Translations under genes and position numbers: made by a program
The notes under the pieces: generated by a model
What the model was told of the DNA's origin: nothing
The model's input: only the letters and a program-made list of their open reading frames with translations
The model's database searches: none
Shown here: piece after piece, positions 1 through 64,000 of the stretch
Layout: each line of letters opens with the position of its first letter
How positions within the stretch are numbered: the stretch's first letter is position 1
DNA from: a virus
IMG/VR virus record: IMGVR_UViG_3300033153_016044
Span: 33,730 to 97,729 of that record
Reading direction: 5' to 3' (one strand)
Length of the DNA stretch: 64,000 bases

Positions 1-35
1 GTGGTTTGAGATAACACTTTAATTTTCTTAGGCAC
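1..35 (-). CDS. Partial gene running off the left edge
   Basis: A minus-strand frame is open to the window edge. A GTG at 33-35 is preceded by GGAG with an 8-nt spacer, and the product would begin MPKKIKVLSQT. The same frame is also open further upstream, back to a TAA near 100 just after the neighbouring gene's stop, so the true start could lie earlier. Too little is visible to assign a function. It would be the next gene of the leftward tail-gene operon. Confidence 0.3.
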   Translation of the reverse strand, partial: MPKKIKVLSQT

Positions 36-109
36 TAGTACTTCTCCAATCTCTTTACTATAACTACTAACCTCTACTAGTATGATACGCGTAATTTATT
101 GTTTGTATG

Positions 110-343
110 TTACTTTATCAAAAGCCTTCCAAGAAATGCGCCATGCTCTGGTGTAAACGGAACTACATAGAGTACCGTATTTCCCTTAGACATATCATGA
201 TTTCTAACTGCGTTAATCTTTATCCTTGTAACATCTCTATATTCTTCTGTTTCTTTTGCTTCTTGTCTAATTCTAACTAGTGTAGCTTTTTTCATTCTTT
301 GTTCATCACATGTTAGATAGTATTGTGGTTGCCCAACTGACAA
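110..343 (-). CDS. Small hypothetical protein
   Basis: A 77-residue basic and acidic mixed protein that I do not recognise. It follows the 600-aa structural gene with a gap of about 40 nt on the same strand, so it probably belongs to the tail operon. The farthest start is TTG at 343, without an obvious ribosome site. An internal ATG giving MKKATLV at 295 is an alternative. No cysteine motif, membrane segment or signal peptide is seen. Confidence 0.5.
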   Translation of the reverse strand: MSVGQPQYYLTCDEQRMKKATLVRIRQEAKETEEYRDVTRIKINAVRNHDMSKGNTVLYVVPFTPEHGAFLGRLLIK

Positions 344-385
344 CTTATTTTTAGGTTGTCATCTTTTTCTTGGTTTAATATTCAT

Positions 386-2188
386 TTATTCCTCATTCGC
401 GGCGCATGGTCCGGTATCTTCGTAATCTGGTTCAGAGTTATTACCGCCACCACAACCAACTCCAATATTAAGTTCTGTATCAGGAGCATTAGAACAAGGA
501 GCTTTGATTTTAACAGGAACACACTGGTCGCAATCAAACTCATTAAGTTTTTGTACGGTTATTGTAGAACCTGTGGGCTTAGGAACAGCAGGGGGCGAAA
601 TCGTTGGTATTGATGATTCACCTCCTATACCATCAATAGATGTCTCACATTCACAAGCAGCAAGAGCTGCATTAATCTGTTGAACTAATATAATAAGGTC
701 TGTTCCATGAGTAACTGCAATAGCAACGAGTGCTGCATTAATAGAAGCAGTTAGTCCAGCAAAAGCAGCATTAATACTGACTGCAAGCTTTGATGCTGCT
801 CCAACAGCACCACCAATTCCACCAACTAAAGCAGCATTATTACCATCTTGTCTACCTTTTAAATCTTCAGAGTAACTACTAATCTCAGTACATAAGCCAT
901 CTAATCTCATGATGGTATTTATATCATTAGTAACTAAAGTTTCACAGGCTCCAGCAATCAAAGAGCACTCATCTATTGCAACAGCAGGCACCCATTCACA
1001 TGGGGGTTTCTCTTCTGCTTCTCCAATCTCTCCTGGGTCATCATCGCAAGTAGGCAGTTCTTCGTCCATAAAGACCATCTCTCCAATGAACAATTTAGGC
1101 TTAGTTTTTAATGACGATGAATCACAACAAATTTCATCTCCTAAATCTGACAGACTTCTTCCGAACTTTATAGGTCCGTCTATTTCGTTTTCTTTCCAGA
1201 AGTGAACAGTGCTTCTAATATCTATACCGATACTATCTCCTGTGGTTTCACCACCTAGGATATTTTCTTCTCCCTTTTTGTGACATGAATCATCCTCTTC
1301 AGATGCTTCCTTATGGGGAATAACAAAGACAGTTTTTAATTTAGCAGAACCATCTGTTTCTTCATCGAAAAAACTATGTTCTAAATGAGTCATTATTTCT
1401 GCTGTTTTCTGACCTTCTAGTTTTCCATTAGTCCCGTTAAGAGCAGTAGGTTGGCGAACCCACCATACATCTTCTAGCTTACCCTTTAGCCAAGGGAACC
1501 CTTCTCCTGCATCAGGATTAGTACTGAAGACAGTTGTTCCCAGCCCCTTGCTTTCGTGGTCAACGATAATATCATTCCAAGCACCCCATACATTACGTCT
1601 TTCATCCCATCTTAAATCAACAGTTCCTACTTTCCATTGTGCTCTATCTAATTTTGCATCCTCTTCATTCTTTCTTGCATCATCAGCAGAGGGAAATAAC
1701 GGCAACATGTCCTTTGTTCTACCGTAGCCCTGCGCCATCATAGGCGTTCTCATGCAGAGACCTCTGATATTAAATAGCTCACCGAAGGTACCAATCCGTG
1801 TTCTGGCAGTCTCTATATCGTCTCCACTAACTACATACTGAACTTGTTGTTGTTTCTTGGGGACAGGCACGAGTTCAGGACTAGGTTCTACTGGCGCCCA
1901 TATATTGTCTGTATTTGTATTTGGAAATGCGGAAGCATATATTCCTTGAACCGTTATTGTACTCATGGCATTTACAATCTTAAATCCATCTACTATAGAT
2001 AGAAATGAATCCAAGGATGCACCATACGTATCTGACCATTTAGTCTCTAGCGTTCCTGGAGTATTTAGATTTATAATCATCGGTGCGTCTACGCCTTGCT
2101 CTAAGGCCCAGTCGGAACCGGCTATCGCGTATCCTGCTCTGGGTAAATTAATACCGAGCAGCTCATCTATATTTTTTTGTTCTGACAT
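386..2188 (-). CDS. Tail-tip or virion structural protein, 600 aa
   Basis: An unrecognised 600-residue protein at the distal end of the leftward tail cluster. Its ATG overlaps the stop of the 802-aa gene (TAATG), indicating translational coupling. The centre is acidic and cysteine-containing (CDDDPGE, PPCEW). After that comes an Ala/Ile-rich amphipathic stretch around residues 450-520, which may be a helical bundle. The C-terminus contains GVGCGGGNNSEPD. Its place downstream of the tape measure and of three other large tail genes suggests a tail-tip or baseplate component. That is inferred from position only. Confidence 0.6.
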   Translation of the reverse strand: MSEQKNIDELLGINLPRAGYAIAGSDWALEQGVDAPMIINLNTPGTLETKWSDTYGASLDSFLSIVDGFKIVNAMSTITVQGIYASAFPNTNTDNIWAPVEPSPELVPVPKKQQQVQYVVSGDDIETARTRIGTFGELFNIRGLCMRTPMMAQGYGRTKDMLPLFPSADDARKNEEDAKLDRAQWKVGTVDLRWDERRNVWGAWNDIIVDHESKGLGTTVFSTNPDAGEGFPWLKGKLEDVWWVRQPTALNGTNGKLEGQKTAEIMTHLEHSFFDEETDGSAKLKTVFVIPHKEASEEDDSCHKKGEENILGGETTGDSIGIDIRSTVHFWKENEIDGPIKFGRSLSDLGDEICCDSSSLKTKPKLFIGEMVFMDEELPTCDDDPGEIGEAEEKPPCEWVPAVAIDECSLIAGACETLVTNDINTIMRLDGLCTEISSYSEDLKGRQDGNNAALVGGIGGAVGAASKLAVSINAAFAGLTASINAALVAIAVTHGTDLIILVQQINAALAACECETSIDGIGGESSIPTISPPAVPKPTGSTITVQKLNEFDCDQCVPVKIKAPCSNAPDTELNIGVGCGGGNNSEPDYEDTGPCAANEE

Positions 2189-4596
2189 TATCCGAAATCT
2201 AACCCTCCTCCATTTAAACTAGAATCAGAGAACCCAATATGTGAACCAAATCCTTTATCCACATTTACATTATGTCCGCTAATAAAACCAGCTTGTTGTT
2301 GTGGCAACACTCTGCCTCCACCATTGTTAACCATATAAGCTATAAGAGCTAACTCTTCTTTACTTATTTCACCAAACTTTCTTGTATATGTTTGAAGTGA
2401 ATAGCTAGTCTTAACTCCACCGTCACCAAAGCTTATACTAATAGAGTTTATATTTGAATTCTTTTCAAGAGAATCCCCAATGCTAAATTGAGGAAATCCT
2501 TCTACTTGAATGCTAGCAGAGAATGCCTCCTTCTGTAATGATGTAGCATTATCTACTTTTATCTGCATGGATTCTATCATTGCTCCTATACTTCCAAATT
2601 CCCATGGAGCAAATCCATCATCCTGTATAATTTGAACCTTACCCTGAGAATCAGCTCCAAGATTACTTGAGAACACAGGACCATATCTAATATTTCTAGA
2701 ACGTGTAGGTATATAGGCAAAGCTTGGCCCATAAGCAAAAGCGTGCACTCCAAAAAACGAAGAACCATAAAAAGCTATGTATCTACCATGAAGTTTTTCA
2801 TGAGCTTCTATCGTACCTATGCCTCTGCCGTCTGCGATTTCTAAAGCATCCGACATTAATTTATTTTTTAGGGGTGTCTTCTCAAAAACACCTCCAGGAA
2901 TAGTTACAACACCATCCTTATCTACCGTGCATGATACATACAGAGACGTTTTAACAGAACCAAATGGACTAGCAGATTCCTTATAAATATAACTAGCGGT
3001 ATCTTTAATCTCTAAAGTTACATCATTGGGGTCATATGCATTAACTAATTTTAATACCAGAATAGCCTCTCCGGCATTAATAATTCTATTGACAAACGTG
3101 GAACCATAAACAATAGAATTTCTAGCAAAAGATTGTTGATTACCAAATAGTTGTGTTAAATTCTCTAGCCCCAGAGAGAATGCACCTCCAGCAGCTTCTG
3201 AGGAAAATTCTACATAAGCTTTAGTTCTTCCATCGTTCTGCCTAAAATATTCATTAGGGTCATCGTTTCCCCCTACTACATCTCTAGTCCACGCAGATTG
3301 AATTACCTCATCTAATATTGTATCATGAACAAATCTTTTTCCATATGAAGATTTTGCATGTGCTTCAAGTTTTTTATATACAGCTCCGACCTCGGCCCGC
3401 TTTGCTATTTTTAGCTTAAGTAAAGCAGCAGCTCTTTTTGTATTAAAAGTAGGGACTTTATCTTTATCATTAGGCTCGTCAACATCATTCAAATCTGCAA
3501 TTAAACTTACTATGCCAGCTATATCATCATCTCCAAATCCAGGACCATATCTACTCATTCCAAAAGAACTTTCATTTGATTCTACTGTAGTTTTAGATTT
3601 TTCATTTCCTAACCACAGTTCCCACTGATGTTTTCCAGCTATTACTGCTATCATTTCATCTTCTGTCATTATATAATTATTAAATCCACCTTCAATAGAT
3701 AAGTCAATTGGCTCATTAGCCATACCTAATATTGCTACCTTAGTTAGATTCTCAAGTGGTGCACCCTGCAGGGCCATACAAGAAACTTCATTTCTAAGTT
3801 CTATCCCAGAGGTTGCAGTTATTACTCTCTCATCATGCTGGTCTAAGAAGCTTTGCAGGTCTATGTCTATATTATCAGTAGACCTATCAATTACTTTTAC
3901 AGTTACCTCTATGATGCCATCTGCTCTCTTCTCCGATTCAACAAACCAATCAAACGCATGTCTCTGTGACAAATCTTCTATTAGATTAGAAATGGGCGTT
4001 AGGTTTGTATTAACTCTGTGGTTGGGATTTACTATCGCTGCAACCTCGTCTAAATTAAATACATATCGCTCTCCAAATACATTGGCGATTTGTTGAGGAA
4101 TAGGAATTACTGCAGTTCCAAATAAAACATTATCCCCCTTTAGGGCGCTAACTATTCTTTCGAATGGCATACCAGATTGATTCCATCCAGATAAGTTAAT
4201 AAGACCTGCTCCATAAGGACCATATATATCAAGGACGGAACAGCCAGTATTATTTATTGTATCTATGATTGCCTGAGAGCCCGGAGCAAGAATCACAGGA
4301 ATAGATTTCATTATCTCTCTTGGGTCAGATACGGATACTCTAATTGTTCTTCCGGAAATATTAGTCACATCTATTTCATATCTAGTCAGCACACCAGAGA
4401 AGCTCCAGGAATCTCCCAGGGTTATTGTTTGAAAGGTTCCTACCTCCGGAAATTCAAATAATGCATCATCATCTTCTACGATAGTCACAGAAGCTGTACT
4501 TGGACTAGTAGAAAGACCTAGACTATTAGATATGTTTTTTATATATGAACCGAGGAACTTATTTGCTCCCCCACCACCTAAATCAGTTGCCGTCAT
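2188..4596 (-). CDS. Tail-tip/baseplate structural protein, 802 aa
   Basis: A large soluble-looking protein without membrane segments. It starts with a short Gly-rich stretch (LGGGGANKF) and then a region of mixed beta and helix. It is the third large gene after the tape measure and is separated by 7 nt from the upstream gene. In long-tailed phages this position is usually held by distal tail, tail-tip or hub proteins. I see no diagnostic hub, lysozyme or peptidase motif. Function is assigned from gene order with moderate confidence. Confidence 0.6.
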   Translation of the reverse strand: MTATDLGGGGANKFLGSYIKNISNSLGLSTSPSTASVTIVEDDDALFEFPEVGTFQTITLGDSWSFSGVLTRYEIDVTNISGRTIRVSVSDPREIMKSIPVILAPGSQAIIDTINNTGCSVLDIYGPYGAGLINLSGWNQSGMPFERIVSALKGDNVLFGTAVIPIPQQIANVFGERYVFNLDEVAAIVNPNHRVNTNLTPISNLIEDLSQRHAFDWFVESEKRADGIIEVTVKVIDRSTDNIDIDLQSFLDQHDERVITATSGIELRNEVSCMALQGAPLENLTKVAILGMANEPIDLSIEGGFNNYIMTEDEMIAVIAGKHQWELWLGNEKSKTTVESNESSFGMSRYGPGFGDDDIAGIVSLIADLNDVDEPNDKDKVPTFNTKRAAALLKLKIAKRAEVGAVYKKLEAHAKSSYGKRFVHDTILDEVIQSAWTRDVVGGNDDPNEYFRQNDGRTKAYVEFSSEAAGGAFSLGLENLTQLFGNQQSFARNSIVYGSTFVNRIINAGEAILVLKLVNAYDPNDVTLEIKDTASYIYKESASPFGSVKTSLYVSCTVDKDGVVTIPGGVFEKTPLKNKLMSDALEIADGRGIGTIEAHEKLHGRYIAFYGSSFFGVHAFAYGPSFAYIPTRSRNIRYGPVFSSNLGADSQGKVQIIQDDGFAPWEFGSIGAMIESMQIKVDNATSLQKEAFSASIQVEGFPQFSIGDSLEKNSNINSISISFGDGGVKTSYSLQTYTRKFGEISKEELALIAYMVNNGGGRVLPQQQAGFISGHNVNVDKGFGSHIGFSDSSLNGGGLDFG

Positions 4597-4603
4597 TAAT
4601 CAC

Positions 4604-6592
4604 CTATGTATTAGTGTATTTCCAGGTCACACTTCTAGTAAAAACAAGAGTCTGCCTATTGAACGAATATTGGTCTGCCGTTTTAAATGTCTTAGTCGCT
4701 ACAGGTTGTTCTCCTCTAGAATTTGTAAGAGGAGTATTACTAATCAGTATATTAGATTCTGTAAGAGCTTCAAGTTCTAGCAGCCCTTGGTTTGTAGTAT
4801 CTACTGAGCCACAATCGTTACCACTAGCCTGCATTGTATATGTAATCTTGAGGGTTTTTTGTGAGCCTGTTACAGTCTCTTGGTCCTGAAGAATGGGGCC
4901 GGTTGCCTTTTGAGGAATAGGAATTTCAGCAACCACATCTGCTGGTAGTGTGTAGTTAACATCAATCTTCTCATCTCGAATACTTGGGTTGGCTGTAGTA
5001 AATCTATTATCAAACCTTGATGAATATGTCAATGTCCCGTTTAGTTTATTAAACCCCAAAGAAGTCTGAACAGCGGAGGCCCCAAGACAAGTTCCAGGTG
5101 GGATAATTTCCAATGCTCTACTATTAATTAGTCCCTGAATACTAGAATAAAAGGCTCCAGATGCGGCAATGAATCTTTCAATGCTATTTGTGCCTAGCTC
5201 AGCAGCCAAGCCCTGAATGGTTCCATTCACAGTTACCGTAGTGGATGCATTCTCTATACTTTGCTCACGAGCAACCTGATATTCTTCTCTGTAAAGAGCG
5301 GTTCCTTGCTCTCTAAAGCTCCTGGTTAATGAGAATGATTTTGCAATTTCATCTCTTTGATAACTAACTGCTTCAATATTACCAGAGAGGGATGCATCAA
5401 AGAATGGTTCAACTGTTGAGTTAATAGGAAAGTTACTTGCGAAACAATAATCTATCGCTGACTGAATACCTGAATCACTAGCTAATCTTATCGACGCGGA
5501 GGTCGCTACAGTCTGTGAAACTGTTCCATCTTCATTCCTCTGTAGAGAATAGGAAATCGCCCGGCTTTCAATCGGGTCATCGTTTATTACACCAAAAGTA
5601 ATAGAGTAGCTTACCGTGCCGGCAAATCTATTTTCACTCAAAGATTTTGATGCTATGTCACTAGCGGTAAGAAATCCAATCTCAACAGCTACTACATTAT
5701 TAAATCCATCTAATGCATTATTAAGTTTCTCTGTAGTAGTATCTCCGTAACCAAGAACGGTTCCATTAATAGTTAGAGATTCTACTAACACCCCTAAGTC
5801 ATCTAGTTCATAAGACCTATCAATAGTTCTATCATCCTTATAGTTTCCGGAGGCCATAATCCAAGTTTCACTAACAGCATAGGATGCATTAGTTTCATTG
5901 ATACTCTCCGACCTAATATGATTAAACTCAAACAGGTTGTCAGCATCTACTACAGGGGGGAGGAATGGCGCAGTCAGGAATGCATACTGAGTTCTATCTA
6001 GCGTATCTACCCTAGCGAGGACGAACGTCTTTGCGTTATCCAAGGCTCCCATTCCATCTTGGTTAGATATACCCACTGCACTTACACTGTGGCTTACAGC
6101 TATTGTATCATCTTCTTGTGTAGAGAAATCCCAGGACTCATCAAACTCACTAACCTTACAGTTAGCATCGAAGCCTTCTTCATACTCAAACTGAATAGAG
6201 TAATCTCTCTTCTGAACCATTTGGCTTTCTGGAAAATCTATAGATACAACTTTTGGAAACACGCTCAACATCGGATAGCCACTGCCATCTACAATTAGAA
6301 GGTTGCCTCTATCTTCATCTAGAGCTGCACACAGTTGGTCAGATTTTCTATCAAGAAGCTCAAAGCAAGAGGCGTTAGGGTCTACTCCAGATAGAGCAGG
6401 TAGACTAGGAAGTAGTGTTCCAGTAAACGTAAGAGAATGTATAACCCCTAGTCTTGTTTCTACTCCGTCTTTTATTTTAGTTAACGTTTGTTTGCTATCT
6501 TGTATAAGCGGCACTGGACTAAAGCAATATGCTAGACCATCTGACTGTCTTACATAATACATTTGTGTGCCGGCATTAGGATTCGCACTCAT
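4604..6592 (-). CDS. Tail structural protein with internal duplication, 662 aa
   Basis: An unrecognised beta-rich protein. Two segments resemble each other: one around residues 260-400 (SLTINGTVLGYGD) and one around 420-560 (TVTVNGTIQGLAA). Each is followed by an amphipathic helix and then a beta stretch of the form GTVSYSITF or GTLTYSSRF, suggesting a duplicated beta-sandwich. The start at 6592 is 9 nt after the stop of the HGY-repeat gene. Position downstream of the tape measure points to a tail-tip or fibre-attachment role. Not identified at family level. Confidence 0.6.
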   Translation of the reverse strand: MSANPNAGTQMYYVRQSDGLAYCFSPVPLIQDSKQTLTKIKDGVETRLGVIHSLTFTGTLLPSLPALSGVDPNASCFELLDRKSDQLCAALDEDRGNLLIVDGSGYPMLSVFPKVVSIDFPESQMVQKRDYSIQFEYEEGFDANCKVSEFDESWDFSTQEDDTIAVSHSVSAVGISNQDGMGALDNAKTFVLARVDTLDRTQYAFLTAPFLPPVVDADNLFEFNHIRSESINETNASYAVSETWIMASGNYKDDRTIDRSYELDDLGVLVESLTINGTVLGYGDTTTEKLNNALDGFNNVVAVEIGFLTASDIASKSLSENRFAGTVSYSITFGVINDDPIESRAISYSLQRNEDGTVSQTVATSASIRLASDSGIQSAIDYCFASNFPINSTVEPFFDASLSGNIEAVSYQRDEIAKSFSLTRSFREQGTALYREEYQVAREQSIENASTTVTVNGTIQGLAAELGTNSIERFIAASGAFYSSIQGLINSRALEIIPPGTCLGASAVQTSLGFNKLNGTLTYSSRFDNRFTTANPSIRDEKIDVNYTLPADVVAEIPIPQKATGPILQDQETVTGSQKTLKITYTMQASGNDCGSVDTTNQGLLELEALTESNILISNTPLTNSRGEQPVATKTFKTADQYSFNRQTLVFTRSVTWKYTNT

Positions 6593-6600
6593 ATTTTCTC

Positions 6601-9600
6601 CTAATTAATAAAACCAGATGGTAATGTGATTGAAAGTAACGGACAAAGAGGGAAGTTGTGAGATGGACATGCAGAAGAAGAACTTTCGGCAACTATACTT
6701 CCGATTAATGTTCCCCAAATTTCAGAACTAGGAAGACCAACACCAGTTAAGTATCCATGAATACTTGTAGTAATAATTCCACTTACTCCGAATACATAAC
6801 CATGTATAGATGAAGAATTAAATCCCAACCCACTAGCATAACCATGAATACTACTTGGAATTTCATCAGAAGCATCGACAAAACCATGAATGGTCATATC
6901 GGCAGCTCCACTTAATACATACCCTTTAATAGTTGAGGTTGCAATAGGTGGCCGCTTAACATAGCCATGAATAGCTTGCGCGCTAATCTCACCCTTTAGA
7001 TATCCATGAAGAAAGTTAACACCAGGAACTACATTAGATGTAGATGGGTTACCCACTAGGCCACCACCAGAAGGAACAAGCCCCTCACTACCTAGATAAC
7101 CATATATACTAGAGTTGGGATAATTACCCAATAGATATCCATGAACAGATATCGACCCTGACCCAATAGGTGGCAATACATATCCATAAATAGCCTTTTG
7201 GTTTGGACCGAGCCCAAAGATTCCTCCATCCCAACCTTGAGTAAAGCCGTGTCTAAACTTACTAGTAAACTCTCCAGACTCACCAGCTATATAACCATGA
7301 ATAAGCTGAGCCCCAGTAAGGCCTTCTAGGTATCCATGAATATTATCTTGACTTGACATATCTCCGGAGCCAAAGCCTCCGATTAGGAAGCCATCGATTA
7401 CAGAACTAACACCAGTAGGGTCTACGGGAACATTACCAAATAAATAACTATGAACTTGAGAGGTTGTTAATTCATGTCCATGCAAAAACCCATGAATTAA
7501 ACCAGAGGCTTCTGTTCCAAGACCTACTAAATAACCATCTCTAAATGATTGTTGTGGTAGACCAGACGGAATATATCCATGAATAAATTCTGTAGCAATA
7601 CCAGAACTAATTACATATCCATTTATACTACTTATCTCGAACGGACTTCCACCAGTCAAATATCCATAGCGCTGATGTCTTGGTCCAAATTCAATATCTA
7701 CAGGGTCAAGACCGAATACACCATCAATCCAAGCAGCACCATAGGGATATAGAAGTCTGTCAGCAGGAATATCATAGACGCCCTTTGTGTATACCCACTT
7801 TAAAGTTTGAGCCCCTGCAAGACTAGTAGAAAAAGTTTCTCTTTCTCCAAGTTCAGGAATGTTTGAGTTAAAAGCATCTAGAGTATGCCAATGCATATCT
7901 CCATAAGTTTCTTGAAGAACATTATCTATAAAGAATTCAATCTTATCATCTACGTGAACATCCGAACGTATATAAAATCCAAACTCTCTACCAGCACTGC
8001 CGTCTGGTAATCTTTCATCTATATTGACATCAATATCTACTTCCAGAATAGCAGAATGTCCTGGTTGTATTCCTCCGCTCGGTACTATCCTTAGTGGACT
8101 ACCCAATCCAGAAGCATCTCCAATAGCCTCGCTTCTTATAGAAAATCCATCATCAGTTCCTCTTTGTGGAAATACAAATGACCAAATTCCACTCTGTACA
8201 GTTCCATCAAAATCAACTGGAAGAGGAGTAGATGGCAAGAAATTTGTTCTAGTGGCATTACCACTTGCTACAATTCCCCATTCAAAATCTCCAGATGTTC
8301 TCCAGCCTTCTGGTAGAGTCCCCTGTTCTTGTCTGAATGTTTGTTGTGTAGTTTGTAGTGGGCTTCTTACAATCTGTCTGTTATATGGGGGCGGGTCAGA
8401 GGTCGAGTTAGACCATGTTACAACTTCTGGATTAGTAGCTGCTGGACCAAATAATTTAATTTCATATACTCTTGAACTACTTTGTATAGAGTTAAAAAAT
8501 TGAAGTGTTACAAATTTTGCAGTAAATGGGTTAATGTTAAAAATTGGAACTAGCGATGCTACGTTTAAAGATTCTGTAACAGTCTGTGTTCCAGCCATAT
8601 ATTTTTCTAATGAACTATTTTGTGGAGGAAGCGAACTAATTGCACCAGATGGTATTGTAAATAATCTAACATGGTTTATTCCATCTAGTGTTCCCGATAC
8701 AGCTATGCCGGGAGCAGACGTTGTTCCATTTCTTTGTAGTACCTCTACTCTTTCTATAGTTCTAATCTTGTCTAATTCAAGAGTTAATGTATAGCCATCT
8801 CTGACTCTACCATAGGTAGTATTATCATCATCAAAAAGATTAGGAGATTCTTCATAATGAGATGTGAACTGTACGTTAGTATATGCAGCAATGCCTGTAA
8901 AGATTTCATTGGCCGTGCCGGACGTAAGAGTATAGTCAATGGTAAATTCTGATTCTTGCCACCTACCTAATGCGGGAGATTGTTCTACATCCCATACTGT
9001 TAAGATTCCACCAGAAGGATATGTTGAAACATGTCCCTGCGTAACTAGTAGTTCTTGCTTTGTGCCGCTGGCACCCGCGGGCTCTGTGGGATGCTTTAGT
9101 GCTTTAAATCCTCCCCAGAATAATGTATTGCTCCAGCCTCCAGTTTGAGATTGGCCCACAGATGCAGGATGTTTAAGACCCTTATCTTGGTCATCCATGG
9201 TAGGAAATACCCAGTTGCTTCCATCAAAGTCAGCCTTGAATCTTCCTATTGATTGTTTTCCCCATTCGTTTTTCTTTTGAAAATAGAATAAGAATTCTCC
9301 ATCATCATTAAAAGAGAAGTCACAATTAGTTCCTTCTCCTGGGAAGTTATGTCTTGTTACACCTTCTCCTGAAAAATTATTAGGACCTATACCATACATA
9401 TCGCCAGTGGGCACAATTCCAGATTGGATTAGTAATCCGCTTGTGCTACCATTAAGACTACCAGCTTTTGTTACCCAACTATTTTCTGTTCCATTTGCTA
9501 TATCTTTTACATTTATATATTCATCTGTATCTTCTGTCCAGTGATAAATACTCTGACCTACCCCTCCAATTCCAGAAGAGCATACAACGGCCATGCCGTG

Positions 9601-10377
9601 ACTTCCATTGAGTCCGCTGCCAATGGCCATGCTGGGACCAAAGCGCACCTCGTCTGATTCAATAGCTCTCTCATCAGGAGTTCCAAACCAGCCACCAAAA
9701 TCTCTATGCCATGTTTTTAGTTCATTATCTTCTGCATCATAGTATGTAGCATACGATGTTTTAAGTCCGAAGATTTCCGATACATATATAATAGGGAATC
9801 CGCCACTTGCACCTGCGGCGATATCTCCAAACTGAAGAGGGTCCAAAGAGGGGGCTACATTATACGGCGTTCCCAATACGGCAGTAGTCATGTCATTAGC
9901 AGAATCTTTGACAATCATTTTTACTGCGGGGAAACTAATGCCGGCTACTTCACTAGCGAACGGATGTTCTTGCATAGTAAGTGAGCCCTGAAAGCCTTTA
10001 GCTAAATTTCCAGAATCACCAGCAGCAACTAGCCCAATAGGACCTATGCCGCTTGCTCTCGTCCAACCACCGCCTGGTAGCTTACCTACAAACTGATAGC
10101 AACCAGAGCCATTAAACCTGAAGCCACAATGTATATGACCACTCCTATCCATTACTGTATCAAAGTTATTATGGATATGAAAGTCTTCTACTGGGAATAA
10201 AAGCTCAGGAGCACTCCATGATAATCCACCATTAGTAGATGTTATAAAATCAACTTCACTAGTTCCTGAACCATAGGCTAGAAATATTTCATCATCATTG
10301 GGGTCTTGCCAAAAAGCCCTGCCCCACTGAGGGAGTCTCATATCTTGAGAACCCGTAGTGGCTATTGAAAAAATCAT
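6601..10377 (-). CDS. Tail fibre/receptor-binding protein: Asp-box, discoidin-like and HGY-repeat regions
   Basis: A 1258-residue multidomain protein, probably exposed on the virion. Residues about 1-450 look like a sialidase-type propeller, with an Asp-box-like motif STNGGLSWS near residue 47. Residues about 511-645 resemble an F5/8 type C (discoidin, CBM32-like) domain: NLFDDDNTTYG, then RTIERVEVLQR, then VSGTLDGIN, ending YEIKLFG. A beta-rich linker follows. Residues about 900-1210 hold roughly 20 repeats of the type [IV]HGY[LVI]xG every 12-20 residues. It lies directly downstream of the tape measure, where receptor-binding tail proteins are common. Glycan binding is an inference from the two carbohydrate-associated folds. 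Confidence 0.7.
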   Translation of the reverse strand: MIFSIATTGSQDMRLPQWGRAFWQDPNDDEIFLAYGSGTSEVDFITSTNGGLSWSAPELLFPVEDFHIHNNFDTVMDRSGHIHCGFRFNGSGCYQFVGKLPGGGWTRASGIGPIGLVAAGDSGNLAKGFQGSLTMQEHPFASEVAGISFPAVKMIVKDSANDMTTAVLGTPYNVAPSLDPLQFGDIAAGASGGFPIIYVSEIFGLKTSYATYYDAEDNELKTWHRDFGGWFGTPDERAIESDEVRFGPSMAIGSGLNGSHGMAVVCSSGIGGVGQSIYHWTEDTDEYINVKDIANGTENSWVTKAGSLNGSTSGLLIQSGIVPTGDMYGIGPNNFSGEGVTRHNFPGEGTNCDFSFNDDGEFLFYFQKKNEWGKQSIGRFKADFDGSNWVFPTMDDQDKGLKHPASVGQSQTGGWSNTLFWGGFKALKHPTEPAGASGTKQELLVTQGHVSTYPSGGILTVWDVEQSPALGRWQESEFTIDYTLTSGTANEIFTGIAAYTNVQFTSHYEESPNLFDDDNTTYGRVRDGYTLTLELDKIRTIERVEVLQRNGTTSAPGIAVSGTLDGINHVRLFTIPSGAISSLPPQNSSLEKYMAGTQTVTESLNVASLVPIFNINPFTAKFVTLQFFNSIQSSSRVYEIKLFGPAATNPEVVTWSNSTSDPPPYNRQIVRSPLQTTQQTFRQEQGTLPEGWRTSGDFEWGIVASGNATRTNFLPSTPLPVDFDGTVQSGIWSFVFPQRGTDDGFSIRSEAIGDASGLGSPLRIVPSGGIQPGHSAILEVDIDVNIDERLPDGSAGREFGFYIRSDVHVDDKIEFFIDNVLQETYGDMHWHTLDAFNSNIPELGERETFSTSLAGAQTLKWVYTKGVYDIPADRLLYPYGAAWIDGVFGLDPVDIEFGPRHQRYGYLTGGSPFEISSINGYVISSGIATEFIHGYIPSGLPQQSFRDGYLVGLGTEASGLIHGFLHGHELTTSQVHSYLFGNVPVDPTGVSSVIDGFLIGGFGSGDMSSQDNIHGYLEGLTGAQLIHGYIAGESGEFTSKFRHGFTQGWDGGIFGLGPNQKAIYGYVLPPIGSGSISVHGYLLGNYPNSSIYGYLGSEGLVPSGGGLVGNPSTSNVVPGVNFLHGYLKGEISAQAIHGYVKRPPIATSTIKGYVLSGAADMTIHGFVDASDEIPSSIHGYASGLGFNSSSIHGYVFGVSGIITTSIHGYLTGVGLPSSEIWGTLIGSIVAESSSSACPSHNFPLCPLLSITLPSGFIN
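6750..7670 (-). repeat. HGY-repeat region, about 20 degenerate repeats
   Basis: Inside the 1258-aa gene, the tetrad x-G-[YF]-[LVIT], most often HGYL, HGYV or HGYI, recurs about 20 times at 12-20 residue spacing. At DNA level this appears as repeated CCATGAATA-like words on the plus strand. Spacers vary in length and sequence, so this is a protein repeat (possibly a solenoid or shaft), not a CRISPR array. Confidence 0.8.
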
Positions 10378-10386
10378 TTAATCATC

Positions 10387-13300
10387 CTATGTAAGGTTGC
10401 TTCCGCGAACTCTTGCTTTATTAGGCTTTCCTGTTCTAGGAGAATCCAAAAAGTGAACGAGACTAGCAGACCCACCCCTATCTATCTCGGTCTGAACAAG
10501 TTTCGAAACAGTCTCAGCAATTACTTCTACCTGGTCTTCAAGTCCAGTTCCTATCAAGGCCTGCACTAGCTGCTCTGCGAATTCCTCTCCCTTAATTATA
10601 CTTTCAATCTTAGCATTTAGCTCAAGCTCCATGGGGGCAACATTTACGTCTAGCTGGCCTTCGCTAAGTGCGGCGCTGAACTGAGTAACCCATAGCTGAC
10701 AGGCCTCATCGAATTTTTCTTTGAAAGAATTAATAAAGTCTTCACGAGAAGCTTCGTCTATAATTAGCTTAGCCTGTTGTGCTTCTGCTAATTTCTTTCT
10801 TTGAATTGTGTTCTGTGTATGCTGTGCTGCCTGCTCTTGTTTATGTGCACTTGTAGCATTGAATAAGCTATCCATCTTTGCATTAAACTGTTGCATAAAG
10901 TTTGCCGTCTTCTTTGCTGCATCCACTACTGGCTTATTGGCATCCGCAGTTTGTTGGCCTGCGGCGGCTATTGCTGCAGATGTTTTTTCTTGCTGAACCA
11001 ATAGGTGGTCAATTCCTGCAGAGATAAGAACATTGGGGTCTCTATCATCCGTGATTAGTCCTTCCTTAATAGCATCAAGCCTTTCTTTCTCTCCCTGCTG
11101 TAGTGAATACTGGGCTTTTAATTGCTCTAGGTTTTCTTTAGCAACAACTAGGGCTTCTGCGGTTAGGTTTCCGAATACTCCCTCTTTTTCAAACTGCCCC
11201 TCGTTAACCGAGACGATTCTTTCCATGGCTGCAATCTGTCTAGCTAGGGGGTCGTTCATTACATTAGAAAGGGCTTGTTCTAGTTTTCCCTTTTCGTCAT
11301 TGGAAGCCGCTTCTCTAGCAGCATTAATTTCAGCAGCTAATGTTCCAGGAGAAAGAATTTCAGACAGAGCAGTCTTTAGGTCTGCAGAGCCCTCTCCTCC
11401 GTTAGTTTTATCAAGAAGCTCTCCAGCTAGTGCGCTAACTAAGACTTTATTAAAATCTTCTTCACTGTTAACTAGTCCAGACCTCTGAGCAATAGCCTCC
11501 AGAGCCTTGCTATTAAGCCCAAGGTCATTTGCTAGGACTTCAAATTGACTTCCAAACTTACTTATGTCAGCATCAGGGTCAGCTATTCGTGTCTTTATAG
11601 CTTCGGCAAAATCAAAGCCAAGCCTCTTAGATAACTGTTCTACGAGGCCACCCTCGTCTACTCTCTTGGCCTTCTGTGTTGATATGGCTGCTTGTGCTGC
11701 TCTAGACAATTCAACCTTTGGTGCTGCGGTGGCTGCTGTTGTTGAAGCCGTTGCTGCGGCTCTTTGGGCGTCTGCCTTAGAGAGGGTCTCTGCGGCGGCT
11801 GCCCTGAGCGCTTCTCCTGCATCCTTTAGTCTTTCATTATTATCTTTAACGGCACCCAGGCTGGTTATTGTTTTTTCTGCGGCTGCAGCTTGTTCACATG
11901 CTGCAGCAAAAGCTTTGTTCGCAGCGGTCGCCTGTGTTTCGGCAGCAACCCTTACGGCAGAGTCTGTTTCAGAACTAAGTCTTATATCTCCGCTAGCATC
12001 TATATTAAATTTTTCTGTTGCTATTCTTTTAATTTCGGCGGCCCCTAATTCTGTACTTATTCTAGCTGCTTCAGTAGCATTGGCTACGGCTGCTGCACCA
12101 GTAGCTAGGCTGGTAGTAAAACCACCCATGGCTTTAATCACGTCAACCCCACCTGTTGCTAGTGATTTTTCTAGTACTTTGATTCTATCTGCAATAAATG
12201 ATTTCTTAAAATCTGACTCAAACTGCTCAGTAGTCTTTGCTGTTTCTAGTAGTCTTTTATTAAGCGCTGCGAATGCATCTTGGGCTTCAAAGAAAACTTT
12301 CGCTTCATCATCTGTTAATAAGTTAGGATTTATTCTTCCTTCTTTTAATTCGGTAGCTGCTATAAAAAGCTTAGCAACTTGAGCAAGAGAATCTCCCGTC
12401 CCATCGAGGCCAATCTGTCCACCACTAGCTACTGCAGCTATTGCTGAGGGGATTCCTTTTAGCAATGTTCCCACATCAAAATCTGTAGCAAGCTTTGATA
12501 TGGTATTTTGTTGTCCCTCTAGTCTCCCTAATGTTTTAGATAAGTCCTGTAGAATAGCTGCATCTCTTTTTTGTTGACTACTACGAGATGTTGTCCGAGC
12601 CTCTAGTCCTATCGCGAATGCCTTCTTATCGGACTCTCCTACATTTCCCTTTCTAAGAGCAAATAATTCTTCTAGTGCACGTTTGATTACTGTTGGCTGA
12701 CCACCAACCTTCACTTCTCTTGCATCCCTAATGTCTTTAAGTAAACTACTTACATTAACTAAAGAAGAAACAATTTGTTTATCTCCCTCTGTAGCTTGCG
12801 GAATTTTAGTATCGAAACTATCTTTGAGAAGGCTTACTTGAGAGGCCACTTTTTCTAAATTTCTCTTAGTATTAGTAGCGTTTGTTATTGCTGTATCAGC
12901 AGTTCCTTTTGTTGCAGCTACAATTGAAATTATTCCATCTAACTGCTTCAAGAAGGTTTCACTCTGGTCATTCATGAGGCTTGAAATAACTTTTTCTTCA
13001 TCAAGTAATTTGATTAATTCTAGTTTATTATCTTGTTGAACTTTTATTAGTTCGCTGACTTCATTAAGAAGGGCTTGTTCCTGAGTAATCTGCTCCTCTA
13101 GTAGTTTTGCATTTGGGTTTGCGGCAAGTCTTGCAAACAAAGATGTCAATTGTCCAGGAGTAATTCCTTCTACTAGGCTCTTTCCTCTAGACTCTGCGAC
13201 CTCGAACCCTTCAAAGATAGACTTTAGAGCCTCTCCACCTAGCTGTTTGTTTACCGTAGTAATAATCTTTAGTAGGCCCTTTTCAATATTGCCGCTATTT

Positions 13301-16300
13301 ACTTTCGCTAATTGCAATACATCTTCAGACTCGAATAGCTTGAGAGAGTTTTCTAGAAACTCCTTTGGTGTCTTAATTAATTCTTCGCCAATCTTAACTT
13401 CCAAATCTATTCTCTTCTGCATGACGCTTAGCTCTTCTCCAATAAGGCTAATACGTTGTCTAACAAAATCATTTTCTGTGCTAAGTAGATTCTTTCGAAG
13501 GCTAATCTCAGATTGTGCTAAGTTCTTTTGGACATCCAATAGCTGCTTGCTGGCAGTTATCTGGTCTAGCTGAAACTTTGTGCTCCTATCTAGGCCATCT
13601 TTGAATTGAGCGAATGGTCCACCAACGGCTGCTATGTTTGCCTTTATGCTATCCGCGGCTGCCCCAAGCTCTTCTAGAGATGGAACAATACCTATCTGTC
13701 CGAATTGTCTTTGTAGCAGGTCTCCTGCCTTCTTCGCGCCATCAACTAGTATTTGATTTCTTCGCCTAATAATATCTCTTTGTTGCTTAATATTGAGGTC
13801 AGTGATATCTCTTACGGCTCCACCAGCAGTAGACTTTTCTGCTGATTTAATTCCCTGCTCTTGTAGCTGGAATATATCCTTAAATATATCTGCCTCTCTT
13901 CCAATAAGCTCAACGATTTTTGCCTGACTATCTACGAGATTTTTAATCTGCTGATTGGCTGAAGATGAGATACTTTTAAATCTATCTACTTCAGTCTCGG
14001 CAACTTGTTCTCTAGCATCTAGGGCGGCCTGTGCTTTATCAAACCTAAAATTAATTACATCCAACTCTATATTTGCTAGTTTGTTCTGCAATGCCAATCT
14101 GTCTTTTGTTAATTTCTTAACTGTCTGGGCATTTTGATTTTGAGTACCAGCAGAAACAATAGCTAAGGTGACTTCACCAATCTGTCGTTTAATAGATTGT
14201 TTTTCTATAGCTAGTTGTCTTTCGTCTACTGTTGCGTTTATCTGTGCTTCAATTACTGGAGTAATTGCTAAGGTTTTATCTAGCGTTGCAAGCTCAGCTT
14301 TCTTGAGTAACTCTGAAACTTTACTTAATGTATTCTGCTCTTGCTTTATCTTTGAAATTCTTTCTTCAAATTTAATCTGTTCCTCAAGCTGTGCATCCTC
14401 TGCTCTCTTTTGTTGAGATAGTATGATATTTAATTTACTCTGTGCTATCTTCTTTTGTTCTATTAAGCCTTCGGAACTAAGTTGGGCTTCAGTATTTCTT
14501 TTAATTCTAATGTCTAAATCTGCAATATCCTTCTGTAGCTGAAGAGATAGCTCCTGTCTTGCTGTAATTTTTTCTTGACCTTTAGCTTTTTCTTCATCTG
14601 CCTTTGCTTGGAGTTCTCTATCTCTTTCAATAGCCTTTCTTACCTTGGCTTTAATTTTTACTTCCTCAAGTCGTAGTTCATTACCAGCAGAGACCTGAGA
14701 GTTATAAGCAGCGGCTGCGCCAACCAGGGCTCCGACAAAAGCACCAATAGGCCCACCGACAGCAAACCCTAGAAGTCCACCAGTTAAAGCTCCTTGCAAA
14801 CTAGTCTCTACTTCTTTACCAACATTTCCACCAATCGCTTTTCCAATAATTGGGGCTGCGAATAGGCCAGCTCCAATAAGGGCGGCTCCGACTCCTGTCT
14901 GAATTCTACGAGTACTTTTTCCACCAAGCACCCCTTGTCCACCTCTCACACTTGACTTAAGATTTGATTGAATTCCTAGTCTTTGTTCTTCAAGAAGTTT
15001 CAATTCTACAGCTAATGCAACCTCTCTTGCTTTTAATTTATTTATATCTCTTTGGTTTACAGACCCAAACTTTGATATCGCAGCAAGCTCTGCAGCATTA
15101 ACTACAAGCTCTCTTTCTTTTACAGATATTGCACTAGTTACGCCTACTATTGATGTTCTAAAGCTTAATATTTGTTGCTCAGTAAGTAGTCCTTGCGCCC
15201 TAGCAGCGTTAGCTCCCTCTAAAAGATTCCCTTCAACTTGTATATTATTTATTATTTTGTCAGTGACTTCTGCTAGCTTCTGAGATGGCAATAGACCAGC
15301 AACAAAACCCTGAGATACAGCCCTTAGGGTAGGAGCTAATGCCGCAAAGGCAGCAGCAAATATTGGAGCAACACCGCCTACAATATTAACAAAAGTATCG
15401 ACGCCGCCTATAACGTCTGTTAATCCTCTGGTTGTAGCCTTTAGAAAACCAATTACTCCAGAATCATTTACAAGCCCTTCTAGTGAGGCCTTTAGTTTTC
15501 CGAACTCTGCTGTCACAGTTCTTGATTGTGCTTCAGTTTCAGCCAGGAATCTCCTTAGAGTTCTTTCAATTCTTATGGCTTTAGTTTCTGTATTATTAAG
15601 TTTAGCGATGGAATCTTTAACTTCATCAACGTTACGTGCAAGACCAAGAATAACAGAGGCGTTTCTTTCATCTGTGAACTGCGAGATAAAATCAATCGCA
15701 GACTGTTCACCTTTAAAGGAGTTAATAACCTCTAGAACTTTTACTAGAGCTTCGGGGCCAGCTAGCTGTCCTTCTTCAATAATATCAATGCCGGCGAACT
15801 CTTTAATTTCATCTGCACTCTTAGCGACACCAATGCTTAATTGACGAAGCGTCGTTCCTACTCGGGAGACACTTGTCTGTGCAGCGTTAGAAGCTGAAGC
15901 CAGGAACTCAAGAGACTCAGCTACTGTAGCGCCCTGCACAGAACTGAAGGCACCACCAACTCTAGTTAGGCCTTCTGCAAGCTCTCCAGCACTGAAGGCA
16001 CTTCGCTGAGACACCTCAGCTAGCTGTGCTGCTACAATAACGGCCTCAGAGCCTTCAAGTTGGAACTGGTTTAGAACAGAGTTCAAATCAGCAGTTAGCT
16101 TTTCAGCATTACCAAGTGGACCCTCTAGACGAAGTAGTCCTTCCACGGCCTGTGCGAATGGGTTTAGTTCTCCCGTCTCAGAAAAAGCCTCTCTGTTTAC
16201 ACGACCGGCAACTAATACAATGTCGGCAAGCTTAGAGACTTCAAGGCCTGTTTCTTTTGCGCGCTCTATCAAGAGCTTCTGAGTTTGAGCGGCAGCAAGA

Positions 16301-19300
16301 GTTAGAGCGACATACTGTTCTGTAACATTGTTTAGTCTATCAAAAGAGCCAACGAGAGCACTTGACTCCCCCTCTATACTTCCGAATGCTGTTCCTAATC
16401 TATTAACGCCAGCAGCAGCTCTATCTAATGTTTCAGGATTGAAGAAGGCAATTCTTGTAACTTGCTCATCTAGACGTATGATAACCTGAACAGCTTCTCT
16501 TAGAGAGCCAATTGCCTGGAAGATAAACGCAGCAGGACTAGCCCAGGCCAGCAATCTATCTGCAGCATTGGCTGCGGCAAAACCAAACTGGAAGGCAGCT
16601 TTCTGTCCAGACGTCATGCTAGCGGTTAGCCTATCTACTCGTGAGTTTGCCTTTCCAATGTTTCCTTGGTGAGCTTTTAGCTGAGTATTCACAGTAGCAA
16701 GATTGGCGTCTTCTTGTTTTAGAATAGAAACGAATTTTTCCTGAGTTTTAACATCTAGTTTCTGCCCAAAGTTTTGTAGTGACTTTAGGTCAAACGATTG
16801 CAGAGGTCCACCACCTCCGACTCTATTGTCTGAGCCCGTGGCTGTGCGACGATTTCTTTTTTCTTGTAGTGCTGCAGATTCTTGGGTAGCTTTTGCTAGG
16901 CGATTTTCTGCAGTAAATATATCATCTTCAGCCCTAACTATTTGTTCTTGCTTTGCTCTTGCTTCATTTGCAGCTTGCACTTGTTTCGAAAAAGCTACAG
17001 CTATTGCAGCCTCAGAAGAAAGGACGGATTCTTCTACGCTAGCTCGTTTAGCTAATAGACCTTCTAATTCCTGCTCAAGAGCTAATGCATTATCAAAATC
17101 AAAGGACTGTATTGAGTCTCGTATTTGATTTCTTAATAGTCCAATCGCCCTTACTAAAGATTGTTGTACGCCTCTAGCTTCACGATTTCTAGTCTCTGCG
17201 AATCTTACAGATTCTGATTGAGCGCCTTCCTCTTGTCTCAAGCCAGCGACCTGAGCACTTAATGCAACTACGGCTTCTTTTGAAGCAGCTATAAGCGCAG
17301 AATTAACTGATTTTCTTTCTTCATTATTTGCTAGTATTTCCTTCTCTTCTGAAGAAAATGCATTTTGCAATCCACCAGCAGCTCTCTTAAACACATCTGC
17401 TATAGCACGACCGGCATTAGCTATGGCTCCACCACCAATCTCTCCTGCTAGTTCGCTTGCATTGAAGGCATTATTAATTCTATTGACAAGCTCTTGTGCC
17501 GCAGTTTCTTCTTTTGCTCTAATGGCAGCTATAGCACTATCTGATTGTGCGCGGTCTCCGGCTGCCTTTTTAATTTGTCTTCTTAGTGGCTTAGTTACAT
17601 CATCGACAATCTCCTCACTTAGTCGAGGAAAGTCAGAAGTAATTTTGCTTAGAGCATTTTGTAAAAAGTCAGGGTCTAACAATTGGCCGGCTTCGCCGCC
17701 AGACTCAGCTATTTTACTAGCTAATCTCTTAGCTCCTCTTAGAGCTTCAGCATCTAAGGTTCTAGCAACGTTCTTACTTTCTTTAGTAAATTCTGTTTCA
17801 AAAGTTGTTCCAGCTCTAAGAATAGCTTGTTCAAGTATATCTGAAACATCTACGCCAGCCTGGTCTAAGAAAGCGATTTGTCCTGGGTCAGTTGCTGCAA
17901 GTATATTACGCCTTACAGTAGCGAGACCTTCTTCAAGAGTTTTGAATGGAGCACCATTTACGAACTGTGCTGCCGCAGCACCGGCTCCTTTCATACCGAA
18001 CAATGTTCTTTTTAAAGTTTCCGCTAAATCAGCTTGTGCTGATTGAAGCTCTGTACTAGCCGTTTTTTGTAAGGCTGCACTAGATTCTCCTCTTCTGGAA
18101 TCTGCTAATTGTTTTGTGCTGTCGGATAGCGCAGTAGTCTGCCTAGCAGCTTCATCTGTTGTAGCTTTAAATATAGCCATAGATGAATCAATGTCTGCTA
18201 CAGCAGTACCTGCCCCATCGACTCCTTCTCTAAAGCTTCTAATAGTTTGCCTAAGGTCTTTTCCAGTATTTAAAAAAGTTTGTCTGAATAATTTTACACC
18301 ATCAATTATTTCTTTTTGAGTTCCATCTGGTATAATTCCTCTGACAACATTCTCCGTAGCAGAACTAAAGCCTACAGCCAGCTCTTCCATCCTCTGTCTT
18401 AGCGGCTCAATAGGCCTCGACAGAGTCGAAAGAGACTTGGCCGAATTCAGTAGTTGCTGAATTAGTTCAAACTGAGCATCACTTAGCCCCTCTGTTGCAC
18501 TAGCTCCTTGCCGGATACGATTCGCCTGCGCCAGCAAGTCGTCCTTTAGTAGTTGACCTGCTACCGCTCCATCCTCTAGTATTTTATTAAACTTTCTGGA
18601 CGCATTTCCTAGAGAGCTGGCATCAAGGTCAAAGCCATCCAGAGACTCCGTAGAACCAACGAGTCCTAATCTAAATCTGACTACAGCCTCGGTTCCCTTC
18701 TTTACTTGTTCTTTAAATTGTTCATTTATATCATCGTCTGAGATACCAAGAACAGATGCGCCGCCCGCTGCAGAATTCCTGGCTTCATCCTCTAGGTTTT
18801 TACGAACATCTCTTGTAGCATTAAGTCTGGCAAGAGCCTCATCTTTTGTCTGTATGATAACTACAGCTAATGCCTCTTGTGCATCTGCCTGTTTTGTAGC
18901 GAGCCTGGCCTGCTCAATGATTGTTGCCTTTGTTTTTCTGACCCCCTCTAGGTTATCAGATATGGCAGCAACCATTTCTTGAGTGACCAAGGAGCCATCC
19001 CTTAGAGCAAAGAAGATTGCTCGGTCAGCTTCTTCTGCTTTTGTTTGAAAGTTTCTTCTCTCGTTCTGGAGTCTATTAAGTATCTCTTGACTATTAAGCT
19101 GCTCAGAGGATATTGATTTTTGTTTTCTTTGTAGAACAGCAAGGTCAGATTGTAACTGGTTAGCTATATTTATTTCTTCAAGTCTCTTCTGCTGCGCCTT
19201 TGCAATTAATACTGCAGACCTTTTAACTTGTGCGAACTCATCTTCGCTACCCTCAATGGCGCCTAGCCCAAGAACAACATCCTCTAGTCCCTGACTTAGT

Positions 19301-20337
19301 CTTCTAGCTTTTGTGAGCTGCTCTTTAGTTTCCGCAACGAACAACTGTTGGTTGCCTTTTATTTCATTCAGTTTGCTATTTAGAGAATCTTGTATTGCAT
19401 TGAGGTCTGCAGCCTTTCTTACATTTAGGCCCCACTCTTTAGATATTTGTTGAATCTTATTTGTAAGACCAGCAGTAATAGGTATTTGATTTTCAACTCT
19501 AAAGGCATAGGCCTTAGACGCTCTGTTGGCGCGAGTAGCTAGGTCCTCAGCCTCCTTCGCGAGAGAGTTTAGAGCCCCCTGAGTGGCTGCCCTAGATGTC
19601 ACTAGAGGAATAATCTCTCTAGCTACAGCTCTAGTCTTAGCCTCTAGCTGAGTTGATAGCTCTACCTCTCTTTGTCTGTGTATAAGAGCTGCCTTAATAG
19701 CTTTCTGTTCAATATCTGTATTAAGGCCCCCTCCGGTATCTAGGGACTCTTGGCGCTCAGGTAAAGAAAAACTCTTTAATTTTTGGACTGCTGTTCCTGC
19801 TGCCCGAGAAACCTCTACCATATTTTTTGAGGTTGTTCCGAACGCGCTTCTTAGGTCTCCAAAACCTAGGTTTTCTGTTTGAGCATCTACTGCTGCTAAT
19901 TTTCCCTGCAGTAAATCAGCCTGTTTCGACAGCCTATCAAAGCTAGCCCGTGCTCTATTTGTAACGCCAGTAAGTCCACCCTTTGATGCGTTGGCGGCTC
20001 TGAGCTGTCTTTGTTCCTCTGCTGTAATAGAAGCACCCTTAGCTTCTAGTTCAGTTATCTTGATTAAATTATCGGCCCTCTTAGTCGCTGCGGCCGTAAG
20101 CTTGATAGAGGCGTCCTTGGCCTTCTTTGCTACTATCGCTAGCTCAGATTCAATTCCTTTTGACTTAGAGCTTTTCTGCCCAGACTTTCCACCAGGAGCA
20201 AACTTGCCACGTCCTCCTGTCTGAACATCAAGCTTTAGGGGGCGACCAAACTCTTTATCTAGAGCATCCCTAACGCCCTTAAGGGCACCCTTCGCTAAGT
20301 CGAATTCAATAATAAATGGAAGTTTTTCAGCCATCAT
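10387..20337 (-). CDS. Tail tape measure protein, 3316 aa
   Basis: Sets tail length and is packed in the tail tube. The protein is overwhelmingly helical and coiled-coil, rich in Ala, Gln, Lys and Glu. Residues about 1280-1660 resemble the TP901-type tape-measure core (ALTLAAAQTQ, FISQFTDERN). Hydrophobic Gly/Ala segments around 1645-1665, 1815-1835 and 1850-1880 (for example GAALIGAGLFAAPIIG) are typical candidate membrane-active segments. It follows chaperone-like genes and precedes tail-tip genes, as expected. At roughly 0.15 nm per residue, the family rule of thumb predicts a tail near 0.5 micrometre. The ribosome site AGAGGT fits either of two adjacent ATGs (20337 or 20334). Confidence 0.92.
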   Translation of the reverse strand: MMAEKLPFIIEFDLAKGALKGVRDALDKEFGRPLKLDVQTGGRGKFAPGGKSGQKSSKSKGIESELAIVAKKAKDASIKLTAAATKRADNLIKITELEAKGASITAEEQRQLRAANASKGGLTGVTNRARASFDRLSKQADLLQGKLAAVDAQTENLGFGDLRSAFGTTSKNMVEVSRAAGTAVQKLKSFSLPERQESLDTGGGLNTDIEQKAIKAALIHRQREVELSTQLEAKTRAVAREIIPLVTSRAATQGALNSLAKEAEDLATRANRASKAYAFRVENQIPITAGLTNKIQQISKEWGLNVRKAADLNAIQDSLNSKLNEIKGNQQLFVAETKEQLTKARRLSQGLEDVVLGLGAIEGSEDEFAQVKRSAVLIAKAQQKRLEEINIANQLQSDLAVLQRKQKSISSEQLNSQEILNRLQNERRNFQTKAEEADRAIFFALRDGSLVTQEMVAAISDNLEGVRKTKATIIEQARLATKQADAQEALAVVIIQTKDEALARLNATRDVRKNLEDEARNSAAGGASVLGISDDDINEQFKEQVKKGTEAVVRFRLGLVGSTESLDGFDLDASSLGNASRKFNKILEDGAVAGQLLKDDLLAQANRIRQGASATEGLSDAQFELIQQLLNSAKSLSTLSRPIEPLRQRMEELAVGFSSATENVVRGIIPDGTQKEIIDGVKLFRQTFLNTGKDLRQTIRSFREGVDGAGTAVADIDSSMAIFKATTDEAARQTTALSDSTKQLADSRRGESSAALQKTASTELQSAQADLAETLKRTLFGMKGAGAAAAQFVNGAPFKTLEEGLATVRRNILAATDPGQIAFLDQAGVDVSDILEQAILRAGTTFETEFTKESKNVARTLDAEALRGAKRLASKIAESGGEAGQLLDPDFLQNALSKITSDFPRLSEEIVDDVTKPLRRQIKKAAGDRAQSDSAIAAIRAKEETAAQELVNRINNAFNASELAGEIGGGAIANAGRAIADVFKRAAGGLQNAFSSEEKEILANNEERKSVNSALIAASKEAVVALSAQVAGLRQEEGAQSESVRFAETRNREARGVQQSLVRAIGLLRNQIRDSIQSFDFDNALALEQELEGLLAKRASVEESVLSSEAAIAVAFSKQVQAANEARAKQEQIVRAEDDIFTAENRLAKATQESAALQEKRNRRTATGSDNRVGGGGPLQSFDLKSLQNFGQKLDVKTQEKFVSILKQEDANLATVNTQLKAHQGNIGKANSRVDRLTASMTSGQKAAFQFGFAAANAADRLLAWASPAAFIFQAIGSLREAVQVIIRLDEQVTRIAFFNPETLDRAAAGVNRLGTAFGSIEGESSALVGSFDRLNNVTEQYVALTLAAAQTQKLLIERAKETGLEVSKLADIVLVAGRVNREAFSETGELNPFAQAVEGLLRLEGPLGNAEKLTADLNSVLNQFQLEGSEAVIVAAQLAEVSQRSAFSAGELAEGLTRVGGAFSSVQGATVAESLEFLASASNAAQTSVSRVGTTLRQLSIGVAKSADEIKEFAGIDIIEEGQLAGPEALVKVLEVINSFKGEQSAIDFISQFTDERNASVILGLARNVDEVKDSIAKLNNTETKAIRIERTLRRFLAETEAQSRTVTAEFGKLKASLEGLVNDSGVIGFLKATTRGLTDVIGGVDTFVNIVGGVAPIFAAAFAALAPTLRAVSQGFVAGLLPSQKLAEVTDKIINNIQVEGNLLEGANAARAQGLLTEQQILSFRTSIVGVTSAISVKERELVVNAAELAAISKFGSVNQRDINKLKAREVALAVELKLLEEQRLGIQSNLKSSVRGGQGVLGGKSTRRIQTGVGAALIGAGLFAAPIIGKAIGGNVGKEVETSLQGALTGGLLGFAVGGPIGAFVGALVGAAAAYNSQVSAGNELRLEEVKIKAKVRKAIERDRELQAKADEEKAKGQEKITARQELSLQLQKDIADLDIRIKRNTEAQLSSEGLIEQKKIAQSKLNIILSQQKRAEDAQLEEQIKFEERISKIKQEQNTLSKVSELLKKAELATLDKTLAITPVIEAQINATVDERQLAIEKQSIKRQIGEVTLAIVSAGTQNQNAQTVKKLTKDRLALQNKLANIELDVINFRFDKAQAALDAREQVAETEVDRFKSISSSANQQIKNLVDSQAKIVELIGREADIFKDIFQLQEQGIKSAEKSTAGGAVRDITDLNIKQQRDIIRRRNQILVDGAKKAGDLLQRQFGQIGIVPSLEELGAAADSIKANIAAVGGPFAQFKDGLDRSTKFQLDQITASKQLLDVQKNLAQSEISLRKNLLSTENDFVRQRISLIGEELSVMQKRIDLEVKIGEELIKTPKEFLENSLKLFESEDVLQLAKVNSGNIEKGLLKIITTVNKQLGGEALKSIFEGFEVAESRGKSLVEGITPGQLTSLFARLAANPNAKLLEEQITQEQALLNEVSELIKVQQDNKLELIKLLDEEKVISSLMNDQSETFLKQLDGIISIVAATKGTADTAITNATNTKRNLEKVASQVSLLKDSFDTKIPQATEGDKQIVSSLVNVSSLLKDIRDAREVKVGGQPTVIKRALEELFALRKGNVGESDKKAFAIGLEARTTSRSSQQKRDAAILQDLSKTLGRLEGQQNTISKLATDFDVGTLLKGIPSAIAAVASGGQIGLDGTGDSLAQVAKLFIAATELKEGRINPNLLTDDEAKVFFEAQDAFAALNKRLLETAKTTEQFESDFKKSFIADRIKVLEKSLATGGVDVIKAMGGFTTSLATGAAAVANATEAARISTELGAAEIKRIATEKFNIDASGDIRLSSETDSAVRVAAETQATAANKAFAAACEQAAAAEKTITSLGAVKDNNERLKDAGEALRAAAAETLSKADAQRAAATASTTAATAAPKVELSRAAQAAISTQKAKRVDEGGLVEQLSKRLGFDFAEAIKTRIADPDADISKFGSQFEVLANDLGLNSKALEAIAQRSGLVNSEEDFNKVLVSALAGELLDKTNGGEGSADLKTALSEILSPGTLAAEINAAREAASNDEKGKLEQALSNVMNDPLARQIAAMERIVSVNEGQFEKEGVFGNLTAEALVVAKENLEQLKAQYSLQQGEKERLDAIKEGLITDDRDPNVLISAGIDHLLVQQEKTSAAIAAAGQQTADANKPVVDAAKKTANFMQQFNAKMDSLFNATSAHKQEQAAQHTQNTIQRKKLAEAQQAKLIIDEASREDFINSFKEKFDEACQLWVTQFSAALSEGQLDVNVAPMELELNAKIESIIKGEEFAEQLVQALIGTGLEDQVEVIAETVSKLVQTEIDRGGSASLVHFLDSPRTGKPNKARVRGSNLT

Positions 20338-20345
20338 ATACCTCT

Positions 20346-20395
20346 AAAAAAATAAGCCATACATACAGATGTTGGTCCAACTGTAAGCATGGCTT
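20346..20395 (-). terminator. Intrinsic terminator before the tape measure gene
   Basis: Read on the minus strand, AAGCCAT pairs with ATGGCTT around an inner stem (TACAG with CTGTA). It is followed by a run of T residues in TTATTTTTTT. It lies between the stop of the 232-aa gene and the tape measure start, so it would cut chaperone-region transcripts or make them partly read through. Confidence 0.75.
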
Positions 20396-20414
20396 TGTTT
20401 AGTCCTTAAAGCTT

Positions 20415-21113
20415 TTACTTTGCGGTAGCTTTCGCTTTCTTCTTTCTTGTCTTACGTTTCTTTGTAGCCTTCTCTGGGACTACCTTAGTCTCTGCTATGA
20501 AACCATTTAGCCACTCGTCTTCTGGCAGCGCAGTTTCCGACAGGTCTTTAGGCAACGTAATACCTAGCGCCTTCTCATAGTTAATAATTAGAGCCTGTTT
20601 ATAGCAGTCAGTGGTGATTTGCTCATCGAGCCTAGCGAGAAAATCCTTGAGACTATCAAAGACCTTTCTACCTGTCTTATTATACACCACGCACTCACTG
20701 GCAAAGAACTGTGTTCTCATTTCGGATGCCATCGATTCTGCGGTATTATCTAGGACATTACTTCTAACGCTATTAGAGTGATGCAGGCTACGCCTAGTCT
20801 GCTTAATCTCATCATAGAGAGAAATACTAGAGAGGTCTTTTTTCTTACATTCTTTTAATTGATTCTCAAGGTCAAACAACTTAACCTGCAAATCAACTAC
20901 CTCCTTCTCTTGCTCATCTCCCCAAATTTCTCTATCTCTTAGAATTTTAAGGGCCTCGGCATTAGTCATAACTCCTGCACGCATAGCCTTAGAGAAATAC
21001 TCTCTATAAATAAAATCGCCTCTTGTTAGAACAACCTGGTTAAGATTACCGAACGTAACCTCTACCTCATTGTCATCCTTGTCCTTGCTTGTGAAAACCC
21101 TTTCCTCAGCCAT
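20415..21113 (-). CDS. Putative tail assembly chaperone, 232 aa
   Basis: Sits immediately before the tape measure gene, where siphoviral and myoviral tail assembly chaperones are encoded. The N-terminus (KDKDDNEVEVTFGNLN) is followed by a helical region with REIWGDEQEKEVVDL near residue 62. This resembles CGVWTKKDNKEIQNL in the 404-aa gene two positions upstream. The C-terminus is a Lys/Arg/Ala tail. One nucleotide separates it from the preceding gene. I see no clear slippery sequence joining it to the neighbour, so the usual chaperone frameshift is not demonstrated. Confidence 0.55.
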   Translation of the reverse strand: MAEERVFTSKDKDDNEVEVTFGNLNQVVLTRGDFIYREYFSKAMRAGVMTNAEALKILRDREIWGDEQEKEVVDLQVKLFDLENQLKECKKKDLSSISLYDEIKQTRRSLHHSNSVRSNVLDNTAESMASEMRTQFFASECVVYNKTGRKVFDSLKDFLARLDEQITTDCYKQALIINYEKALGITLPKDLSETALPEDEWLNGFIAETKVVPEKATKKRKTRKKKAKATAK

Positions 21114-21114
21114 C

Positions 21115-21423
21115 TTACTCTCCTAATTCTTCCGGCCTATTATCCGGATGCTCGAATCTAATTTGATACGGAATAAACTCGATATTGTATCTTTCTAATT
21201 CTATTTCCATATTTCTAATCTGGTTATTTCCTACACTTAATATTTTGCTGCGTATTCTTTTGAATCTCTCCTGCTCATCATCACTGAACTCATCCTCTAT
21301 AGCAATTAATGATTCAACAAACGTCCGTTTAATCTTGTGTCTCATCGCAGCCTTCAACTTCTGTCTCGAACCTTTAGAGTAATTATCTTCCTTCTTTTCA
21401 GTATGTTTTTCTAAATGACTCAT
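21115..21423 (-). CDS. Small tail-assembly region protein, 102 aa
   Basis: A charged helical protein with a basic N-terminal half and an acidic end. The start MSHLEKH at 21423 is preferred over a farther upstream start because AGGAG lies 8 nt ahead of it, and this start leaves only 1 nt after the stop of the previous gene. The next gene follows after 1 nt. Its place between two chaperone-like genes suggests a tail assembly role. It is not recognised as a family. Confidence 0.55.
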   Translation of the reverse strand: MSHLEKHTEKKEDNYSKGSRQKLKAAMRHKIKRTFVESLIAIEDEFSDDEQERFKRIRSKILSVGNNQIRNMEIELERYNIEFIPYQIRFEHPDNRPEELGE

Positions 21424-21424
21424 G

Positions 21425-22639
21425 TTATTCTCTCCTACCCTGCAGGGTTCCTCCCGGCTTCTTATCAACTACGCGCTTACCAGTAAAGCCATCTGGTCTG
21501 CGAGCCTTTTTAAATACCACATCCTGCGAACCTATTACTCTTCTGGAATTACCATCCGACCTTAGGTCCTGCTCAGATATTACTCCGTACTTCTTAATCT
21601 TTCCTCTTTGATGAGCCAAGAACTTTTTCTGCAGTGGACCATTCAGGTCATTAACCTCAGCGGTAGTGGGCACATATGTATCTTTTGCTATGCCCATCTT
21701 GGCTGACCTATTCATATCCGCCTGAGCCTGAGGGTTAGTAATAATGCCAACTTCAGAATGTCTCCAGATTCTCTTGCTTCCAGTCTTACCTATATTGCTC
21801 TTGCCAGACTCTGTGTCTTTCATCTTTCTCTTTTTCGCCTGGTCCTCGAACCATTTATCTAAGGCTTCGTCATCATCTATTACATCTTGGCTTGGCCTAT
21901 CCATTGATTCATATGCAACATCATAGACCTGACTCCAATAAACTAACGCGTCCTGGTCGTTGGTTAACTCCTTTAGTGGCTTTCCGAATAGGTCCCCAGA
22001 TGCCTTGTATGCTGCCCATCTGAATCTCCAATTGGAAGACCTCGCCATTTCTCTTATCTGACCAACGGTAGTTTGTTTCTTATTAAAGACGGCAATGGTG
22101 GCATTCCTAATTAGCTTGTCATCTATTTCATTTAGGAAGTCTTCCCACTCAGGCCAGTATCTTTTGTCAGGGCTCCTATATAGAGAGGAGAAGATTGATG
22201 CATTAACTCTCTGCGTTCCGGCGTATGTCTCAAGAGAGTTAGTGAAGTGATTTGACTTTATATGTTCTTTCTTATTCAGCTCTTTTGTTAGTGTGTTCTT
22301 TAGCTTAAGGCTTAGCTTCTTCTCTCTCTTGCTAATATCTTCACCTAAAGTTTCATTAATTCTAGAGAGGCTAATCTTTAAGTTCTGAATTTCCTTATTA
22401 TCCTTCTTTGTCCAGACGCCACATGTTTCCAAAAAAACAGCAAGCTCGCTAGAAGGCATGAGATTATTCTCTCTACCCTCAGCTAAAGCTTGCTCGTATA
22501 TAAATTCAATCCAGATTTTGTCTTGTAATTCCAGGTCTTTTGAGATAAGAATTTTTTTCCTATTCTTACTGTCCTCGATACTAACATACCGTCTACCCCA
22601 CAGTATATTATTTAATAGCTTCGAAGTCTCCGCTTTCAT
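21425..22639 (-). CDS. Putative tail assembly protein, 404 aa
   Basis: First gene after the tail tube. The N-terminal half has GRRYVSIEDSKNRKKIL and then ELAVFLETCGVWTKKDNKEI, similar to the W-x-EI segment of the 232-aa protein nearer the tape measure. Both may be chaperone paralogues. The middle contains a Trp-rich segment (SSNWRFRWAAYKASGD) and an acidic DDDEALDKWFEDQ, and the C-terminus is basic. ATG 22639 has AGGAGG five nt upstream; an adjacent GTG at 22642 is the alternative. Confidence 0.5.
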   Translation of the reverse strand: MKAETSKLLNNILWGRRYVSIEDSKNRKKILISKDLELQDKIWIEFIYEQALAEGRENNLMPSSELAVFLETCGVWTKKDNKEIQNLKISLSRINETLGEDISKREKKLSLKLKNTLTKELNKKEHIKSNHFTNSLETYAGTQRVNASIFSSLYRSPDKRYWPEWEDFLNEIDDKLIRNATIAVFNKKQTTVGQIREMARSSNWRFRWAAYKASGDLFGKPLKELTNDQDALVYWSQVYDVAYESMDRPSQDVIDDDEALDKWFEDQAKKRKMKDTESGKSNIGKTGSKRIWRHSEVGIITNPQAQADMNRSAKMGIAKDTYVPTTAEVNDLNGPLQKKFLAHQRGKIKKYGVISEQDLRSDGNSRRVIGSQDVVFKKARRPDGFTGKRVVDKKPGGTLQGRRE

Positions 22640-22661
22640 CACCGCCTCCTAAAAGGCAAAA

Positions 22662-22688
22662 GGGGGACGAGCTTACACCTCGCCCCCC
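22662..22688 (-). terminator. Intrinsic terminator after the tail tube gene
   Basis: On the minus strand GGGGGGCGAG pairs with CTCGTCCCCC around a 7-nt loop and is followed by TTTTGCCTTTT. It lies 19 nt past the tail tube stop and would give this highly expressed gene its own 3' end. Confidence 0.8.
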
Positions 22689-22706
22689 CCTGTTCCATAT
22701 TCTTTA

Positions 22707-23840
22707 TTAGCTGAATGTGCTATGAGTAATAGTCAAATCGTTGAAGTTACTATAGTTGTAAGTAACTGTCATGTTACCTCCACCAGCTTCACCACCAGCC
22801 ATGTCAACAGACTGCAGGCGGTTCTTGGTGCCAAGGTTAATGTTCAGCCCCTCACACAAGCAAACAATGATTTCTTCATTGACCGTGTTGTTGGTTCTAT
22901 TACAATCCAAATCCTCAAAAGCGACAGCATCAATGAAGTCACCCTGAGACGTCACAACTTCAACAGAAGTGGTTACCTCAAGAGGGAATGTAACGAACTT
23001 AGTGAATGGTCTCTTCTTGCCAAGCTCGAAGATATCCTCACGACCAAGGTCGCTAGAGATTGTAATGGTCTGAATGTGCTCAACAATACCAGCCAGTGTT
23101 CCAGACGAACTAACGCCAGGAATCTGAGTAGGTAGTCTAGAACAATCTAGGTCAAAGCTCTCACGTCTCTGAACACCGGAACCAATAACCTGAGCATCCT
23201 CTAGGTTCTGGAACTGAAGTCCACCGGGGAAGCCCACGGGAGTAGCAGCATCAGATGCGCCCTCAGCAGGCAGTGCATCAGCAGCGCCAGTAACACCTTC
23301 GTAATCAGCCCAAATCTTATCGTTACCTACCAGAGTAATAGACTCTGTGAAGTTACCATCGACTGGGAAGGTATAGTTGACGGAACTAATGAACATTCCG
23401 GAACCAAGAACCATCGAGATTGGGTTTCCAGAAGCTCTAGTCTGCGTATCAGAATAGATGCTAATTGCGACGTCAGTCTGGTAATCAGCAGTTCTATCTG
23501 TTAGTAGAGTAGTTCCTCGCTCAGTAGCCATGAACCAAAGAGGTTTCGTTCCATCAAGAACCTTCTCAACGGTAACCTCAATCTCAGGCTCTGCTTCAAT
23601 GAACTCATAAATCTCCAACTGACCAAGCTCAAACACTTGCTCAAAGTTGAATGTAGTAGTCATACCAACAGACTGTGCTCCACGAGCAACTTCCCAAAGG
23701 GGCTGGTTTCTGACTCCCGTAATTTCTACGTCTACGCCAGGCTGGATAACCACAACTTCGTTAGTTGGGTCGGCTCCACCACCTGCGTTATTTTTAAAGG
23801 CCACACTGTGTATGGCATAGAAAACTCTTTGATTTGGAAT
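22707..23840 (-). CDS. Major tail tube protein, apparent ATT start
   Basis: About 377 residues. The early motif GAQSVGMTTTFNFEQVFELG and the phrase LGQLEIYEFIE are typical of phage tail tube proteins. The gene lies between neck and tape-measure genes. The first conventional start is GTG at 23804, which has no ribosome site. The frame is open 12 codons further, to an ATT at 23838-23840, directly after an in-frame TAA. That ATT has GGAG with an ideal 8-nt spacer, and the added residues read PNQRVFYAIHS, which resembles tail tube N-termini. I therefore infer initiation at AUU. Single-copy tube assignment is good; the start is an inference. Confidence 0.8.
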   Translation of the reverse strand: MPNQRVFYAIHSVAFKNNAGGGADPTNEVVVIQPGVDVEITGVRNQPLWEVARGAQSVGMTTTFNFEQVFELGQLEIYEFIEAEPEIEVTVEKVLDGTKPLWFMATERGTTLLTDRTADYQTDVAISIYSDTQTRASGNPISMVLGSGMFISSVNYTFPVDGNFTESITLVGNDKIWADYEGVTGAADALPAEGASDAATPVGFPGGLQFQNLEDAQVIGSGVQRRESFDLDCSRLPTQIPGVSSSGTLAGIVEHIQTITISSDLGREDIFELGKKRPFTKFVTFPLEVTTSVEVVTSQGDFIDAVAFEDLDCNRTNNTVNEEIIVCLCEGLNINLGTKNRLQSVDMAGGEAGGGNMTVTYNYSNFNDLTITHSTFS

Positions 23841-23868
23841 TTAATCTTCTCCATTGGTAGCTAAGGAA

Positions 23869-24546
23869 TTATTCCTTCCTAGGTCTACTCTCTACGGAAT
23901 CGCGAATTAATATCCACTCACTGAGTAACTTTGCGCCTTTACTTAAGTTACACGATTCACATGCTATCGTAACATTATTAATACAATTTTGGCCGGCTCT
24001 TGATAAAGGAATAATGTGGTCTATAGTTAATTTAACTTCAACTTTTCCACAATACTCACAATACGGATGCCGGGCTAACAACTCTTCTATCTGTTTAAAG
24101 CTCAGGGTATTATTGCCATTTATTCTTGCCCACTCTCTTGTTCTGTGTGAGCTGGCTTTACTTTGGTTCCTAGCACGCTCAAGATTATTATGATACCAAG
24201 ACTTCCAGTAATCTCTAATCCTTTGCCTATTAAGCTTTACGTATTCCTTATGTCTCTCTGAGATATATTCTTTATTATTAATACGCCAGGCCTTATCCTG
24301 CTGAGCTTTCTTTACCTTAGCTTCAGGCCTCTGTCTTAGTTCAGAACGACGTTTAAGAATCTCATCATTATTTTCTTGGTAATGGTTCCTAACTCTAGCA
24401 ATTACCTTTTCTTGATTGGCTAAGTAATATTCCTTATTGCAGGCTTTACACTTAGGCTGACGTCCATCGGTTTTATTGCGAGCATTCTTAGCAAACTTAT
24501 CTAACTGCTTTGCTTTGAAGCATCTCGTGCATTTCTTAACGCGCAT
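23869..24546 (-). CDS. Free-standing HNH endonuclease
   Basis: A 225-residue HNH nuclease of the homing type. The N-terminus has a CTRCF...CKAC zinc knuckle. The centre is very basic, with repeated NxE/RxR segments likely to contact DNA. The C-terminal HNH core reads YCEYCG, then TIDHIIPLS, then NNVTIACESCNLSKG, with both zinc CxxC pairs intact. It is inserted between a neck gene and the tail tube gene and has its own GGTGTAT promoter motif 30-40 nt upstream. This looks like a mobile insertion that stays autonomous. No intron is visible around it. Confidence 0.93.
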   Translation of the reverse strand: MRVKKCTRCFKAKQLDKFAKNARNKTDGRQPKCKACNKEYYLANQEKVIARVRNHYQENNDEILKRRSELRQRPEAKVKKAQQDKAWRINNKEYISERHKEYVKLNRQRIRDYWKSWYHNNLERARNQSKASSHRTREWARINGNNTLSFKQIEELLARHPYCEYCGKVEVKLTIDHIIPLSRAGQNCINNVTIACESCNLSKGAKLLSEWILIRDSVESRPRKE

Positions 24547-24574
24547 AGAATATTCGACCGTCCTTTCCTACTAT

Positions 24575-24584
24575 ATAATACACC
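24575..24584 (-). promoter_or_regulatory. GGTGTAT late-type promoter (HNH gene)
   Basis: The minus strand reads GGTGTATTATATAG in the gap between the 308-aa gene and the HNH gene. It is one of seven intergenic copies of this motif on the leftward strand. Confidence 0.6.
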
Positions 24585-24586
24585 GC

Positions 24587-25513
24587 CTAGAAGTTCGGAT
24601 ACACCCTTATAAGAAAATTAATCTGTGTTCTTTCAATATTATAAAAAGGAGTGACTCTCCTGGAATCAATCTCGTCAATATAGATGCGTCTCCAGAAATG
24701 AGGACTACCCAAGTTGGCAAGCGTATCATAACTACTGAATGCTAGATTCTTATCGTTACGATAATCAAGGGGATAAGGAGCTGTATTAAAGTCTATGCCT
24801 AAGGCGACAACATGTTCTTGTGAACCAACCAAATCTTCTATCTGGTCCCTAGTATAGTCATCCCTAGCCCATACGATAAGGGAGCCTTGTAGGTCTAGCC
24901 TGTTCGATGCGTTACCTAGCTCATAAGAGTCATAGCTCATTTGGGTTACGTCAATCATTACCATAGGAAGAGTTCTGCTGTTCTCTTCTGGGAACGTTAT
25001 AACTCCTGTCTGGTATGGGTTGTCTTTATATGCAGTTTCAAAATAGAATTCTTTTTGTTCATTCTCAAACGTCGCAGCTAGGGCAACCGTTATTTCTTTA
25101 TAGGAGAACTCTCCCTGAACAGTCGACGTCAGGGTAATGGGGGTGTCAAATATGACACGTCCGTTACGGTAGTCTAGAGCGTGTGAGAAGGCCGGATTAA
25201 AGCCCGGGGCTGCTGAGTCCTTTGGGTAGAATACACCGTCCACAGTGACCCCTGAGGCGACGAGAGGGGGTGTTGTTGTTGACTCTGTAGGTATGATTCC
25301 GCTCTCGTGAACCCACTCTTTAAATGCCGATTGCCAGACCCTCCCATCTGCATAGGAAAAGTCCGATACATTAATCATCTCACTTATATCTCTGCTGTAA
25401 ACATCAGTCTCGCCAGTAGATACGTCTGTGAAAAATCCATCCTTAAGGAATAGGTTATTCAGCCATAGGTCAAGGTTTGATTTGACCAAAGCTTTGCGTC
25501 TTAATCTCGGCAT
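24587..25513 (-). CDS. Neck/tail-completion region structural protein, 308 aa
   Basis: An unrecognised virion-type protein ending in RVYPNF. It follows the 258-aa gene with a 1-nt gap and is the last neck-region gene before the HNH insertion and tail tube. Position between head-tail connectors and tube suggests tail terminator or tail completion. Long beta-rich stretches dominate, with VTVDGVFY and ALDYRNGRVIF. No diagnostic motif was found. Confidence 0.55.
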   Translation of the reverse strand: MPRLRRKALVKSNLDLWLNNLFLKDGFFTDVSTGETDVYSRDISEMINVSDFSYADGRVWQSAFKEWVHESGIIPTESTTTPPLVASGVTVDGVFYPKDSAAPGFNPAFSHALDYRNGRVIFDTPITLTSTVQGEFSYKEITVALAATFENEQKEFYFETAYKDNPYQTGVITFPEENSRTLPMVMIDVTQMSYDSYELGNASNRLDLQGSLIVWARDDYTRDQIEDLVGSQEHVVALGIDFNTAPYPLDYRNDKNLAFSSYDTLANLGSPHFWRRIYIDEIDSRRVTPFYNIERTQINFLIRVYPNF

Positions 25514-25514
25514 A

Positions 25515-26291
25515 TTAACCCTCCACGATACTGTTTCTGATACTCTTTGCTATTTTGTTTTTAAATGCTGCGGACCTTAAGGACTTACCTATCTCAGCTA
25601 GTAGCTTACCAAAGGTGTTAGCTCGCCCCCTGCCGCGAAATGTAAATTGCTGTGCAGGAATCTTCAGCTTACCTACGGGGACCATGTGTCCAAGTCCGGT
25701 TCTAGAGAAGTTAGGATTAAAGTCAGGTCCTCCAGTTACGAAGGCAAACTCTGTTTCACCATCTGGGTATTCTCTTGTCTGCTCAGTGGGGACGCCATCT
25801 ATGAGATTTTGCATCCATGAGATTTGAAAATCTGAATCCCCTCTCTTTCGAGATATATATGTTGACCTAAAGTTATTAAAGAAACTATCTAAATTAATCG
25901 TATATGTAATTCTTCCGAAGTTACCAGCTCTAGCCTTTCTAAAAGAAGACGATAGTGCTGCGATTCCTTTTCCTTTAATAGGCCTAAGCAATGTCCAGGC
26001 AGCATCTTCACCAGCATACTTTTGCGTTGATGGTCTGCCGGCCTGACTTCCTGTAGATGACTGACCAATTCCAAGAAAGCCAACCAGGTCATCCCCACCT
26101 TCGGGACCTCTGTCTGGTCTGAATAAATCTTGGTTATTATTAACAGTCTTTTCTATTTGACTTAGTGCTAAGTTCTCCACTGAAGCCTTTAGCTTCCTAG
26201 AAGAAAGACCTGCGAGTATAGCATCCCTTAAGATTTTTTCTGCTCTGTCCAAGTTTATTGAAGCACTAACTGATTCAGGTATCTTAGCCAT
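25515..26291 (-). CDS. Neck protein, possible tail-completion (gp10-like) role, 258 aa
   Basis: A helical N-terminus (INLDRAEKILRDAIL) is followed by a Gly/Ser-rich middle and a basic C-terminal helix ending KSIRNSIVEG. Such a mix is seen in HK97-gp10-like neck proteins, but the match is by feel rather than motif. It overlaps the stop of the 175-aa gene by one base (TAATG), so the two are coupled. Confidence 0.5.
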   Translation of the reverse strand: MAKIPESVSASINLDRAEKILRDAILAGLSSRKLKASVENLALSQIEKTVNNNQDLFRPDRGPEGGDDLVGFLGIGQSSTGSQAGRPSTQKYAGEDAAWTLLRPIKGKGIAALSSSFRKARAGNFGRITYTINLDSFFNNFRSTYISRKRGDSDFQISWMQNLIDGVPTEQTREYPDGETEFAFVTGGPDFNPNFSRTGLGHMVPVGKLKIPAQQFTFRGRGRANTFGKLLAEIGKSLRSAAFKNKIAKSIRNSIVEG

Positions 26292-26818
26292 TATCTATTA
26301 ACTACCTTCCACCAAGTTATGGCATAGAGAAGAGGAGCTTTACCGAAGCCAGTGCGCTTAGGCTCTCTAAATAGTTCTACGTTAACCTCATCTATAGTCG
26401 CACCAACAGATTGTCTTAGGTGGTCTATCGAAGAGTAAACTGTCTTTGTTCTCACAAAGTTTGCCCCCTTTCTTCCTGGTGCAAAAGTCTCCTGTGTATT
26501 TCGTGTGCTCTCATTAAATGGCTCTTCTGTCCACCTAATGTTTGCCACGTATACTGTTTGATTATTCTCTACTAAGAATCCTTGACCCTTACATGTCTCG
26601 CAAATCTTACCGTTTGTTCCAATGTATCTCTGGTAGGTTGAATTATATTTGCAGTTTACATCTGGGCATGCACTTTTACTAGCAGGAAGATGAATAGTTA
26701 TATCTCTTCCTAGTCCAACCAGCACTGTATCCATAGAGTTTTGAAATGCTGGTTTGAAGTCAATTAGATTGCCAGATGGCAAAGTAGGAAATGATTGAGA
26801 GTTTGGTATTATAGCCAT
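26291..26818 (-). CDS. Neck protein with zinc-knuckle insertion, 175 aa
   Basis: Contains a CPDVNC and CETCKGQG pair around residues 53-80, a likely structural zinc site resembling a DnaJ-type knuckle. The rest is beta-rich. Similar Cys-containing neck proteins are known from large environmental phages. It lies between the probable connector (126 aa) and the 258-aa protein, and a head-tail joining role is likely. All four cysteines of the putative site are present. Confidence 0.55.
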   Translation of the reverse strand: MAIIPNSQSFPTLPSGNLIDFKPAFQNSMDTVLVGLGRDITIHLPASKSACPDVNCKYNSTYQRYIGTNGKICETCKGQGFLVENNQTVYVANIRWTEEPFNESTRNTQETFAPGRKGANFVRTKTVYSSIDHLRQSVGATIDEVNVELFREPKRTGFGKAPLLYAITWWKVVNR

Positions 26819-26823
26819 AAGGA

Positions 26824-27204
26824 TTACCAGATATCATATCCACAAGTTCTTTTAAGTTTTTCTATTATCATTTCTTTTTTGTATGTCGCGCAGGGGCCGT
26901 ATTCGCTATCAAAGAATTTACTTCTAGCGTCTCCCTTTCCTCTATTATCAAGCGCCTGTTCTCCATCCACAACTCTAATGCCGATTTGGTCACTATTTAA
27001 ATCATAGCTAAAGTCTCTCTGAGATAGTAAGCACTCAGACTGCATTAGAACTAAGTCTTCTAGTGTACCGTCCTGTGGTGTAATACATCCGGACGCATCA
27101 ACAACAATTTCATCATTTGTATTAAATAGACACAACTCTCTATTAACTCTTCTTGCGGCCTTCCTTAAGATGGCGAGTAGTTGTGCATCACTAAGTCTTG
27201 GCAT
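26824..27204 (-). CDS. Head-tail connector/adaptor, 126 aa
   Basis: A mostly helical small protein (LSDAQLLAILRKAARRVN) with a central beta segment. This architecture is typical of gp6/gp15-type head-completion adaptors encoded first in the neck cluster. AAGGAG sits 7 nt before the ATG. It follows the fibre block rather than the capsid gene, which is unusual. Family membership is inferred from size, secondary structure and order. Confidence 0.55.
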   Translation of the reverse strand: MPRLSDAQLLAILRKAARRVNRELCLFNTNDEIVVDASGCITPQDGTLEDLVLMQSECLLSQRDFSYDLNSDQIGIRVVDGEQALDNRGKGDARSKFFDSEYGPCATYKKEMIIEKLKRTCGYDIW

Positions 27205-27245
27205 CTTGCATCTCCTTTTCTAAATCTTTCGGTAAATTCAGCCAT
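27165..27245 (-). CDS. Possible 26-aa overlapping leader peptide
   Basis: ATG at 27245 has GAGG six nt upstream and encodes 26 residues (MAEFTERFRKGDARCQDLVM to the end) before a TAA inside the connector gene, overlapping it by 40 nt in another frame. It could couple translation of the connector gene, or be chance. Confidence 0.3.
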   Translation of the reverse strand: MAEFTERFRKGDARCQDLVMHNYSPS

Positions 27246-27271
27246 TACTATCCTCTATTCATTTTGTTATT

Positions 27272-29539
27272 TTAAGTTATAGTATTACCATCTGTAAATC
27301 CAACTCCCTCAATACTCATTGCAATCATGGTTAATTGACTACCTATAGACGTAGGCGTCATTTCCATAAAAATAAAATCTCCTGCATAATAATCAGAAAT
27401 ATCAACTCCTGTAAATTCTGCGACTACAACATTAGACTTATTAGTAGATGGATTTGGCGTTACAATAGGACTACTCGGTGGATTAATAGGTGTAAGGGAA
27501 TCTGTTAGGGCAGCAACACTTATATCTCTTCCTATTGGAACCTTTCCTCCTGCCGGGTCTGCAATAAGATTTTCAACTGTCTCTGCCGGAACATAAAGCA
27601 TTTCGATAGTGCTTGTACCACCACTAGAGTGAAAGCCATAATACAACTTTATAGTAACAGGATGGGCCGTACATGTTCCTTGTGGTATAATCAGAAAAGA
27701 CTCAACCGTATCTCCTGTATTATCTAACTTCCCCTTTTCAAGCTTCTGGTTCCACCCTGTCCCTCCTGCTCCTAAATCAATATCACTATTAGTTAAATTA
27801 GTGCCTTGCCACTTTACCTGAGATACATCAACATTTTTCGTCCACATAGCAAGACCTTTAGCTAAACGATTACCTCGATTATTAATCGTTGTATGAGAAG
27901 GTATCAGCTTCATCCTTTCAAGTACAGGTGCTGTAGTTATGGTAGTGGCAATTCTTACACGCATCCAGTGACCTAAAGTTCCGTTAATAGTCGTCTCAGG
28001 CCAAGTAGTACTCCCATCAATTCCTACAAATATTGATTCATCGCTACTTGCTCTAATAAATACATTATTAGCATATCTATACCCTTCTTCATTACTTACC
28101 GCCATTACATTAATTTCTGTCCAAGTATTTGCTGCTGTTTGAATTTCCCAAATATAAGTTCCACCAACACCTGCAATAGTTTGGTCTAACTCAACTCCCC
28201 AGGATTTAAGTTTATTCCCCGTATTATCTGTCCGGTTAGTACACCAAAGAATGCTGTGCCCCGCCGTTAAGCCTTGAAAAGAAAAAGTAGAACCCGACTT
28301 GCTTTCTGCTTCTACTGATTCATCAACAAACGTACTTCCATTATTACTTGGACTTGCTGTATTATCAGTTGTTAACACGGTATTATTTTTAGAATAGCTA
28401 ATTCCCTCTCCAGCACTCCATCCACTTCCAAACTCTGGATGACCGATGGCCATCTTTGCTCCCCACAATTGCCAAGTAGCATTTTCTGTGTCATCAGACT
28501 TAGTAAAAAATGTCCATGCGTGGTCAGCATCAAACCATGTATCAGGAATACTAAACTTTGGCTCCATATGGAGAGATAGACGAACAGTACCCGTAGCTCC
28601 TGTTAATCCTGAATCAATAAGAATATTAAAGGTAGATGCTTCAAATAAACCCCCCGTTACTCGCACGTCCGCAGAATTATCTGAAATGCGAAGGGCATTT
28701 GTCATATTAAATAGGTTAACACCAATACCAATAAATATAGCGTCCAACACTTGTACGCCAGTTGTTATTGTTGGGGCTCCCATATTAGGATGAATGATTT
28801 GTCCTCTTGCTCCACCACTAAGCCTAATACCTACTGCCACTGCTCCAGCAGTTCCGGGTACATGGCACGAATCAAGTGCTAGAACACCCGCAGTAGCCTC
28901 AATGATAGCATCACAATCTCCGGTCCCGTATCGAACTTCACTTGCGATAAGTTTGCCCGCGCCACTAAGCCGCAAACCAACACCATTCGCACCAGCGCCA
29001 TTCAATGTTATATTTAATATCGTAGCAACCCCGGCAGCAGCAGTCACGGATACCGCTGGCACTGCATCAGTTGTCATCGTAACTGTGAATCCGTCTAACT
29101 TTCCTCCTGCGGCTACTGTCACCCTAGTTCCAGTAACTGCCGCACCGCTAATAGTGGTAACCGTCCAGCCACCCTCAGACTGCAATACGACATCAGTAGG
29201 AACACTTAAGCCGCTCTCAGCGTATGTGCCTGGTCTCACGATTACAGCATCACCAGGCGCAGCAGCAGCAAGCGCGGCGGCAATCGTCAAATACGGAAGG
29301 TCAAGCCGATTAGGTAATGCTGTTCCATTATCTCCAGCCTTGTCTACCCAATTGATATTCGTAGTGGTTAAAACTGCAGTGGCTATTACTCCCGTTAAAG
29401 AAGCTTGGTCCACAAACGTTGGATTATTTTGGTCACTCCAAGCAAGCACTTGGCCTGGCCCTCCAACAACTACAGTAGTACTATCACCATCTGTGAATGC
29501 CATTAGTCCACTAGTTGCGCTTTCTCCTTGCCATGTCAT
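27272..29539 (-). CDS. Fibre/spike protein with parallel beta-helix, 755 aa
   Basis: The N-terminus (TDGDSTTVVVGGPGQVLAWS) is followed by LDLPYLTIAAALAAAAPGDAVIVRPGTY at about residues 87-115. That is the classic entry to a pectate-lyase-type right-handed beta-helix (DUF1565-like), with repeating hydrophobic rungs to about residue 320. The C-terminal half is beta-rich and may be a binding head. The start at 29539 (TAATG overlap with the upstream stop) is preferred over a GTG 10 codons earlier that would overlap the upstream coding end. It belongs to the 12-kb fibre block between capsid and neck genes. Confidence 0.7.
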   Translation of the reverse strand: MTWQGESATSGLMAFTDGDSTTVVVGGPGQVLAWSDQNNPTFVDQASLTGVIATAVLTTTNINWVDKAGDNGTALPNRLDLPYLTIAAALAAAAPGDAVIVRPGTYAESGLSVPTDVVLQSEGGWTVTTISGAAVTGTRVTVAAGGKLDGFTVTMTTDAVPAVSVTAAAGVATILNITLNGAGANGVGLRLSGAGKLIASEVRYGTGDCDAIIEATAGVLALDSCHVPGTAGAVAVGIRLSGGARGQIIHPNMGAPTITTGVQVLDAIFIGIGVNLFNMTNALRISDNSADVRVTGGLFEASTFNILIDSGLTGATGTVRLSLHMEPKFSIPDTWFDADHAWTFFTKSDDTENATWQLWGAKMAIGHPEFGSGWSAGEGISYSKNNTVLTTDNTASPSNNGSTFVDESVEAESKSGSTFSFQGLTAGHSILWCTNRTDNTGNKLKSWGVELDQTIAGVGGTYIWEIQTAANTWTEINVMAVSNEEGYRYANNVFIRASSDESIFVGIDGSTTWPETTINGTLGHWMRVRIATTITTAPVLERMKLIPSHTTINNRGNRLAKGLAMWTKNVDVSQVKWQGTNLTNSDIDLGAGGTGWNQKLEKGKLDNTGDTVESFLIIPQGTCTAHPVTIKLYYGFHSSGGTSTIEMLYVPAETVENLIADPAGGKVPIGRDISVAALTDSLTPINPPSSPIVTPNPSTNKSNVVVAEFTGVDISDYYAGDFIFMEMTPTSIGSQLTMIAMSIEGVGFTDGNTIT

Positions 29540-30240
29540 TAGATTATATTCCACTCCGTTCCGTTCCACAGAAGACAGTATGCCTGATAATTCTGTGCTA
29601 ACAGAACCGTAGATACTCCATCTATAGTAACTCCACTACTGGGGGCTATAGTTATATTATTAGTATTTGCACTACCGTCTCCATCTTTGATTATTAATTC
29701 TTGTCCGAAGAGTGGAACGCTAGGTAGATTTACGGTTGTAGGACCACCTGTCTTTACTATTACTCTATTATTATCTGAATCTAGATTTATTATAGTTCCA
29801 GATGTAAAAATTTCTATCTCATTTGAAGGCTTCTTCCACTGTAGAAAATTTCCACTTGAGATACCGAGGAACTGCCCAGGTATTCCAATTGGAAATCTTA
29901 ACCACGATGGCCCTGCTCCAGACGCAACAATTATATCTCCAACTACAGGAGATGCCACCACTGTATCAAGGTGAACAGAAGATAGTAGATTATGTGGACC
30001 AATTCCACTAGCGCCTGCACCAGATGCAGACGGAGCCCACTGACTTCCATCAAACGTCAGTACATCACCAAACACAGGGATGGCAGTAGAAACTGACTGC
30101 CCCTGTAGTCCAATGACTAGTAAATTATCTATAGGACCAGTAACATCTCCGTTAGGAAATTCCCAATCTGTTCTTGCAATACCTCCGCCAATATTGATGG
30201 TCCAAAAAGCACCACTTGGAGCGTACCCTGCCCAGGACAT
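29539..30240 (-). CDS. Fibre-type protein with HxLLSxxHxDT and C-terminal IKD modules, 233 aa
   Basis: Two modules are shared with neighbours. The first is HNLLSSVHLDT followed by GDIIVASG and a Trp-ending GQFLGISSGNFLQW unit (residues about 85-145). The second is a C-terminal module GQELIIKDGDG...IDG...LLWNGTEWNII (about 180-233). Similar modules occur in phage tail and head fibres. GAGGAGG precedes the ATG. It may trimerise through the C-terminal module, which is an inference. Confidence 0.65.
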   Translation of the reverse strand: MSWAGYAPSGAFWTINIGGGIARTDWEFPNGDVTGPIDNLLVIGLQGQSVSTAIPVFGDVLTFDGSQWAPSASGAGASGIGPHNLLSSVHLDTVVASPVVGDIIVASGAGPSWLRFPIGIPGQFLGISSGNFLQWKKPSNEIEIFTSGTIINLDSDNNRVIVKTGGPTTVNLPSVPLFGQELIIKDGDGSANTNNITIAPSSGVTIDGVSTVLLAQNYQAYCLLWNGTEWNII

Positions 30241-30265
30241 ATGTCCTCCTCTTAGCTAAAATAGA

Positions 30266-31120
30266 TTATAGAACATTCCACATAGCACCAGTATATACCA
30301 AAGAGAAAGCTGCATATGCATTCTTGATTTGAACCTGAGTGTTACCATCGATATTGTTGCCGTTTCCACCAATTGTAATTCTATTTGCACCACTAGAGTT
30401 TCCGTTAGAATCTTTAATGTAATATAGCTGACCAATAAATGGAGACGCAGGCAGTGTAATTGTTGCCGGAGCAGAATCAACTAGCACCACGTTATCTGCA
30501 TCTGTTAATGTTCTTGAACCGCCACTTGTAACATGATATGCTTGACCACCAACCCAGTTTGTTCTTAGATTTCCACCATCAAGTGTCATTAGTCCAGAAC
30601 CACCAGCCGAGCCAACAAGCTCATCTCCTACCGCAGCAGACCAACCAGTATTCAAGTCTCCGGTAAAAGTCATTGCAGGAGCTGCTTCTGTTCCTAGACT
30701 AAATGGAGTAACTGCTCCAAGTCTAGTATAAGCGACATCTGTTCCATCCGAGAACAGAACAAACTCGTTAGTTCCTAGAGTTAACTCATTCCATTCCGGG
30801 GTAGAGTCTCCATAGATTATAGAACCCCTAGTGACAGCCGCAGTAGCAGTGTCGGTGTGAGTTCCTGATAGCAATCCGTGAGGTGCCCCGCCAGCGCCAG
30901 AGGCGTCTGGTGCAAGGGCCCACTTATTACCGTCCCACTTTAAAATCTGGTCTAATATAGGTGTGCCTTGCTCAACTGGGAAGCCAGCAATACCACTTAC
31001 AATTGTATTAAATAGTCCACCAGCAACGTCACCCTCTAGGACTCCATAGTCATTTAATACTGGGCCATCGCCTAGCGAGAAGAAAATATTTCCGCTAGTA
31101 GAAATTCCTGGATAACTCAT
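30266..31120 (-). CDS. Fibre-type protein with shared modules, 284 aa
   Basis: Paralogous in architecture to the 233-aa neighbour: HGLLSGTHTDT with GSIIYGD near residue 85, and a C-terminal GQLYYIKDSNG...NNIDG...AMWNVL module. Between them lies a beta-rich stretch with SLGTEAAPAMTFTGDLNTGW, a sequence type common in phage fibre shafts. Probable exposed fibre or decoration. Confidence 0.65.
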   Translation of the reverse strand: MSYPGISTSGNIFFSLGDGPVLNDYGVLEGDVAGGLFNTIVSGIAGFPVEQGTPILDQILKWDGNKWALAPDASGAGGAPHGLLSGTHTDTATAAVTRGSIIYGDSTPEWNELTLGTNEFVLFSDGTDVAYTRLGAVTPFSLGTEAAPAMTFTGDLNTGWSAAVGDELVGSAGGSGLMTLDGGNLRTNWVGGQAYHVTSGGSRTLTDADNVVLVDSAPATITLPASPFIGQLYYIKDSNGNSSGANRITIGGNGNNIDGNTQVQIKNAYAAFSLVYTGAMWNVL

Positions 31121-31135
31121 AATTTATCTCCTATT

Positions 31136-31633
31136 TTAAACAATACTCCACTCTGTGCCGTTCCAAGTTAGCATAATGGCCTGTTTATTCTGTGTCATAA
31201 TGAAAGAACTGAATCCGTCTATTAAATTAACGCCTGCTGTGACCGTGATGTTATTAATTGAAGCATCACCTTTTATATCCTTGATAATAATCACTTGTCC
31301 TAAAATAGGCGTATCGGAAAGTGTTATAGTTGTTGGTCCAGCAACAGTAGGATTAACAAAAATCCACACGTCATCTTGGAGTTGCGTATAGGTATTTGCA
31401 TTAACTATTATTGTTCCCCAAATTTCAGGAGCTTCTGGGTTCGGAAGAGGAGGATTTACAATGCCAAAATCAACTCCTTCATCATCTCCAATATCTACTC
31501 TTATATCTGTAAGTAGTAAATACGTTTGTCCACAAATATTCTGAATCGGCGCCGGAGGAGATACAGTGCCAGAGCCATAAATAACATCTTCATCATCTCC
31601 AGTATCAAGTCTTAAATCATTTATAAGGCTCAT
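31136..31633 (-). CDS. Short fibre-type protein with C-terminal IKD module, 165 aa
   Basis: The N-terminal half contains a duplicated short unit (DLRLDTGDDEDVIYG and DIRVDIGDDEGVDFG). The C-terminal half is the shared module GQVIIIKDIKGD...LIDG...LTWNGTEWSIV. A GGTGTAT promoter motif lies about 65 nt upstream, so this gene begins a transcription unit that also reads into the two longer fibre genes. Confidence 0.6.
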   Translation of the reverse strand: MSLINDLRLDTGDDEDVIYGSGTVSPPAPIQNICGQTYLLLTDIRVDIGDDEGVDFGIVNPPLPNPEAPEIWGTIIVNANTYTQLQDDVWIFVNPTVAGPTTITLSDTPILGQVIIIKDIKGDASINNITVTAGVNLIDGFSSFIMTQNKQAIMLTWNGTEWSIV

Positions 31634-31695
31634 TATGTTATTCCATTAGATTATATTTGTATTTAGCTTTGTCAATAGACGCTATTCCTATATTA

Positions 31696-31704
31696 ATATA
31701 CACC
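31696..31704 (-). promoter_or_regulatory. GGTGTAT late-type promoter (fibre genes)
   Basis: The minus strand reads GGTGTATATTAATA inside the 169-nt gap between 31634 and 31802. The rest of that gap is AT-rich, with a weak hairpin (AAACATTT with AAATGTTT) just past the 901-aa gene. Confidence 0.55.
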
Positions 31705-31802
31705 AATTTTATTATTGTTACGGACAACTTACAGTGCTTATTCCTACTGTGGTAGAACCGGGAAGATAAACATTTGTATTGGATGAAAATGTTTAATCCC
31801 TC

Positions 31803-34508
31803 TTATATATCAAGATTGTACTTATCTTCAGCATAAACTCTTAATCTATCAATTTCTATATTTGCAAGGGCTCTGCTATAAAATCCTACTTCAAAAATTA
31901 TTCCATTAAAATAATCACCAGCACCAAGATAGGTGCCAGAAGGAGGAGTAGTCCACACATCTAATGAGCCAGTAAATCTACCAAATGTGATATTGCCTAA
32001 ACCAGTTGGTTCAATACTTCCATCTACTTCAACATTGGTTTCAAATTCTGGATGTCCACCAGGGAATAATTGGCCAGCACTTTCAAATGATATGTTGCGC
32101 CATACGGCGAATCTTATCTTGCTTGCTTCTCCACCACTGGGAAGAGTTAGATTTCTTGTACCTTTACCACTAAAGGTAGAACCAGTATCTAAATCTTCTA
32201 GGCCCATATCGTAAGGTTCAGACACTCCACTAAGTGTAACCGAATAATATTCGTGAGCTGTAATGGCACCAGAAGCAGGATGGTCATTAGATAGACTCCA
32301 CATTGTATCTCTGCCACCAGTTATACCAGATGGTTCATAAATCATAAACACAGTGCACGGTGAGCCATCAATGGGTGAACCAGAAGCAAATAAGAAGTCT
32401 CCTGGTGAATCATCTATAAAACCAACTCCGGGCGGTTCTCCAACTCCACGAGGAAGAAATACAGGCTGCTTTGTTAAATCAGATTGTACTAAGAAAATAC
32501 CAGAAGCATAATCTGTCCAAGAACTAACTAATCCATCCATATCTATAATCATGTCGGCATTATTGCCATTCCACCAACCCTCTAGACTAGATATGTCTGT
32601 GGGGTCATCAATAACTAGTGGCACTGGTGGATTTAGTGTAAGCTGACCTACAAGTGGAAAATAATCATTTCTTCTAATTCCAGCAGCTTTTGCATTCCAT
32701 TCGAACCAGTAGGTTGTACCAGAAGCAACAATTATATTTTTTATTTCTATACCTGAGATTGAACCATGGCTTGTTGCAGTTATTATACATGGAGTTTCTG
32801 GAGCATGATGATTATTATCATACCACCATCTAACAGTATCTACAGAGTTTCCTTCTGGATTTCCAGAACTTGGAATAATAGAATAAGAAACTCTAAGCTC
32901 ACCGTCAACCTTAGTTGGTATAGCTCCTCTAAATACAATGTCTGCAAGTCTATTGCCGTTATTATCAACTTCTGAATGGCGACTTCCACCACCAAGCATG
33001 CCATGTGGCGCTCCTCTGTGGCGTGCTTCCTTAGCAGGAAGCCCTAAGAACTCAAATGAATGCGGTCCATTTTTTGAGGGCGCAGTAGGATGACTTCCGC
33101 CATCTACATTTCCCGAACCCCTGAATGCATGGTATAATAGGTTGGTAAAATCACCACCTCCATGCGAACGGTTGTCGCACTTTTGACCTGAGAATCTAGT
33201 AGAAACTACAATGGCAGACTTGCCAGTCCCATCTGACCCTCTTTCTTTTTGGTCCATGAAGACGCGAAGAACCATCTTCTCATCTTTTCTTTGCTTGTAT
33301 TCATCAAGCCCCAGAATTTCTAGTAGAAAATTGTCTGAATTATGACTTTCTTCTTGGTCTTGACCCAATCTAAATGGCTTACTTCTAAATCCAGTAACCA
33401 TATTGGTAGCAGATACATCTACTAAGTCTCCATTCTCATCTAATCGAAATGGCACTGCACGCAAGCCGTGGTTAGTTTGATTAGTAGATTCGGTCATGTC
33501 ATCCCAGCCAGCCGTTTCTGCAGCCGCTACATAGTAGGTCCACATTGTAGGGCCAGGGCCACCCGGATGAAGTCCGTCAACATTACCACTGTCGTATATA
33601 TTGTCAACAAAGATTAGTGGGCGACCCTCAAAATCATTATTATTATTAATTGATTCTCCAACAAAAACTCCACCAATATCACTTGCTTCTGCTGTAGTAA
33701 GATTAACTTGAAATTTAGTTGAGCCGCCATCTTCTAGACCAGAAGGTTTGACTTGTAAAATTTGAATATCATCAGAGCCGTCATGATTTATTAGGTATAG
33801 ATTATTTTGGAATGAACAGAAATCCATAGGGTGACGAGACTCCTGTGAAATTGAAAAGGTTCCTCCAGTTTTAGTTCTATAATTGTAAAATCCTATTTCT
33901 CCAGATGCAGATGTTAGATAGTAAATTCTATCTTTATGTTGTATCTCAGTTAAGATACCGCCCTCGGAATCATCTGGAGCTAATCCATTACCGCCAGCAC
34001 CGAAGCTTCCTATTTCCCACACGTTTGTATTACCATTCATGATTGCATAAAACCATGTTGACGTATCACTAACTGACCATGCAGTAGTTAAATGTGGAGC
34101 ATCATTAAAGTATGCTGGATAAAGTCCAAGGCAACTTGTAGATGCTGGAGTTTTTCCTGTTGCTATTTGAGATAAGTCCCATGTTAAAGTATCGTCATTA
34201 TAGACATAAATACCATCACCTATAAGCACATAGTCTTTACCCATGAAATTTACTGCACGATTTACAGCCTGCTTATTTATGTTTGAAGATTCTTCTGTCC
34301 CTGAGCTAATTTCTCCTAAGAAGACATTTGTATCATTTGAGAAGTAATCATATGTATTTCTTGATACATCTATTTGACTACCTACAGGAGCTTTTTCATT
34401 ACGAGTGTTACAGTTAGAACCTGATTTTTCATCTCCGTAATTATTAGAGCCCTGCTCGGCTGGTGGCCAAAAGTATCTGCAGTATAGAACCCAATCTAGT
34501 GGTGGCAT
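31803..34508 (-). CDS. Large surface protein with propeller-like and LamG-type lectin regions, 901 aa
   Basis: The N-terminal part has repeated Tyr/Trp-containing blade-like segments (GIYVYNDDTLTWDLS, GSFGAGGNG). The middle is beta-rich, with HGMLGGGSRHSEVDNNGN. The C-terminal ~240 residues begin DISSLEGWWNGNNADMI and VSSWTDYASG, the usual opening of a concanavalin/LamG-like lectin domain in phage surface proteins. It ends ALANIEIDRLRVYAEDKY, also typical of that domain. A glycan-binding fibre or decoration is likely. It lies in the block between capsid and neck genes. Confidence 0.65.
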   Translation of the reverse strand: MPPLDWVLYCRYFWPPAEQGSNNYGDEKSGSNCNTRNEKAPVGSQIDVSRNTYDYFSNDTNVFLGEISSGTEESSNINKQAVNRAVNFMGKDYVLIGDGIYVYNDDTLTWDLSQIATGKTPASTSCLGLYPAYFNDAPHLTTAWSVSDTSTWFYAIMNGNTNVWEIGSFGAGGNGLAPDDSEGGILTEIQHKDRIYYLTSASGEIGFYNYRTKTGGTFSISQESRHPMDFCSFQNNLYLINHDGSDDIQILQVKPSGLEDGGSTKFQVNLTTAEASDIGGVFVGESINNNNDFEGRPLIFVDNIYDSGNVDGLHPGGPGPTMWTYYVAAAETAGWDDMTESTNQTNHGLRAVPFRLDENGDLVDVSATNMVTGFRSKPFRLGQDQEESHNSDNFLLEILGLDEYKQRKDEKMVLRVFMDQKERGSDGTGKSAIVVSTRFSGQKCDNRSHGGGDFTNLLYHAFRGSGNVDGGSHPTAPSKNGPHSFEFLGLPAKEARHRGAPHGMLGGGSRHSEVDNNGNRLADIVFRGAIPTKVDGELRVSYSIIPSSGNPEGNSVDTVRWWYDNNHHAPETPCIITATSHGSISGIEIKNIIVASGTTYWFEWNAKAAGIRRNDYFPLVGQLTLNPPVPLVIDDPTDISSLEGWWNGNNADMIIDMDGLVSSWTDYASGIFLVQSDLTKQPVFLPRGVGEPPGVGFIDDSPGDFLFASGSPIDGSPCTVFMIYEPSGITGGRDTMWSLSNDHPASGAITAHEYYSVTLSGVSEPYDMGLEDLDTGSTFSGKGTRNLTLPSGGEASKIRFAVWRNISFESAGQLFPGGHPEFETNVEVDGSIEPTGLGNITFGRFTGSLDVWTTPPSGTYLGAGDYFNGIIFEVGFYSRALANIEIDRLRVYAEDKYNLDI

Positions 34509-34518
34509 AATAGTTCTC

Positions 34519-34860
34519 CTATGGACAAGTCATAGTATTTGTTCCAGGCCCGCTAAGTGTGCTTTGGCCGGGTGACGATAGTATATTTAGTGCACACAGG
34601 CCAGCCATGCTTGATGTTCCAGCTTCACCGAGTGCTTCTTCAATTGCAGTAAGGGGCTGGTAAATAGTTCCAGCTTCTCCAAGCGCTTCTTCAATTGCAG
34701 TAAGGGGCTGGTAAATAGTTCCAGCTTCACTTAATGCTTGCTCATCTACAGCAAAAATCTGCAGGATTGTTGAAGATTCACTAACTTTACCTTCACTAGC
34801 TTCATTCCAGAATGCTAATACTGGTACTGTAAATCCTAATGTGAAATTTTCATTAGCCAT
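34519..34860 (-). CDS. Small protein with 17-residue tandem repeats, 113 aa
   Basis: The centre is a perfect tandem repeat of EALGEAGTIYQPLTAIE preceded by a diverged copy. The C-terminus is Gly/Ser/Pro-rich. It sits between a lectin-type protein and two duplicated propeller-like proteins and is probably a small virion accessory. Not recognised as a family. Confidence 0.5.
   Translation of the reverse strand: MANENFTLGFTVPVLAFWNEASEGKVSESSTILQIFAVDEQALSEAGTIYQPLTAIEEALGEAGTIYQPLTAIEEALGEAGTSSMAGLCALNILSSPGQSTLSGPGTNTMTCP
34634..34735. repeat. 51-bp tandem repeat, two near-identical copies
   Basis: A 51-bp unit beginning GCTTCTTCAATTGCAGTAAG occurs at 34634 and again at 34685, followed by a partial copy. 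It encodes the 17-residue repeat and is a site where copy number could vary by slippage. Confidence 0.85.
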
Positions 34861-34867
34861 AATTCAC

Positions 34868-36328
34868 CTACGGTATAAATACCCTAGCAGAGACTTTTGG
34901 ATTATCGCCGCTGACAATACCATCCAAGGCAGCACTCCATCCAATAGTTATCTTTGTCGAATTGTCTGCCGCAAGACCAATCACGCGATTTCCTACAACT
35001 GAACCTACTGTTGTCGAAGCTATAGTGCCTCGCGTTCTGGTATTCTCACCTTCCTTATCATAAAATAATTCTAATGCAACACCAGCTTGGCCATCTCCAT
35101 ATACAGTAAATTCACAATTAACATTAGCACCAGCCACAGTTAAGCAAGGTTGGGAAACGTTAAGTGTTCCACTACCAGACCAGATAGAGCCACCACCAGT
35201 TCCATTTCCTGTACTAATGTCATCAAAAGACCTATTATTTAAGGTGTGAGCTACAAGCTCTAGTATTCCGCTTGGCGCATTACTCCACCTATATAGTTCC
35301 GCACTTGTTGATTGACTAGAATTTGCATGTATCATCATTTCATAAATTGGGTCTATTCCACTATTCGTTACACCATCTATTCTCAAGGTCATAGATTCTG
35401 CTTCACCATTTGTAGCACTAAGTTCAGATGGTATTACAACGCTTGTTACATTTGCTTGACTAAGGAAATCTCCATTGGCATCTAGAGTTATCTCATGACA
35501 TTGCCAACCAACTCCATCTCCTTGATTTCCACCTGGATAGAAGAGGAATATTTTACCATCAATTTCGCACGCTGTGCCTGAAAGACGCAAGTCTGTACTA
35601 ACAGTCCCCCTCTCCTGAGTTCCTATAGTAGCTTGGTTTATAAAGGACAAGCCAGACTTTTTATGAAAGAAAACAGAATCTGTAAATTGTCCATATCCCA
35701 TATAATAAATATTGTCATTTACTACAAGCAAAGGGTCATGTGCCTGGTATCCATTACCACCTAGGTTCACCATTGTTTTTTCTTTTAAGTTATATTCGTA
35801 GAGTCGGACTTGGCCGGTTGCCCTATCACTCTTAAAAACAATAGAGTTTCTCCACGACACAGCATTAACCGCCAGTGTATTTCTAGTGTCATTAAGATAG
35901 AATTGCCAGTCACCAAGATATTGCTCCTCAGTTATATTGAAGTCTTTATCTATTCTGACAAATGCTATTTCTCTGGTGTCAAGGGACGCATATGCACAGA
36001 CTAATACTCCGCTACCTTCGACTGATGCGGGGGTCCACCCCATCTTAAACATTCTTTTTAGCTCGCTCGTCTCTGGATTCGCTAACGTATAGAATGGCTC
36101 CCAATCACCAGAATTGGCAACATCATATTTGAAAATCGTATCTCTGTTTATCGCATACAGGTCATTCTCCCAATGTATCACCCTATTTTGTTGTAGAGCC
36201 ACGGCATCAAGTTCCGAAACTCCAAAGTCGGTACCTACCTGAATCATTTCTCCATCTATTTCTTGGAAAACAGCACACTTAGGATGGACAGTAGACCTAT
36301 GCCTCATATATAAAAATCTCTGTGTCAT
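34868..36328 (-). CDS. Duplicated virion surface protein, copy 2 (486 aa)
   Basis: The N-terminus MTQRFLYMRHRSTVHPKCAV and the phrase HWENDLYAINRDTIFKYDVA are nearly the same as in the adjacent upstream gene, and similarity runs to the end (GDNPKVSARVFIP). Repeated blade-like units suggest a beta-propeller in the first 300 residues, followed by a beta-sandwich. Tandem duplication within the fibre block is clear. Function is unknown, and a receptor or decoration role is plausible. Confidence 0.65.
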   Translation of the reverse strand: MTQRFLYMRHRSTVHPKCAVFQEIDGEMIQVGTDFGVSELDAVALQQNRVIHWENDLYAINRDTIFKYDVANSGDWEPFYTLANPETSELKRMFKMGWTPASVEGSGVLVCAYASLDTREIAFVRIDKDFNITEEQYLGDWQFYLNDTRNTLAVNAVSWRNSIVFKSDRATGQVRLYEYNLKEKTMVNLGGNGYQAHDPLLVVNDNIYYMGYGQFTDSVFFHKKSGLSFINQATIGTQERGTVSTDLRLSGTACEIDGKIFLFYPGGNQGDGVGWQCHEITLDANGDFLSQANVTSVVIPSELSATNGEAESMTLRIDGVTNSGIDPIYEMMIHANSSQSTSAELYRWSNAPSGILELVAHTLNNRSFDDISTGNGTGGGSIWSGSGTLNVSQPCLTVAGANVNCEFTVYGDGQAGVALELFYDKEGENTRTRGTIASTTVGSVVGNRVIGLAADNSTKITIGWSAALDGIVSGDNPKVSARVFIP

Positions 36329-36336
36329 AATAGCTC

Positions 36337-37821
36337 CTATGGTATAAATACTCTAACAGAAACTTTTGGATTATCACCGCCGACAATACCATCTGAAATT
36401 GCATCCCATACGAGAGTTACTTCCGTTGTATTATCTGCTACTAGGCCGGAAGCTGAATTATTTATGAGCGTGCCATGTGTTGTTGAAAGAATAGTTCCAC
36501 GCGTTATAGTGTTCTCGCCATTCTTATCATACAACAATTCCAGTACAACACCGGATTGATTAACTCCATAGATAGTAGTTTTACATTTAATGTTATAAGG
36601 CGGCTGGTTACCTAGAGGAGCAACGTAAGACAAGCAAGATTGGGCAGCATTTAAGGTTCCACTACCAGACCAGATAAATCCGCCACCAGTTCCATTAGAT
36701 GTAGCGACATCACTAAAGGCCCTGTTATTCATTGTTGCATCTATAAGTTCCAGTATTCCAGATGGAGCATTATTCCACCTATATAGATTACAGCTTGTCC
36801 CTTGACTTTGATTATTACGATTAATAAATTCATAGATAGGGTCTACTCCACTATTCGTAACACCATCTATCCTTATCATCATAGAGGTTTCCGAACCATT
36901 TGAAGAACTAAGTGATGTTGGCAAAACAACACTGGTAACATTCGCCTGGGAAAGAAAATCTCCATTTGAATCAAGAGTTATTTCGTGGCACTGCCAACCT
37001 GGTCCATCGCCTTGATTTCCTCCTGGTTGAAATAAAAATATCTTGCCGTCAATTTCACATGCGGTTCCTACCATGCCTCCATTACTACCAGTAGTTCCTC
37101 GTTCTTGAGTTCCTATTTGCGCTTGGTTAAGATACGAAAGGCCGAATTTCTTTAAGAATCTACACGTATCGTCAAACTCTCCATATCCCATGGAGTAAAT
37201 ATTGTCTCCAATAACAAGAAGAGGATTGGCGGGATTATAACCGGTGGTACCATTTTGTGTTAAAGTTTTTTCTTTTAGGTTATAGTCCCAATTTCTAGTT
37301 TGGACAGTTGCAGTGGTGCTTCTAAAAACAATAGAGTTTCTCCACGATACCGCACCCTTCGCAAGATGGGTTCTTGCATCATTAAGATTAGGTAAGTCAT
37401 TATCGAAATACTCATCTTCGGTTACATTAAGGTCTTTATCAATTAAAACAAATCTAATGCCGGGCTCGGTGACCGGCGAATAAGCGCACACTAATACGCC
37501 ACTACCTTCAATAGATGCTACGGTAAATCCCATCTTAAATCCCTTGGTCAACTCCGTGACTCTTGGACTTGCAAATGTATACCATACGCCCCAATCACCA
37601 GAATTAGCCACATCATACTTAAAGATAGTATCTCTATTAATTGCGTATAGGTCATTCTCCCAGTGTATAACTCTATTTTGTTCAATGGTTAAAATGGCAG
37701 AATCTTCTGATGTTCCAAAGTCAGTTCCCACTTGAACCACTTGTCCATCAATCTCTTGAAATACTGCACACTGTGCATGAACGCTGGACTTATGCCTAAT
37801 GTATAAAAATGGTTGTGTCAT
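36337..37821 (-). CDS. Duplicated virion surface protein, copy 1 (494 aa)
   Basis: Paralogue of the 486-aa gene 8 nt downstream. Both open with MTQxFLYxRHxSxVHxxCAVF and share IFLFxPGGNQGDG and the C-terminal GDNPKVSxRVFIP. Copies differ mainly in surface-type segments, for example DWEPFYTLANPE versus DWGVWYTFASPR, as expected for duplicated binding proteins under diversification. No enzymatic motif is seen. Confidence 0.65.
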   Translation of the reverse strand: MTQPFLYIRHKSSVHAQCAVFQEIDGQVVQVGTDFGTSEDSAILTIEQNRVIHWENDLYAINRDTIFKYDVANSGDWGVWYTFASPRVTELTKGFKMGFTVASIEGSGVLVCAYSPVTEPGIRFVLIDKDLNVTEDEYFDNDLPNLNDARTHLAKGAVSWRNSIVFRSTTATVQTRNWDYNLKEKTLTQNGTTGYNPANPLLVIGDNIYSMGYGEFDDTCRFLKKFGLSYLNQAQIGTQERGTTGSNGGMVGTACEIDGKIFLFQPGGNQGDGPGWQCHEITLDSNGDFLSQANVTSVVLPTSLSSSNGSETSMMIRIDGVTNSGVDPIYEFINRNNQSQGTSCNLYRWNNAPSGILELIDATMNNRAFSDVATSNGTGGGFIWSGSGTLNAAQSCLSYVAPLGNQPPYNIKCKTTIYGVNQSGVVLELLYDKNGENTITRGTILSTTHGTLINNSASGLVADNTTEVTLVWDAISDGIVGGDNPKVSVRVFIP

Positions 37822-37831
37822 TTAAAACTCC

Positions 37832-38857
37832 TTATACCCAGGTAATTCCACCATTGAAGATTGTTAGGACTTGTCCTTCATCTCCAGATGGCAACACCTG
37901 TAGGTTGCCAGCGCCATCTGCATAAAGAATGTCGCCGGGGTTATATGATGTTTGTTCAGTTCCTCCATACTCTTGCGTAATTCCACTACCTTGCCATGAG
38001 CCAGCAGTAACGAGACCAAGCTCCGATACTCCACTAGACTTAACTACTAGTGAATCGAAAGCCGGAAGCGTAGCTCCACTGACAACGGTTAAGAAACCAA
38101 CGGTAAGTGGGTCTGTAACTCCTCCAGCAGCAGCGGCCCAAGCTGGGATACCACTTACAACCGTTAGAACTTCTCCTACTGCACCAATGCTTATGTTGCC
38201 AAACTCATCTGTTCCAGAAGCATAGAGAATGTCTCCAACGGCTCCAGTTAAGTCAAGAGATGAAAGAGTAATATTTGTAGTTCCGGCAACAGTTAATGTA
38301 CCAGGAATAACTAGTCCGCTTCCACCTGCTGTAGCAGTAATAGCACTATTCTTAATCAACTCACCAGTGATGCCATCATAGAGCGCTAGGGCGTCATCAG
38401 TAGCTAGAGCTGGTCCAACAACAAATCCACTAGCTGCTAAATCTAATCCTGCGATATTTCCTAGAACTGTAAGGTCACCACTAACAAAGGTATTACCTTC
38501 TATGCTTATGTTGCCAAGGTCATCTATTAAAATAAGACCTTCTTGAATAACCTTTCCACTTATTCCATCAAATCTAACTAATGCATTATCTGTAGATGCA
38601 CTAGGGCCAGTTACATCTCCTAGTCCACTACCGGCCTGAGCCGTCCAGGAAGGAACTCCTGCAACAATCACAAGATGGTCTAATTCAGAACCTACTGGGA
38701 GTCTTTTCCAAAAGATTCCTGTAGCTGAAATTATTATATCTCCAGCTAGCGGAGCTTCTGGAGTAGTATCACTATGTGACGCAGATAATAGGTCATGCGT
38801 AATTGGAGCTGGTGATGAGCCTGACCCCGGAGGACTGGGGAATCCTGCGAACGACAT
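37832..38857 (-). CDS. Fibre-type repeat protein, 341 aa
   Basis: Starts with a Pro/Ser/Gly-rich segment, then the THDLLSASHSDT module. Repeated GDILYASG or GDILYADG units each end in a Trp (GIPAWAAA, GGITWV). Units of the form DDALALYDGITGELIKNS and DNALVRFDGISGKVIQEG are also repeated. Such repeats build trimeric fibre shafts in many phages. It shares the HDLLS module with the 233- and 284-aa proteins. Confidence 0.65.
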   Translation of the reverse strand: MSFAGFPSPPGSGSSPAPITHDLLSASHSDTTPEAPLAGDIIISATGIFWKRLPVGSELDHLVIVAGVPSWTAQAGSGLGDVTGPSASTDNALVRFDGISGKVIQEGLILIDDLGNISIEGNTFVSGDLTVLGNIAGLDLAASGFVVGPALATDDALALYDGITGELIKNSAITATAGGSGLVIPGTLTVAGTTNITLSSLDLTGAVGDILYASGTDEFGNISIGAVGEVLTVVSGIPAWAAAAGGVTDPLTVGFLTVVSGATLPAFDSLVVKSSGVSELGLVTAGSWQGSGITQEYGGTEQTSYNPGDILYADGAGNLQVLPSGDEGQVLTIFNGGITWV

Positions 38858-38866
38858 AGTGCCTCC

Positions 38867-39298
38867 TTAGACCAAGCGCCAGATATCAGAACCAGCATAG
38901 ATAAACGACCACGACTGGTAACAATTGCTTAGTGGAAATTCTGGTAAAATACCTTCTATTAATTGAGTTCCGCTGGCTACTATTCTTTTAGTAGCACCTG
39001 AACAGCCATCTCCTGCGCCATCTTTAATTTCATATCTCTTTCCTACTAGCGCATCAGTAGGTAGAACTACGTCATAACTGCCAGAAGCAGCCATGACAAC
39101 AAATTCGAAGATAGCCTCGGTAGAACCTGGTGCAACCACAGTGACTGCCGTAGTCAGGTTAGTTACGCGATAGACTCCGCTACCTCCTAATCCTAATGCT
39201 ATTATATCCTCCAGCCTAAGAAGGTCGTGGTCATCCATAGCCCCAACACTATTTTGCTTAGCGGAGCGCCTATAATTTTCTTGCCAAATACTTCCCAT
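38867..39298 (-). CDS. Short fibre/head-attachment protein with IKD module, 143 aa
   Basis: The N-terminal ~45 residues contain MDDHDLLRLEDIIALGLGG, a different anchor from its neighbours. The remainder is the shared C-terminal module (GKRYEIKDGAGDG...IEG...IYAGSDIWRLV). It is one of the first genes after the capsid gene and its terminator, so it may be an adaptor tying the fibre proteins to the virion. That is inference. Confidence 0.55.
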   Translation of the reverse strand: MGSIWQENYRRSAKQNSVGAMDDHDLLRLEDIIALGLGGSGVYRVTNLTTAVTVVAPGSTEAIFEFVVMAASGSYDVVLPTDALVGKRYEIKDGAGDGCSGATKRIVASGTQLIEGILPEFPLSNCYQSWSFIYAGSDIWRLV

Positions 39299-39310
39299 TT
39301 TTATAGCTCC

Positions 39311-39661
39311 TTAACAAATTACTTTTTGTATGGCTCTGCATAATGCACGCTTTTCTTGAATATTTGTATTACGATTCCGAATATACTTTATTCCGATACC
39401 ATTGGCTATCTGTGTCAAAATATTCATATCTAATTTATAAAGTTGAGATAGTTTAAAAGAGGCATTCGGAAAATCTTTTTTATATTTATTCTCTAGCCAT
39501 ATCTTAGTATATTCAGCCTCTTCTAATATATCTCTCTTCTGTTTAAAAATACTCAGAGAAATATCTGTAGGACCAAAGGAGCCATAGGCAAATTTTCTGC
39601 CGTAAACTCTTTTATTATCCATAATTGTGTATGACATTTCGTTTTTTAAATATACCAACAT
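39311..39661 (-). CDS. Hypothetical protein, 116 aa
   Basis: A basic helical protein, unlike its beta-rich fibre neighbours, with a Lys/Arg-rich C-terminal half (RNRNTNIQEKRALCRAIQKV) that could bind nucleic acid. It starts the transcription unit after the capsid terminator. GGAG about 10 nt before the ATG at 39661 supports that start; MSYTIMDN at 39637 is a weaker alternative. Confidence 0.5.
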   Translation of the reverse strand: MLVYLKNEMSYTIMDNKRVYGRKFAYGSFGPTDISLSIFKQKRDILEEAEYTKIWLENKYKKDFPNASFKLSQLYKLDMNILTQIANGIGIKYIRNRNTNIQEKRALCRAIQKVIC

Positions 39662-39679
39662 TTAGATAGGCTCCATTAA

Positions 39680-39689
39680 ATAATACACC
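39680..39689 (-). promoter_or_regulatory. GGTGTAT late-type promoter (fibre block)
   Basis: The minus strand reads GGTGTATTATTTAA just downstream of the capsid terminator and about 20 nt before the 116-aa gene. This would start a very short-leader transcript into the fibre block. Confidence 0.55.
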
Positions 39690-39706
39690 AAAGTGAATAA
39701 ATAAAG

Positions 39707-39743
39707 AAAAAGCGGACACTAGAAATATCCAGTATCCGCTTTT
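39707..39743 (-). terminator. Intrinsic terminator after the major capsid gene
   Basis: On the minus strand AAAAGCGGATACT pairs with AGTGTCCGCTTTT around a 10-nt loop, with T residues following. The flanking A and T runs mean it could also work for plus-strand transcripts. Confidence 0.85.
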
Positions 39744-39766
39744 AAATGTGCAGCCAAATAAATGAC

Positions 39767-40768
39767 TTAGAAGGTAGCGAGTAGCAACCGTCTGTTATCA
39801 AGAACTGCGTAACCATGCTCTAGCCAACCGTAGAAACCAGCTCTTTGCTGACGGTGCAGTGCAGGGTCTTCGAAAGTCTGCAGCTCCTGCCTAATTGGCT
39901 GGACAAAGCTGTCATTGGTGCTGAGGTCAAGACCAACTGCAAACTCAGCATCACCAGGGTCAACTGCGCCAACAGCACGACCGAGAATACCCGTCAGATA
40001 TAGCTGGTATTCCTGTCCAACGCCGTATTCGGTCATTGGATGTAGGGTAACACCATAAATATTAAGCAGGTTTGTTCCTGCATTCTGAAGAATTTCTTTT
40101 CGTGTAAACATATCGACTTCAGTAATATCCCATGCACGGATATCTTCAACTGCTTCCATCGATAGGTAAACGTCTGTTAGCTTGCCAGCTTGACCGTTAC
40201 CACCAGCGTTGCGAGTCATAGCAGTCAGCATCTTGGAGATAAGCTCCTTGGTGAACTGACCGTTCTGAGCAACAGGGTCGTTAACTACAAGACCACGAGC
40301 ATCAGCAGCAGCGAGTAGTGTGTGCCAACCGTCCTCATTAATCTTGCGGGTAAAGCCCATGCGGTAAACATCAAGAGCACGCTTTACAATATCAAAGCGG
40401 GCGTCTCTTGCATAGCGCAGACTCCAGTCAATAGAATTAGAAATTCTAAATGTTGGAACCCACAGCTCATCGCCTTCAACGTGACGCTCTGGAATTCTAC
40501 CCTGCTTAGGTAGTGTAACAGCAGTGAAGTTAATATCTTCCTCACCTGGCTTGACAAAGTCTAGCTGGAAGTTGGCCTGGGCGCCTGGTGCTAGAACCAT
40601 ACGCTCATAGATTCCACCAAGGTTATCCTCATCGAAAATACCCTGACGGAGTGGCTCGGTCAGCGCCGCAGCTAGTGCTCGCTGTGCTGCAATGGCCTCA
40701 TCCATATTATCTGAAGCTGTAGCTCTTAGAAGAGCAATTTGTTCATCTGTAAATTTATCGTAACTCAT
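39767..40768 (-). CDS. Major capsid protein, 333 aa
   Basis: HK97-fold type capsid protein. Evidence is its size, a helical N-terminal arm (FTDEQIALLRATASDNMDEA) without an obvious long cleaved delta domain, DGWHTLLAAADARG, and a C-terminal QQRAGFYGWLEHGYAVLDNRR typical of such proteins. It follows a decoration-like gene and the protease-scaffold gene in the canonical order and has AAGGAG 6 nt before its ATG. It ends in a strong dedicated terminator, as expected for a highly expressed gene. Confidence 0.88.
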   Translation of the reverse strand: MSYDKFTDEQIALLRATASDNMDEAIAAQRALAAALTEPLRQGIFDEDNLGGIYERMVLAPGAQANFQLDFVKPGEEDINFTAVTLPKQGRIPERHVEGDELWVPTFRISNSIDWSLRYARDARFDIVKRALDVYRMGFTRKINEDGWHTLLAAADARGLVVNDPVAQNGQFTKELISKMLTAMTRNAGGNGQAGKLTDVYLSMEAVEDIRAWDITEVDMFTRKEILQNAGTNLLNIYGVTLHPMTEYGVGQEYQLYLTGILGRAVGAVDPGDAEFAVGLDLSTNDSFVQPIRQELQTFEDPALHRQQRAGFYGWLEHGYAVLDNRRLLLATF

Positions 40769-40778
40769 CAGTATCTCC

Positions 40779-41222
40779 TTATAGGTCCACTAGTAGTCTA
40801 ACGAAGCCATTGGCATCGAGAGACGACCGGAAGGTTCCAACGCGAGGTGACACATTGCCGACGCCATCATCTAGTTGGACGGTCGAAACCTCACCATCTG
40901 GATGAAGGTAGGCTGGAGCACCCTGACTAGGCGTGTTTCCTGCTACCACTGCGTCAGTGTCAAAGACACCTTCATTGGCGATTCCTACAACAGAACCGAG
41001 GTCAACAACATTACGTTGCAAATACTCTGGATGACGGTCGTAATTCATATCTTCGACATCGTCCAGAAGAATACCGATAGGAAGTGCACCAGAACCATCT
41101 ACATTATACTCGGCTTCGCCGGCAGTAGCAGAATAGCTAAGGATTCCTCCGCGCACGGCGGCAGCATTAACTGCATAATCAATTGTGGTCTGAAAGACCT
41201 GTCTATTTGGTCCAAGGGCCAT
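40779..41222 (-). CDS. Capsid decoration-like protein, 147 aa
   Basis: A beta-rich protein (DYAVNAAAVRGGILSYSAT, PIGILLDDVEDMN) similar in style to small head decoration proteins (DUF2190-like) encoded next to the capsid gene. Its start overlaps the stop of the protease-scaffold gene by one base, so stoichiometric expression with scaffold and capsid is likely. No cysteines or membrane segments. Confidence 0.6.
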   Translation of the reverse strand: MALGPNRQVFQTTIDYAVNAAAVRGGILSYSATAGEAEYNVDGSGALPIGILLDDVEDMNYDRHPEYLQRNVVDLGSVVGIANEGVFDTDAVVAGNTPSQGAPAYLHPDGEVSTVQLDDGVGNVSPRVGTFRSSLDANGFVRLLVDL

Positions 41223-42016
41223 TACTTTCCTCCTTGTGAAGTATCTTGCTTAGTGCTCCAAAGAGCCGTGGCAAGGGTCTGCATTCTCTCAGGAAGGGAG
41301 ACAGGTTGGACAGCATCGTCAGTTCCGGCTGGCGCACCAGCAGAAGCAACAACATTATCTAGAATGCGTGTATCAGTAATGCCATCTTCATCAGATGCAC
41401 TCTTGGCAAACGGATTCTTTTTCTTATCCTTATCTTCTTCCTCGTCTTTTTCTTTCTTCTTATCTTTCATATCTTCTTTAGCAGAGATGAAAAGTTCCTT
41501 GGTATTCTCAAGCCAGTTATCAAAAGACTCATCATTAAGACTGTCTGTTGAAGCAACTAGCTTGCCAAGGCGCTCGTTATCACCTGAGGTAAGACCTAGT
41601 GAATCACGAATTGCGTTAGAACGAAAAGCAAGGCGCTTCTCATTCTCAAGCTCTCCGAGCTTTGCCTTAACTTCTTCAAGCTCTGTATTAATTTGGTCAG
41701 TTTGACCTAGTTTATCACCAATTTCACTAACCAATACATCGAAGAAATTCTCTGCATCAGTTCTTGAAATCTTATTAGCTGAGACGTCGCCTAGAACACT
41801 GACCAGAGCGTCAGCTCCTTTAGCAAATGCTGACTTTGCGTTGTCTGCATTTGACTTAAGGGCTTCAATCTCTGCACTTACTTTTGCAAGTTCAGCGTCC
41901 TTTGTCTCGATAATGTGCTCTGCTTTGACAAGTCGCTGGACTACTTGCTTGTAATCGTCGCTTGTGATATTGACTTGCGTATTCGCAGAGGTATTTAGCT
42001 CATTACTGTTAGCCAT
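41222..42016 (-). CDS. Internal in-frame scaffold product, 264 aa
   Basis: The ATG at 42014-42016, codon 271 of the protease-scaffold gene, begins MANSNELNTSANTQ and is preceded by AGGAGGT, the strongest ribosome site in this region. Translation from here yields exactly the coiled-coil scaffold part without the protease, as lambda Nu3 is made inside gene C. The nested product is an inference from the site and the domain border. Confidence 0.65.
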   Translation of the reverse strand: MANSNELNTSANTQVNITSDDYKQVVQRLVKAEHIIETKDAELAKVSAEIEALKSNADNAKSAFAKGADALVSVLGDVSANKISRTDAENFFDVLVSEIGDKLGQTDQINTELEEVKAKLGELENEKRLAFRSNAIRDSLGLTSGDNERLGKLVASTDSLNDESFDNWLENTKELFISAKEDMKDKKKEKDEEEDKDKKKNPFAKSASDEDGITDTRILDNVVASAGAPAGTDDAVQPVSLPERMQTLATALWSTKQDTSQGGK

Positions 42017-42826
42017 ATTATCACATACCTCCTGGGATTCCTTAAAAGTTTTTGGACTTAACTGTCCAATTGTATTAGAAGCAATAGCACTATTTGTGCT
42101 AGCCTTTACTTCATTTAAATCTGCGTTTGTAAAAGAGTGTATTACAGAATCTTCATTTGCGGGATTTGCTACGATTCCAACTCCACCAAATACTATATTT
42201 CTCAAAACTCTACCAACATTTTGTCCTTCAAAATTTCCGTCTCCGCCGTTCGACCTTAGGTGTCTGTCCAGAAATGCTGTTTGTTCATTTCTGGCAACAA
42301 TCTTTGAACCAACTCTATAGTCGAAGCTACTGAACCATGCCTCCATAGAAACAAACATCCTATTGGCGCTGGCTTCATTTACAAGCTTGGCGGCGGTCTT
42401 TGGGAATAGATACTTCCAAATAACGGCCTCTGTAATAATATCGAAGTCTTGAGGAATCTCAAAGTCTTCTGCTAGAGCAGATTCTGTATTTATTGGGGAG
42501 CCATCTTTGTAGGCGGGATAAGAACTATCCATCACTCCAATAATCTGGTTGTCTGCTACAACCCTTTTGCCATCTCCATCTGGGGTATCAATAATCTCAT
42601 AGCCCGTATTATGTTCCCAGTTGACTGGCTTTTTCTCTGGACTTGACTTTGCTCTCCACATCTCTTCTGGAAGGAAGACGTCATCGTTTAAATTTTGTCC
42701 AGTACTAACTAAGACTGACTTCATATAAAGACAATCTTGTTGTGGTTCTGTCGCAGAGGCTGAAGCAGTTGCCTTGTTTGTAGAAACTACCTTAAGCGGA
42801 CTCAATATAAAAATTTGTTCCTGCAT
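41222..42826 (-). CDS. Prohead protease-scaffold fusion, 534 aa
   Basis: The N-terminal ~230 residues look like a phage prohead serine protease. A likely catalytic His lies in VNWEHN (H72) and a likely catalytic Ser in RMFVSMEAW (S160), followed by the conserved-type GGVGIVANPANEDS near 215. Residues about 280-480 are helical coiled-coil, as in scaffolds. A C-terminal Lys/Glu-rich tail precedes a short end that may bind capsid protein. The gene lies directly upstream of decoration and capsid genes. A strong internal start allows scaffold alone (separate entry). Protease assignment is by motif and position. Confidence 0.75.
   Translation of the reverse strand: MQEQIFILSPLKVVSTNKATASASATEPQQDCLYMKSVLVSTGQNLNDDVFLPEEMWRAKSSPEKKPVNWEHNTGYEIIDTPDGDGKRVVADNQIIGVMDSSYPAYKDGSPINTESALAEDFEIPQDFDIITEAVIWKYLFPKTAAKLVNEASANRMFVSMEAWFSSFDYRVGSKIVARNEQTAFLDRHLRSNGGDGNFEGQNVGRVLRNIVFGGVGIVANPANEDSVIHSFTNADLNEVKASTNSAIASNTIGQLSPKTFKESQEVCDNMANSNELNTSANTQVNITSDDYKQVVQRLVKAEHIIETKDAELAKVSAEIEALKSNADNAKSAFAKGADALVSVLGDVSANKISRTDAENFFDVLVSEIGDKLGQTDQINTELEEVKAKLGELENEKRLAFRSNAIRDSLGLTSGDNERLGKLVASTDSLNDESFDNWLENTKELFISAKEDMKDKKKEKDEEEDKDKKKNPFAKSASDEDGITDTRILDNVVASAGAPAGTDDAVQPVSLPERMQTLATALWSTKQDTSQGGK
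42027..42033 (-). promoter_or_regulatory. Internal ribosome-binding site for scaffold
   Basis: The minus strand reads AGGAGGT, ten nt before an in-frame ATG inside the protease-scaffold coding sequence. It is encoded by the codons for Gln-Glu-Val. Confidence 0.65.
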
Positions 42827-42854
42827 AACCTCTCCTAAAAACTTTTACTATAAA

Positions 42855-42864
42855 TAAATACACC
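42855..42864 (-). promoter_or_regulatory. GGTGTAT late-type promoter (protease-scaffold)
   Basis: The minus strand reads GGTGTATTTATTTATAG about 30 nt upstream of the protease-scaffold ATG, in the gap after the His-rich gene. Confidence 0.6.
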
Positions 42865-42918
42865 AAATTCTTAAGAGTTTATCTAACAGATGTATCTTAA
42901 ATGAATTTTGTAACTTAA

Positions 42919-43281
42919 CTATATGGTAAGGCCAGGTTTACGAATGCTAGGAGTTACACCTAAATCTTCTTGCTTATGATGGTGTCCACCTAGGCCTCCA
43001 TTCTTGTGCATATGCTCTCCGTCAGCAGGTGGCTGTCCAGCCAAATCTCCGTGAGCATGAACTCCTCCAGGATTTTCTGGAGTATGCGTGTGTGCGCCCA
43101 TTGAGGGTTCTCCTTGCTTATGTTTATGTATACCTAGAGGATTACCTTCATCATGGATATGAAGACCCGGGCCTTCACTCTCTTTGTTTAATAAAGTTTC
43201 ATCTTCTTTTAGAGCTTTGTGTACTGCATTATTCCTTAGAATTTTTGCTGCGGCGTCTAGGGCTTTTTTTAGTAGGTCCAT
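42919..43281 (-). CDS. Histidine-rich GxHxH-repeat protein, 120 aa
   Basis: A helical N-terminus (MDLLKKALDAAAKIL) leads to six Gly-x-His-x-His units (GLHIH, GIHKH, GAHTH, GVHAH, GEHMH, GGHHH) spaced about 10-16 residues apart, separated by Gly/Pro/Glu linkers. The His pattern suggests transition-metal binding, as HxH motifs bind iron in some phage spike and fibre tips. It lies between portal and protease genes with AGGGG 7 nt before the ATG. A role at the portal vertex or in capsid assembly is possible but unproven. Confidence 0.6.
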   Translation of the reverse strand: MDLLKKALDAAAKILRNNAVHKALKEDETLLNKESEGPGLHIHDEGNPLGIHKHKQGEPSMGAHTHTPENPGGVHAHGDLAGQPPADGEHMHKNGGLGGHHHKQEDLGVTPSIRKPGLTI

Positions 43282-43528
43282 CTTTATTCCCCTTTTGAAT
43301 TACTGGAAAAAATTGTTCAGCCTCAGCAGGCGCCGGCTTATGAATTAACTTCTCATCCGCAACCTTCCCATTGACAACTGGCTGCGCCTTTTCTACATTG
43401 CGTGGTTTCCTATAAGTAGGATACACATTCCTAGACTGTGCAATTGTAGGTTTATTCTTTAAAAAATTATTTACTTTAGCTGGGGCCTTCTTTGGTGGCC
43501 TATCTTTCTTTTCTTTTTTAATTGGCAT
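43229..43528 (-). CDS. Small basic protein, 99 aa
   Basis: Very Lys/Pro-rich (MPIKKEKKDRPPKKAPAKV to a C-terminal KKSPRRRSKNSKE), likely disordered and nucleic-acid or capsid-interior binding. It starts at 43528 with AAGGAG 9 nt upstream; a farther start at 43546 lacks a site. It overlaps the portal stop by 11 nt and the next gene's start by 53 nt, so the three genes are tightly coupled. Confidence 0.5.
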   Translation of the reverse strand: MPIKKEKKDRPPKKAPAKVNNFLKNKPTIAQSRNVYPTYRKPRNVEKAQPVVNGKVADEKLIHKPAPAEAEQFFPVIQKGNKDGPTKKSPRRRSKNSKE

Positions 43529-45794
43529 TTGTAGCGTCTCCTTCATAAAAATATGTGGCCAAAGCCATTATTCTAACATCTCTTCTATCTTGTGCGGACA
43601 AATCTTCCGCCATTTGTTTTTTAATTTGATGTACATAAAAGTTCACGTGAGGATTAATAGTGGGGTTCTGTAGACAGTCCTCAATAAAAATATTATCTAC
43701 AACAGCTTGGTCATCTACAAGAGTAGAAAATACAGCAAAGGTTAATACCTCCAGGTCTTTTCTATCTTCCTTACTTAAGGCCTTCTTATATTTAACATCC
43801 CTAAGGTTTAACATCCTACTAGTGAGCGCATCTTCTATATAAGAATAATCTGCAGCCAATGTTTTCTTCAGGCCACTATAGAACTGAAGTATACCTAGGC
43901 CCATTCCTTGAGGTTTGGTCTCTCTTTTTTTATCCTGAGGTATTCCCTTAGAGCCACCAGGTCTTCCCCCTGGAGGTTTATTCTGCTTCTGCTGTTTATT
44001 TATTTGTTTTACTTTCTGGTCCATCATTTCTTTTTGCTGTTCAAAATCCATCTCTTTCATTTCTTCTTGAGACAAATCATTCATTGGGTCAGTATATGGA
44101 CCATGCTTAACAAGAATATCCTCTTCTTCAGCAAGCAGTTTTTCTCTGCGCATTCTTTCTAGTTCAATCATTGTTTCAATACCGAATACTTCATGAACGC
44201 GCTCTGCACTAATAACGTTTCTATCCAGCAACTGAATAATTAACTTCTTCTCTTCCTCCTCATTTCTTAGAGACATCTGTCCGAAGCGAATTTGAGGAAC
44301 ATCTCTATGTCCCATTATCTCAGCGATAATACGCATCTGTTTATTAATCCACTTGAGAACCTCTGTTCTTCCGTCCTCTAGTTTCTCAAGTAGCGTTCTA
44401 ACTTGTAGGAATGCATTAGAGAAGCTTCCGCCACTCTCATCATTTACTAGAATACCAGGAATGCCTAATCCTGCTAGGATATCCTTATCTACAGAGCGAT
44501 ACTTTTCTATACCAAGAATTTTTTCAATAGGAGGATAATTACTCTCCATTGATATAGCATCATTCCATACGATATTATGAGAATGAGTAGGAGTCCTAAG
44601 CATCTGTGCAAATTGCTTGTAGTGCTCTGGAGGAGCAACGAAGCCATCCTTTATAGCACCTAGCTTAAAGATAGTGATTGCATTTATTGTGCTGTTAATA
44701 ACAGAGCGGTCCATTGCTCGTAGGTCTCTCTTATACATGACATCATTCATGACTGGCCATACCATAGGGTCTGCCCAGTCCTCATGGTCATCCTTCATGT
44801 AATGAAGAGTCCACAATTTATCCTGGTCTAACTGAACTACTTTATCATTACTTCTAGGTAGATTCCTAAACTCAAGAGGTAGATTAATATCTGTTTCATC
44901 TAGTATATCAATATGCTCTGCTTTTCTTGAGCCCTTACTTTTTATCTCAACTAATGTCTGCTCAGAAATAACAAATATCCACTGAGATTCTCCGAAGAAT
45001 TTACTTCCAGTGATATCCATTTGAAAAGGATTAAGAAGAGTAAAGCGCCAGGGAATCTGTCTTTCTCCCATTGGCTTTGCTTTTTGGTCTTCTACAAAAT
45101 CAACTCTTTCATCTGATGCTGGGTCTGAGTTATCTCCTCTCGTTGACATCATTTGTTTACGAGACAGGTCACTTACAGTGCCCATAGTAGTATAAATAAA
45201 TACGTTGCCATACTTGTAGTAGTATCTCAGTATCTTTTTAACAACACCGGAAAGGTCTACGGACTTTGCCCATCTCTCATAGAACTTCTGAACTGCTGGA
45301 CGAGGATGAACTATTTTTAGCCCCTCTGAAGCAAAGTTGCACATAAGGTCTATAACGTTCTTAATTATTCCAAAGCCTTTATATGCCTCGACTGAAAACG
45401 CCATTTTAACATGAGCTATCCTGGTATTCTTATTTAGTGCAACAGAAGAGCCACTATTGCTAAATATGCTGGTTAGACCACCTGCTCCATTAAGCAAGCT
45501 GTGTGAACCAATACCGAATGGCTGTAGAGAGAAGCCACCTAGGCCTCCATTGCCTCTTCCGAACTGTCCTGTAATTCCTGTAAAGCCATGAATACCAAAC
45601 CCTTGTCCGCTTAGACCCCAACCCCTGTGGTTGTCGCCATTATATGTGTGTCCTCTCTTCTCTATATTAAGAGCAACAGTTTTATCTACATTCTTAGTAG
45701 CAGCTACAGCTGCAGCTACAGACCTGCTAACGTCAGCAACAACGCGCTCATCAATGCCTACAGGATTTATTTTAATGTCTGGATATTCTTCCAT
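43518..45794 (-). CDS. Portal protein, 758 aa
   Basis: Forms the dodecameric DNA channel at the capsid vertex. The N-terminus is Gly-rich with HRGWGLSGQGFGIHGFTG repeats. The portal core then follows: KNVIDLMCNFASEGL, RYYYKYGNVFIY, NPFQMDI, and a long helical wing with DKDILAGLGIPGILVNDESGGSFSNA, which is characteristic of portals. The C-terminal region is Lys/Gln/Pro-rich. It lies next to the large terminase and has its own GGTGTAT promoter motif 40 nt upstream. Confidence 0.88.
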   Translation of the reverse strand: MEEYPDIKINPVGIDERVVADVSRSVAAAVAATKNVDKTVALNIEKRGHTYNGDNHRGWGLSGQGFGIHGFTGITGQFGRGNGGLGGFSLQPFGIGSHSLLNGAGGLTSIFSNSGSSVALNKNTRIAHVKMAFSVEAYKGFGIIKNVIDLMCNFASEGLKIVHPRPAVQKFYERWAKSVDLSGVVKKILRYYYKYGNVFIYTTMGTVSDLSRKQMMSTRGDNSDPASDERVDFVEDQKAKPMGERQIPWRFTLLNPFQMDITGSKFFGESQWIFVISEQTLVEIKSKGSRKAEHIDILDETDINLPLEFRNLPRSNDKVVQLDQDKLWTLHYMKDDHEDWADPMVWPVMNDVMYKRDLRAMDRSVINSTINAITIFKLGAIKDGFVAPPEHYKQFAQMLRTPTHSHNIVWNDAISMESNYPPIEKILGIEKYRSVDKDILAGLGIPGILVNDESGGSFSNAFLQVRTLLEKLEDGRTEVLKWINKQMRIIAEIMGHRDVPQIRFGQMSLRNEEEEKKLIIQLLDRNVISAERVHEVFGIETMIELERMRREKLLAEEEDILVKHGPYTDPMNDLSQEEMKEMDFEQQKEMMDQKVKQINKQQKQNKPPGGRPGGSKGIPQDKKRETKPQGMGLGILQFYSGLKKTLAADYSYIEDALTSRMLNLRDVKYKKALSKEDRKDLEVLTFAVFSTLVDDQAVVDNIFIEDCLQNPTINPHVNFYVHQIKKQMAEDLSAQDRRDVRIMALATYFYEGDATNAN

Positions 45795-45832
45795 TATTCC
45801 TCCAATGTAATTGCAATATGATTACCTACTAC

Positions 45833-45842
45833 ATTATACACC
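45833..45842 (-). promoter_or_regulatory. GGTGTAT late-type promoter (portal)
   Basis: The minus strand reads GGTGTATAATGTAG, overlapping the terminase stop and about 40 nt before the portal ATG. Confidence 0.65.
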
Positions 45843-47692
45843 TAAAGATACTCTATCCATCCGCCAACAAAAGGTTCAAAGGTCATTTGTCCTTGATTTA
45901 TGTAAGACCTTGCGGCATATGATGAAAGCAATAAGGCAGAATACCTATCCTTTCTTTGGACTAAGCTTATCTTTGTTTGTTGTGCTGTGGGGATGTTAGG
46001 CAGGTCAAAGTGTTGAATGCCTGTTTTTGTAAAGGTCATCGTTATTTTACACAGCTCGTTTATTTGTTCTTCAATCTCGTCCCACGGTTCAAATATTTTA
46101 CCCTTAATGGTATCGTTCTCATCTACGATATCTACACTGTTCTTAACTCTATAAGGAAATTGTATTCTTTTATGTTCAATGTCTGCCATGAGACCATAGT
46201 TGGCTTCTCCAATCCATGAAGGAGTAAAGTTTACCATGTCAAGAATATGACGACCATCAAATCTTCTATGCTCATCATCATTGTATCTCCAAATTGGGTC
46301 TTCACCTTTTTTAAGAATCTCTACGTTTTGCAGAAGGTCTTCTACAGTTAAGCCACCACCGCCGGAGTCAACAGCCATCCTGACAATATTAAATTTACTC
46401 AATAGCTCTCTAATCTTTCTAACACTAGTTACCCAATTCTTATTATTCATAGAGTAACAATATACGTTCCTGTAGCCCTTTCCATTTTTTAAAAGTTTTA
46501 ATATAGAGATAGAGAAGTTGTCAGTCTTTCTCGCAGGGTCTACTCCCATTATATATTCGAAACTAGGGTCGCCAACAAGCTCTACAGAGAATGGCTTTCT
46601 TACATCATCTAATCCTGGTGTTGTATCCTTAATAAGTTTTCTTTTAAAGAACCCATCAGAATCTGTAGGGAAGATACATTCATACTCCATAGAGAAGAGT
46701 GCACGAGGCATAGTAGCTCTCGCTTGAATGATTTGCTTTTCATCCATGAAGCCTTCAGGTAGTCCAGTATAAGGAACCTGAATGATGGCATAGTCTCTAT
46801 AGTCTAGGTCACCCTCTAGTCTGTAGCTCTCTTCATTATCTGATGAAGTAAAGGAATCGTTTATGTCTTCGGCGCTACCTACGAACTTGCTTTCAATTAT
46901 CGCCTTATGTATAGAGTAAAGTCTGTAGTAATGGTTAAACTGATAATTTGCAGTTCCTGAATATATAATCTTATTGCTCGATAGTTTCTTTCTATCTTCT
47001 TCTTTTATGATGCCCTTTTTAATCATCTCGTTTTCCATATGAATTTGCCTGGCTTGCTCAATGGGGTCAGCAGCAACAGCTGCGAAACCACGAACAACAA
47101 CCTGGAAAATTTCTTCAGGAATAGATGCATACTCATCGCAAACAATATCGGTAGCACGAACACCACGAATCTTTTCACCATTACCCAGTGGCAGAGCCCG
47201 GATGCTTGAGGTTCCTATTATCATTTCGCGCGCATCGTTAGGTCTAGCAATTTTAGTAACGGTAGCCTGCACTATAGGAGAGTAATTATATATTTGCTCT
47301 ATGTAGTCGAATACCAACTTACTCTGCCTGAAGGAGGCTGCTACGATTACTATCTTAGACCCAGGTACCATAATGGCCCGAAGCAGAGAGTAGACACCCA
47401 ACATAAATGTCTTACCGCCACCACGAGTCATTAATAGTATAGGGAAGGTTTTATCCCATATAGTCTGTAGTATTACACTTTGAAAAGGTGCTAGTTCCAG
47501 CGGGCCGTTCTTCCATCTCATTAAGCTATATACTGCAAATGTTAGATTGTTAAAGCAAACATCTACAAACTCATCATAAGCACTTTCGAACTTGCCGAAT
47601 CGTGCATGAAAAGGATTTATTATTTTTGCGTCTTTAGCCAGGTCATATATAACTGGTAACCTTGGTCTATTTAGAATGGACTCTTCTGACAT
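45842..47692 (-). CDS. terL: Terminase large subunit, 616 aa
   Basis: The ATP-driven DNA packaging motor and headful or site-specific nuclease. Walker A is TRGGGKT at residues 89-95, and Walker B with the catalytic acid is DIVCDEY at 182-188. The C-terminal RNase H-like nuclease starts with IMGVDPARKTDNFSI, and a further acidic segment is MAVDSGGGGL. Length is normal. It overlaps the ERCC4-type nuclease gene upstream by 26 nt and is followed directly by portal, the usual order. Confidence 0.95.
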   Translation of the reverse strand: MSEESILNRPRLPVIYDLAKDAKIINPFHARFGKFESAYDEFVDVCFNNLTFAVYSLMRWKNGPLELAPFQSVILQTIWDKTFPILLMTRGGGKTFMLGVYSLLRAIMVPGSKIVIVAASFRQSKLVFDYIEQIYNYSPIVQATVTKIARPNDAREMIIGTSSIRALPLGNGEKIRGVRATDIVCDEYASIPEEIFQVVVRGFAAVAADPIEQARQIHMENEMIKKGIIKEEDRKKLSSNKIIYSGTANYQFNHYYRLYSIHKAIIESKFVGSAEDINDSFTSSDNEESYRLEGDLDYRDYAIIQVPYTGLPEGFMDEKQIIQARATMPRALFSMEYECIFPTDSDGFFKRKLIKDTTPGLDDVRKPFSVELVGDPSFEYIMGVDPARKTDNFSISILKLLKNGKGYRNVYCYSMNNKNWVTSVRKIRELLSKFNIVRMAVDSGGGGLTVEDLLQNVEILKKGEDPIWRYNDDEHRRFDGRHILDMVNFTPSWIGEANYGLMADIEHKRIQFPYRVKNSVDIVDENDTIKGKIFEPWDEIEEQINELCKITMTFTKTGIQHFDLPNIPTAQQTKISLVQRKDRYSALLLSSYAARSYINQGQMTFEPFVGGWIEYL

Positions 47693-48170
47693 CTTTTGTA
47701 ATTACCCCGTCTTCACAATATTGAAATAGCTTTGCTAATAGTTTTCTAACGTAGGTTCTAGCAATATCCTTTCTCTTATTTGTAAAGATAACATGTATCC
47801 CATATTTAACTTCTAGAGAGATGAGTGATGCTAATATAAATTCTGGTCTTAGTTTGCTATATCTAAAGCCCTTATTAATATCACTAAGTGTTCCCTCTAT
47901 AATAAGGTAGCGCACAGGAAACTCCAGTGCTCTATCCATTTCTTTCATGAAGCGTTCTCGCCATTGACCAAGAGAACCCCATAAGTCAGGAATAGTCTTG
48001 CGCTCTACCATAATCAGGTCTTCATATCCTTCTATAGAATAATCACCTGTATCCAGCTTCTTAATAACCATGCCATCGCAATTTGCACTGGCCTTAAAGC
48101 TCCAACCACAACCTTTCTTTTCTCTGCTATCTCTTATGATAGTAAACTTACTATACTTCTTCCTTGCCAT
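47667..48170 (-). CDS. ERCC4-type nuclease, 167 aa
   Basis: A compact nuclease domain with the ERCC4/XPF signature spread over RDSREKKG (14-20), GDYSIEGY (42-49) and VERKTIPDL (55-63), giving the acidic plus ERK active site. The remainder is alpha/beta. It is wedged between the TerS-like and TerL genes, overlapping both by about 20-26 nt. This suggests a role in packaging, such as resolving branched DNA before or during packaging, as T4 endonuclease VII does. The fold assignment is firm and the role is inferred. Confidence 0.85.
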   Translation of the reverse strand: MARKKYSKFTIIRDSREKKGCGWSFKASANCDGMVIKKLDTGDYSIEGYEDLIMVERKTIPDLWGSLGQWRERFMKEMDRALEFPVRYLIIEGTLSDINKGFRYSKLRPEFILASLISLEVKYGIHVIFTNKRKDIARTYVRKLLAKLFQYCEDGVITKDVRRVHSK

Positions 48171-48933
48171 CCGGCCCTCCTAATAGATAACGATACTTGC
48201 TCATATCCTCTTGGCACTTCTCTTTGAAAATTTCCATGAGGCCAGCGCGTCTACCTAGCTCTTGACGAGCCAGCTTATTTCTATATGTTTGAACAATAGT
48301 ATGGATAGTTTCCTTTTGTTCCTTATCTTTCTGTAGTCTCTTCTCTCTAGTAACGCTGAGAATCTTTTGGTATTCTACAAAGCGCTTCTCTGCCTTCTCA
48401 AGAGTATCATAGAGGCCATAAATAAGAGGATTACCATCCTCACTTTCTTCTTCTGTTCTTTTAATGTGCCTGCGAACTCTGCTTATGTTTATATCAGTCA
48501 TTATCATATGATGAAGTGAATCCTCTTCTTGAGGTGTCATCGTATCTACTGAGTCCATAAAGTCAACATACTTATGAACGTATACTTTTATTTCTGGTTC
48601 TGCTAATTCATTTTTAACTGTAGCATACCTAGGGTTCGCAGCAAAGTTTTCCTTATAGATAGCAAGTCTTTGATTCTTATCCATATTAGCAAAAGAGATT
48701 TCTCTAATGAAATCAGATGATTGAAAATTATGGTTAGTATCTAGAGCTGCCTGTTTTTTAGAAGCAACTGATGGTCTACCGTTCTGCTTTATCCATCCAA
48801 ATTTTTTACGCTGTCTACCTACCGATTCAACAGTTCGTCCTAGAATTTGAGCAATTTCTTTATCTGTATGACTCTTCCAGTTATGTTCTATGAACATTAA
48901 CTCTTCATCTGTATAGTGATAATTTTTAGACAT
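48151..48933 (-). CDS. Terminase small subunit-like DNA-binding protein, 260 aa
   Basis: Residues about 7-52 form a SANT/Myb-like or helix-turn-helix unit (YTDEELMFIEHNWKSHTDKEI then ILGRTVESVGRQRKKFGW). The rest is long charged helices suited to oligomerisation. It is two genes upstream of TerL in a packaging cluster, the usual place of the recognition subunit. The start is coupled by TAATG overlap to a 37-aa gene. An alternative is a general DNA-binding regulator. Confidence 0.65.
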   Translation of the reverse strand: MSKNYHYTDEELMFIEHNWKSHTDKEIAQILGRTVESVGRQRKKFGWIKQNGRPSVASKKQAALDTNHNFQSSDFIREISFANMDKNQRLAIYKENFAANPRYATVKNELAEPEIKVYVHKYVDFMDSVDTMTPQEEDSLHHMIMTDINISRVRRHIKRTEEESEDGNPLIYGLYDTLEKAEKRFVEYQKILSVTREKRLQKDKEQKETIHTIVQTYRNKLARQELGRRAGLMEIFKEKCQEDMSKYRYLLGGPDGKEEV

Positions 48934-49046
48934 TAGTAATCCTTATCTGTCTTCTTCTTCTCTTTTTTCTTCTCTTTTTTCAATAGAGCACTAAGAGCTT
49001 TAATCTCTTGAGGAGTTAGTGAAACAGGCTTGCTTCTTTTAGTCAT
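48933..49046 (-). CDS. Small basic peptide gene, 37 aa
   Basis: A short gene, MTKRSKPVSLTPQEIKALSA followed by a Lys/Glu run ending KTDKDY. AAGGAG lies 5-6 nt before the ATG, and its TAA overlaps the ATG of the TerS-like gene (TAATG). Spacing of 2 nt from the upstream gene completes a tight operon. The ribosome site and overlaps support it as real. Function unknown. Confidence 0.65.
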   Translation of the reverse strand: MTKRSKPVSLTPQEIKALSALLKKEKKKEKKKTDKDY

Positions 49047-49048
49047 AA

Positions 49049-49444
49049 TTACTCCTTGTTACATCTATAGATAGTAAAGGGCTCCCCAGGGTCATTACAA
49101 TAAACAGTATGGCTAGCACCATCGGCACTAACTTCATGTATCATTGCTAGTCCACCTTGAGCATACCCAATACAAACACTGAAGCGAGTCCACGCCCCGG
49201 TACTGCACACCTTGCCCTTCATTATATAGCCTTCTTGATTAGATGGTAACTCTACTTGTCTACCACCTATCTGAAGACGCATGTTAGTTATTGCTAGCTT
49301 ATTCTGTTTTACATAAGTGCCCAGGCGCTTCCAGGCACTTAGTGTATTTTTAAACTTATCCTCAAAGACAGTTTCCCCATTAGATAAAGATGCTATCCAT
49401 CTATCCTTACTAACATTTTTTGTAACTTTCTTTGTGACTGTCAT
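49049..49444 (-). CDS. Hypothetical protein, 131 aa
   Basis: An unrecognised protein with a basic N-terminus (MTVTKKVTKNVSKDRW), a helical middle, and a C-terminal beta-rich part with scattered Cys (GKVCSTGAW, TVYCNDPGEP, YRCNKE). The cysteines might bind metal or be structural. It is 3 nt after the 196-aa gene, so in the same transcript. Confidence 0.5.
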   Translation of the reverse strand: MTVTKKVTKNVSKDRWIASLSNGETVFEDKFKNTLSAWKRLGTYVKQNKLAITNMRLQIGGRQVELPSNQEGYIMKGKVCSTGAWTRFSVCIGYAQGGLAMIHEVSADGASHTVYCNDPGEPFTIYRCNKE

Positions 49445-49447
49445 ATA

Positions 49448-50038
49448 TTACAGGAACTCTGTTTCGAAGTAGAATCCTAGTTCAGTCTTTTCGCCAATGC
49501 TATCTGGGCTGACAGTAAGTCCTACATACCAAACGTGAACACTGCTGGCTGCTACCTGGTCATCAAAGCTCAGGTCTGTTGTCCCTGCGATAGTGGTCCA
49601 GTTTATATCTCCAGAACCACGAATAGATGGACTTGGTTTAATAATCTCCGCGGCCAATACTGTAACGCCACTAGGGCCGCTATCAATAGTTGTTCTGTCA
49701 AATGCCCTAAAGGCAGAGTTCTGTGTTCCAACAGAGCTATCTGTACTTAGACGAACTCTAAGTGTAGATTCTGAGTTATCAACTTCAAGAAGCTCAGTAG
49801 CAGTAAGCTCACTAGCTACATACGCCCCAGACACGTTGGCCCATCTAAGGTTTGGAACCTGTCCAAAGTTAGTAGTACCGATGTCATCGGTTACATAGTT
49901 TGTGTTATTAAATTCTCCTACCCTAATAGAGAAGCCAAAGTTAGCTCCAAAGAATCCTAGCGTATCGTTGTTTCCGGATTCGGCAGGTAGAATTTCGTTG
50001 ATGGCGTCTCCGCCGAACCAATCAATTGTTGTTGCCAT
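49448..50038 (-). CDS. Probable virion structural protein, 196 aa
   Basis: A beta-rich soluble protein with few Lys and no Cys (DWFGGDAINEILPAES, GFFGANFGFSIRVGEF). Its composition resembles phage structural proteins rather than enzymes. It heads the run of genes leading to the packaging cluster. Minor capsid or decoration is possible, but no family is recognised. Confidence 0.5.
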   Translation of the reverse strand: MATTIDWFGGDAINEILPAESGNNDTLGFFGANFGFSIRVGEFNNTNYVTDDIGTTNFGQVPNLRWANVSGAYVASELTATELLEVDNSESTLRVRLSTDSSVGTQNSAFRAFDRTTIDSGPSGVTVLAAEIIKPSPSIRGSGDINWTTIAGTTDLSFDDQVAASSVHVWYVGLTVSPDSIGEKTELGFYFETEFL

Positions 50039-50084
50039 TTTTACCTCGTATCAATAGATTTATCTTATGATTATTTTGAACCGA

Positions 50085-50111
50085 AGCTAACTATACAATG
50101 CAATGTTAGCT
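50085..50111 (-). terminator. Hairpin at the end of the sigma-like gene
   Basis: AGCTAAC pairs with GTTAGCT around a 13-nt loop, overlapping the stop codon of the sigma-like gene. No T-run follows, so terminator function is uncertain. Confidence 0.4.
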
Positions 50112-50747
50112 ACACCAATCTGTCATTATAAGTCTGACAGAAGCCTGTATCTCTCTTCTATATCTAACAGGCACCTTCTTACTGTTGCCTGTTAGGATTT
50201 TAATAAGGCCTGGACGTAAGTTATCCTCTATGTTGTCAATGAGGAATCTCTTAATGTCTTCGGCCTCTATTCGTTTCTCGAATTTGTTATCTTTTAAGTC
50301 CCCTACTACTTCAATACTCACGGGGTTCTTGATTATCTTTTGTTGTTCTATACGCTCTTGATGCTTGAGCCATCGCTTGCACATCTTACTAAGGTCAACG
50401 TCAGCCTCTCCACCATGAAGCATATCGCAATCTGAATTGCAAGGGGATGAGAATCTGATATATCTATCGCGCCTTAGATTATGAAGTCTATTGTCCACAC
50501 ATCTTCCAAAGAAGTTAACGAGTTTGTTTTCCTTAACCTTCTCAAAGTTGAAGTGGTCCAGTGCCTTAAAGCAAATTATTCTTATCTCTTGACCAATATC
50601 CGCTGGTTCAAAACAGTCGAATGTGTTATCTCTTGACTTTACTTTTACCAGGTATTCTACAATAGATTCTATGTCTTTATACGTTAGGTTCTTCTTGCTC
50701 TTCTGTTTCGTCTGTGAGTTGGTCTTCTGAGTTTTTAACTTCGCCAA
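50106..50747 (-). CDS. Sigma-70-like factor, gp55-type late sigma candidate, 213 aa
   Basis: The core resembles sigma region 2: DIGQEIRIICFKALDHFNF, then KLVNFFGRCVDNRLHNLRRDRY. It has the same shape as the AFFTTIIHN-IQRIKK segment of T4 gp55. A helical C-terminal part with basic residues follows, and no region 4 is evident. TTG at 50747 is chosen because AGAGG lies 7 nt upstream. It is encoded in a short operon headed by a GGTGTAT motif, so it may recognise these motifs and control its own operon. Assignment is moderate. Confidence 0.55.
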   Translation of the reverse strand: MAKLKTQKTNSQTKQKSKKNLTYKDIESIVEYLVKVKSRDNTFDCFEPADIGQEIRIICFKALDHFNFEKVKENKLVNFFGRCVDNRLHNLRRDRYIRFSSPCNSDCDMLHGGEADVDLSKMCKRWLKHQERIEQQKIIKNPVSIEVVGDLKDNKFEKRIEAEDIKRFLIDNIEDNLRPGLIKILTGNSKKVPVRYRREIQASVRLIMTDWCS

Positions 50748-50874
50748 TTGTATTCCTCTCAATTAAATCCTTTTGTGAGACCCCGGCGACAGTCTTATGA
50801 ATAACGTCAACAAAGTCAGGGGATTTTTTAGCTGTTAATCCGGTAGTAAACTCTATGTCAAATTTGTCTCTCAT
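50677..50874 (-). CDS. Small acidic protein, 65 aa
   Basis: Starts MRDKFDIEFTTGLTAK with GAGGAG about 10 nt upstream and ends in a strongly acidic tail (DETEEQEEPNV). It overlaps the sigma-like gene by about 70 nt. An acidic partner of a sigma factor, such as a co-activator like T4 gp33, is conceivable, but nothing in the sequence proves it. Confidence 0.5.
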   Translation of the reverse strand: MRDKFDIEFTTGLTAKKSPDFVDVIHKTVAGVSQKDLIERNTIGEVKNSEDQLTDETEEQEEPNV

Positions 50875-51040
50875 TTTGACGCTTCTCCTCAAAGTATCTA
50901 TATGCATCAGACTTTTCGATGGTCTTTAGTTCTCCACCACAACCTTGTCCACATGCAAGCTGTTTCTGAGCTACCACTTTATTAGTAGACAGAAAGATGT
51001 TATCGCACTCTTCACACAATAAAAAAACTGTCTTTTTCAT
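50858..51040 (-). CDS. Zinc-ribbon protein, 60 aa
   Basis: MKKTVFLLCEECDNIFLS with a second pair CGQGCGG gives a CxxC...CxxxC zinc ribbon. It is the first gene of the sigma operon, with GGAGG 5 nt before its ATG and a GGTGTATAAT motif just ahead. A start upstream at 51052 (TTG) is rejected because it is not supported by the ribosome site. Confidence 0.6.
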   Translation of the reverse strand: MKKTVFLLCEECDNIFLSTNKVVAQKQLACGQGCGGELKTIEKSDAYRYFEEKRQNERQI

Positions 51041-51054
51041 TGTAACCTCCAATA

Positions 51055-51064
51055 ATTATACACC
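51055..51064 (-). promoter_or_regulatory. GGTGTAT late-type promoter (zinc ribbon-sigma operon)
   Basis: The minus strand reads GGTGTATAATTATT immediately after the RNR-operon terminator and about 15 nt before the zinc-ribbon ATG. Confidence 0.65.
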
Positions 51065-51072
51065 ATAAAAAA

Positions 51073-51098
51073 AGACTCTTCTAATAAAGGAAGAGCCT
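51073..51098 (-). terminator. Intrinsic terminator after the RNR operon
   Basis: On the minus strand AGGCTCTTC pairs with GAAGAGTCT (one G-U) around an 8-nt loop and is followed by seven T residues. Confidence 0.85.
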
Positions 51099-51194
51099 AG
51101 AACTACTTAAATGTATTTTATTTAATCTTTTTCTCAACAATTTTTTCGCACTCTCCAACCACCAATACATTAGACAAGAGCAAGTCCAAAACAT

Positions 51195-51365
51195 TTAATC
51201 TTCATGGTCACATTGGATGCAACTTAAATGCCCCACCTTGGCGCGTGAGCACTCACAGTAAAGCTGGTCTCTGTAAGACTTTATCTCTCTCAGCAGAGCT
51301 TCTACCGACTCGGTCTCTCCACCACATATGATATCCCACGCTTCATCTTCAATAGTTCTACTCAT
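51195..51365 (-). CDS. Small Cys-rich protein, 56 aa
   Basis: MSRTIEDEAWDIICGG with a C-terminal CECSRAKVGHLSCIQCDHED, a probable zinc site. AAGGAG lies 11 nt upstream of the ATG at 51365, and the start overlaps the upstream gene's end. It is the last gene of the RNR operon before the terminator. Function unknown. Confidence 0.5.
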   Translation of the reverse strand: MSRTIEDEAWDIICGGETESVEALLREIKSYRDQLYCECSRAKVGHLSCIQCDHED

Positions 51366-51546
51366 CTTCACCACAACTCCTTGCGGCAATCCGCGCATCC
51401 TCATGCTTCCTTATTTCCAGCCCACAATAATCGCAGGTCATCGTGCGGTAATCAAATAGCTCGGATAATAATATCCTAAGCCCTTTGTAGTCACGCATTT
51501 GCATTATCTCAAACATGGTATTTTTAATAAGTTCTTCTTTTGTCAT
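51358..51546 (-). CDS. Small protein with CxxC, 62 aa
   Basis: MTKEELIKNTMFEIMQMRDY with TCDYCGLEIRKHEDARIAARSC near the C-terminus, likely binding one zinc. The N-terminal helix (EELIKNTMFEI) resembles the one in the next gene (EAWDIICGG...EALLREI), so the two may be diverged paralogues. It overlaps both neighbours by a few bases. Confidence 0.5.
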   Translation of the reverse strand: MTKEELIKNTMFEIMQMRDYKGLRILLSELFDYRTMTCDYCGLEIRKHEDARIAARSCGEDE

Positions 51547-51743
51547 TCTATTACTCGCCTTTCGGAAAAGTTCTCTGACATAGTTTTAAGGAAGTCTTTA
51601 AGAATCTCCCCTTCCGTCCTGCCTCTTGTTGCACCGCAGGGGAACTTCCACTGCTTATTATTGACATAGAGTTCATAACCCTTATCATCCCCGGCTCTGG
51701 CTCCTCTATAGCAAACCTCAACTATCTCTATATTCTCAAACAT
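51543..51743 (-). CDS. Hypothetical protein, 66 aa
   Basis: Starts MFENIEIVEVCYRGAR at 51743, overlapping the RNR stop (TAATG), and ends SENFSERRVIE. It is beta-rich at the start and helical at the end, with two cysteines. Directly downstream of RNR and translationally coupled to it. No recognised family. Confidence 0.5.
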   Translation of the reverse strand: MFENIEIVEVCYRGARAGDDKGYELYVNNKQWKFPCGATRGRTEGEILKDFLKTMSENFSERRVIE

Positions 51744-53848
51744 TATATTGCACAAGCATCATTAGTACAGAACTTAGACCCGGCAATCTCTGCTTCATCC
51801 GCGCCTTTAAAATTAAGTGGCAGCAAGCTACCGCTGTATTCTTCGAATGTCTCCGCATCCATCTCTTGATACGGTGCCTGGTCATAACTATGATTCGTGA
51901 GCGGTAGGAACGATAGAGTCTTAACATACGGAGCATAGAACTCTATGGCGCGTTCAAGGTCTGCCTTTTCTGATTCACGAACCGTGACAGTACAGCTAAC
52001 GCTATTATCGCTCCAATAGTATTGGAGTTCTCTCACTAAAGCGAGCTGTTCCCAAATACTCACGTCAAATTTGCTCTTTGTAAAATTCGCCTCTTTGACG
52101 GGGAAGTATACTACCGCTGTTCCACCCGCCTTTTTAAACTTGTTAAAGATGAACTCGTTCTGCCTGACATCACGAAAGTTAGCTTTAATCCAGTCTCGTT
52201 TCTCTTGCTCTGTAGTGTCGATTTCTAAATGGCCAGCGTGAGTTAGGAGGTCAACCAGCATGTCCAAGTCTCTGCCGTTCAAGTTATATTCAACCTGGTA
52301 GCCCGCAGCTATGAGCCTGTCCATCATGCGATTGGTAGCTGGGACTCGGACGGACCTTAAGTAATGCTCACTATGTGTGCAGTGCACGCCTGGTGTGGCT
52401 CCTGCAAGCAAACTCACGGTTCCTGAAGGTTTTACTGTGGTCATCTTTATTGAGCGAGGAACGCCTAGCCAACGACTGTAGATGCGGTCTAGTGAACCTA
52501 TGACTTTGTAGCCTTTGTCGCAGAAGTCCCTTAGATAGTTCTGAAGACCAAACTTTTTTATTGCCTGCTGGATGCCCGACATTGAGCAACCGATACGGCG
52601 GTTACGCATCATGACGGAATTAGTGCGCTCATCATGGGTTGGGATTAGGGTGACTGTCTTTGCATACAGGTAGGCGAACTTCAATGTTCTATAGTAGTCC
52701 TCTGCACTATCATGATTAGCCGGGTAGGTTTCCACTAAACAGCACAGTTCTTTGTCCTCCAGAGACTGTTCAGCACAAGGATTAAACCCATCGACATTAT
52801 CATAGGAGTCGCTCTCAAAGCCATGGTACCCATCCTTGTATCTTCCGTAATGACGCGCATTGTCCAGAAAAATGAGTCCTGGTTCTCCGTTAGCAGCAAT
52901 ATTGGGAGTAACACCACCAAAGCTGCTGAAGCGGCTAGCAAACACGCTATTATTAGAAGCCCATCTACGGTCAGCCATTTCTTTGCCATACTTTTTTCCA
53001 TCCTTCATCGTGACGTAATTGATATCATCTATCTCGCCGATTGCCAGCTCTGCCGACCTACGAACGTTGCCTGCGACCACGCACTTGCCAATAAAGTTCA
53101 TCAGGTCCACTATGGCTACGCTGGTTATCTTAAGACCCACGAGAGGGGCTAGGATATAGTCTACGGCTGCGTGTAGTTCACGTAGTGGTTCAGGGCCGGA
53201 GGCTGTGCCCCCGAATCCCTTAATTGGTGTGCCGCGCTTGCGGATTAGCTTGTAGCCATATTCCATAGTCGGACCACCCATATACGAATTAATCCTTAGA
53301 TAGACAGACTCAACCCAGCCTTCACGACTGTCAGGAATTTCATAGAACTCTACCTTGTCCTTGGGCTTCTTAATTGTAACGCGACCTGCACCTTTAGTGT
53401 CGAACCCGATGCCAACGCCGAGCATAAGCATGTCCATGGCCCAAGCGAACGAATTAGCGAGGTCTACCGCAACATCCTTCGTAGATGTAAAGCCACAGTT
53501 GTTTAGGGCTGCTGAACCAACCTTGTCCACCATGGGCGTACCCATAATCCAGAAGCCGCGACCAGGCGGGGTGAACTTAAACTCCCACATGCGCGTGAAG
53601 AACTCCTGTGCGCTCTTCTGTGCCTTATATGCGTTCCAGGGCAATCTGTTGGAACTACAGTGAGACTTCTGTGCACTGAATACTCCTTCTGTTACTCGCT
53701 TACATGTATCATAGTATTCTTCTTGGGTTTCATCCGTTTTTATGCGCGCGTAGGTGCGCTTAAAGACGAAGTACGATAGGTCACCGAATCCCCATTCAGG
53801 TTGCTTGTTTTCATACTTAGTTAGAAAGAGAGGAGAGAGCTTGAACAT
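51743..53848 (-). CDS. Adenosylcobalamin-dependent ribonucleoside-triphosphate reductase (class II), 701 aa
   Basis: Converts ribonucleotides to deoxyribonucleotides for phage replication. Length and motifs match the monomeric Lactobacillus leichmannii RTPR type: NNCGF with the substrate-proximal Cys (C118), VVAGNVRRSAELAIG, the active-site NPCAEQ (C358), CC at 369-370, and the C-terminal redox pair in FCTNDACAI. No ATP-cone or small-subunit gene is seen, as expected for this class. The enzyme needs cobalamin supplied by the host or medium. It is the main gene of a leftward early or middle operon. Confidence 0.92.
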   Translation of the reverse strand: MFKLSPLFLTKYENKQPEWGFGDLSYFVFKRTYARIKTDETQEEYYDTCKRVTEGVFSAQKSHCSSNRLPWNAYKAQKSAQEFFTRMWEFKFTPPGRGFWIMGTPMVDKVGSAALNNCGFTSTKDVAVDLANSFAWAMDMLMLGVGIGFDTKGAGRVTIKKPKDKVEFYEIPDSREGWVESVYLRINSYMGGPTMEYGYKLIRKRGTPIKGFGGTASGPEPLRELHAAVDYILAPLVGLKITSVAIVDLMNFIGKCVVAGNVRRSAELAIGEIDDINYVTMKDGKKYGKEMADRRWASNNSVFASRFSSFGGVTPNIAANGEPGLIFLDNARHYGRYKDGYHGFESDSYDNVDGFNPCAEQSLEDKELCCLVETYPANHDSAEDYYRTLKFAYLYAKTVTLIPTHDERTNSVMMRNRRIGCSMSGIQQAIKKFGLQNYLRDFCDKGYKVIGSLDRIYSRWLGVPRSIKMTTVKPSGTVSLLAGATPGVHCTHSEHYLRSVRVPATNRMMDRLIAAGYQVEYNLNGRDLDMLVDLLTHAGHLEIDTTEQEKRDWIKANFRDVRQNEFIFNKFKKAGGTAVVYFPVKEANFTKSKFDVSIWEQLALVRELQYYWSDNSVSCTVTVRESEKADLERAIEFYAPYVKTLSFLPLTNHSYDQAPYQEMDAETFEEYSGSLLPLNFKGADEAEIAGSKFCTNDACAI

Positions 53849-53885
53849 GGGTTAATCCTCCATGGATGAGTGTGTATACGAAAAT

Positions 53886-53913
53886 AGCCCCACCCGATTG
53901 CTAGGTAGGGGCT
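53886..53913 (-). terminator. Terminator between the 121-aa gene and RNR
   Basis: On the minus strand AGCCCCTACC pairs with GGGTGGGGCT around an 8-nt loop, followed by ATTTTCG. It separates the small gene from RNR, though RNR may also be reached by read-through, since no GGTGTAT motif precedes RNR. Confidence 0.75.
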
Positions 53914-53928
53914 GATTTTATTTGGGGT

Positions 53929-54294
53929 TTAAAACATGCCGCCAATAAAGTTATCCATCTCATCTGGTGTTAGACGACGGATACCTGCATCTTGCAGATG
54001 TTCTAAGAACGTGAGGGGTTTATCAATGATACCATACTCGACATCATCTGTTCCCATCGTTGTTTCTGTGAATAGCGCATGAGCAGTGCACATGATTACC
54101 AAAAGTGCTTCTCCTGGTTCATCTGTAAGTGCATACCACATGGCGTCACCATTGCGCTTCGCACGAATAGCAGGGCCAATATCGTAGTCAATAAAGTCAC
54201 TAATATCTTTAATGCAAGCTGCAAGTACAGCAGTCTCCTGACTAATCCATTCTGGTCTATCACTCTGCCAGTCTGAGAATTGTTCTGGTGTCAT
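53929..54294 (-). CDS. Hypothetical protein, 121 aa
   Basis: Starts MTPEQFSDWQSDRPEW at 54294 with AGGAG 9 nt upstream. A start at 54336 would lie upstream of the promoter motif at 54316-54325 and is rejected. The protein is acidic and helical with DISDFIDYDIGPAI and ends DEMDNFIGGMF. It is the first leftward gene next to the divergence point. Not recognised. Confidence 0.55.
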   Translation of the reverse strand: MTPEQFSDWQSDRPEWISQETAVLAACIKDISDFIDYDIGPAIRAKRNGDAMWYALTDEPGEALLVIMCTAHALFTETTMGTDDVEYGIIDKPLTFLEHLQDAGIRRLTPDEMDNFIGGMF

Positions 54295-54315
54295 GTGCGG
54301 TACTCCTGTTGCATA

Positions 54316-54325
54316 ATTATACACC
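54316..54325 (-). promoter_or_regulatory. GGTGTAT late-type promoter (first leftward gene)
   Basis: The minus strand reads GGTGTATAATTAT 22 nt upstream of the ATG at 54294. It is the rightmost of the seven copies. No -35 hexamer is seen at the normal distance. Confidence 0.65.
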
Positions 54326-54566
54326 GCACTTCTCACGGCTTCTGTCTATGTAGAGTATAGATTTTAAGGCGTGTCTATTAAGGACTTAAGAAGAACGTAA
54401 AGTCAATGGCGGCCTAGTTATGCTTGAACATTATTACTTTGCTGATTATTTTTCTCTGGACCACCCCGGCGCTTCGCTAACTCCCGCAATCCCAGGGATT
54501 TGAAAAAGCCCCGGGGTCTTGCTTTTGTCTTGCTGGACGGAGTAGAATTCGGGAAGCCACGGAGGC
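54326..54566. promoter_or_regulatory. Divergent control region
   Basis: About 240 nt between leftward and rightward arms. TTGCTT at 54519 and TAGAAT at 54543 (18-bp spacer) make a possible rightward housekeeping-type promoter. ACCCCGG can pair with CCGGGGT at 54513-54517. Neither the GGTGTAT motif nor the GTGACA element occurs in the rightward direction here. Confidence 0.35.
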
Positions 54567-54572
54567 ATGACA

Positions 54573-54833
54573 GTGACGAACGACAGCGCAACCCAGACCA
54601 GCGTTAAGAACTATGACCTATGCCCAGACTGTCTATGTCTGACTGTCGAATGCCCCTGTGCGTACCTTGAGTCGCACGTTGACACAATTCCAAAGACTAT
54701 GCGACTCCGTGCTATTCAGTCCGCCGAACTAGACTCCCCAAACACTACCGCACAGCGTATACTGTGCGTTCTAGCAGGCTGCTACGTTGGCATTCTGCAT
54801 GTTCTCGCCATTGCCTTTCTTCTTTCCCGCTAA
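54573..54833 (+). CDS. Small membrane-anchored Cys protein, 86 aa
   Basis: A Cys-rich N-terminal part (YDLCPDCLCLTVECPCAY), probably zinc-binding, is followed by a charged linker and one C-terminal transmembrane helix (ILCVLAGCYVGILHVLAIAFLL). GTG at 54573 is preferred because GGAGG lies 7 nt upstream; the ATG at 54567 is only 1 nt after the same site. First gene of the rightward arm and notably GC-richer than the leftward genes. No known family. Confidence 0.55.
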   Translation: MTNDSATQTSVKNYDLCPDCLCLTVECPCAYLESHVDTIPKTMRLRAIQSAELDSPNTTAQRILCVLAGCYVGILHVLAIAFLLSR

Positions 54834-54845
54834 CAGGAGTATCCC

Positions 54846-55448
54846 ATGTCCACGTTCAAAATGACCCTAGACCTTTTCACCGCTTGTGCTGCTGCCATTG
54901 CGGCCGGTAGCACGCTGGCAAAGCACGCCGCTAACGTCGCTTCCTGTGGTGTCACTGACGCCAAGACGTTCTCTCTCGCCTACGCTACCTTCGCTTCCGA
55001 GCAAGCGGAGACGCTTTCGTACACCGCCATTCAGCACGCCTGCAACAAGGCAAGCAAGCCAGCCAAGGCAAGCAAGACGTTGGCTCTGCTCGCGTCTATT
55101 GACGTTCACAACAAGGCGCACAGCGACAGTGCTCCCGTTGTCTTGGCTCTGTCTCTGTCAGAAGACGGCGCAAGATACAGCCTATGCCTGACTGTTGGCG
55201 CTAAGGCTCGTAAGGCTCGCAAGCGTAGCACGGGCGGAACTGTCTCCGCTGGCAGCCATATTGCAGCGCCTACCATTGCAAAGAACTGCCACGAAGAGGA
55301 CGGATACACCTTCACTGGTAGCAGCAAAGAAGACTACGCCATTAACGGCGTGAAGGTTCCCGCTGGCAAGTTCATGCAGACGCTTAAGGATATGGCGCCC
55401 ACCAACGCCGCGACTCACGCCATGCTCACGAAGTACGGCAAACTGTAG
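54846..55448 (+). CDS. Ala-rich hypothetical protein, 200 aa
   Basis: AGGAG precedes the ATG by 6 nt. The N-terminal 100 residues are Ala/Ser/Thr-rich and helical (LFTACAAAIAAGSTLAK). Then comes a basic stretch (GAKARKARKRSTGG), and the C-terminal part ends VPAGKFMQTLKDMAPT...MLTKYGKL. The layout of a helical N-terminus, a Gly/basic linker and a short C-terminal domain resembles the 232-aa gene at 57.7 kb, also hairpin-terminated. They may be distant relatives. DNA binding is possible. Not recognised. Confidence 0.6.
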   Translation: MSTFKMTLDLFTACAAAIAAGSTLAKHAANVASCGVTDAKTFSLAYATFASEQAETLSYTAIQHACNKASKPAKASKTLALLASIDVHNKAHSDSAPVVLALSLSEDGARYSLCLTVGAKARKARKRSTGGTVSAGSHIAAPTIAKNCHEEDGYTFTGSSKEDYAINGVKVPAGKFMQTLKDMAPTNAATHAMLTKYGKL

Positions 55449-55455
55449 GATACAG

Positions 55456-55482
55456 GGAGGGGGGGGATAGCCCCCCCCCTCC
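55456..55482 (+). terminator. G/C-run hairpin after the 200-aa gene
   Basis: Eight G residues pair with a run of nine C residues around loop ATAG, extended by GGGA with TCC. It lies 8 nt past the stop. No T-run follows. Confidence 0.6.
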
Positions 55483-55501
55483 GCCTGTGCTGCCTGTGCT
55501 G

Positions 55502-55551
55502 CCGCTGTTCAAGCGGAGGTAGCACGCTAGTGTGGGTGCGCGAAGCGCACC
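55502..55551 (+). other. Two further intergenic hairpins
   Basis: CCGCT-GTTCA-AGCGG at 55502-55516, inside flanking GTGCT/AGCAC, and GGTGCGC-GAA-GCGCACC at 55535-55551. Both precede the repeated promoter element. They may be terminators or RNA-processing signals. Confidence 0.5.
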
Positions 55552-55560
55552 ATTACAGTC

Positions 55561-55607
55561 CGGCGGGACCTCCGCATCCTGGGAAGGTTTTACATTACTG
55601 TGACACT
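55561..55607 (+). repeat. 47-bp direct repeat, copy 1
   Basis: Differs at three positions from 57454-57500. It starts CGGCGGGACCTCCGCA and ends in the GTGACACT promoter core. Each copy lies upstream of a gene cassette. Confidence 0.85.
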
Positions 55608-55631
55608 CACGTGCGTGTGATATGTTATACT
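55588..55631 (+). promoter_or_regulatory. GTGACA-type promoter element 1
   Basis: TTTTACATTACTGTGACACT with TATACT 20 bp after GTGACA. It is 23 nt upstream of the 66-aa gene. Confidence 0.65.
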
Positions 55632-55653
55632 ATCGTATCAAGGAGACAAGAGA

Positions 55654-55854
55654 ATGATGTATCTATATGCTACTGATAGTGTCTGCTGTACGGCAGCTAT
55701 CGTTGTCAACATCACACAGGGTAATACTGTGTGCTCCAAGTGTCATCAGTTCAACCCTGATACCAAGCGTCGTCTTACCATCACCATCAAGCCCAGCAAT
55801 ATCCGTATGATGTCCAAGTCGTGCAAGCCAAGCAAACACCCCAGAGGAGAGTAG
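55654..55854 (+). CDS. Small Cys-containing protein, 66 aa
   Basis: AGGAGA lies 7 nt before the ATG. The protein has CC near residues 11-12 and CSKCHQFNP, a possible zinc knuckle, and a basic C-terminus (MMSKSCKPSKHPRGE). It is the first gene of the cassette driven by promoter element 1. Function unknown. Confidence 0.5.
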   Translation: MMYLYATDSVCCTAAIVVNITQGNTVCSKCHQFNPDTKRRLTITIKPSNIRMMSKSCKPSKHPRGE

Positions 55855-55857
55855 AGC

Positions 55858-56112
55858 GTGAACATCACAGTAACTAAACACATCATCAAAGTAAGTGACC
55901 TAGTCACTTGTATCGTATGGCAGGATGATACGTCCATGATACTCAGGGTACATTTCCTTGCTGATGATGGCAAGGGATGTCCTGTAAGCACAGAGATGAC
56001 CTGCTCATCACTTGCTGCTCTGCCACCATTCAACGTGACAGAAGAAGAACATCTCAATCTCATGAATAACTGGTCATCACAACAAGACGTTCAACCCAAT
56101 CCAACCGCCTAG
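55858..56112 (+). CDS. Hypothetical protein, 84 aa
   Basis: GTG start at 55858, 4 nt after the previous stop, with GAGGAG in the preceding coding end. Beta-rich (HIIKVSDLVTCIVWQDD) and then acidic (NVTEEEHLNLMNNW). No recognised motif. Part of the six-gene cassette 55.65-57.38 kb. Confidence 0.5.
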   Translation: MNITVTKHIIKVSDLVTCIVWQDDTSMILRVHFLADDGKGCPVSTEMTCSSLAALPPFNVTEEEHLNLMNNWSSQQDVQPNPTA

Positions 56113-56122
56113 GAGACACGAT

Positions 56123-56461
56123 ATGACACCGGCAGAAGCGTACGACAAAGTGATGAGCCTGGCGAGATGGGGCACTAAGCCAAAGAGTGTCCCCCAGACG
56201 CAAGACGCATCAAAGGGTATGTTGGCTCTGGCTGATTTGCTCAGGACCCAAGAGCCCGACATCTTCGATTTCATCATGGGGCTTGATGGCAACCCCCGTA
56301 TCCACAGCCTGTCCATCGGGTACGACGACAACATCACGTTCATGGTCGAGACGGGATTCGGGATGAAGGCGAACGACAAGATTCAGTCCCTCTGCTCGAA
56401 TCAGGGCTACGTGGAGGTCGCCTTCGAAGATGGCGCAGACATCGTGACGTGGTGGGCGTAG
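56123..56461 (+). CDS. Hypothetical protein, 112 aa
   Basis: An alpha/beta-type small protein (MTPAEAYDKVMSLARW, then LDGNPRIHSLSIGYDD) with an acidic C-terminus ending IVTWWA. AGGAG lies upstream in the 10-nt gap. Its stop overlaps the next start (TAGTG). Not recognised. Confidence 0.5.
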   Translation: MTPAEAYDKVMSLARWGTKPKSVPQTQDASKGMLALADLLRTQEPDIFDFIMGLDGNPRIHSLSIGYDDNITFMVETGFGMKANDKIQSLCSNQGYVEVAFEDGADIVTWWA

Positions 56462-56550
56462 TGACCATCTTCTTATTCTTAATCGGAGTGTTTCTACTGG
56501 TCATCACTCCCGCCGTTCTTTACTATCTCGCAAGCAACAACAAAGCCTAG
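56461..56550 (+). CDS. 29-aa single-span membrane peptide
   Basis: A GTG start overlaps the previous stop. The product is almost entirely one transmembrane helix (TIFLFLIGVFLLVITPAVLY) with a short polar end ASNNKA. The tight overlap and the AGGAGG for the next gene right after its stop suggest a real micro-gene. It may alter the host membrane; function unknown. Confidence 0.5.
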   Translation: MTIFLFLIGVFLLVITPAVLYYLASNNKA

Positions 56551-56559
56551 GAGGCTATC

Positions 56560-56985
56560 ATGAACAGAAGACCCACTCCGATACCAACAGCCCGACGATT
56601 CGAAGATAACAAGAGTAGGCATACTCGATACTGCAACGAGTTCGATTGCGGCAAGCCCACGAATAATAGCAAGCCTTTCTGCCAAATCCACGTCGAGTCC
56701 AATCCCTACGTCAAAGGAATTCGCATCGTCATCAATGAAAGGATAAAAGAGATTGAGATGGTCAATAAAAGAGGAAGGTTCTCCATCAACATCGAGGGAA
56801 GCATCGCCAAAGATATAATCCAACTTCTCACTATCTACGGCGAGTGCACCATCAACCGACTTGCAAGAGACATGAATCTCGACCTGTTCATCGCCAAGCA
56901 GTACGTGATTAAACTCAAGCGGAAACGATATGTGATGTTCAGAAAGACGACTCGTGGAACCCTCGTGATTCAGGCAGCGGCATAA
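56560..56985 (+). CDS. Winged-helix-like DNA-binding protein, 141 aa
   Basis: AGGAGG lies 7 nt before the ATG. The N-terminus is basic with a Cys/His group (YCNEFDCGKP, FCQIH). The C-terminal half is a probable winged helix: IIQLLTIYGECTINRLARDM, then IAKQYVIKLKRKRYVMFRK, then a beta-wing. A transcription regulator, perhaps acting on the repeated promoter elements, is a reasonable guess. Confidence 0.55.
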   Translation: MNRRPTPIPTARRFEDNKSRHTRYCNEFDCGKPTNNSKPFCQIHVESNPYVKGIRIVINERIKEIEMVNKRGRFSINIEGSIAKDIIQLLTIYGECTINRLARDMNLDLFIAKQYVIKLKRKRYVMFRKTTRGTLVIQAAA

Positions 56986-57380
56986 TGGATATGGAAAAGT
57001 TCGAGGCTGATTGTGTCGCCGCCGATGCTCGACTCGAAGCGCATCGCGCCCGAGACAAATCAAAAGACGATTGGCCAGACCTAGACAAGAAATGCATCAT
57101 TGAACTCTGCGCCAAGCTGCTCAATCGGACGTACTCCGATGGATACGCCGCCGAAAAGGCGAGACTCAGCAAACACGCTCATCTCCAGACGATTGCACGT
57201 TACGCCACTGTCGCCGCCTTGTGCGCCATTGGTGTCGCCAATCATGACTGGGATGATGTCCAGAACGCCATCGGTTCTTTGGTCACCGTGAGCGGCGCCC
57301 CTGATTGGCGCTGGGCTCGTCATCAGAGACAGATACTCTATTCCCTGCGTCCCAGCAACATCTCCCCAAGTCGATACTAG
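56985..57380 (+). CDS. Hypothetical helical protein, 131 aa
   Basis: The start overlaps the previous stop (TAATG). Helical with a charged N-terminus (EADCVAADARLEAHRARDKS), then a middle with ARYATVAALCAIGVANHDWDD, and a C-terminal RWARHQRQILYSLRPSN. It resembles small phage dCMP/MazG-region proteins only loosely. Last gene of the cassette before a hairpin. Confidence 0.5.
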   Translation: MDMEKFEADCVAADARLEAHRARDKSKDDWPDLDKKCIIELCAKLLNRTYSDGYAAEKARLSKHAHLQTIARYATVAALCAIGVANHDWDDVQNAIGSLVTVSGAPDWRWARHQRQILYSLRPSNISPSRY

Positions 57381-57390
57381 GGTATCAGGT

Positions 57391-57417
57391 CAGGCTCCGG
57401 TGTTCAACCGGAGCCTG
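57391..57417 (+). terminator. Hairpin terminator-like element
   Basis: CAGGCTCCGG pairs perfectly with CCGGAGCCTG around loop TGTTCAA, 10 nt past the stop of the 131-aa gene. No T-run. Confidence 0.7.
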
Positions 57418-57453
57418 CACCGTGTTGGTGTTGGCTACGCCAACCTTGCTCTC

Positions 57454-57500
57454 CGACGGGACCTCCGCAACCTGGGAAGGTTTTACATTTCTGTGACACT
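57454..57500 (+). repeat. 47-bp direct repeat, copy 2
   Basis: Differs at three positions from the copy at 55561-55607 and likewise carries a GTGACA promoter core at its right end. Confidence 0.85.
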
Positions 57501-57524
57501 TCGCCGTTTTATTATGGTTACGTT
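57481..57524 (+). promoter_or_regulatory. GTGACA-type promoter element 2
   Basis: TTTTACATTTCTGTGACACT with TACGTT 20 bp after GTGACA. First of three stacked copies before the 232-aa gene. Confidence 0.6.
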
Positions 57525-57535
57525 CGCCATTTTCC

Positions 57536-57578
57536 TTTTACATTTCCGTGACACTTCACCCCTGGGGTCGGGTATAAT
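57536..57578 (+). promoter_or_regulatory. GTGACA-type promoter element 3
   Basis: TTTTACATTTCCGTGACACT with a perfect TATAAT 19 bp after GTGACA. Confidence 0.7.
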
Positions 57579-57602
57579 CCCCCAAAAAAAATTCTGAGAC
57601 GG

Positions 57603-57643
57603 TACACTTCTGTGACAATTCTCCGGATTGGAATCGTTACGCT
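57603..57643 (+). promoter_or_regulatory. GTGACA-type promoter element 4
   Basis: TACACTTCTGTGACAATT with TACGCT 20 bp after GTGACA. It lies about 87 nt upstream of the 232-aa gene. The remaining part of the 349-nt gap is a GC-rich leader with CGCCTCGC-type inverted repeats. Confidence 0.55.
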
Positions 57644-57729
57644 AGACGGGCGTCGCCTCGCAAGCGGGGGCGGCGCGCGTCGCCAGGTATCCACTGGGGC
57701 GCTGATACGCTTGAAAAGGGATTTTCAAA

Positions 57730-58428
57730 ATGGCTAAATTTTCTGATATGTTTGCTGTGGCGACTGAGGAGTTCAACAAAGGTGATACGAAGGGATTCGC
57801 GGCCTACGCCGATATGGTGGCCAAGGTCACCGGCTCGACTGCTGAGGATTTCCTCGCGGCCTTCACTCTCCATCGCGCCAAGGCGGCGCAGGAGTCTTCA
57901 ATCACGGCAATCAACGAGTTCGCCGCAACCCGAACCGTCACCAAAACGGTGATGGCTCTCCTCAACAAGTGCCACGACCACGTCAAGGCTTTCACTATCG
58001 CCGAAGTCAAGGATTCGGAAGACAAGGTTACGACACCGGGATACAAGCCCAAGCTGACCGTCGTGATTGAGTACACCCCCAGCACCGGCGAGGGGAACGA
58101 TATGGTCGCCGCAAAGGCGGCCTTCAAGGTGATTGCTGGCAAGGTCAGCACGCGCAGCGGAGGCGGCAAAGGCGGCACGAAGAAAGGGCGTATCAGCCTG
58201 ATGAACGCCTACAAGTGGGTAAACAAGAACATCGATGGTGGCGAGCGATTCAAGCTAGAGGCAGCCGACGATGGTGGCACCCGCTACTGGCCCGCTGGGG
58301 ATACCGGCGCTGGTCGATACATTCCTAATAAGGGATTGACCAAGTTCCTCCTCGCTGTCGAGAACGATTGCGAGACTCTGAATCACGCACGGTCCTACGA
58401 TGGGATGACCTCGCTTCGCAAGGAATAG
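57730..58428 (+). CDS. Hypothetical protein with three upstream promoters, 232 aa
   Basis: AAGGG lies about 9 nt before the ATG. N-terminal ~110 residues are helical (MAKFSDMFAVATEEFNKGD). A Gly/Ser/Lys linker follows near residue 143 (TRSGGGKGGTKKGR), and the C-terminal ~85 residues are compact (LMNAYKWVNKNIDGGERFKL). The linker and C-terminal domain could bind nucleic acid. Three stacked promoter elements and a perfect 13-bp hairpin behind it suggest very strong early expression. No family recognised. Confidence 0.65.
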   Translation: MAKFSDMFAVATEEFNKGDTKGFAAYADMVAKVTGSTAEDFLAAFTLHRAKAAQESSITAINEFAATRTVTKTVMALLNKCHDHVKAFTIAEVKDSEDKVTTPGYKPKLTVVIEYTPSTGEGNDMVAAKAAFKVIAGKVSTRSGGGKGGTKKGRISLMNAYKWVNKNIDGGERFKLEAADDGGTRYWPAGDTGAGRYIPNKGLTKFLLAVENDCETLNHARSYDGMTSLRKE

Positions 58429-58435
58429 GGGATAC

Positions 58436-58466
58436 GGGGGCGGGGGCCGATACGGCCCCCGCCCCC
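58436..58466 (+). terminator. Perfect 13-bp GC hairpin after the 232-aa gene
   Basis: GGGGGCGGGGGCC pairs with GGCCCCCGCCCCC around loop GATAC, 8 nt past the stop. Confidence 0.7.
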
Positions 58467-58519
58467 AGCCTTGATTGATATGATAGAGCGTGCGGGCGTT
58501 CAACCGTATCACACCTGCC

Positions 58520-58543
58520 ACTGACCCGCAAAGCCGGGTCAGT
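58520..58543 (+). terminator. Second hairpin before the ATPase-protease gene
   Basis: ACTGACCCG pairs with CGGGTCAGT around loop CAAAGC. It lies in the 305-nt gap 58429-58733, which also holds an AT-rich stretch and promoter element 5. Confidence 0.6.
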
Positions 58544-58642
58544 CCGATGGGACGGCTGGATACGGGGAATCCATGGACGATGGAGATATATCAAAAATCG
58601 CGATATGATATTATCAATCCATTATTAACATCTATCAAAACA

Positions 58643-58686
58643 TTTTACACTTCTGTGACACTTCCCCCTCAAGATAGTGTTACAAT
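58643..58686 (+). promoter_or_regulatory. GTGACA-type promoter element 5
   Basis: TTTTACACTTCTGTGACACT with TACAAT 20 bp after GTGACA, 48 nt upstream of the 497-aa gene. Confidence 0.65.
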
Positions 58687-58733
58687 CGTGATGCGGGAAT
58701 TCCCCGCTCTAATCCGAAAGGCAAGGCGATACG

Positions 58734-60227
58734 ATGCAAGGCAGCGAAGGCAAAGAGATTTTCTCGGTGAAGACACCGAACGATTACTGGCAAAAGGAGA
58801 TTGCCACTTATTACGATTGGCCCTACGCTTGGGGTCGCGAGATAGGGCAGAACTCCCTAGATGCTGGTGCTAAGAACATCAACATCACTCTGACTCCGGC
58901 AAAGGATATTCAACGAGACCCCGATAACGAGTGGAAGACAGATACGTGCTGGGTAGTGTGGGAGGACGATGGGTGTGGTATGGATAGGGACGACGGAGAA
59001 GGCAACCTAATCGTCTTTTCCAAGTTCCTCACCCTGGGCGCATCGCAGAAGAAGGATGGCGACACCGGGGGATTCGGGTGGGCAAAGAAGCTCATCTGCT
59101 TCGCGATGGTCGAGTGGCACATCAGGACCGGCACCCTTCATATCCACGGGGAGGGTGGTCAATACTGGACCGAAGACAATCTTGAGTACGTCGAGGGAAC
59201 GAAGATGCGGATTCGCGTTCCGGCAGCGACCTGGCGGATTCGGCGGAACATCGAGAAATGGCTCTGCTGGACCGATACCAAGGGCGCAACAGTGATGCTG
59301 GATGGTCGCGTCCTCAAAACCTTCGCCGATGTTGCAGTCAAGGGGACTCGCCCAATCCCCGGCGTCGATTGGGCCAAGATGACCGTGACTGAGGTCTCTG
59401 GTCAAAATATTATCATTCGGGCCAACGGCCAGATGATGAGCACGCTGAGCGGGAGCGATGACCAGAAGTACGTAGTGGTGATTGACGTGATTGGCAAGAG
59501 CACCGACCACTTCATGTCGAATCGCGACGGATTGAGGTCCAAGAGCAGAAACGAGATTCAAGGATTTCTCGACAGACTCTTCGCCAACCCCAACCGTATC
59601 TCCAAGCTCGACACTCCTATCTGCCACGATTACAGGGGTGGCAAGGGTGCGATTGAGATTGGGATTTGCGACGGTTCGGGCGCAGACCTCTCCTTCCTCC
59701 TCGAATCGGGAATCGACCTGGTCAAGATGTTGACTGAGCTATTCTCAAAGGAGCGCGGTTCCGCTGGGCACGATAGCTTCGACATCCACGTTCACAACGA
59801 GATGGAGGGTCACGAGATTCCCGAGCGATTCCTCCCCGGCACCTGGGACAAGAAGGCGATTAAGATGATGGCCGAGTGGTGCGCCCTCATCAAGTTCGTC
59901 GGAGAGGTCACCGGATACAACGGACCGATTACTCCGGGCTGGGTGTTCAGTCCAGGCACCACAGCGATGCATAAGCGCGGACACATTCTCCTCAATCCTC
60001 TCTACATAGATGACAAGACGTTTCAGGTTACTGACCGATTAGTCGGCACCGGACCCAGCTCCGATTGGAACTCGATGGTCACGTCTGTGGTCCACGAGTT
60101 TACCCACGCCCACGGCTATCACAACCATGACGTCCGATTCATTAGCGCGATGGGTATGTATTACGCCATGGTGATGGATAACGCCGAGGACCTCCAGGAA
60201 CTCCGCGATTCGTTCTACGGCTGCTAG
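58734..60227 (+). CDS. GHKL (rIIA-like) ATPase fused to a zinc-protease motif, 497 aa
   Basis: Residues about 30-200 carry the GHKL ATP-binding motifs: N-box REIGQNSLDAGA (E36, N40, D43), G1 EDDGCGM (78-83) and the lid GGFGWAKK (112-119). T4 rIIA has the same ATPase type. After a transducer-like middle comes a C-terminal domain with VVHEFTHAHGYHNHD, giving H454, E455 and H458 of an HExxH site plus further His/Asp ligands at 463-466, close to but not exactly the metzincin spacing. ATP-dependent conformational change controlling proteolysis, or a rII-like early membrane or defence function, are possibilities. AAGG precedes the ATG. Confidence 0.75.
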   Translation: MQGSEGKEIFSVKTPNDYWQKEIATYYDWPYAWGREIGQNSLDAGAKNINITLTPAKDIQRDPDNEWKTDTCWVVWEDDGCGMDRDDGEGNLIVFSKFLTLGASQKKDGDTGGFGWAKKLICFAMVEWHIRTGTLHIHGEGGQYWTEDNLEYVEGTKMRIRVPAATWRIRRNIEKWLCWTDTKGATVMLDGRVLKTFADVAVKGTRPIPGVDWAKMTVTEVSGQNIIIRANGQMMSTLSGSDDQKYVVVIDVIGKSTDHFMSNRDGLRSKSRNEIQGFLDRLFANPNRISKLDTPICHDYRGGKGAIEIGICDGSGADLSFLLESGIDLVKMLTELFSKERGSAGHDSFDIHVHNEMEGHEIPERFLPGTWDKKAIKMMAEWCALIKFVGEVTGYNGPITPGWVFSPGTTAMHKRGHILLNPLYIDDKTFQVTDRLVGTGPSSDWNSMVTSVVHEFTHAHGYHNHDVRFISAMGMYYAMVMDNAEDLQELRDSFYGC

Positions 60228-60229
60228 CC

Positions 60230-60427
60230 GTGAGTATCCCCGAAGACATTCAACACCTAGTCTCCGCCCTATCGGGCGGGGGCGTCCCTCTCCTGCCTGC
60301 CTCTTTAATCTCTACCTTTATCCTTGCGATAAGAAAGAAAGATAATGGACACTCTTCATCGAATAAGCCACAGCACAATCTTCTGGCAAATCATGTTCTT
60401 CCTGATGAGCTGCATAGCTGTGACTAA
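60230..60427 (+). CDS. Doubtful small gene, 65 aa
   Basis: A GTG 3 nt after the previous stop opens a 65-codon frame with one hydrophobic stretch (LLPASLISTFILAI). There is no ribosome site, a GC hairpin lies inside, and it overlaps the more convincing 61-aa gene by 83 nt. Possibly only a leader region. Confidence 0.3.
   Translation: MSIPEDIQHLVSALSGGGVPLLPASLISTFILAIRKKDNGHSSSNKPQHNLLANHVLPDELHSCD
60264..60279 (+). terminator. Hairpin downstream of the ATPase-protease gene
   Basis: CCGCCC pairs with GGGCGG around loop TATC, 37 nt past the stop, like the hairpins after the other rightward cassettes. Confidence 0.45.
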
Positions 60428-60530
60428 CTATGTTATCCGCCCCAGGGTAATCATCAAGACCGAACACATCTACCTTATTTACGAGCATCCGTCCGACGAA
60501 CACCCCATGATAGAAACGAGAGCGATTTAA
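60345..60530 (+). CDS. Small membrane protein, 61 aa
   Basis: The N-terminal third contains a transmembrane helix (STIFWQIMFFLMSCIAVTNYVI), then a polar C-terminal part (IYEHPSDEHPMIETRAI). A purine-rich GAAAGAAAGATA precedes the ATG. Its stop overlaps the next start (TAATG). First clear gene of a run of eight micro-genes. Confidence 0.55.
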   Translation: MDTLHRISHSTIFWQIMFFLMSCIAVTNYVIRPRVIIKTEHIYLIYEHPSDEHPMIETRAI

Positions 60531-60715
60531 TGGCTGCCCGACCAACGCCCAAGATGGGTATCTACGAACGCACGAAGGGAACACGTCTATGGAAGCGAGT
60601 GATGCCTGGCGCATCTGGCTCTCGCGACCTAATGGCTCGCACCTTCCAATCGTGGTTGATGTTCGCTCCCTCCAACAAAGAGCGCGCAATCCGCAAGATT
60701 CCGAGGACCAAGTGA
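60530..60715 (+). CDS. Small basic protein, 61 aa
   Basis: MAARPTPKMGIYERTKGTR with many Arg/Lys and a C-terminus KERAIRKIPRTK, so probably nucleic-acid or ribosome binding, or a host inhibitor. Coupled to both neighbours: TAATG at its start and GTGA at its stop. Confidence 0.5.
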   Translation: MAARPTPKMGIYERTKGTRLWKRVMPGASGSRDLMARTFQSWLMFAPSNKERAIRKIPRTK

Positions 60716-60831
60716 ATCACTATCACCTCAAACATCCCGACGGTCACGTTGTGACTATCTGGGTTCCTGACCACGTCTACATCGGCTCCTTTACCTACTG
60801 CTCCTGCAACATCGAAAGAAAGAAGAATTAA
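60712..60831 (+). CDS. Small protein, 39 aa
   Basis: The GTG at 60712 overlaps the previous TGA and has GAGG 6 nt upstream, giving NHYHLKHPDGHVVTIW to FTYCSCNIERKKN. A farther ATG at 60589 would overlap the previous gene by about 127 nt and is rejected. Beta-rich with a CSC pair. Confidence 0.5.
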   Translation: MNHYHLKHPDGHVVTIWVPDHVYIGSFTYCSCNIERKKN

Positions 60832-60833
60832 TC

Positions 60834-61007
60834 ATGCCCAAGACTCCAATCCTTACCAAACCCGGCGTCAACGTCACGATGGATGCCAATGGCTATATTG
60901 TTATCCGCTGGAAGACCCAGAGCCTCAATGGTGGCGGTCTCATCTACAACGAAACCTACCACGTTGATTGCGACAAGCGCATCAGCTGGTCGTCGAAGGT
61001 CATCTAA
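60834..61007 (+). CDS. Small protein, 57 aa
   Basis: MPKTPILTKPGVNVTMDANG with a beta-rich body and the ending KRISWSSKVI. Its stop overlaps the next start (TAATG). The C-terminal phrase W-S/K-KVI recurs in the next gene (LTWKVI), so the two may be diverged duplicates. Confidence 0.55.
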   Translation: MPKTPILTKPGVNVTMDANGYIVIRWKTQSLNGGGLIYNETYHVDCDKRISWSSKVI

Positions 61008-61186
61008 TGGAAGGCGACTGGACCATCGACGGCTGCCAGGTCGATATCACCATACCTATCCACGTCAGCGAGACACCCGTCCGCGAATCGGAGAAGAGAG
61101 AAATCAAGAACGAGATTCTCAAGGGCAACCGCGAGGGTATCCTTCACCACGGGACCATCAGCCAGCTAACTTGGAAGGTCATTTAA
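61007..61186 (+). CDS. Small protein, 59 aa
   Basis: MEGDWTIDGCQVDITIPIHV, a charged helix (RESEKREIKNEILKGNREG), then LTWKVI. ATG overlaps the upstream TAA. An earlier in-frame start at 60968 would run into the previous gene and is rejected. Confidence 0.55.
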   Translation: MEGDWTIDGCQVDITIPIHVSETPVRESEKREIKNEILKGNREGILHHGTISQLTWKVI

Positions 61187-61188
61187 TC

Positions 61189-61323
61189 ATGCCAGACTGT
61201 ATGTATTGCGGTCATCACTACAAAGGCCGTATCTACCCCTGTCCCGAGTGCGGGCCAGAGGAATCAGCCTACGACATCAAGCCTCAGCAGCAGGACGACT
61301 CTGACGATTGGGGGAATATCTAA
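61189..61323 (+). CDS. Zinc-ribbon micro-protein, 44 aa
   Basis: MPDCMYCGHHYKGRIYPCPECG has two CxxC pairs 14 residues apart, a zinc ribbon, followed by an acidic tail (QQDDSDDWGNI). It begins 3 nt after the previous stop and its own stop overlaps the next start. Such ribbons often bind RNA polymerase or DNA. The longer frame from 60883 is rejected because it would overlap two better genes. Confidence 0.6.
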   Translation: MPDCMYCGHHYKGRIYPCPECGPEESAYDIKPQQQDDSDDWGNI

Positions 61324-61514
61324 TGTTCCCTCGAATCGCCTCTCTCTCTTGCCGCATCGTCAACCTCCTGCCATACCCCGTATCGGAGTTCCTCGGCAGG
61401 CACGAAATCCACAACGAGAGGTGGGTTCGATACGGTGACGAGATTTACACCGAGGTCACTATCCTCGGCTTCCACGTCGCCCTGATTGGTAAGTATCACG
61501 AACTGAAGAAGTAG
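61323..61514 (+). CDS. Small protein, 63 aa
   Basis: MFPRIASLSCRIVNLLPYPV then a beta-rich part with RHEIHNERWVRYGDEIYTEV and the ending GKYHELKK. ATG overlaps the upstream TAA. Last gene of the rightward operon before a hairpin. Not recognised. Confidence 0.5.
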   Translation: MFPRIASLSCRIVNLLPYPVSEFLGRHEIHNERWVRYGDEIYTEVTILGFHVALIGKYHELKK

Positions 61515-61523
61515 CGGACCACC

Positions 61524-61558
61524 CCGAGATGCGGTTGACCTGTTCAATCGTATCTCGG
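61524..61558 (+). terminator. Hairpin ending the micro-gene operon
   Basis: CCGAGAT pairs with ATCTCGG around a 21-nt loop, 10 nt past the stop. A run of A residues, not T, follows. Confidence 0.5.
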
Positions 61559-62139
61559 CCGCACGCCCGATATGATAGTAAAAAACGGATTCCCAGTTCC
61601 TGTGAGATTCTGCTAACGCCTCTTGGATTGCATGTATCCTACAGAGCCACGCTCGATTGCTGCATATATGGATAGGAACCTCTCAGTGTATGGGGGGCTT
61701 TGTTACGTATATAAAGATGTTATGGAGATTATATGAGAAGAACCCCGTGGAAATCTCTTCTCTGTCCCAGGGTCGGTGTAAGCCAATGGATAACATCACT
61801 CCCTGGACTCCCTATGGATGGGCCGTGTTCAACCAAAGGATACACGCGCAGATACCAGACAAGGCCCTGGTATCTCCGACGGGGCGATACGATGGAACCC
61901 AGGAGATATATAAAGGACTTACAAGAAGATTTAATAAAGATTTCATGTAGAGCATTTGGGATTTCTGGGTGGGATGTGGTTGGATGGCATTAAATATTAA
62001 GCTAGGCACATCAGCTATGTAGAGAGATAGCAAATGAGACTTAACTCCTTATCTATCCGTAAAGTTCCCTTATATATCCCTAGGGACGAAGCTATAGTGG
62101 GGAGCCATCCTACCTTCTCTTTGTATAGGGGTTATCTCT
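61559..62139. other. Gene-poor stretch
   Basis: About 580 nt without a convincing gene. A frame with GGAG 5 nt before ATG 61733 (86 codons) and a competing frame ending 61950 exist, but each reads like chance sequence. A perfect 9-bp hairpin, AGATACCAG with CTGGTATCT, lies at 61850-61875, and GGAT-TGCATGT-ATCC lies near 61624. It may be leader, non-coding RNA or remnant DNA. Confidence 0.4.
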
Positions 62140-62313
62140 ATGGGATATGCTAGTAAACAAACCCCTTTCTCTATCCTATGTCACGGCGCGAACGGTGGCG
62201 CTCACGAGCCTATCTACCCCCTATCGGACACCTACATCATCCTAAGTCTAGCGATTAAACTACGCGCTCTCTGTGCGTCTGGTGCGTTTATATTTAACGG
62301 AGCCCTGATTTAA
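62140..62313 (+). CDS. Possible small protein, 57 aa
   Basis: ATG 62140 has AGGGG 9 nt upstream. The product MGYASKQTPFSILCHGANGG ends in a hydrophobic stretch (ALCASGAFIFNGALI). It is the only frame in this stretch with both a ribosome site and protein-like composition, but it stands alone and is unverified. Confidence 0.35.
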   Translation: MGYASKQTPFSILCHGANGGAHEPIYPLSDTYIILSLAIKLRALCASGAFIFNGALI

Positions 62314-62365
62314 TGGATAAATAGCCCAAAATCATAGGATTTATGCCCTCATCAAGCCAAATTCC

Positions 62366-62419
62366 CTGCCAAAATGGCAGATTTGACAGGCAAAACGGCC
62401 AAAACTGCCAAAATGGCAG
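62366..62419. repeat. Two identical 15-bp palindromes
   Basis: CTGCCAAAATGGCAG occurs at 62366-62380 and 62405-62419, with related CAGGCAAAACGGCC between. It could be a paired operator or two small hairpins. It lies just before a GC-rich stretch and the structured RNA region. Confidence 0.6.
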
Positions 62420-62561
62420 GCCCAGGCGACGTAAACAAAGGAGTTACGCGCGGCACGGGGTTCGCTCTAGGCAAGGCTCGGCCCGCCGGTACGTCCGCGC
62501 GGGTCGATGCGGCCCCCGCTATCGCGCGGGTCGCGCGGGACGGCTCGCGTATCTTCGCGAG

Positions 62562-62669
62562 ATGTTCTTTCACAATTCGTATCGGCTGGCGCAAGGGACG
62601 GATGAAACCTTGCACAGTAGCGGGATTGCTATCTTCTTCGGTGTTTTTGCCGTGGTAGTGATTGCATGA
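62562..62669 (+). CDS. Possible 35-aa membrane peptide
   Basis: MFFHNSYRLAQGTDETLHSS followed by a hydrophobic C-terminal helix (GIAIFFGVFAVVVIA). The ribosome site is weak (CGCGAG). The frame is open far upstream through GC-rich sequence, which lowers confidence. Confidence 0.3.
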   Translation: MFFHNSYRLAQGTDETLHSSGIAIFFGVFAVVVIA

Positions 62670-62689
62670 CGCGAGACGATATTTCGGCG

Positions 62690-63712
62690 AGGATTGATAC
62701 CATGGGGTTTTAATCCTACCTTCTTCTTCCCTTACGAGGGGATTAGATTGGCCTAGCCTAGTGCCAATGGTGCCGGATAACATTCGACTCGAAGATTGTA
62801 GCGTTTAGCGTAATCACTCCGGTCTAAACTTTGATGTGCGAACATCAGGACTGCTTTAGATACGGCTCCCGTCGGATGTCTGTGGCTGCGATTATTTGGT
62901 CAGTGTAAAACCTGATTGAGAATCGTAAGTGCAGATAGCTGGCGGAATCTGTTCTAGATGTGGACCTGATTAGTAGCCGCACGAGGGGGATAGACGATGG
63001 CTATGAATCAACATAGCTGAGATGACCTCTTATACCTGTAGGGGCGATTCAAACTGCATTCGATACGGTGATATTTGACAATTAGACGTTGCGTGCGTGA
63101 GGGATACAGCTGTAATCGCTGTGTCTTACACTCGATACGTACTTGCCAATTATATATCGACCCCGGAGACAAGTTAGGGATTTATTCCTAGCCTAGGTCC
63201 ACGATGGCAGTCGATGTATATGGTGTTGTGGTGACGAACACAGATTTAACTGTGCGGTCTAACTATTGTTGTCAGGATGGCAATAATCACAACACTAGGA
63301 TGTCTTAGACGGCATTGTAGCAGGGACGTTGAGATAGCGCTGACAGTTAGGGCAATAAGAACCTATCGTAACGATGTTGGGCAACCTACCCCGGATTTAT
63401 TTCTAGGATGACCCCGACAGGCGACGATAGCAGGCAATTGTGGCACAAATCCACGGGGTGAGTAAACATCCTAGCCTAGCTGCGTAACGTGGTGCTTTTT
63501 CATCAGAAAGCACAATCTGTAATGCGACATTAGCCCGCTCTATCGACAGTAGAGCCGGTGTCCATCATAGACAGATTGAGCCTGGGCGGAAGGGTCATTC
63601 ACCGATGACACGGGTGATGAAACTAGTACCAAGCCAAATCAGGACACTTTCTCGATTTACGAGAGACACCGGGTGGCGGTGATAGGTGAGACTCCTATGT
63701 GTCCAATCTTCT
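62690..63712 (+). ncRNA. Large structured non-coding RNA, GOLLD/ROOL-like candidate
   Basis: About 1 kb with no plausible gene on either strand and dense complementary helices, listed 5' to 3'. TTGGC/GCCAA at 62748-62767. A GNRA hairpin TGATGT-GCGA-ACATCA at 62832-62847 inside TCTAAA/TTTAGA. CGATT/AATCG (62889/62921) enclosing TCAG/CTGA. GCTATG/CATAGC at 63000-63017. GATACAGC/GCTGTGTC at 63103-63125. GTGTTGTG/CACAACAC (63223/63288) closing a junction with CACAG/CTGTG and TATTG/CAATA. CTAGGATG-ACCCCG with CGGGGT-CATCCTAG (63403-63474). GTGCTTT/AAAGCAC at 63492-63513. GCCC/GGGC enclosing GCTCTA/TAGAGC and TGTC/GACA. A cloverleaf at 63642-63704. Orientation is presumed rightward like the neighbours. 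Class membership is untested. Confidence 0.75.
63642..63704 (+). other. Cloverleaf (four-way junction) at the 3' end of the structured RNA
   Basis: GGACAC and GTGTCC close a 63-nt unit with three hairpins: TCTCG-ATTTA-CGAGA, CACC-GGGTGGC-GGTG and ATAGG-TGAGACT-CCTAT. The first two junction gaps are 2 nt each and the others are zero. It resembles a tRNA outline but lacks the TTCRA loop, variable loop and 5-bp anticodon stem. Confidence 0.7.
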
Positions 63713-63730
63713 TAACCTTGAAAGGGTTAA
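63712..63730 (+). promoter_or_regulatory. Hairpin covering a ribosome-binding site
   Basis: TTAACC pairs with GGTTAA around TTGAAAG. The AAAGGG ribosome site of the downstream gene lies in its loop and right arm, so folding could limit translation. Confidence 0.5.
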
Positions 63731-63733
63731 TCC

Positions 63734-64000
63734 ATGCTTCAGATAACGTTTGTTAAGACGGGTAAAACCGTCGATTTCTCTCTTGCGGTTCCATCGCATG
63801 TTGTTTCTGACCAAATCAGGGAGAACAGGGAGCCGATGATGATTCATCTAGAGGATTGCGTCGTCGCCGTCGATTACGACTCCGGTTCGATTGCTGCACT
63901 CAATGTGCTTGAGGTCGATTGCGCCAAGAAAACGGGATTGAGTCCCGAACTAATCGAGAACATCTTGGCTCTGGCGATTAACGACAAAGAATCCTACGAC
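63734..64000 (+). CDS. Hypothetical gene, truncated by the window edge
   Basis: Open from ATG 63734 to the end, 89 codons so far, with AAAGGG about 7 nt upstream. The product starts MLQITFVKTGKTVDFSLAV and contains MMIHLEDCVVAVDYDSGS, an alpha/beta-like pattern. Codon use matches the rightward genes. It directly follows the structured RNA. Not recognised. Confidence 0.7.
   Translation, partial: MLQITFVKTGKTVDFSLAVPSHVVSDQIRENREPMMIHLEDCVVAVDYDSGSIAALNVLEVDCAKKTGLSPELIENILALAINDKESYD

Follow-up and report, generated by a model that had tools for sequence, protein, structure and literature searches.

A candidate kilobase-long structured RNA in a phage arm, placed like GOLLD and ROOL but outside both families

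Close to the end of a viral contig lies a stretch of about one kilobase that has no gene-like reading frame and that is predicted to fold, on one strand only, better than shuffled versions of itself. The stretch of DNA analysed, hereafter the window, comprises 64 kb (positions 33730-97729 of the 97.7-kb viral record IMGVR_UViG_3300033153_016044). Thermodynamic predictions, strand asymmetry and the absence of coding together support the reading of this part of the phage arm as a large structured non-coding RNA, which has the standing of a single-sequence candidate (Table 1). Few known RNAs match the giant phage RNAs in size and elaboration, and we know of no established function for them; any function ascribed to the present candidate is likewise reached by inference only. 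Our best reading, which we hold at about even odds, is that the region encodes a large structured phage RNA working like those of the GOLLD and ROOL kind while standing outside either family; it seems fair to file it with the giant phage RNAs in its presumed manner of working and its placement, with no family assigned. A first-pass annotation of this DNA had proposed a large structured non-coding RNA, either a member of this class or a new one: the structure and a GOLLD/ROOL-like setting are supported, while membership in the known families is not.

In keeping with that annotation, coding capacity is poor. The longest closed open reading frame, on either strand, reaches 54 aa, as compared with a median of 79 aa and a 5th percentile of 56 aa in shuffled sequences. 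By contrast, secondary structure is in excess, and this on the plus strand only. The minimum free energy of the best-estimate interval is -384.8 kcal/mol, with a z-score of -5.68 against 60 dinucleotide shuffles; the interval 62690-63712 gives -361.9 kcal/mol (z -7.8, 30 shuffles) and a further plus-strand estimate is -5.4 (20 shuffles), while the minus strand yields -0.2 and -1.1. Among 30 strand-windows of 1080 nt taken from the phage, the region has the lowest z, 28 controls falling between -4.7 and +2.0, and bases with a partner at P > 0.9 make up 32% of the RNA versus 15% in shuffles. A long stretch devoid of ORFs, combined with a strand-specific excess of structure, is what a loose definition of giant phage non-coding RNAs asks for. 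The signal is nevertheless cumulative over the full length, since half-length windows (500 nt) are not extreme: the first half of the RNA (z -3.1) ranks 12th of 212 and the second half falls outside the 15 lowest. The initial impression of a highly structured stretch thus holds for the plus strand, and is weaker at half length. The z-score is in fact neither necessary nor sufficient, because these half-windows are unremarkable and because the abundant RNA of phage ICP1, which is expressed, reaches only -2.7 by the same method.

This leaves room, if not much, for a trivial account of the data, in which the region would be non-functional or loosely constrained intergenic DNA and its fold an effect of composition together with the selection bias that comes with seeking helices. 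A single sequence with no homologue found, 500-nt windows ranking just 12th or lower of 212, and another interval of the same arm (57401-58480) reaching z -4.7 all lend it some weight. However, composition was controlled by the dinucleotide shuffles, the full-length z is the lowest of 30 and appears on one strand only, and a triple 10-mer of any kind, such as the one described below, was absent from all 3000 shuffles. Furthermore, genes are very densely packed in the rest of the phage, which would make a 1-kb spacer odd. We therefore consider this account rather unlikely.

As for the anatomy of the candidate RNA, the many helices first reported are borne out: they range from 4 to 20 bp, most with a mean pairing probability of 0.75-1.0, and the multi-branch structure and the terminal cloverleaf both figure in the predicted fold. 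Two details had to be revised. The 5' boundary, initially placed at 62690, moves 35-65 nt further upstream, to about 62625-62654, because the closing helix of the 5' domain and the first helix within it extend that far (Table 1). A 6-bp GNRA (GCGA) hairpin noticed at 62832-62847 is not favoured: a longer helix takes up its bases, leaving the hairpin an ensemble probability of about 0.001. Convincing promoter- or terminator-like signals bounding the RNA were not found.

The cloverleaf deserves particular attention. Its loops are 5, 5 and 7 nt long (AUUUA, GGUGG and UGAGACU), with zero linker bases; its predicted outline is tRNA-like, and the third loop matches a T-loop in size and outline. It is not a tRNA: ARAGORN and the Rfam tRNA model were negative, the anticodon-like loop has 5 nt, linkers are missing and there is no CCA. 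The sole near-hit in Rfam, pemK (RF02913), falls exactly there, at 23.9 bits against a gathering threshold of 34.8 (E 0.08-0.17), and pemK likewise has three hairpins in succession, whose loops measure 5, 5 and 7 nt, the third reading UGARAYU. This family is filed as cis-regulatory, and a gap of 30 nt separates the cloverleaf from the ATG of the gene at 63734; it includes a Shine-Dalgarno-like AAAGGG and no terminator. The RNA, or at least its cloverleaf, might hence be a long structured 5' leader, an untranslated region controlling that gene in cis. Yet about 1,050 nt far exceeds the usual length of leaders, the pemK score does not reach the threshold, and what the contig retains of the next gene has no Pfam match and yielded no relatives. 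The giant RNA of a sister phage (see below) has, moreover, its own terminator-like hairpin at its end. A leader is, on balance, improbable, to about the same degree as a fortuitous fold, these two being the chief competitors of the giant-RNA reading.

Table 1. Features of the candidate RNA and of its immediate genetic setting (window coordinates; P, pairing probability).
Feature	Position	Strand	Evidence or remark
GHKL-type ATPase, C-terminal HEFTH motif	58734..60227	+	Nearest long gene upstream of the RNA; Pfam HATPase_c 2.3e-05, just under the Pfam curated cut-off
Candidate giant structured non-coding RNA, best-estimate extent	62625..63704	+	Minimum free energy, z, strand asymmetry, pairing, short ORFs
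5' domain	62625..62998	+	Closing helix 62625-62639:62983-62998, P 0.75
Helix in 5' domain	62654-62665:62810-62820	+	Mean P 0.96
Hairpin in 5' domain	62690-62717	+	Mean P 0.98
CCTAGCCTAG copy 1	62752..62761	+	Apical part of hairpin 62747-62768
Long irregular hairpin, 147 nt	62836..62982	+	About 58 bp in four blocks; mean P 0.91-0.97
Central multi-branch domain	63086..63490	+	11-bp closing helix 63086-63096:63479-63490, P 0.75; inner helices P 0.72-0.99
CCTAGCCTAG copy 2	63187..63196	+	3' side of hairpin 63173-63192 and flank
CCTAGCCTAG copy 3	63470..63479	+	Partly paired with 63455-63457 and 63432-63435
3' hairpins 63492-63513, 63516-63571, 63574-63640	63492..63640	+	P 0.76-0.92
Terminal cloverleaf, perfect four-way junction	63642..63704	+	P 0.95-1.00; stem P = 1.00
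Next gene, start only	63734..64000	+	30 nt past the cloverleaf; truncated by contig end

The 10-mer CCUAGCCUAG occurs exactly three times, always inside the RNA and nowhere else in the window, the three copies of CCTAGCCTAG being exact and in a common orientation. As RNA, CUAGCCUAG is nearly self-complementary, with eight Watson-Crick pairs flanking one C-C mismatch and a predicted self-duplex energy of -6.4 kcal/mol, and we put forward the hypothesis that its copies may act as contact sites. Copies 2 and 3 are largely paired in the predicted fold, so that a loop-loop contact without refolding is plausible for copy 1 only. The motif also lends itself to a reading at the DNA level, where the region would be a replication origin, a packaging site or a cluster of operators, and CTAGCCTAG, palindromic about a single base, its repeated binding site. 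In favour of this, CTAGNCTAG reads as a perfect odd palindrome at the DNA level, present three times in the RNA region and at one other place in 64 kb. However, all three copies share their central base on one strand and the folding excess is strand-specific, neither of which a double-stranded DNA site needs; this makes such an element quite unlikely, well behind a leader. An internal duplication with a 435-nt register, suggested by the CCTAGCCTAG and CGGTCTAA pairs, is not convincing, its local score being reached by 4% of shuffles.

Scans of Rfam (4227 families) with the whole window and with surrounding segments of 1.1-2.5 kb, at E up to 10, produced no family match for the RNA. Membership in GOLLD, ROOL, OLE or HEARO, which had been contemplated at first, therefore lacks support, as no covariance model matches; those of GOLLD (RF02032) and ROOL (RF03087) also remained silent in the phage and in 26 related records. 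The same scans bear on the possibility of a catalytic RNA, whether a diverged self-splicing intron or another ribozyme. Size and branching would be compatible, but nothing among the group I, group II and ribozyme families matched at E up to 10 and an unsystematic look at the flanks showed no split gene, leaving this the least probable of the explanations considered, at the margin of what is worth entertaining.

The search for homologues was extended to sequence similarity. Using blastn, the RNA matched phages, plasmids and 49 related viral records only by chance pieces of 12-38 nt, and the same was true of two GTDB genomes with related terminases. When 2.9 million viral contigs were scanned with DNA patterns for either the repeated motif or the third cloverleaf hairpin, the outcome was nothing or one match, the latter rejected as a homologue as it lies inside a likely coding region (locus L145). 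Single-sequence covariance models for three domains (R1-R3), run over about 0.4-0.9 Mb of relatives, returned nothing better than E 4, as did R1 over 26 whole records, the exceptions being the query itself and R3 against its own hairpin read on the other strand (E 0.09). R3, which represents the 147-nt hairpin, revealed no second copy in the relatives' loci searched, and the tRNA islands of other relatives, screened for kilobase-long structured gaps, displayed only short or double-stranded signals.

Comparison with known large RNAs is instructive nonetheless. Both GOLLD and ROOL lie close to phage tRNA islands and multimerise by way of kissing loops (PMC12286853): the GOLLD multimer is partly held by symmetric kissing loops, ROOL forms a multimeric cage, and the OLE dimer involves a palindromic kissing loop (PMC12286853). 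In phage ICP1 the most abundant transcript is an ORF-less RNA of about 800 nt, which the authors likened to GOLLD and ROOL (PMC7567579), as was done by others for two abundant lncRNAs of phage K (PMC9241854). The present candidate resembles GOLLD in being phage-borne, ornate and of the same order of size (about 0.8 kb or more for GOLLD), and in lying in a phage arm; GOLLD is usually near tRNAs, and here tRNA islands are present in relatives, the window contig, where ARAGORN found no tRNA, ending just past the RNA. With ROOL, which lies near tRNA islands, it shares the status of a phage-borne giant RNA, but ROOL is shorter, at about 0.6 kb. The ICP1 and K transcripts are, like it, long and ORF-less, but their expression has been shown whereas the window RNA is predicted, and no sequence match was found in the phage collection. 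OLE, another large and ornate RNA, differs in that its Rfam model is unmatched by the window RNA and in that, to our knowledge, it is not a phage RNA.

The setting is best appreciated in a relative. Terminase profiles place the phage in a diverse clade of large phages, many with 17-28 tRNAs, and the nearest record with a full arm, IMGVR_UViG_3300033145_000192 (177 kb, here G006), has a terminase 58% identical to that of the window. Its ATPase homologue is 33% identical to the window ATPase. Its arm carries 45 tRNA genes (ARAGORN; loci L109, L110, L115 and L116), a tmRNA (L109:3699-4068) and its own non-coding structured RNA of 1.17 kb (L115:13630-14801; z -8.95, minus strand -5.4), which supports a GOLLD/ROOL-like setting. 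This RNA, which has no Rfam family, holds GCAA tetraloop hairpins and ends with a GC-rich terminator-like hairpin followed by six T, with a tRNA-Leu gene about 230 nt further. The two RNAs are alike in lineage, arm, strand and approximate size, and in having a 5' domain with an irregular hairpin of similar length; they differ in that the G006 RNA precedes the ATPase gene whereas the window RNA follows it, and in the terminator-like hairpin. Their sequences are not alignable above chance (local score 34; shuffle mean 25.7, maximum 37), models R1-R3 gave nothing significant between them, and for want of an alignment the G006 RNA supports the setting but yields no covariation. The G006 RNA may deserve follow-up more than the window RNA does. 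Run unfiltered against the G006 region, the cloverleaf model scores best (E 0.06 in 4.5 kb) at a site overlapping the tRNA-Leu gene, a suggestive hint, and only that, that the third hairpin and closing stem of the cloverleaf may resemble the T-arm and acceptor of this tRNA (L115:15035-15105).

Were the window RNA to work like the GOLLD and ROOL kind, it would be transcribed and accumulate during infection as an abundant structural RNA, with its 3' end at, or set by, the terminal cloverleaf. Its copies would associate via the CUAGCCUAG segments, as OLE, ROOL and GOLLD do through kissing loops, and the resulting RNA-only assembly would serve translation or the RNA environment of the infected cell. 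A bolder proposal, to which we give a rather low probability, is a new family of giant phage RNAs, forming homo-oligomers via three quasi-palindromic CUAGCCUAG contacts and endowed at the 3' end with a domain resembling a tRNA; in this lineage of large phages rich in tRNAs, unrelated giant RNAs would fill the arm. One more unrelated giant RNA, alongside that of the sister phage with its dozens of tRNAs and its tmRNA, would hint at repeated acquisition of such RNAs by large tRNA-rich phages, and CUAGCCUAG would provide a short, testable contact motif for assembly.

Genes of the window lie mostly on the minus strand and include those for the large terminase, the portal, very long proteins assigned to the tail from their length and position, along with a class II ribonucleotide reductase. 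A 980-base gap without long frames (50763-51742), which separates minus-strand genes from the reductase, folds strongly on neither strand when taken in 250-nt windows. The short plus-strand arm starts near 54.8 kb. The GHKL ATPase gene is the last long one in it that can be called with confidence; small doubtful frames separate it from the RNA, and the contig stops 296 nt past the cloverleaf. The C-terminal part of this ATPase displays an HExxH motif (HEFTH; HEITH or HELTH in relatives), so that a putative ATPase-metalloprotease fusion is possible, a combination for which no match was found in sequenced phages. The gene marks the corresponding arm in G006 (L116:1530-2990) and in a second relative, G005 (L119:6195-7673), the only two arms reached with the ATPase profile. 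No similar RNA was retained in the G005 arm, which has repeats instead: L119:7674-10399 is gene-poor and has many dispersed repeats (for example GAGACG(C/T)(A/T)AATG), and around 7626 a spot rich in hairpins folds strongly on both strands (z about -10). In the window itself, strong folding is seen between two plus-strand genes at 58301-58900 (one 300-nt window has z -6.7, and both strands of 58401-58900 give about -4.5), probably due to inverted repeats. Finally, just upstream of the RNA, positions 62369-62570 contain CCAAAATGGCAG repeats and then a patch with CGCGCGGG repeats and 65% G+C, versus 43% for the phage, possibly a piece of foreign DNA.
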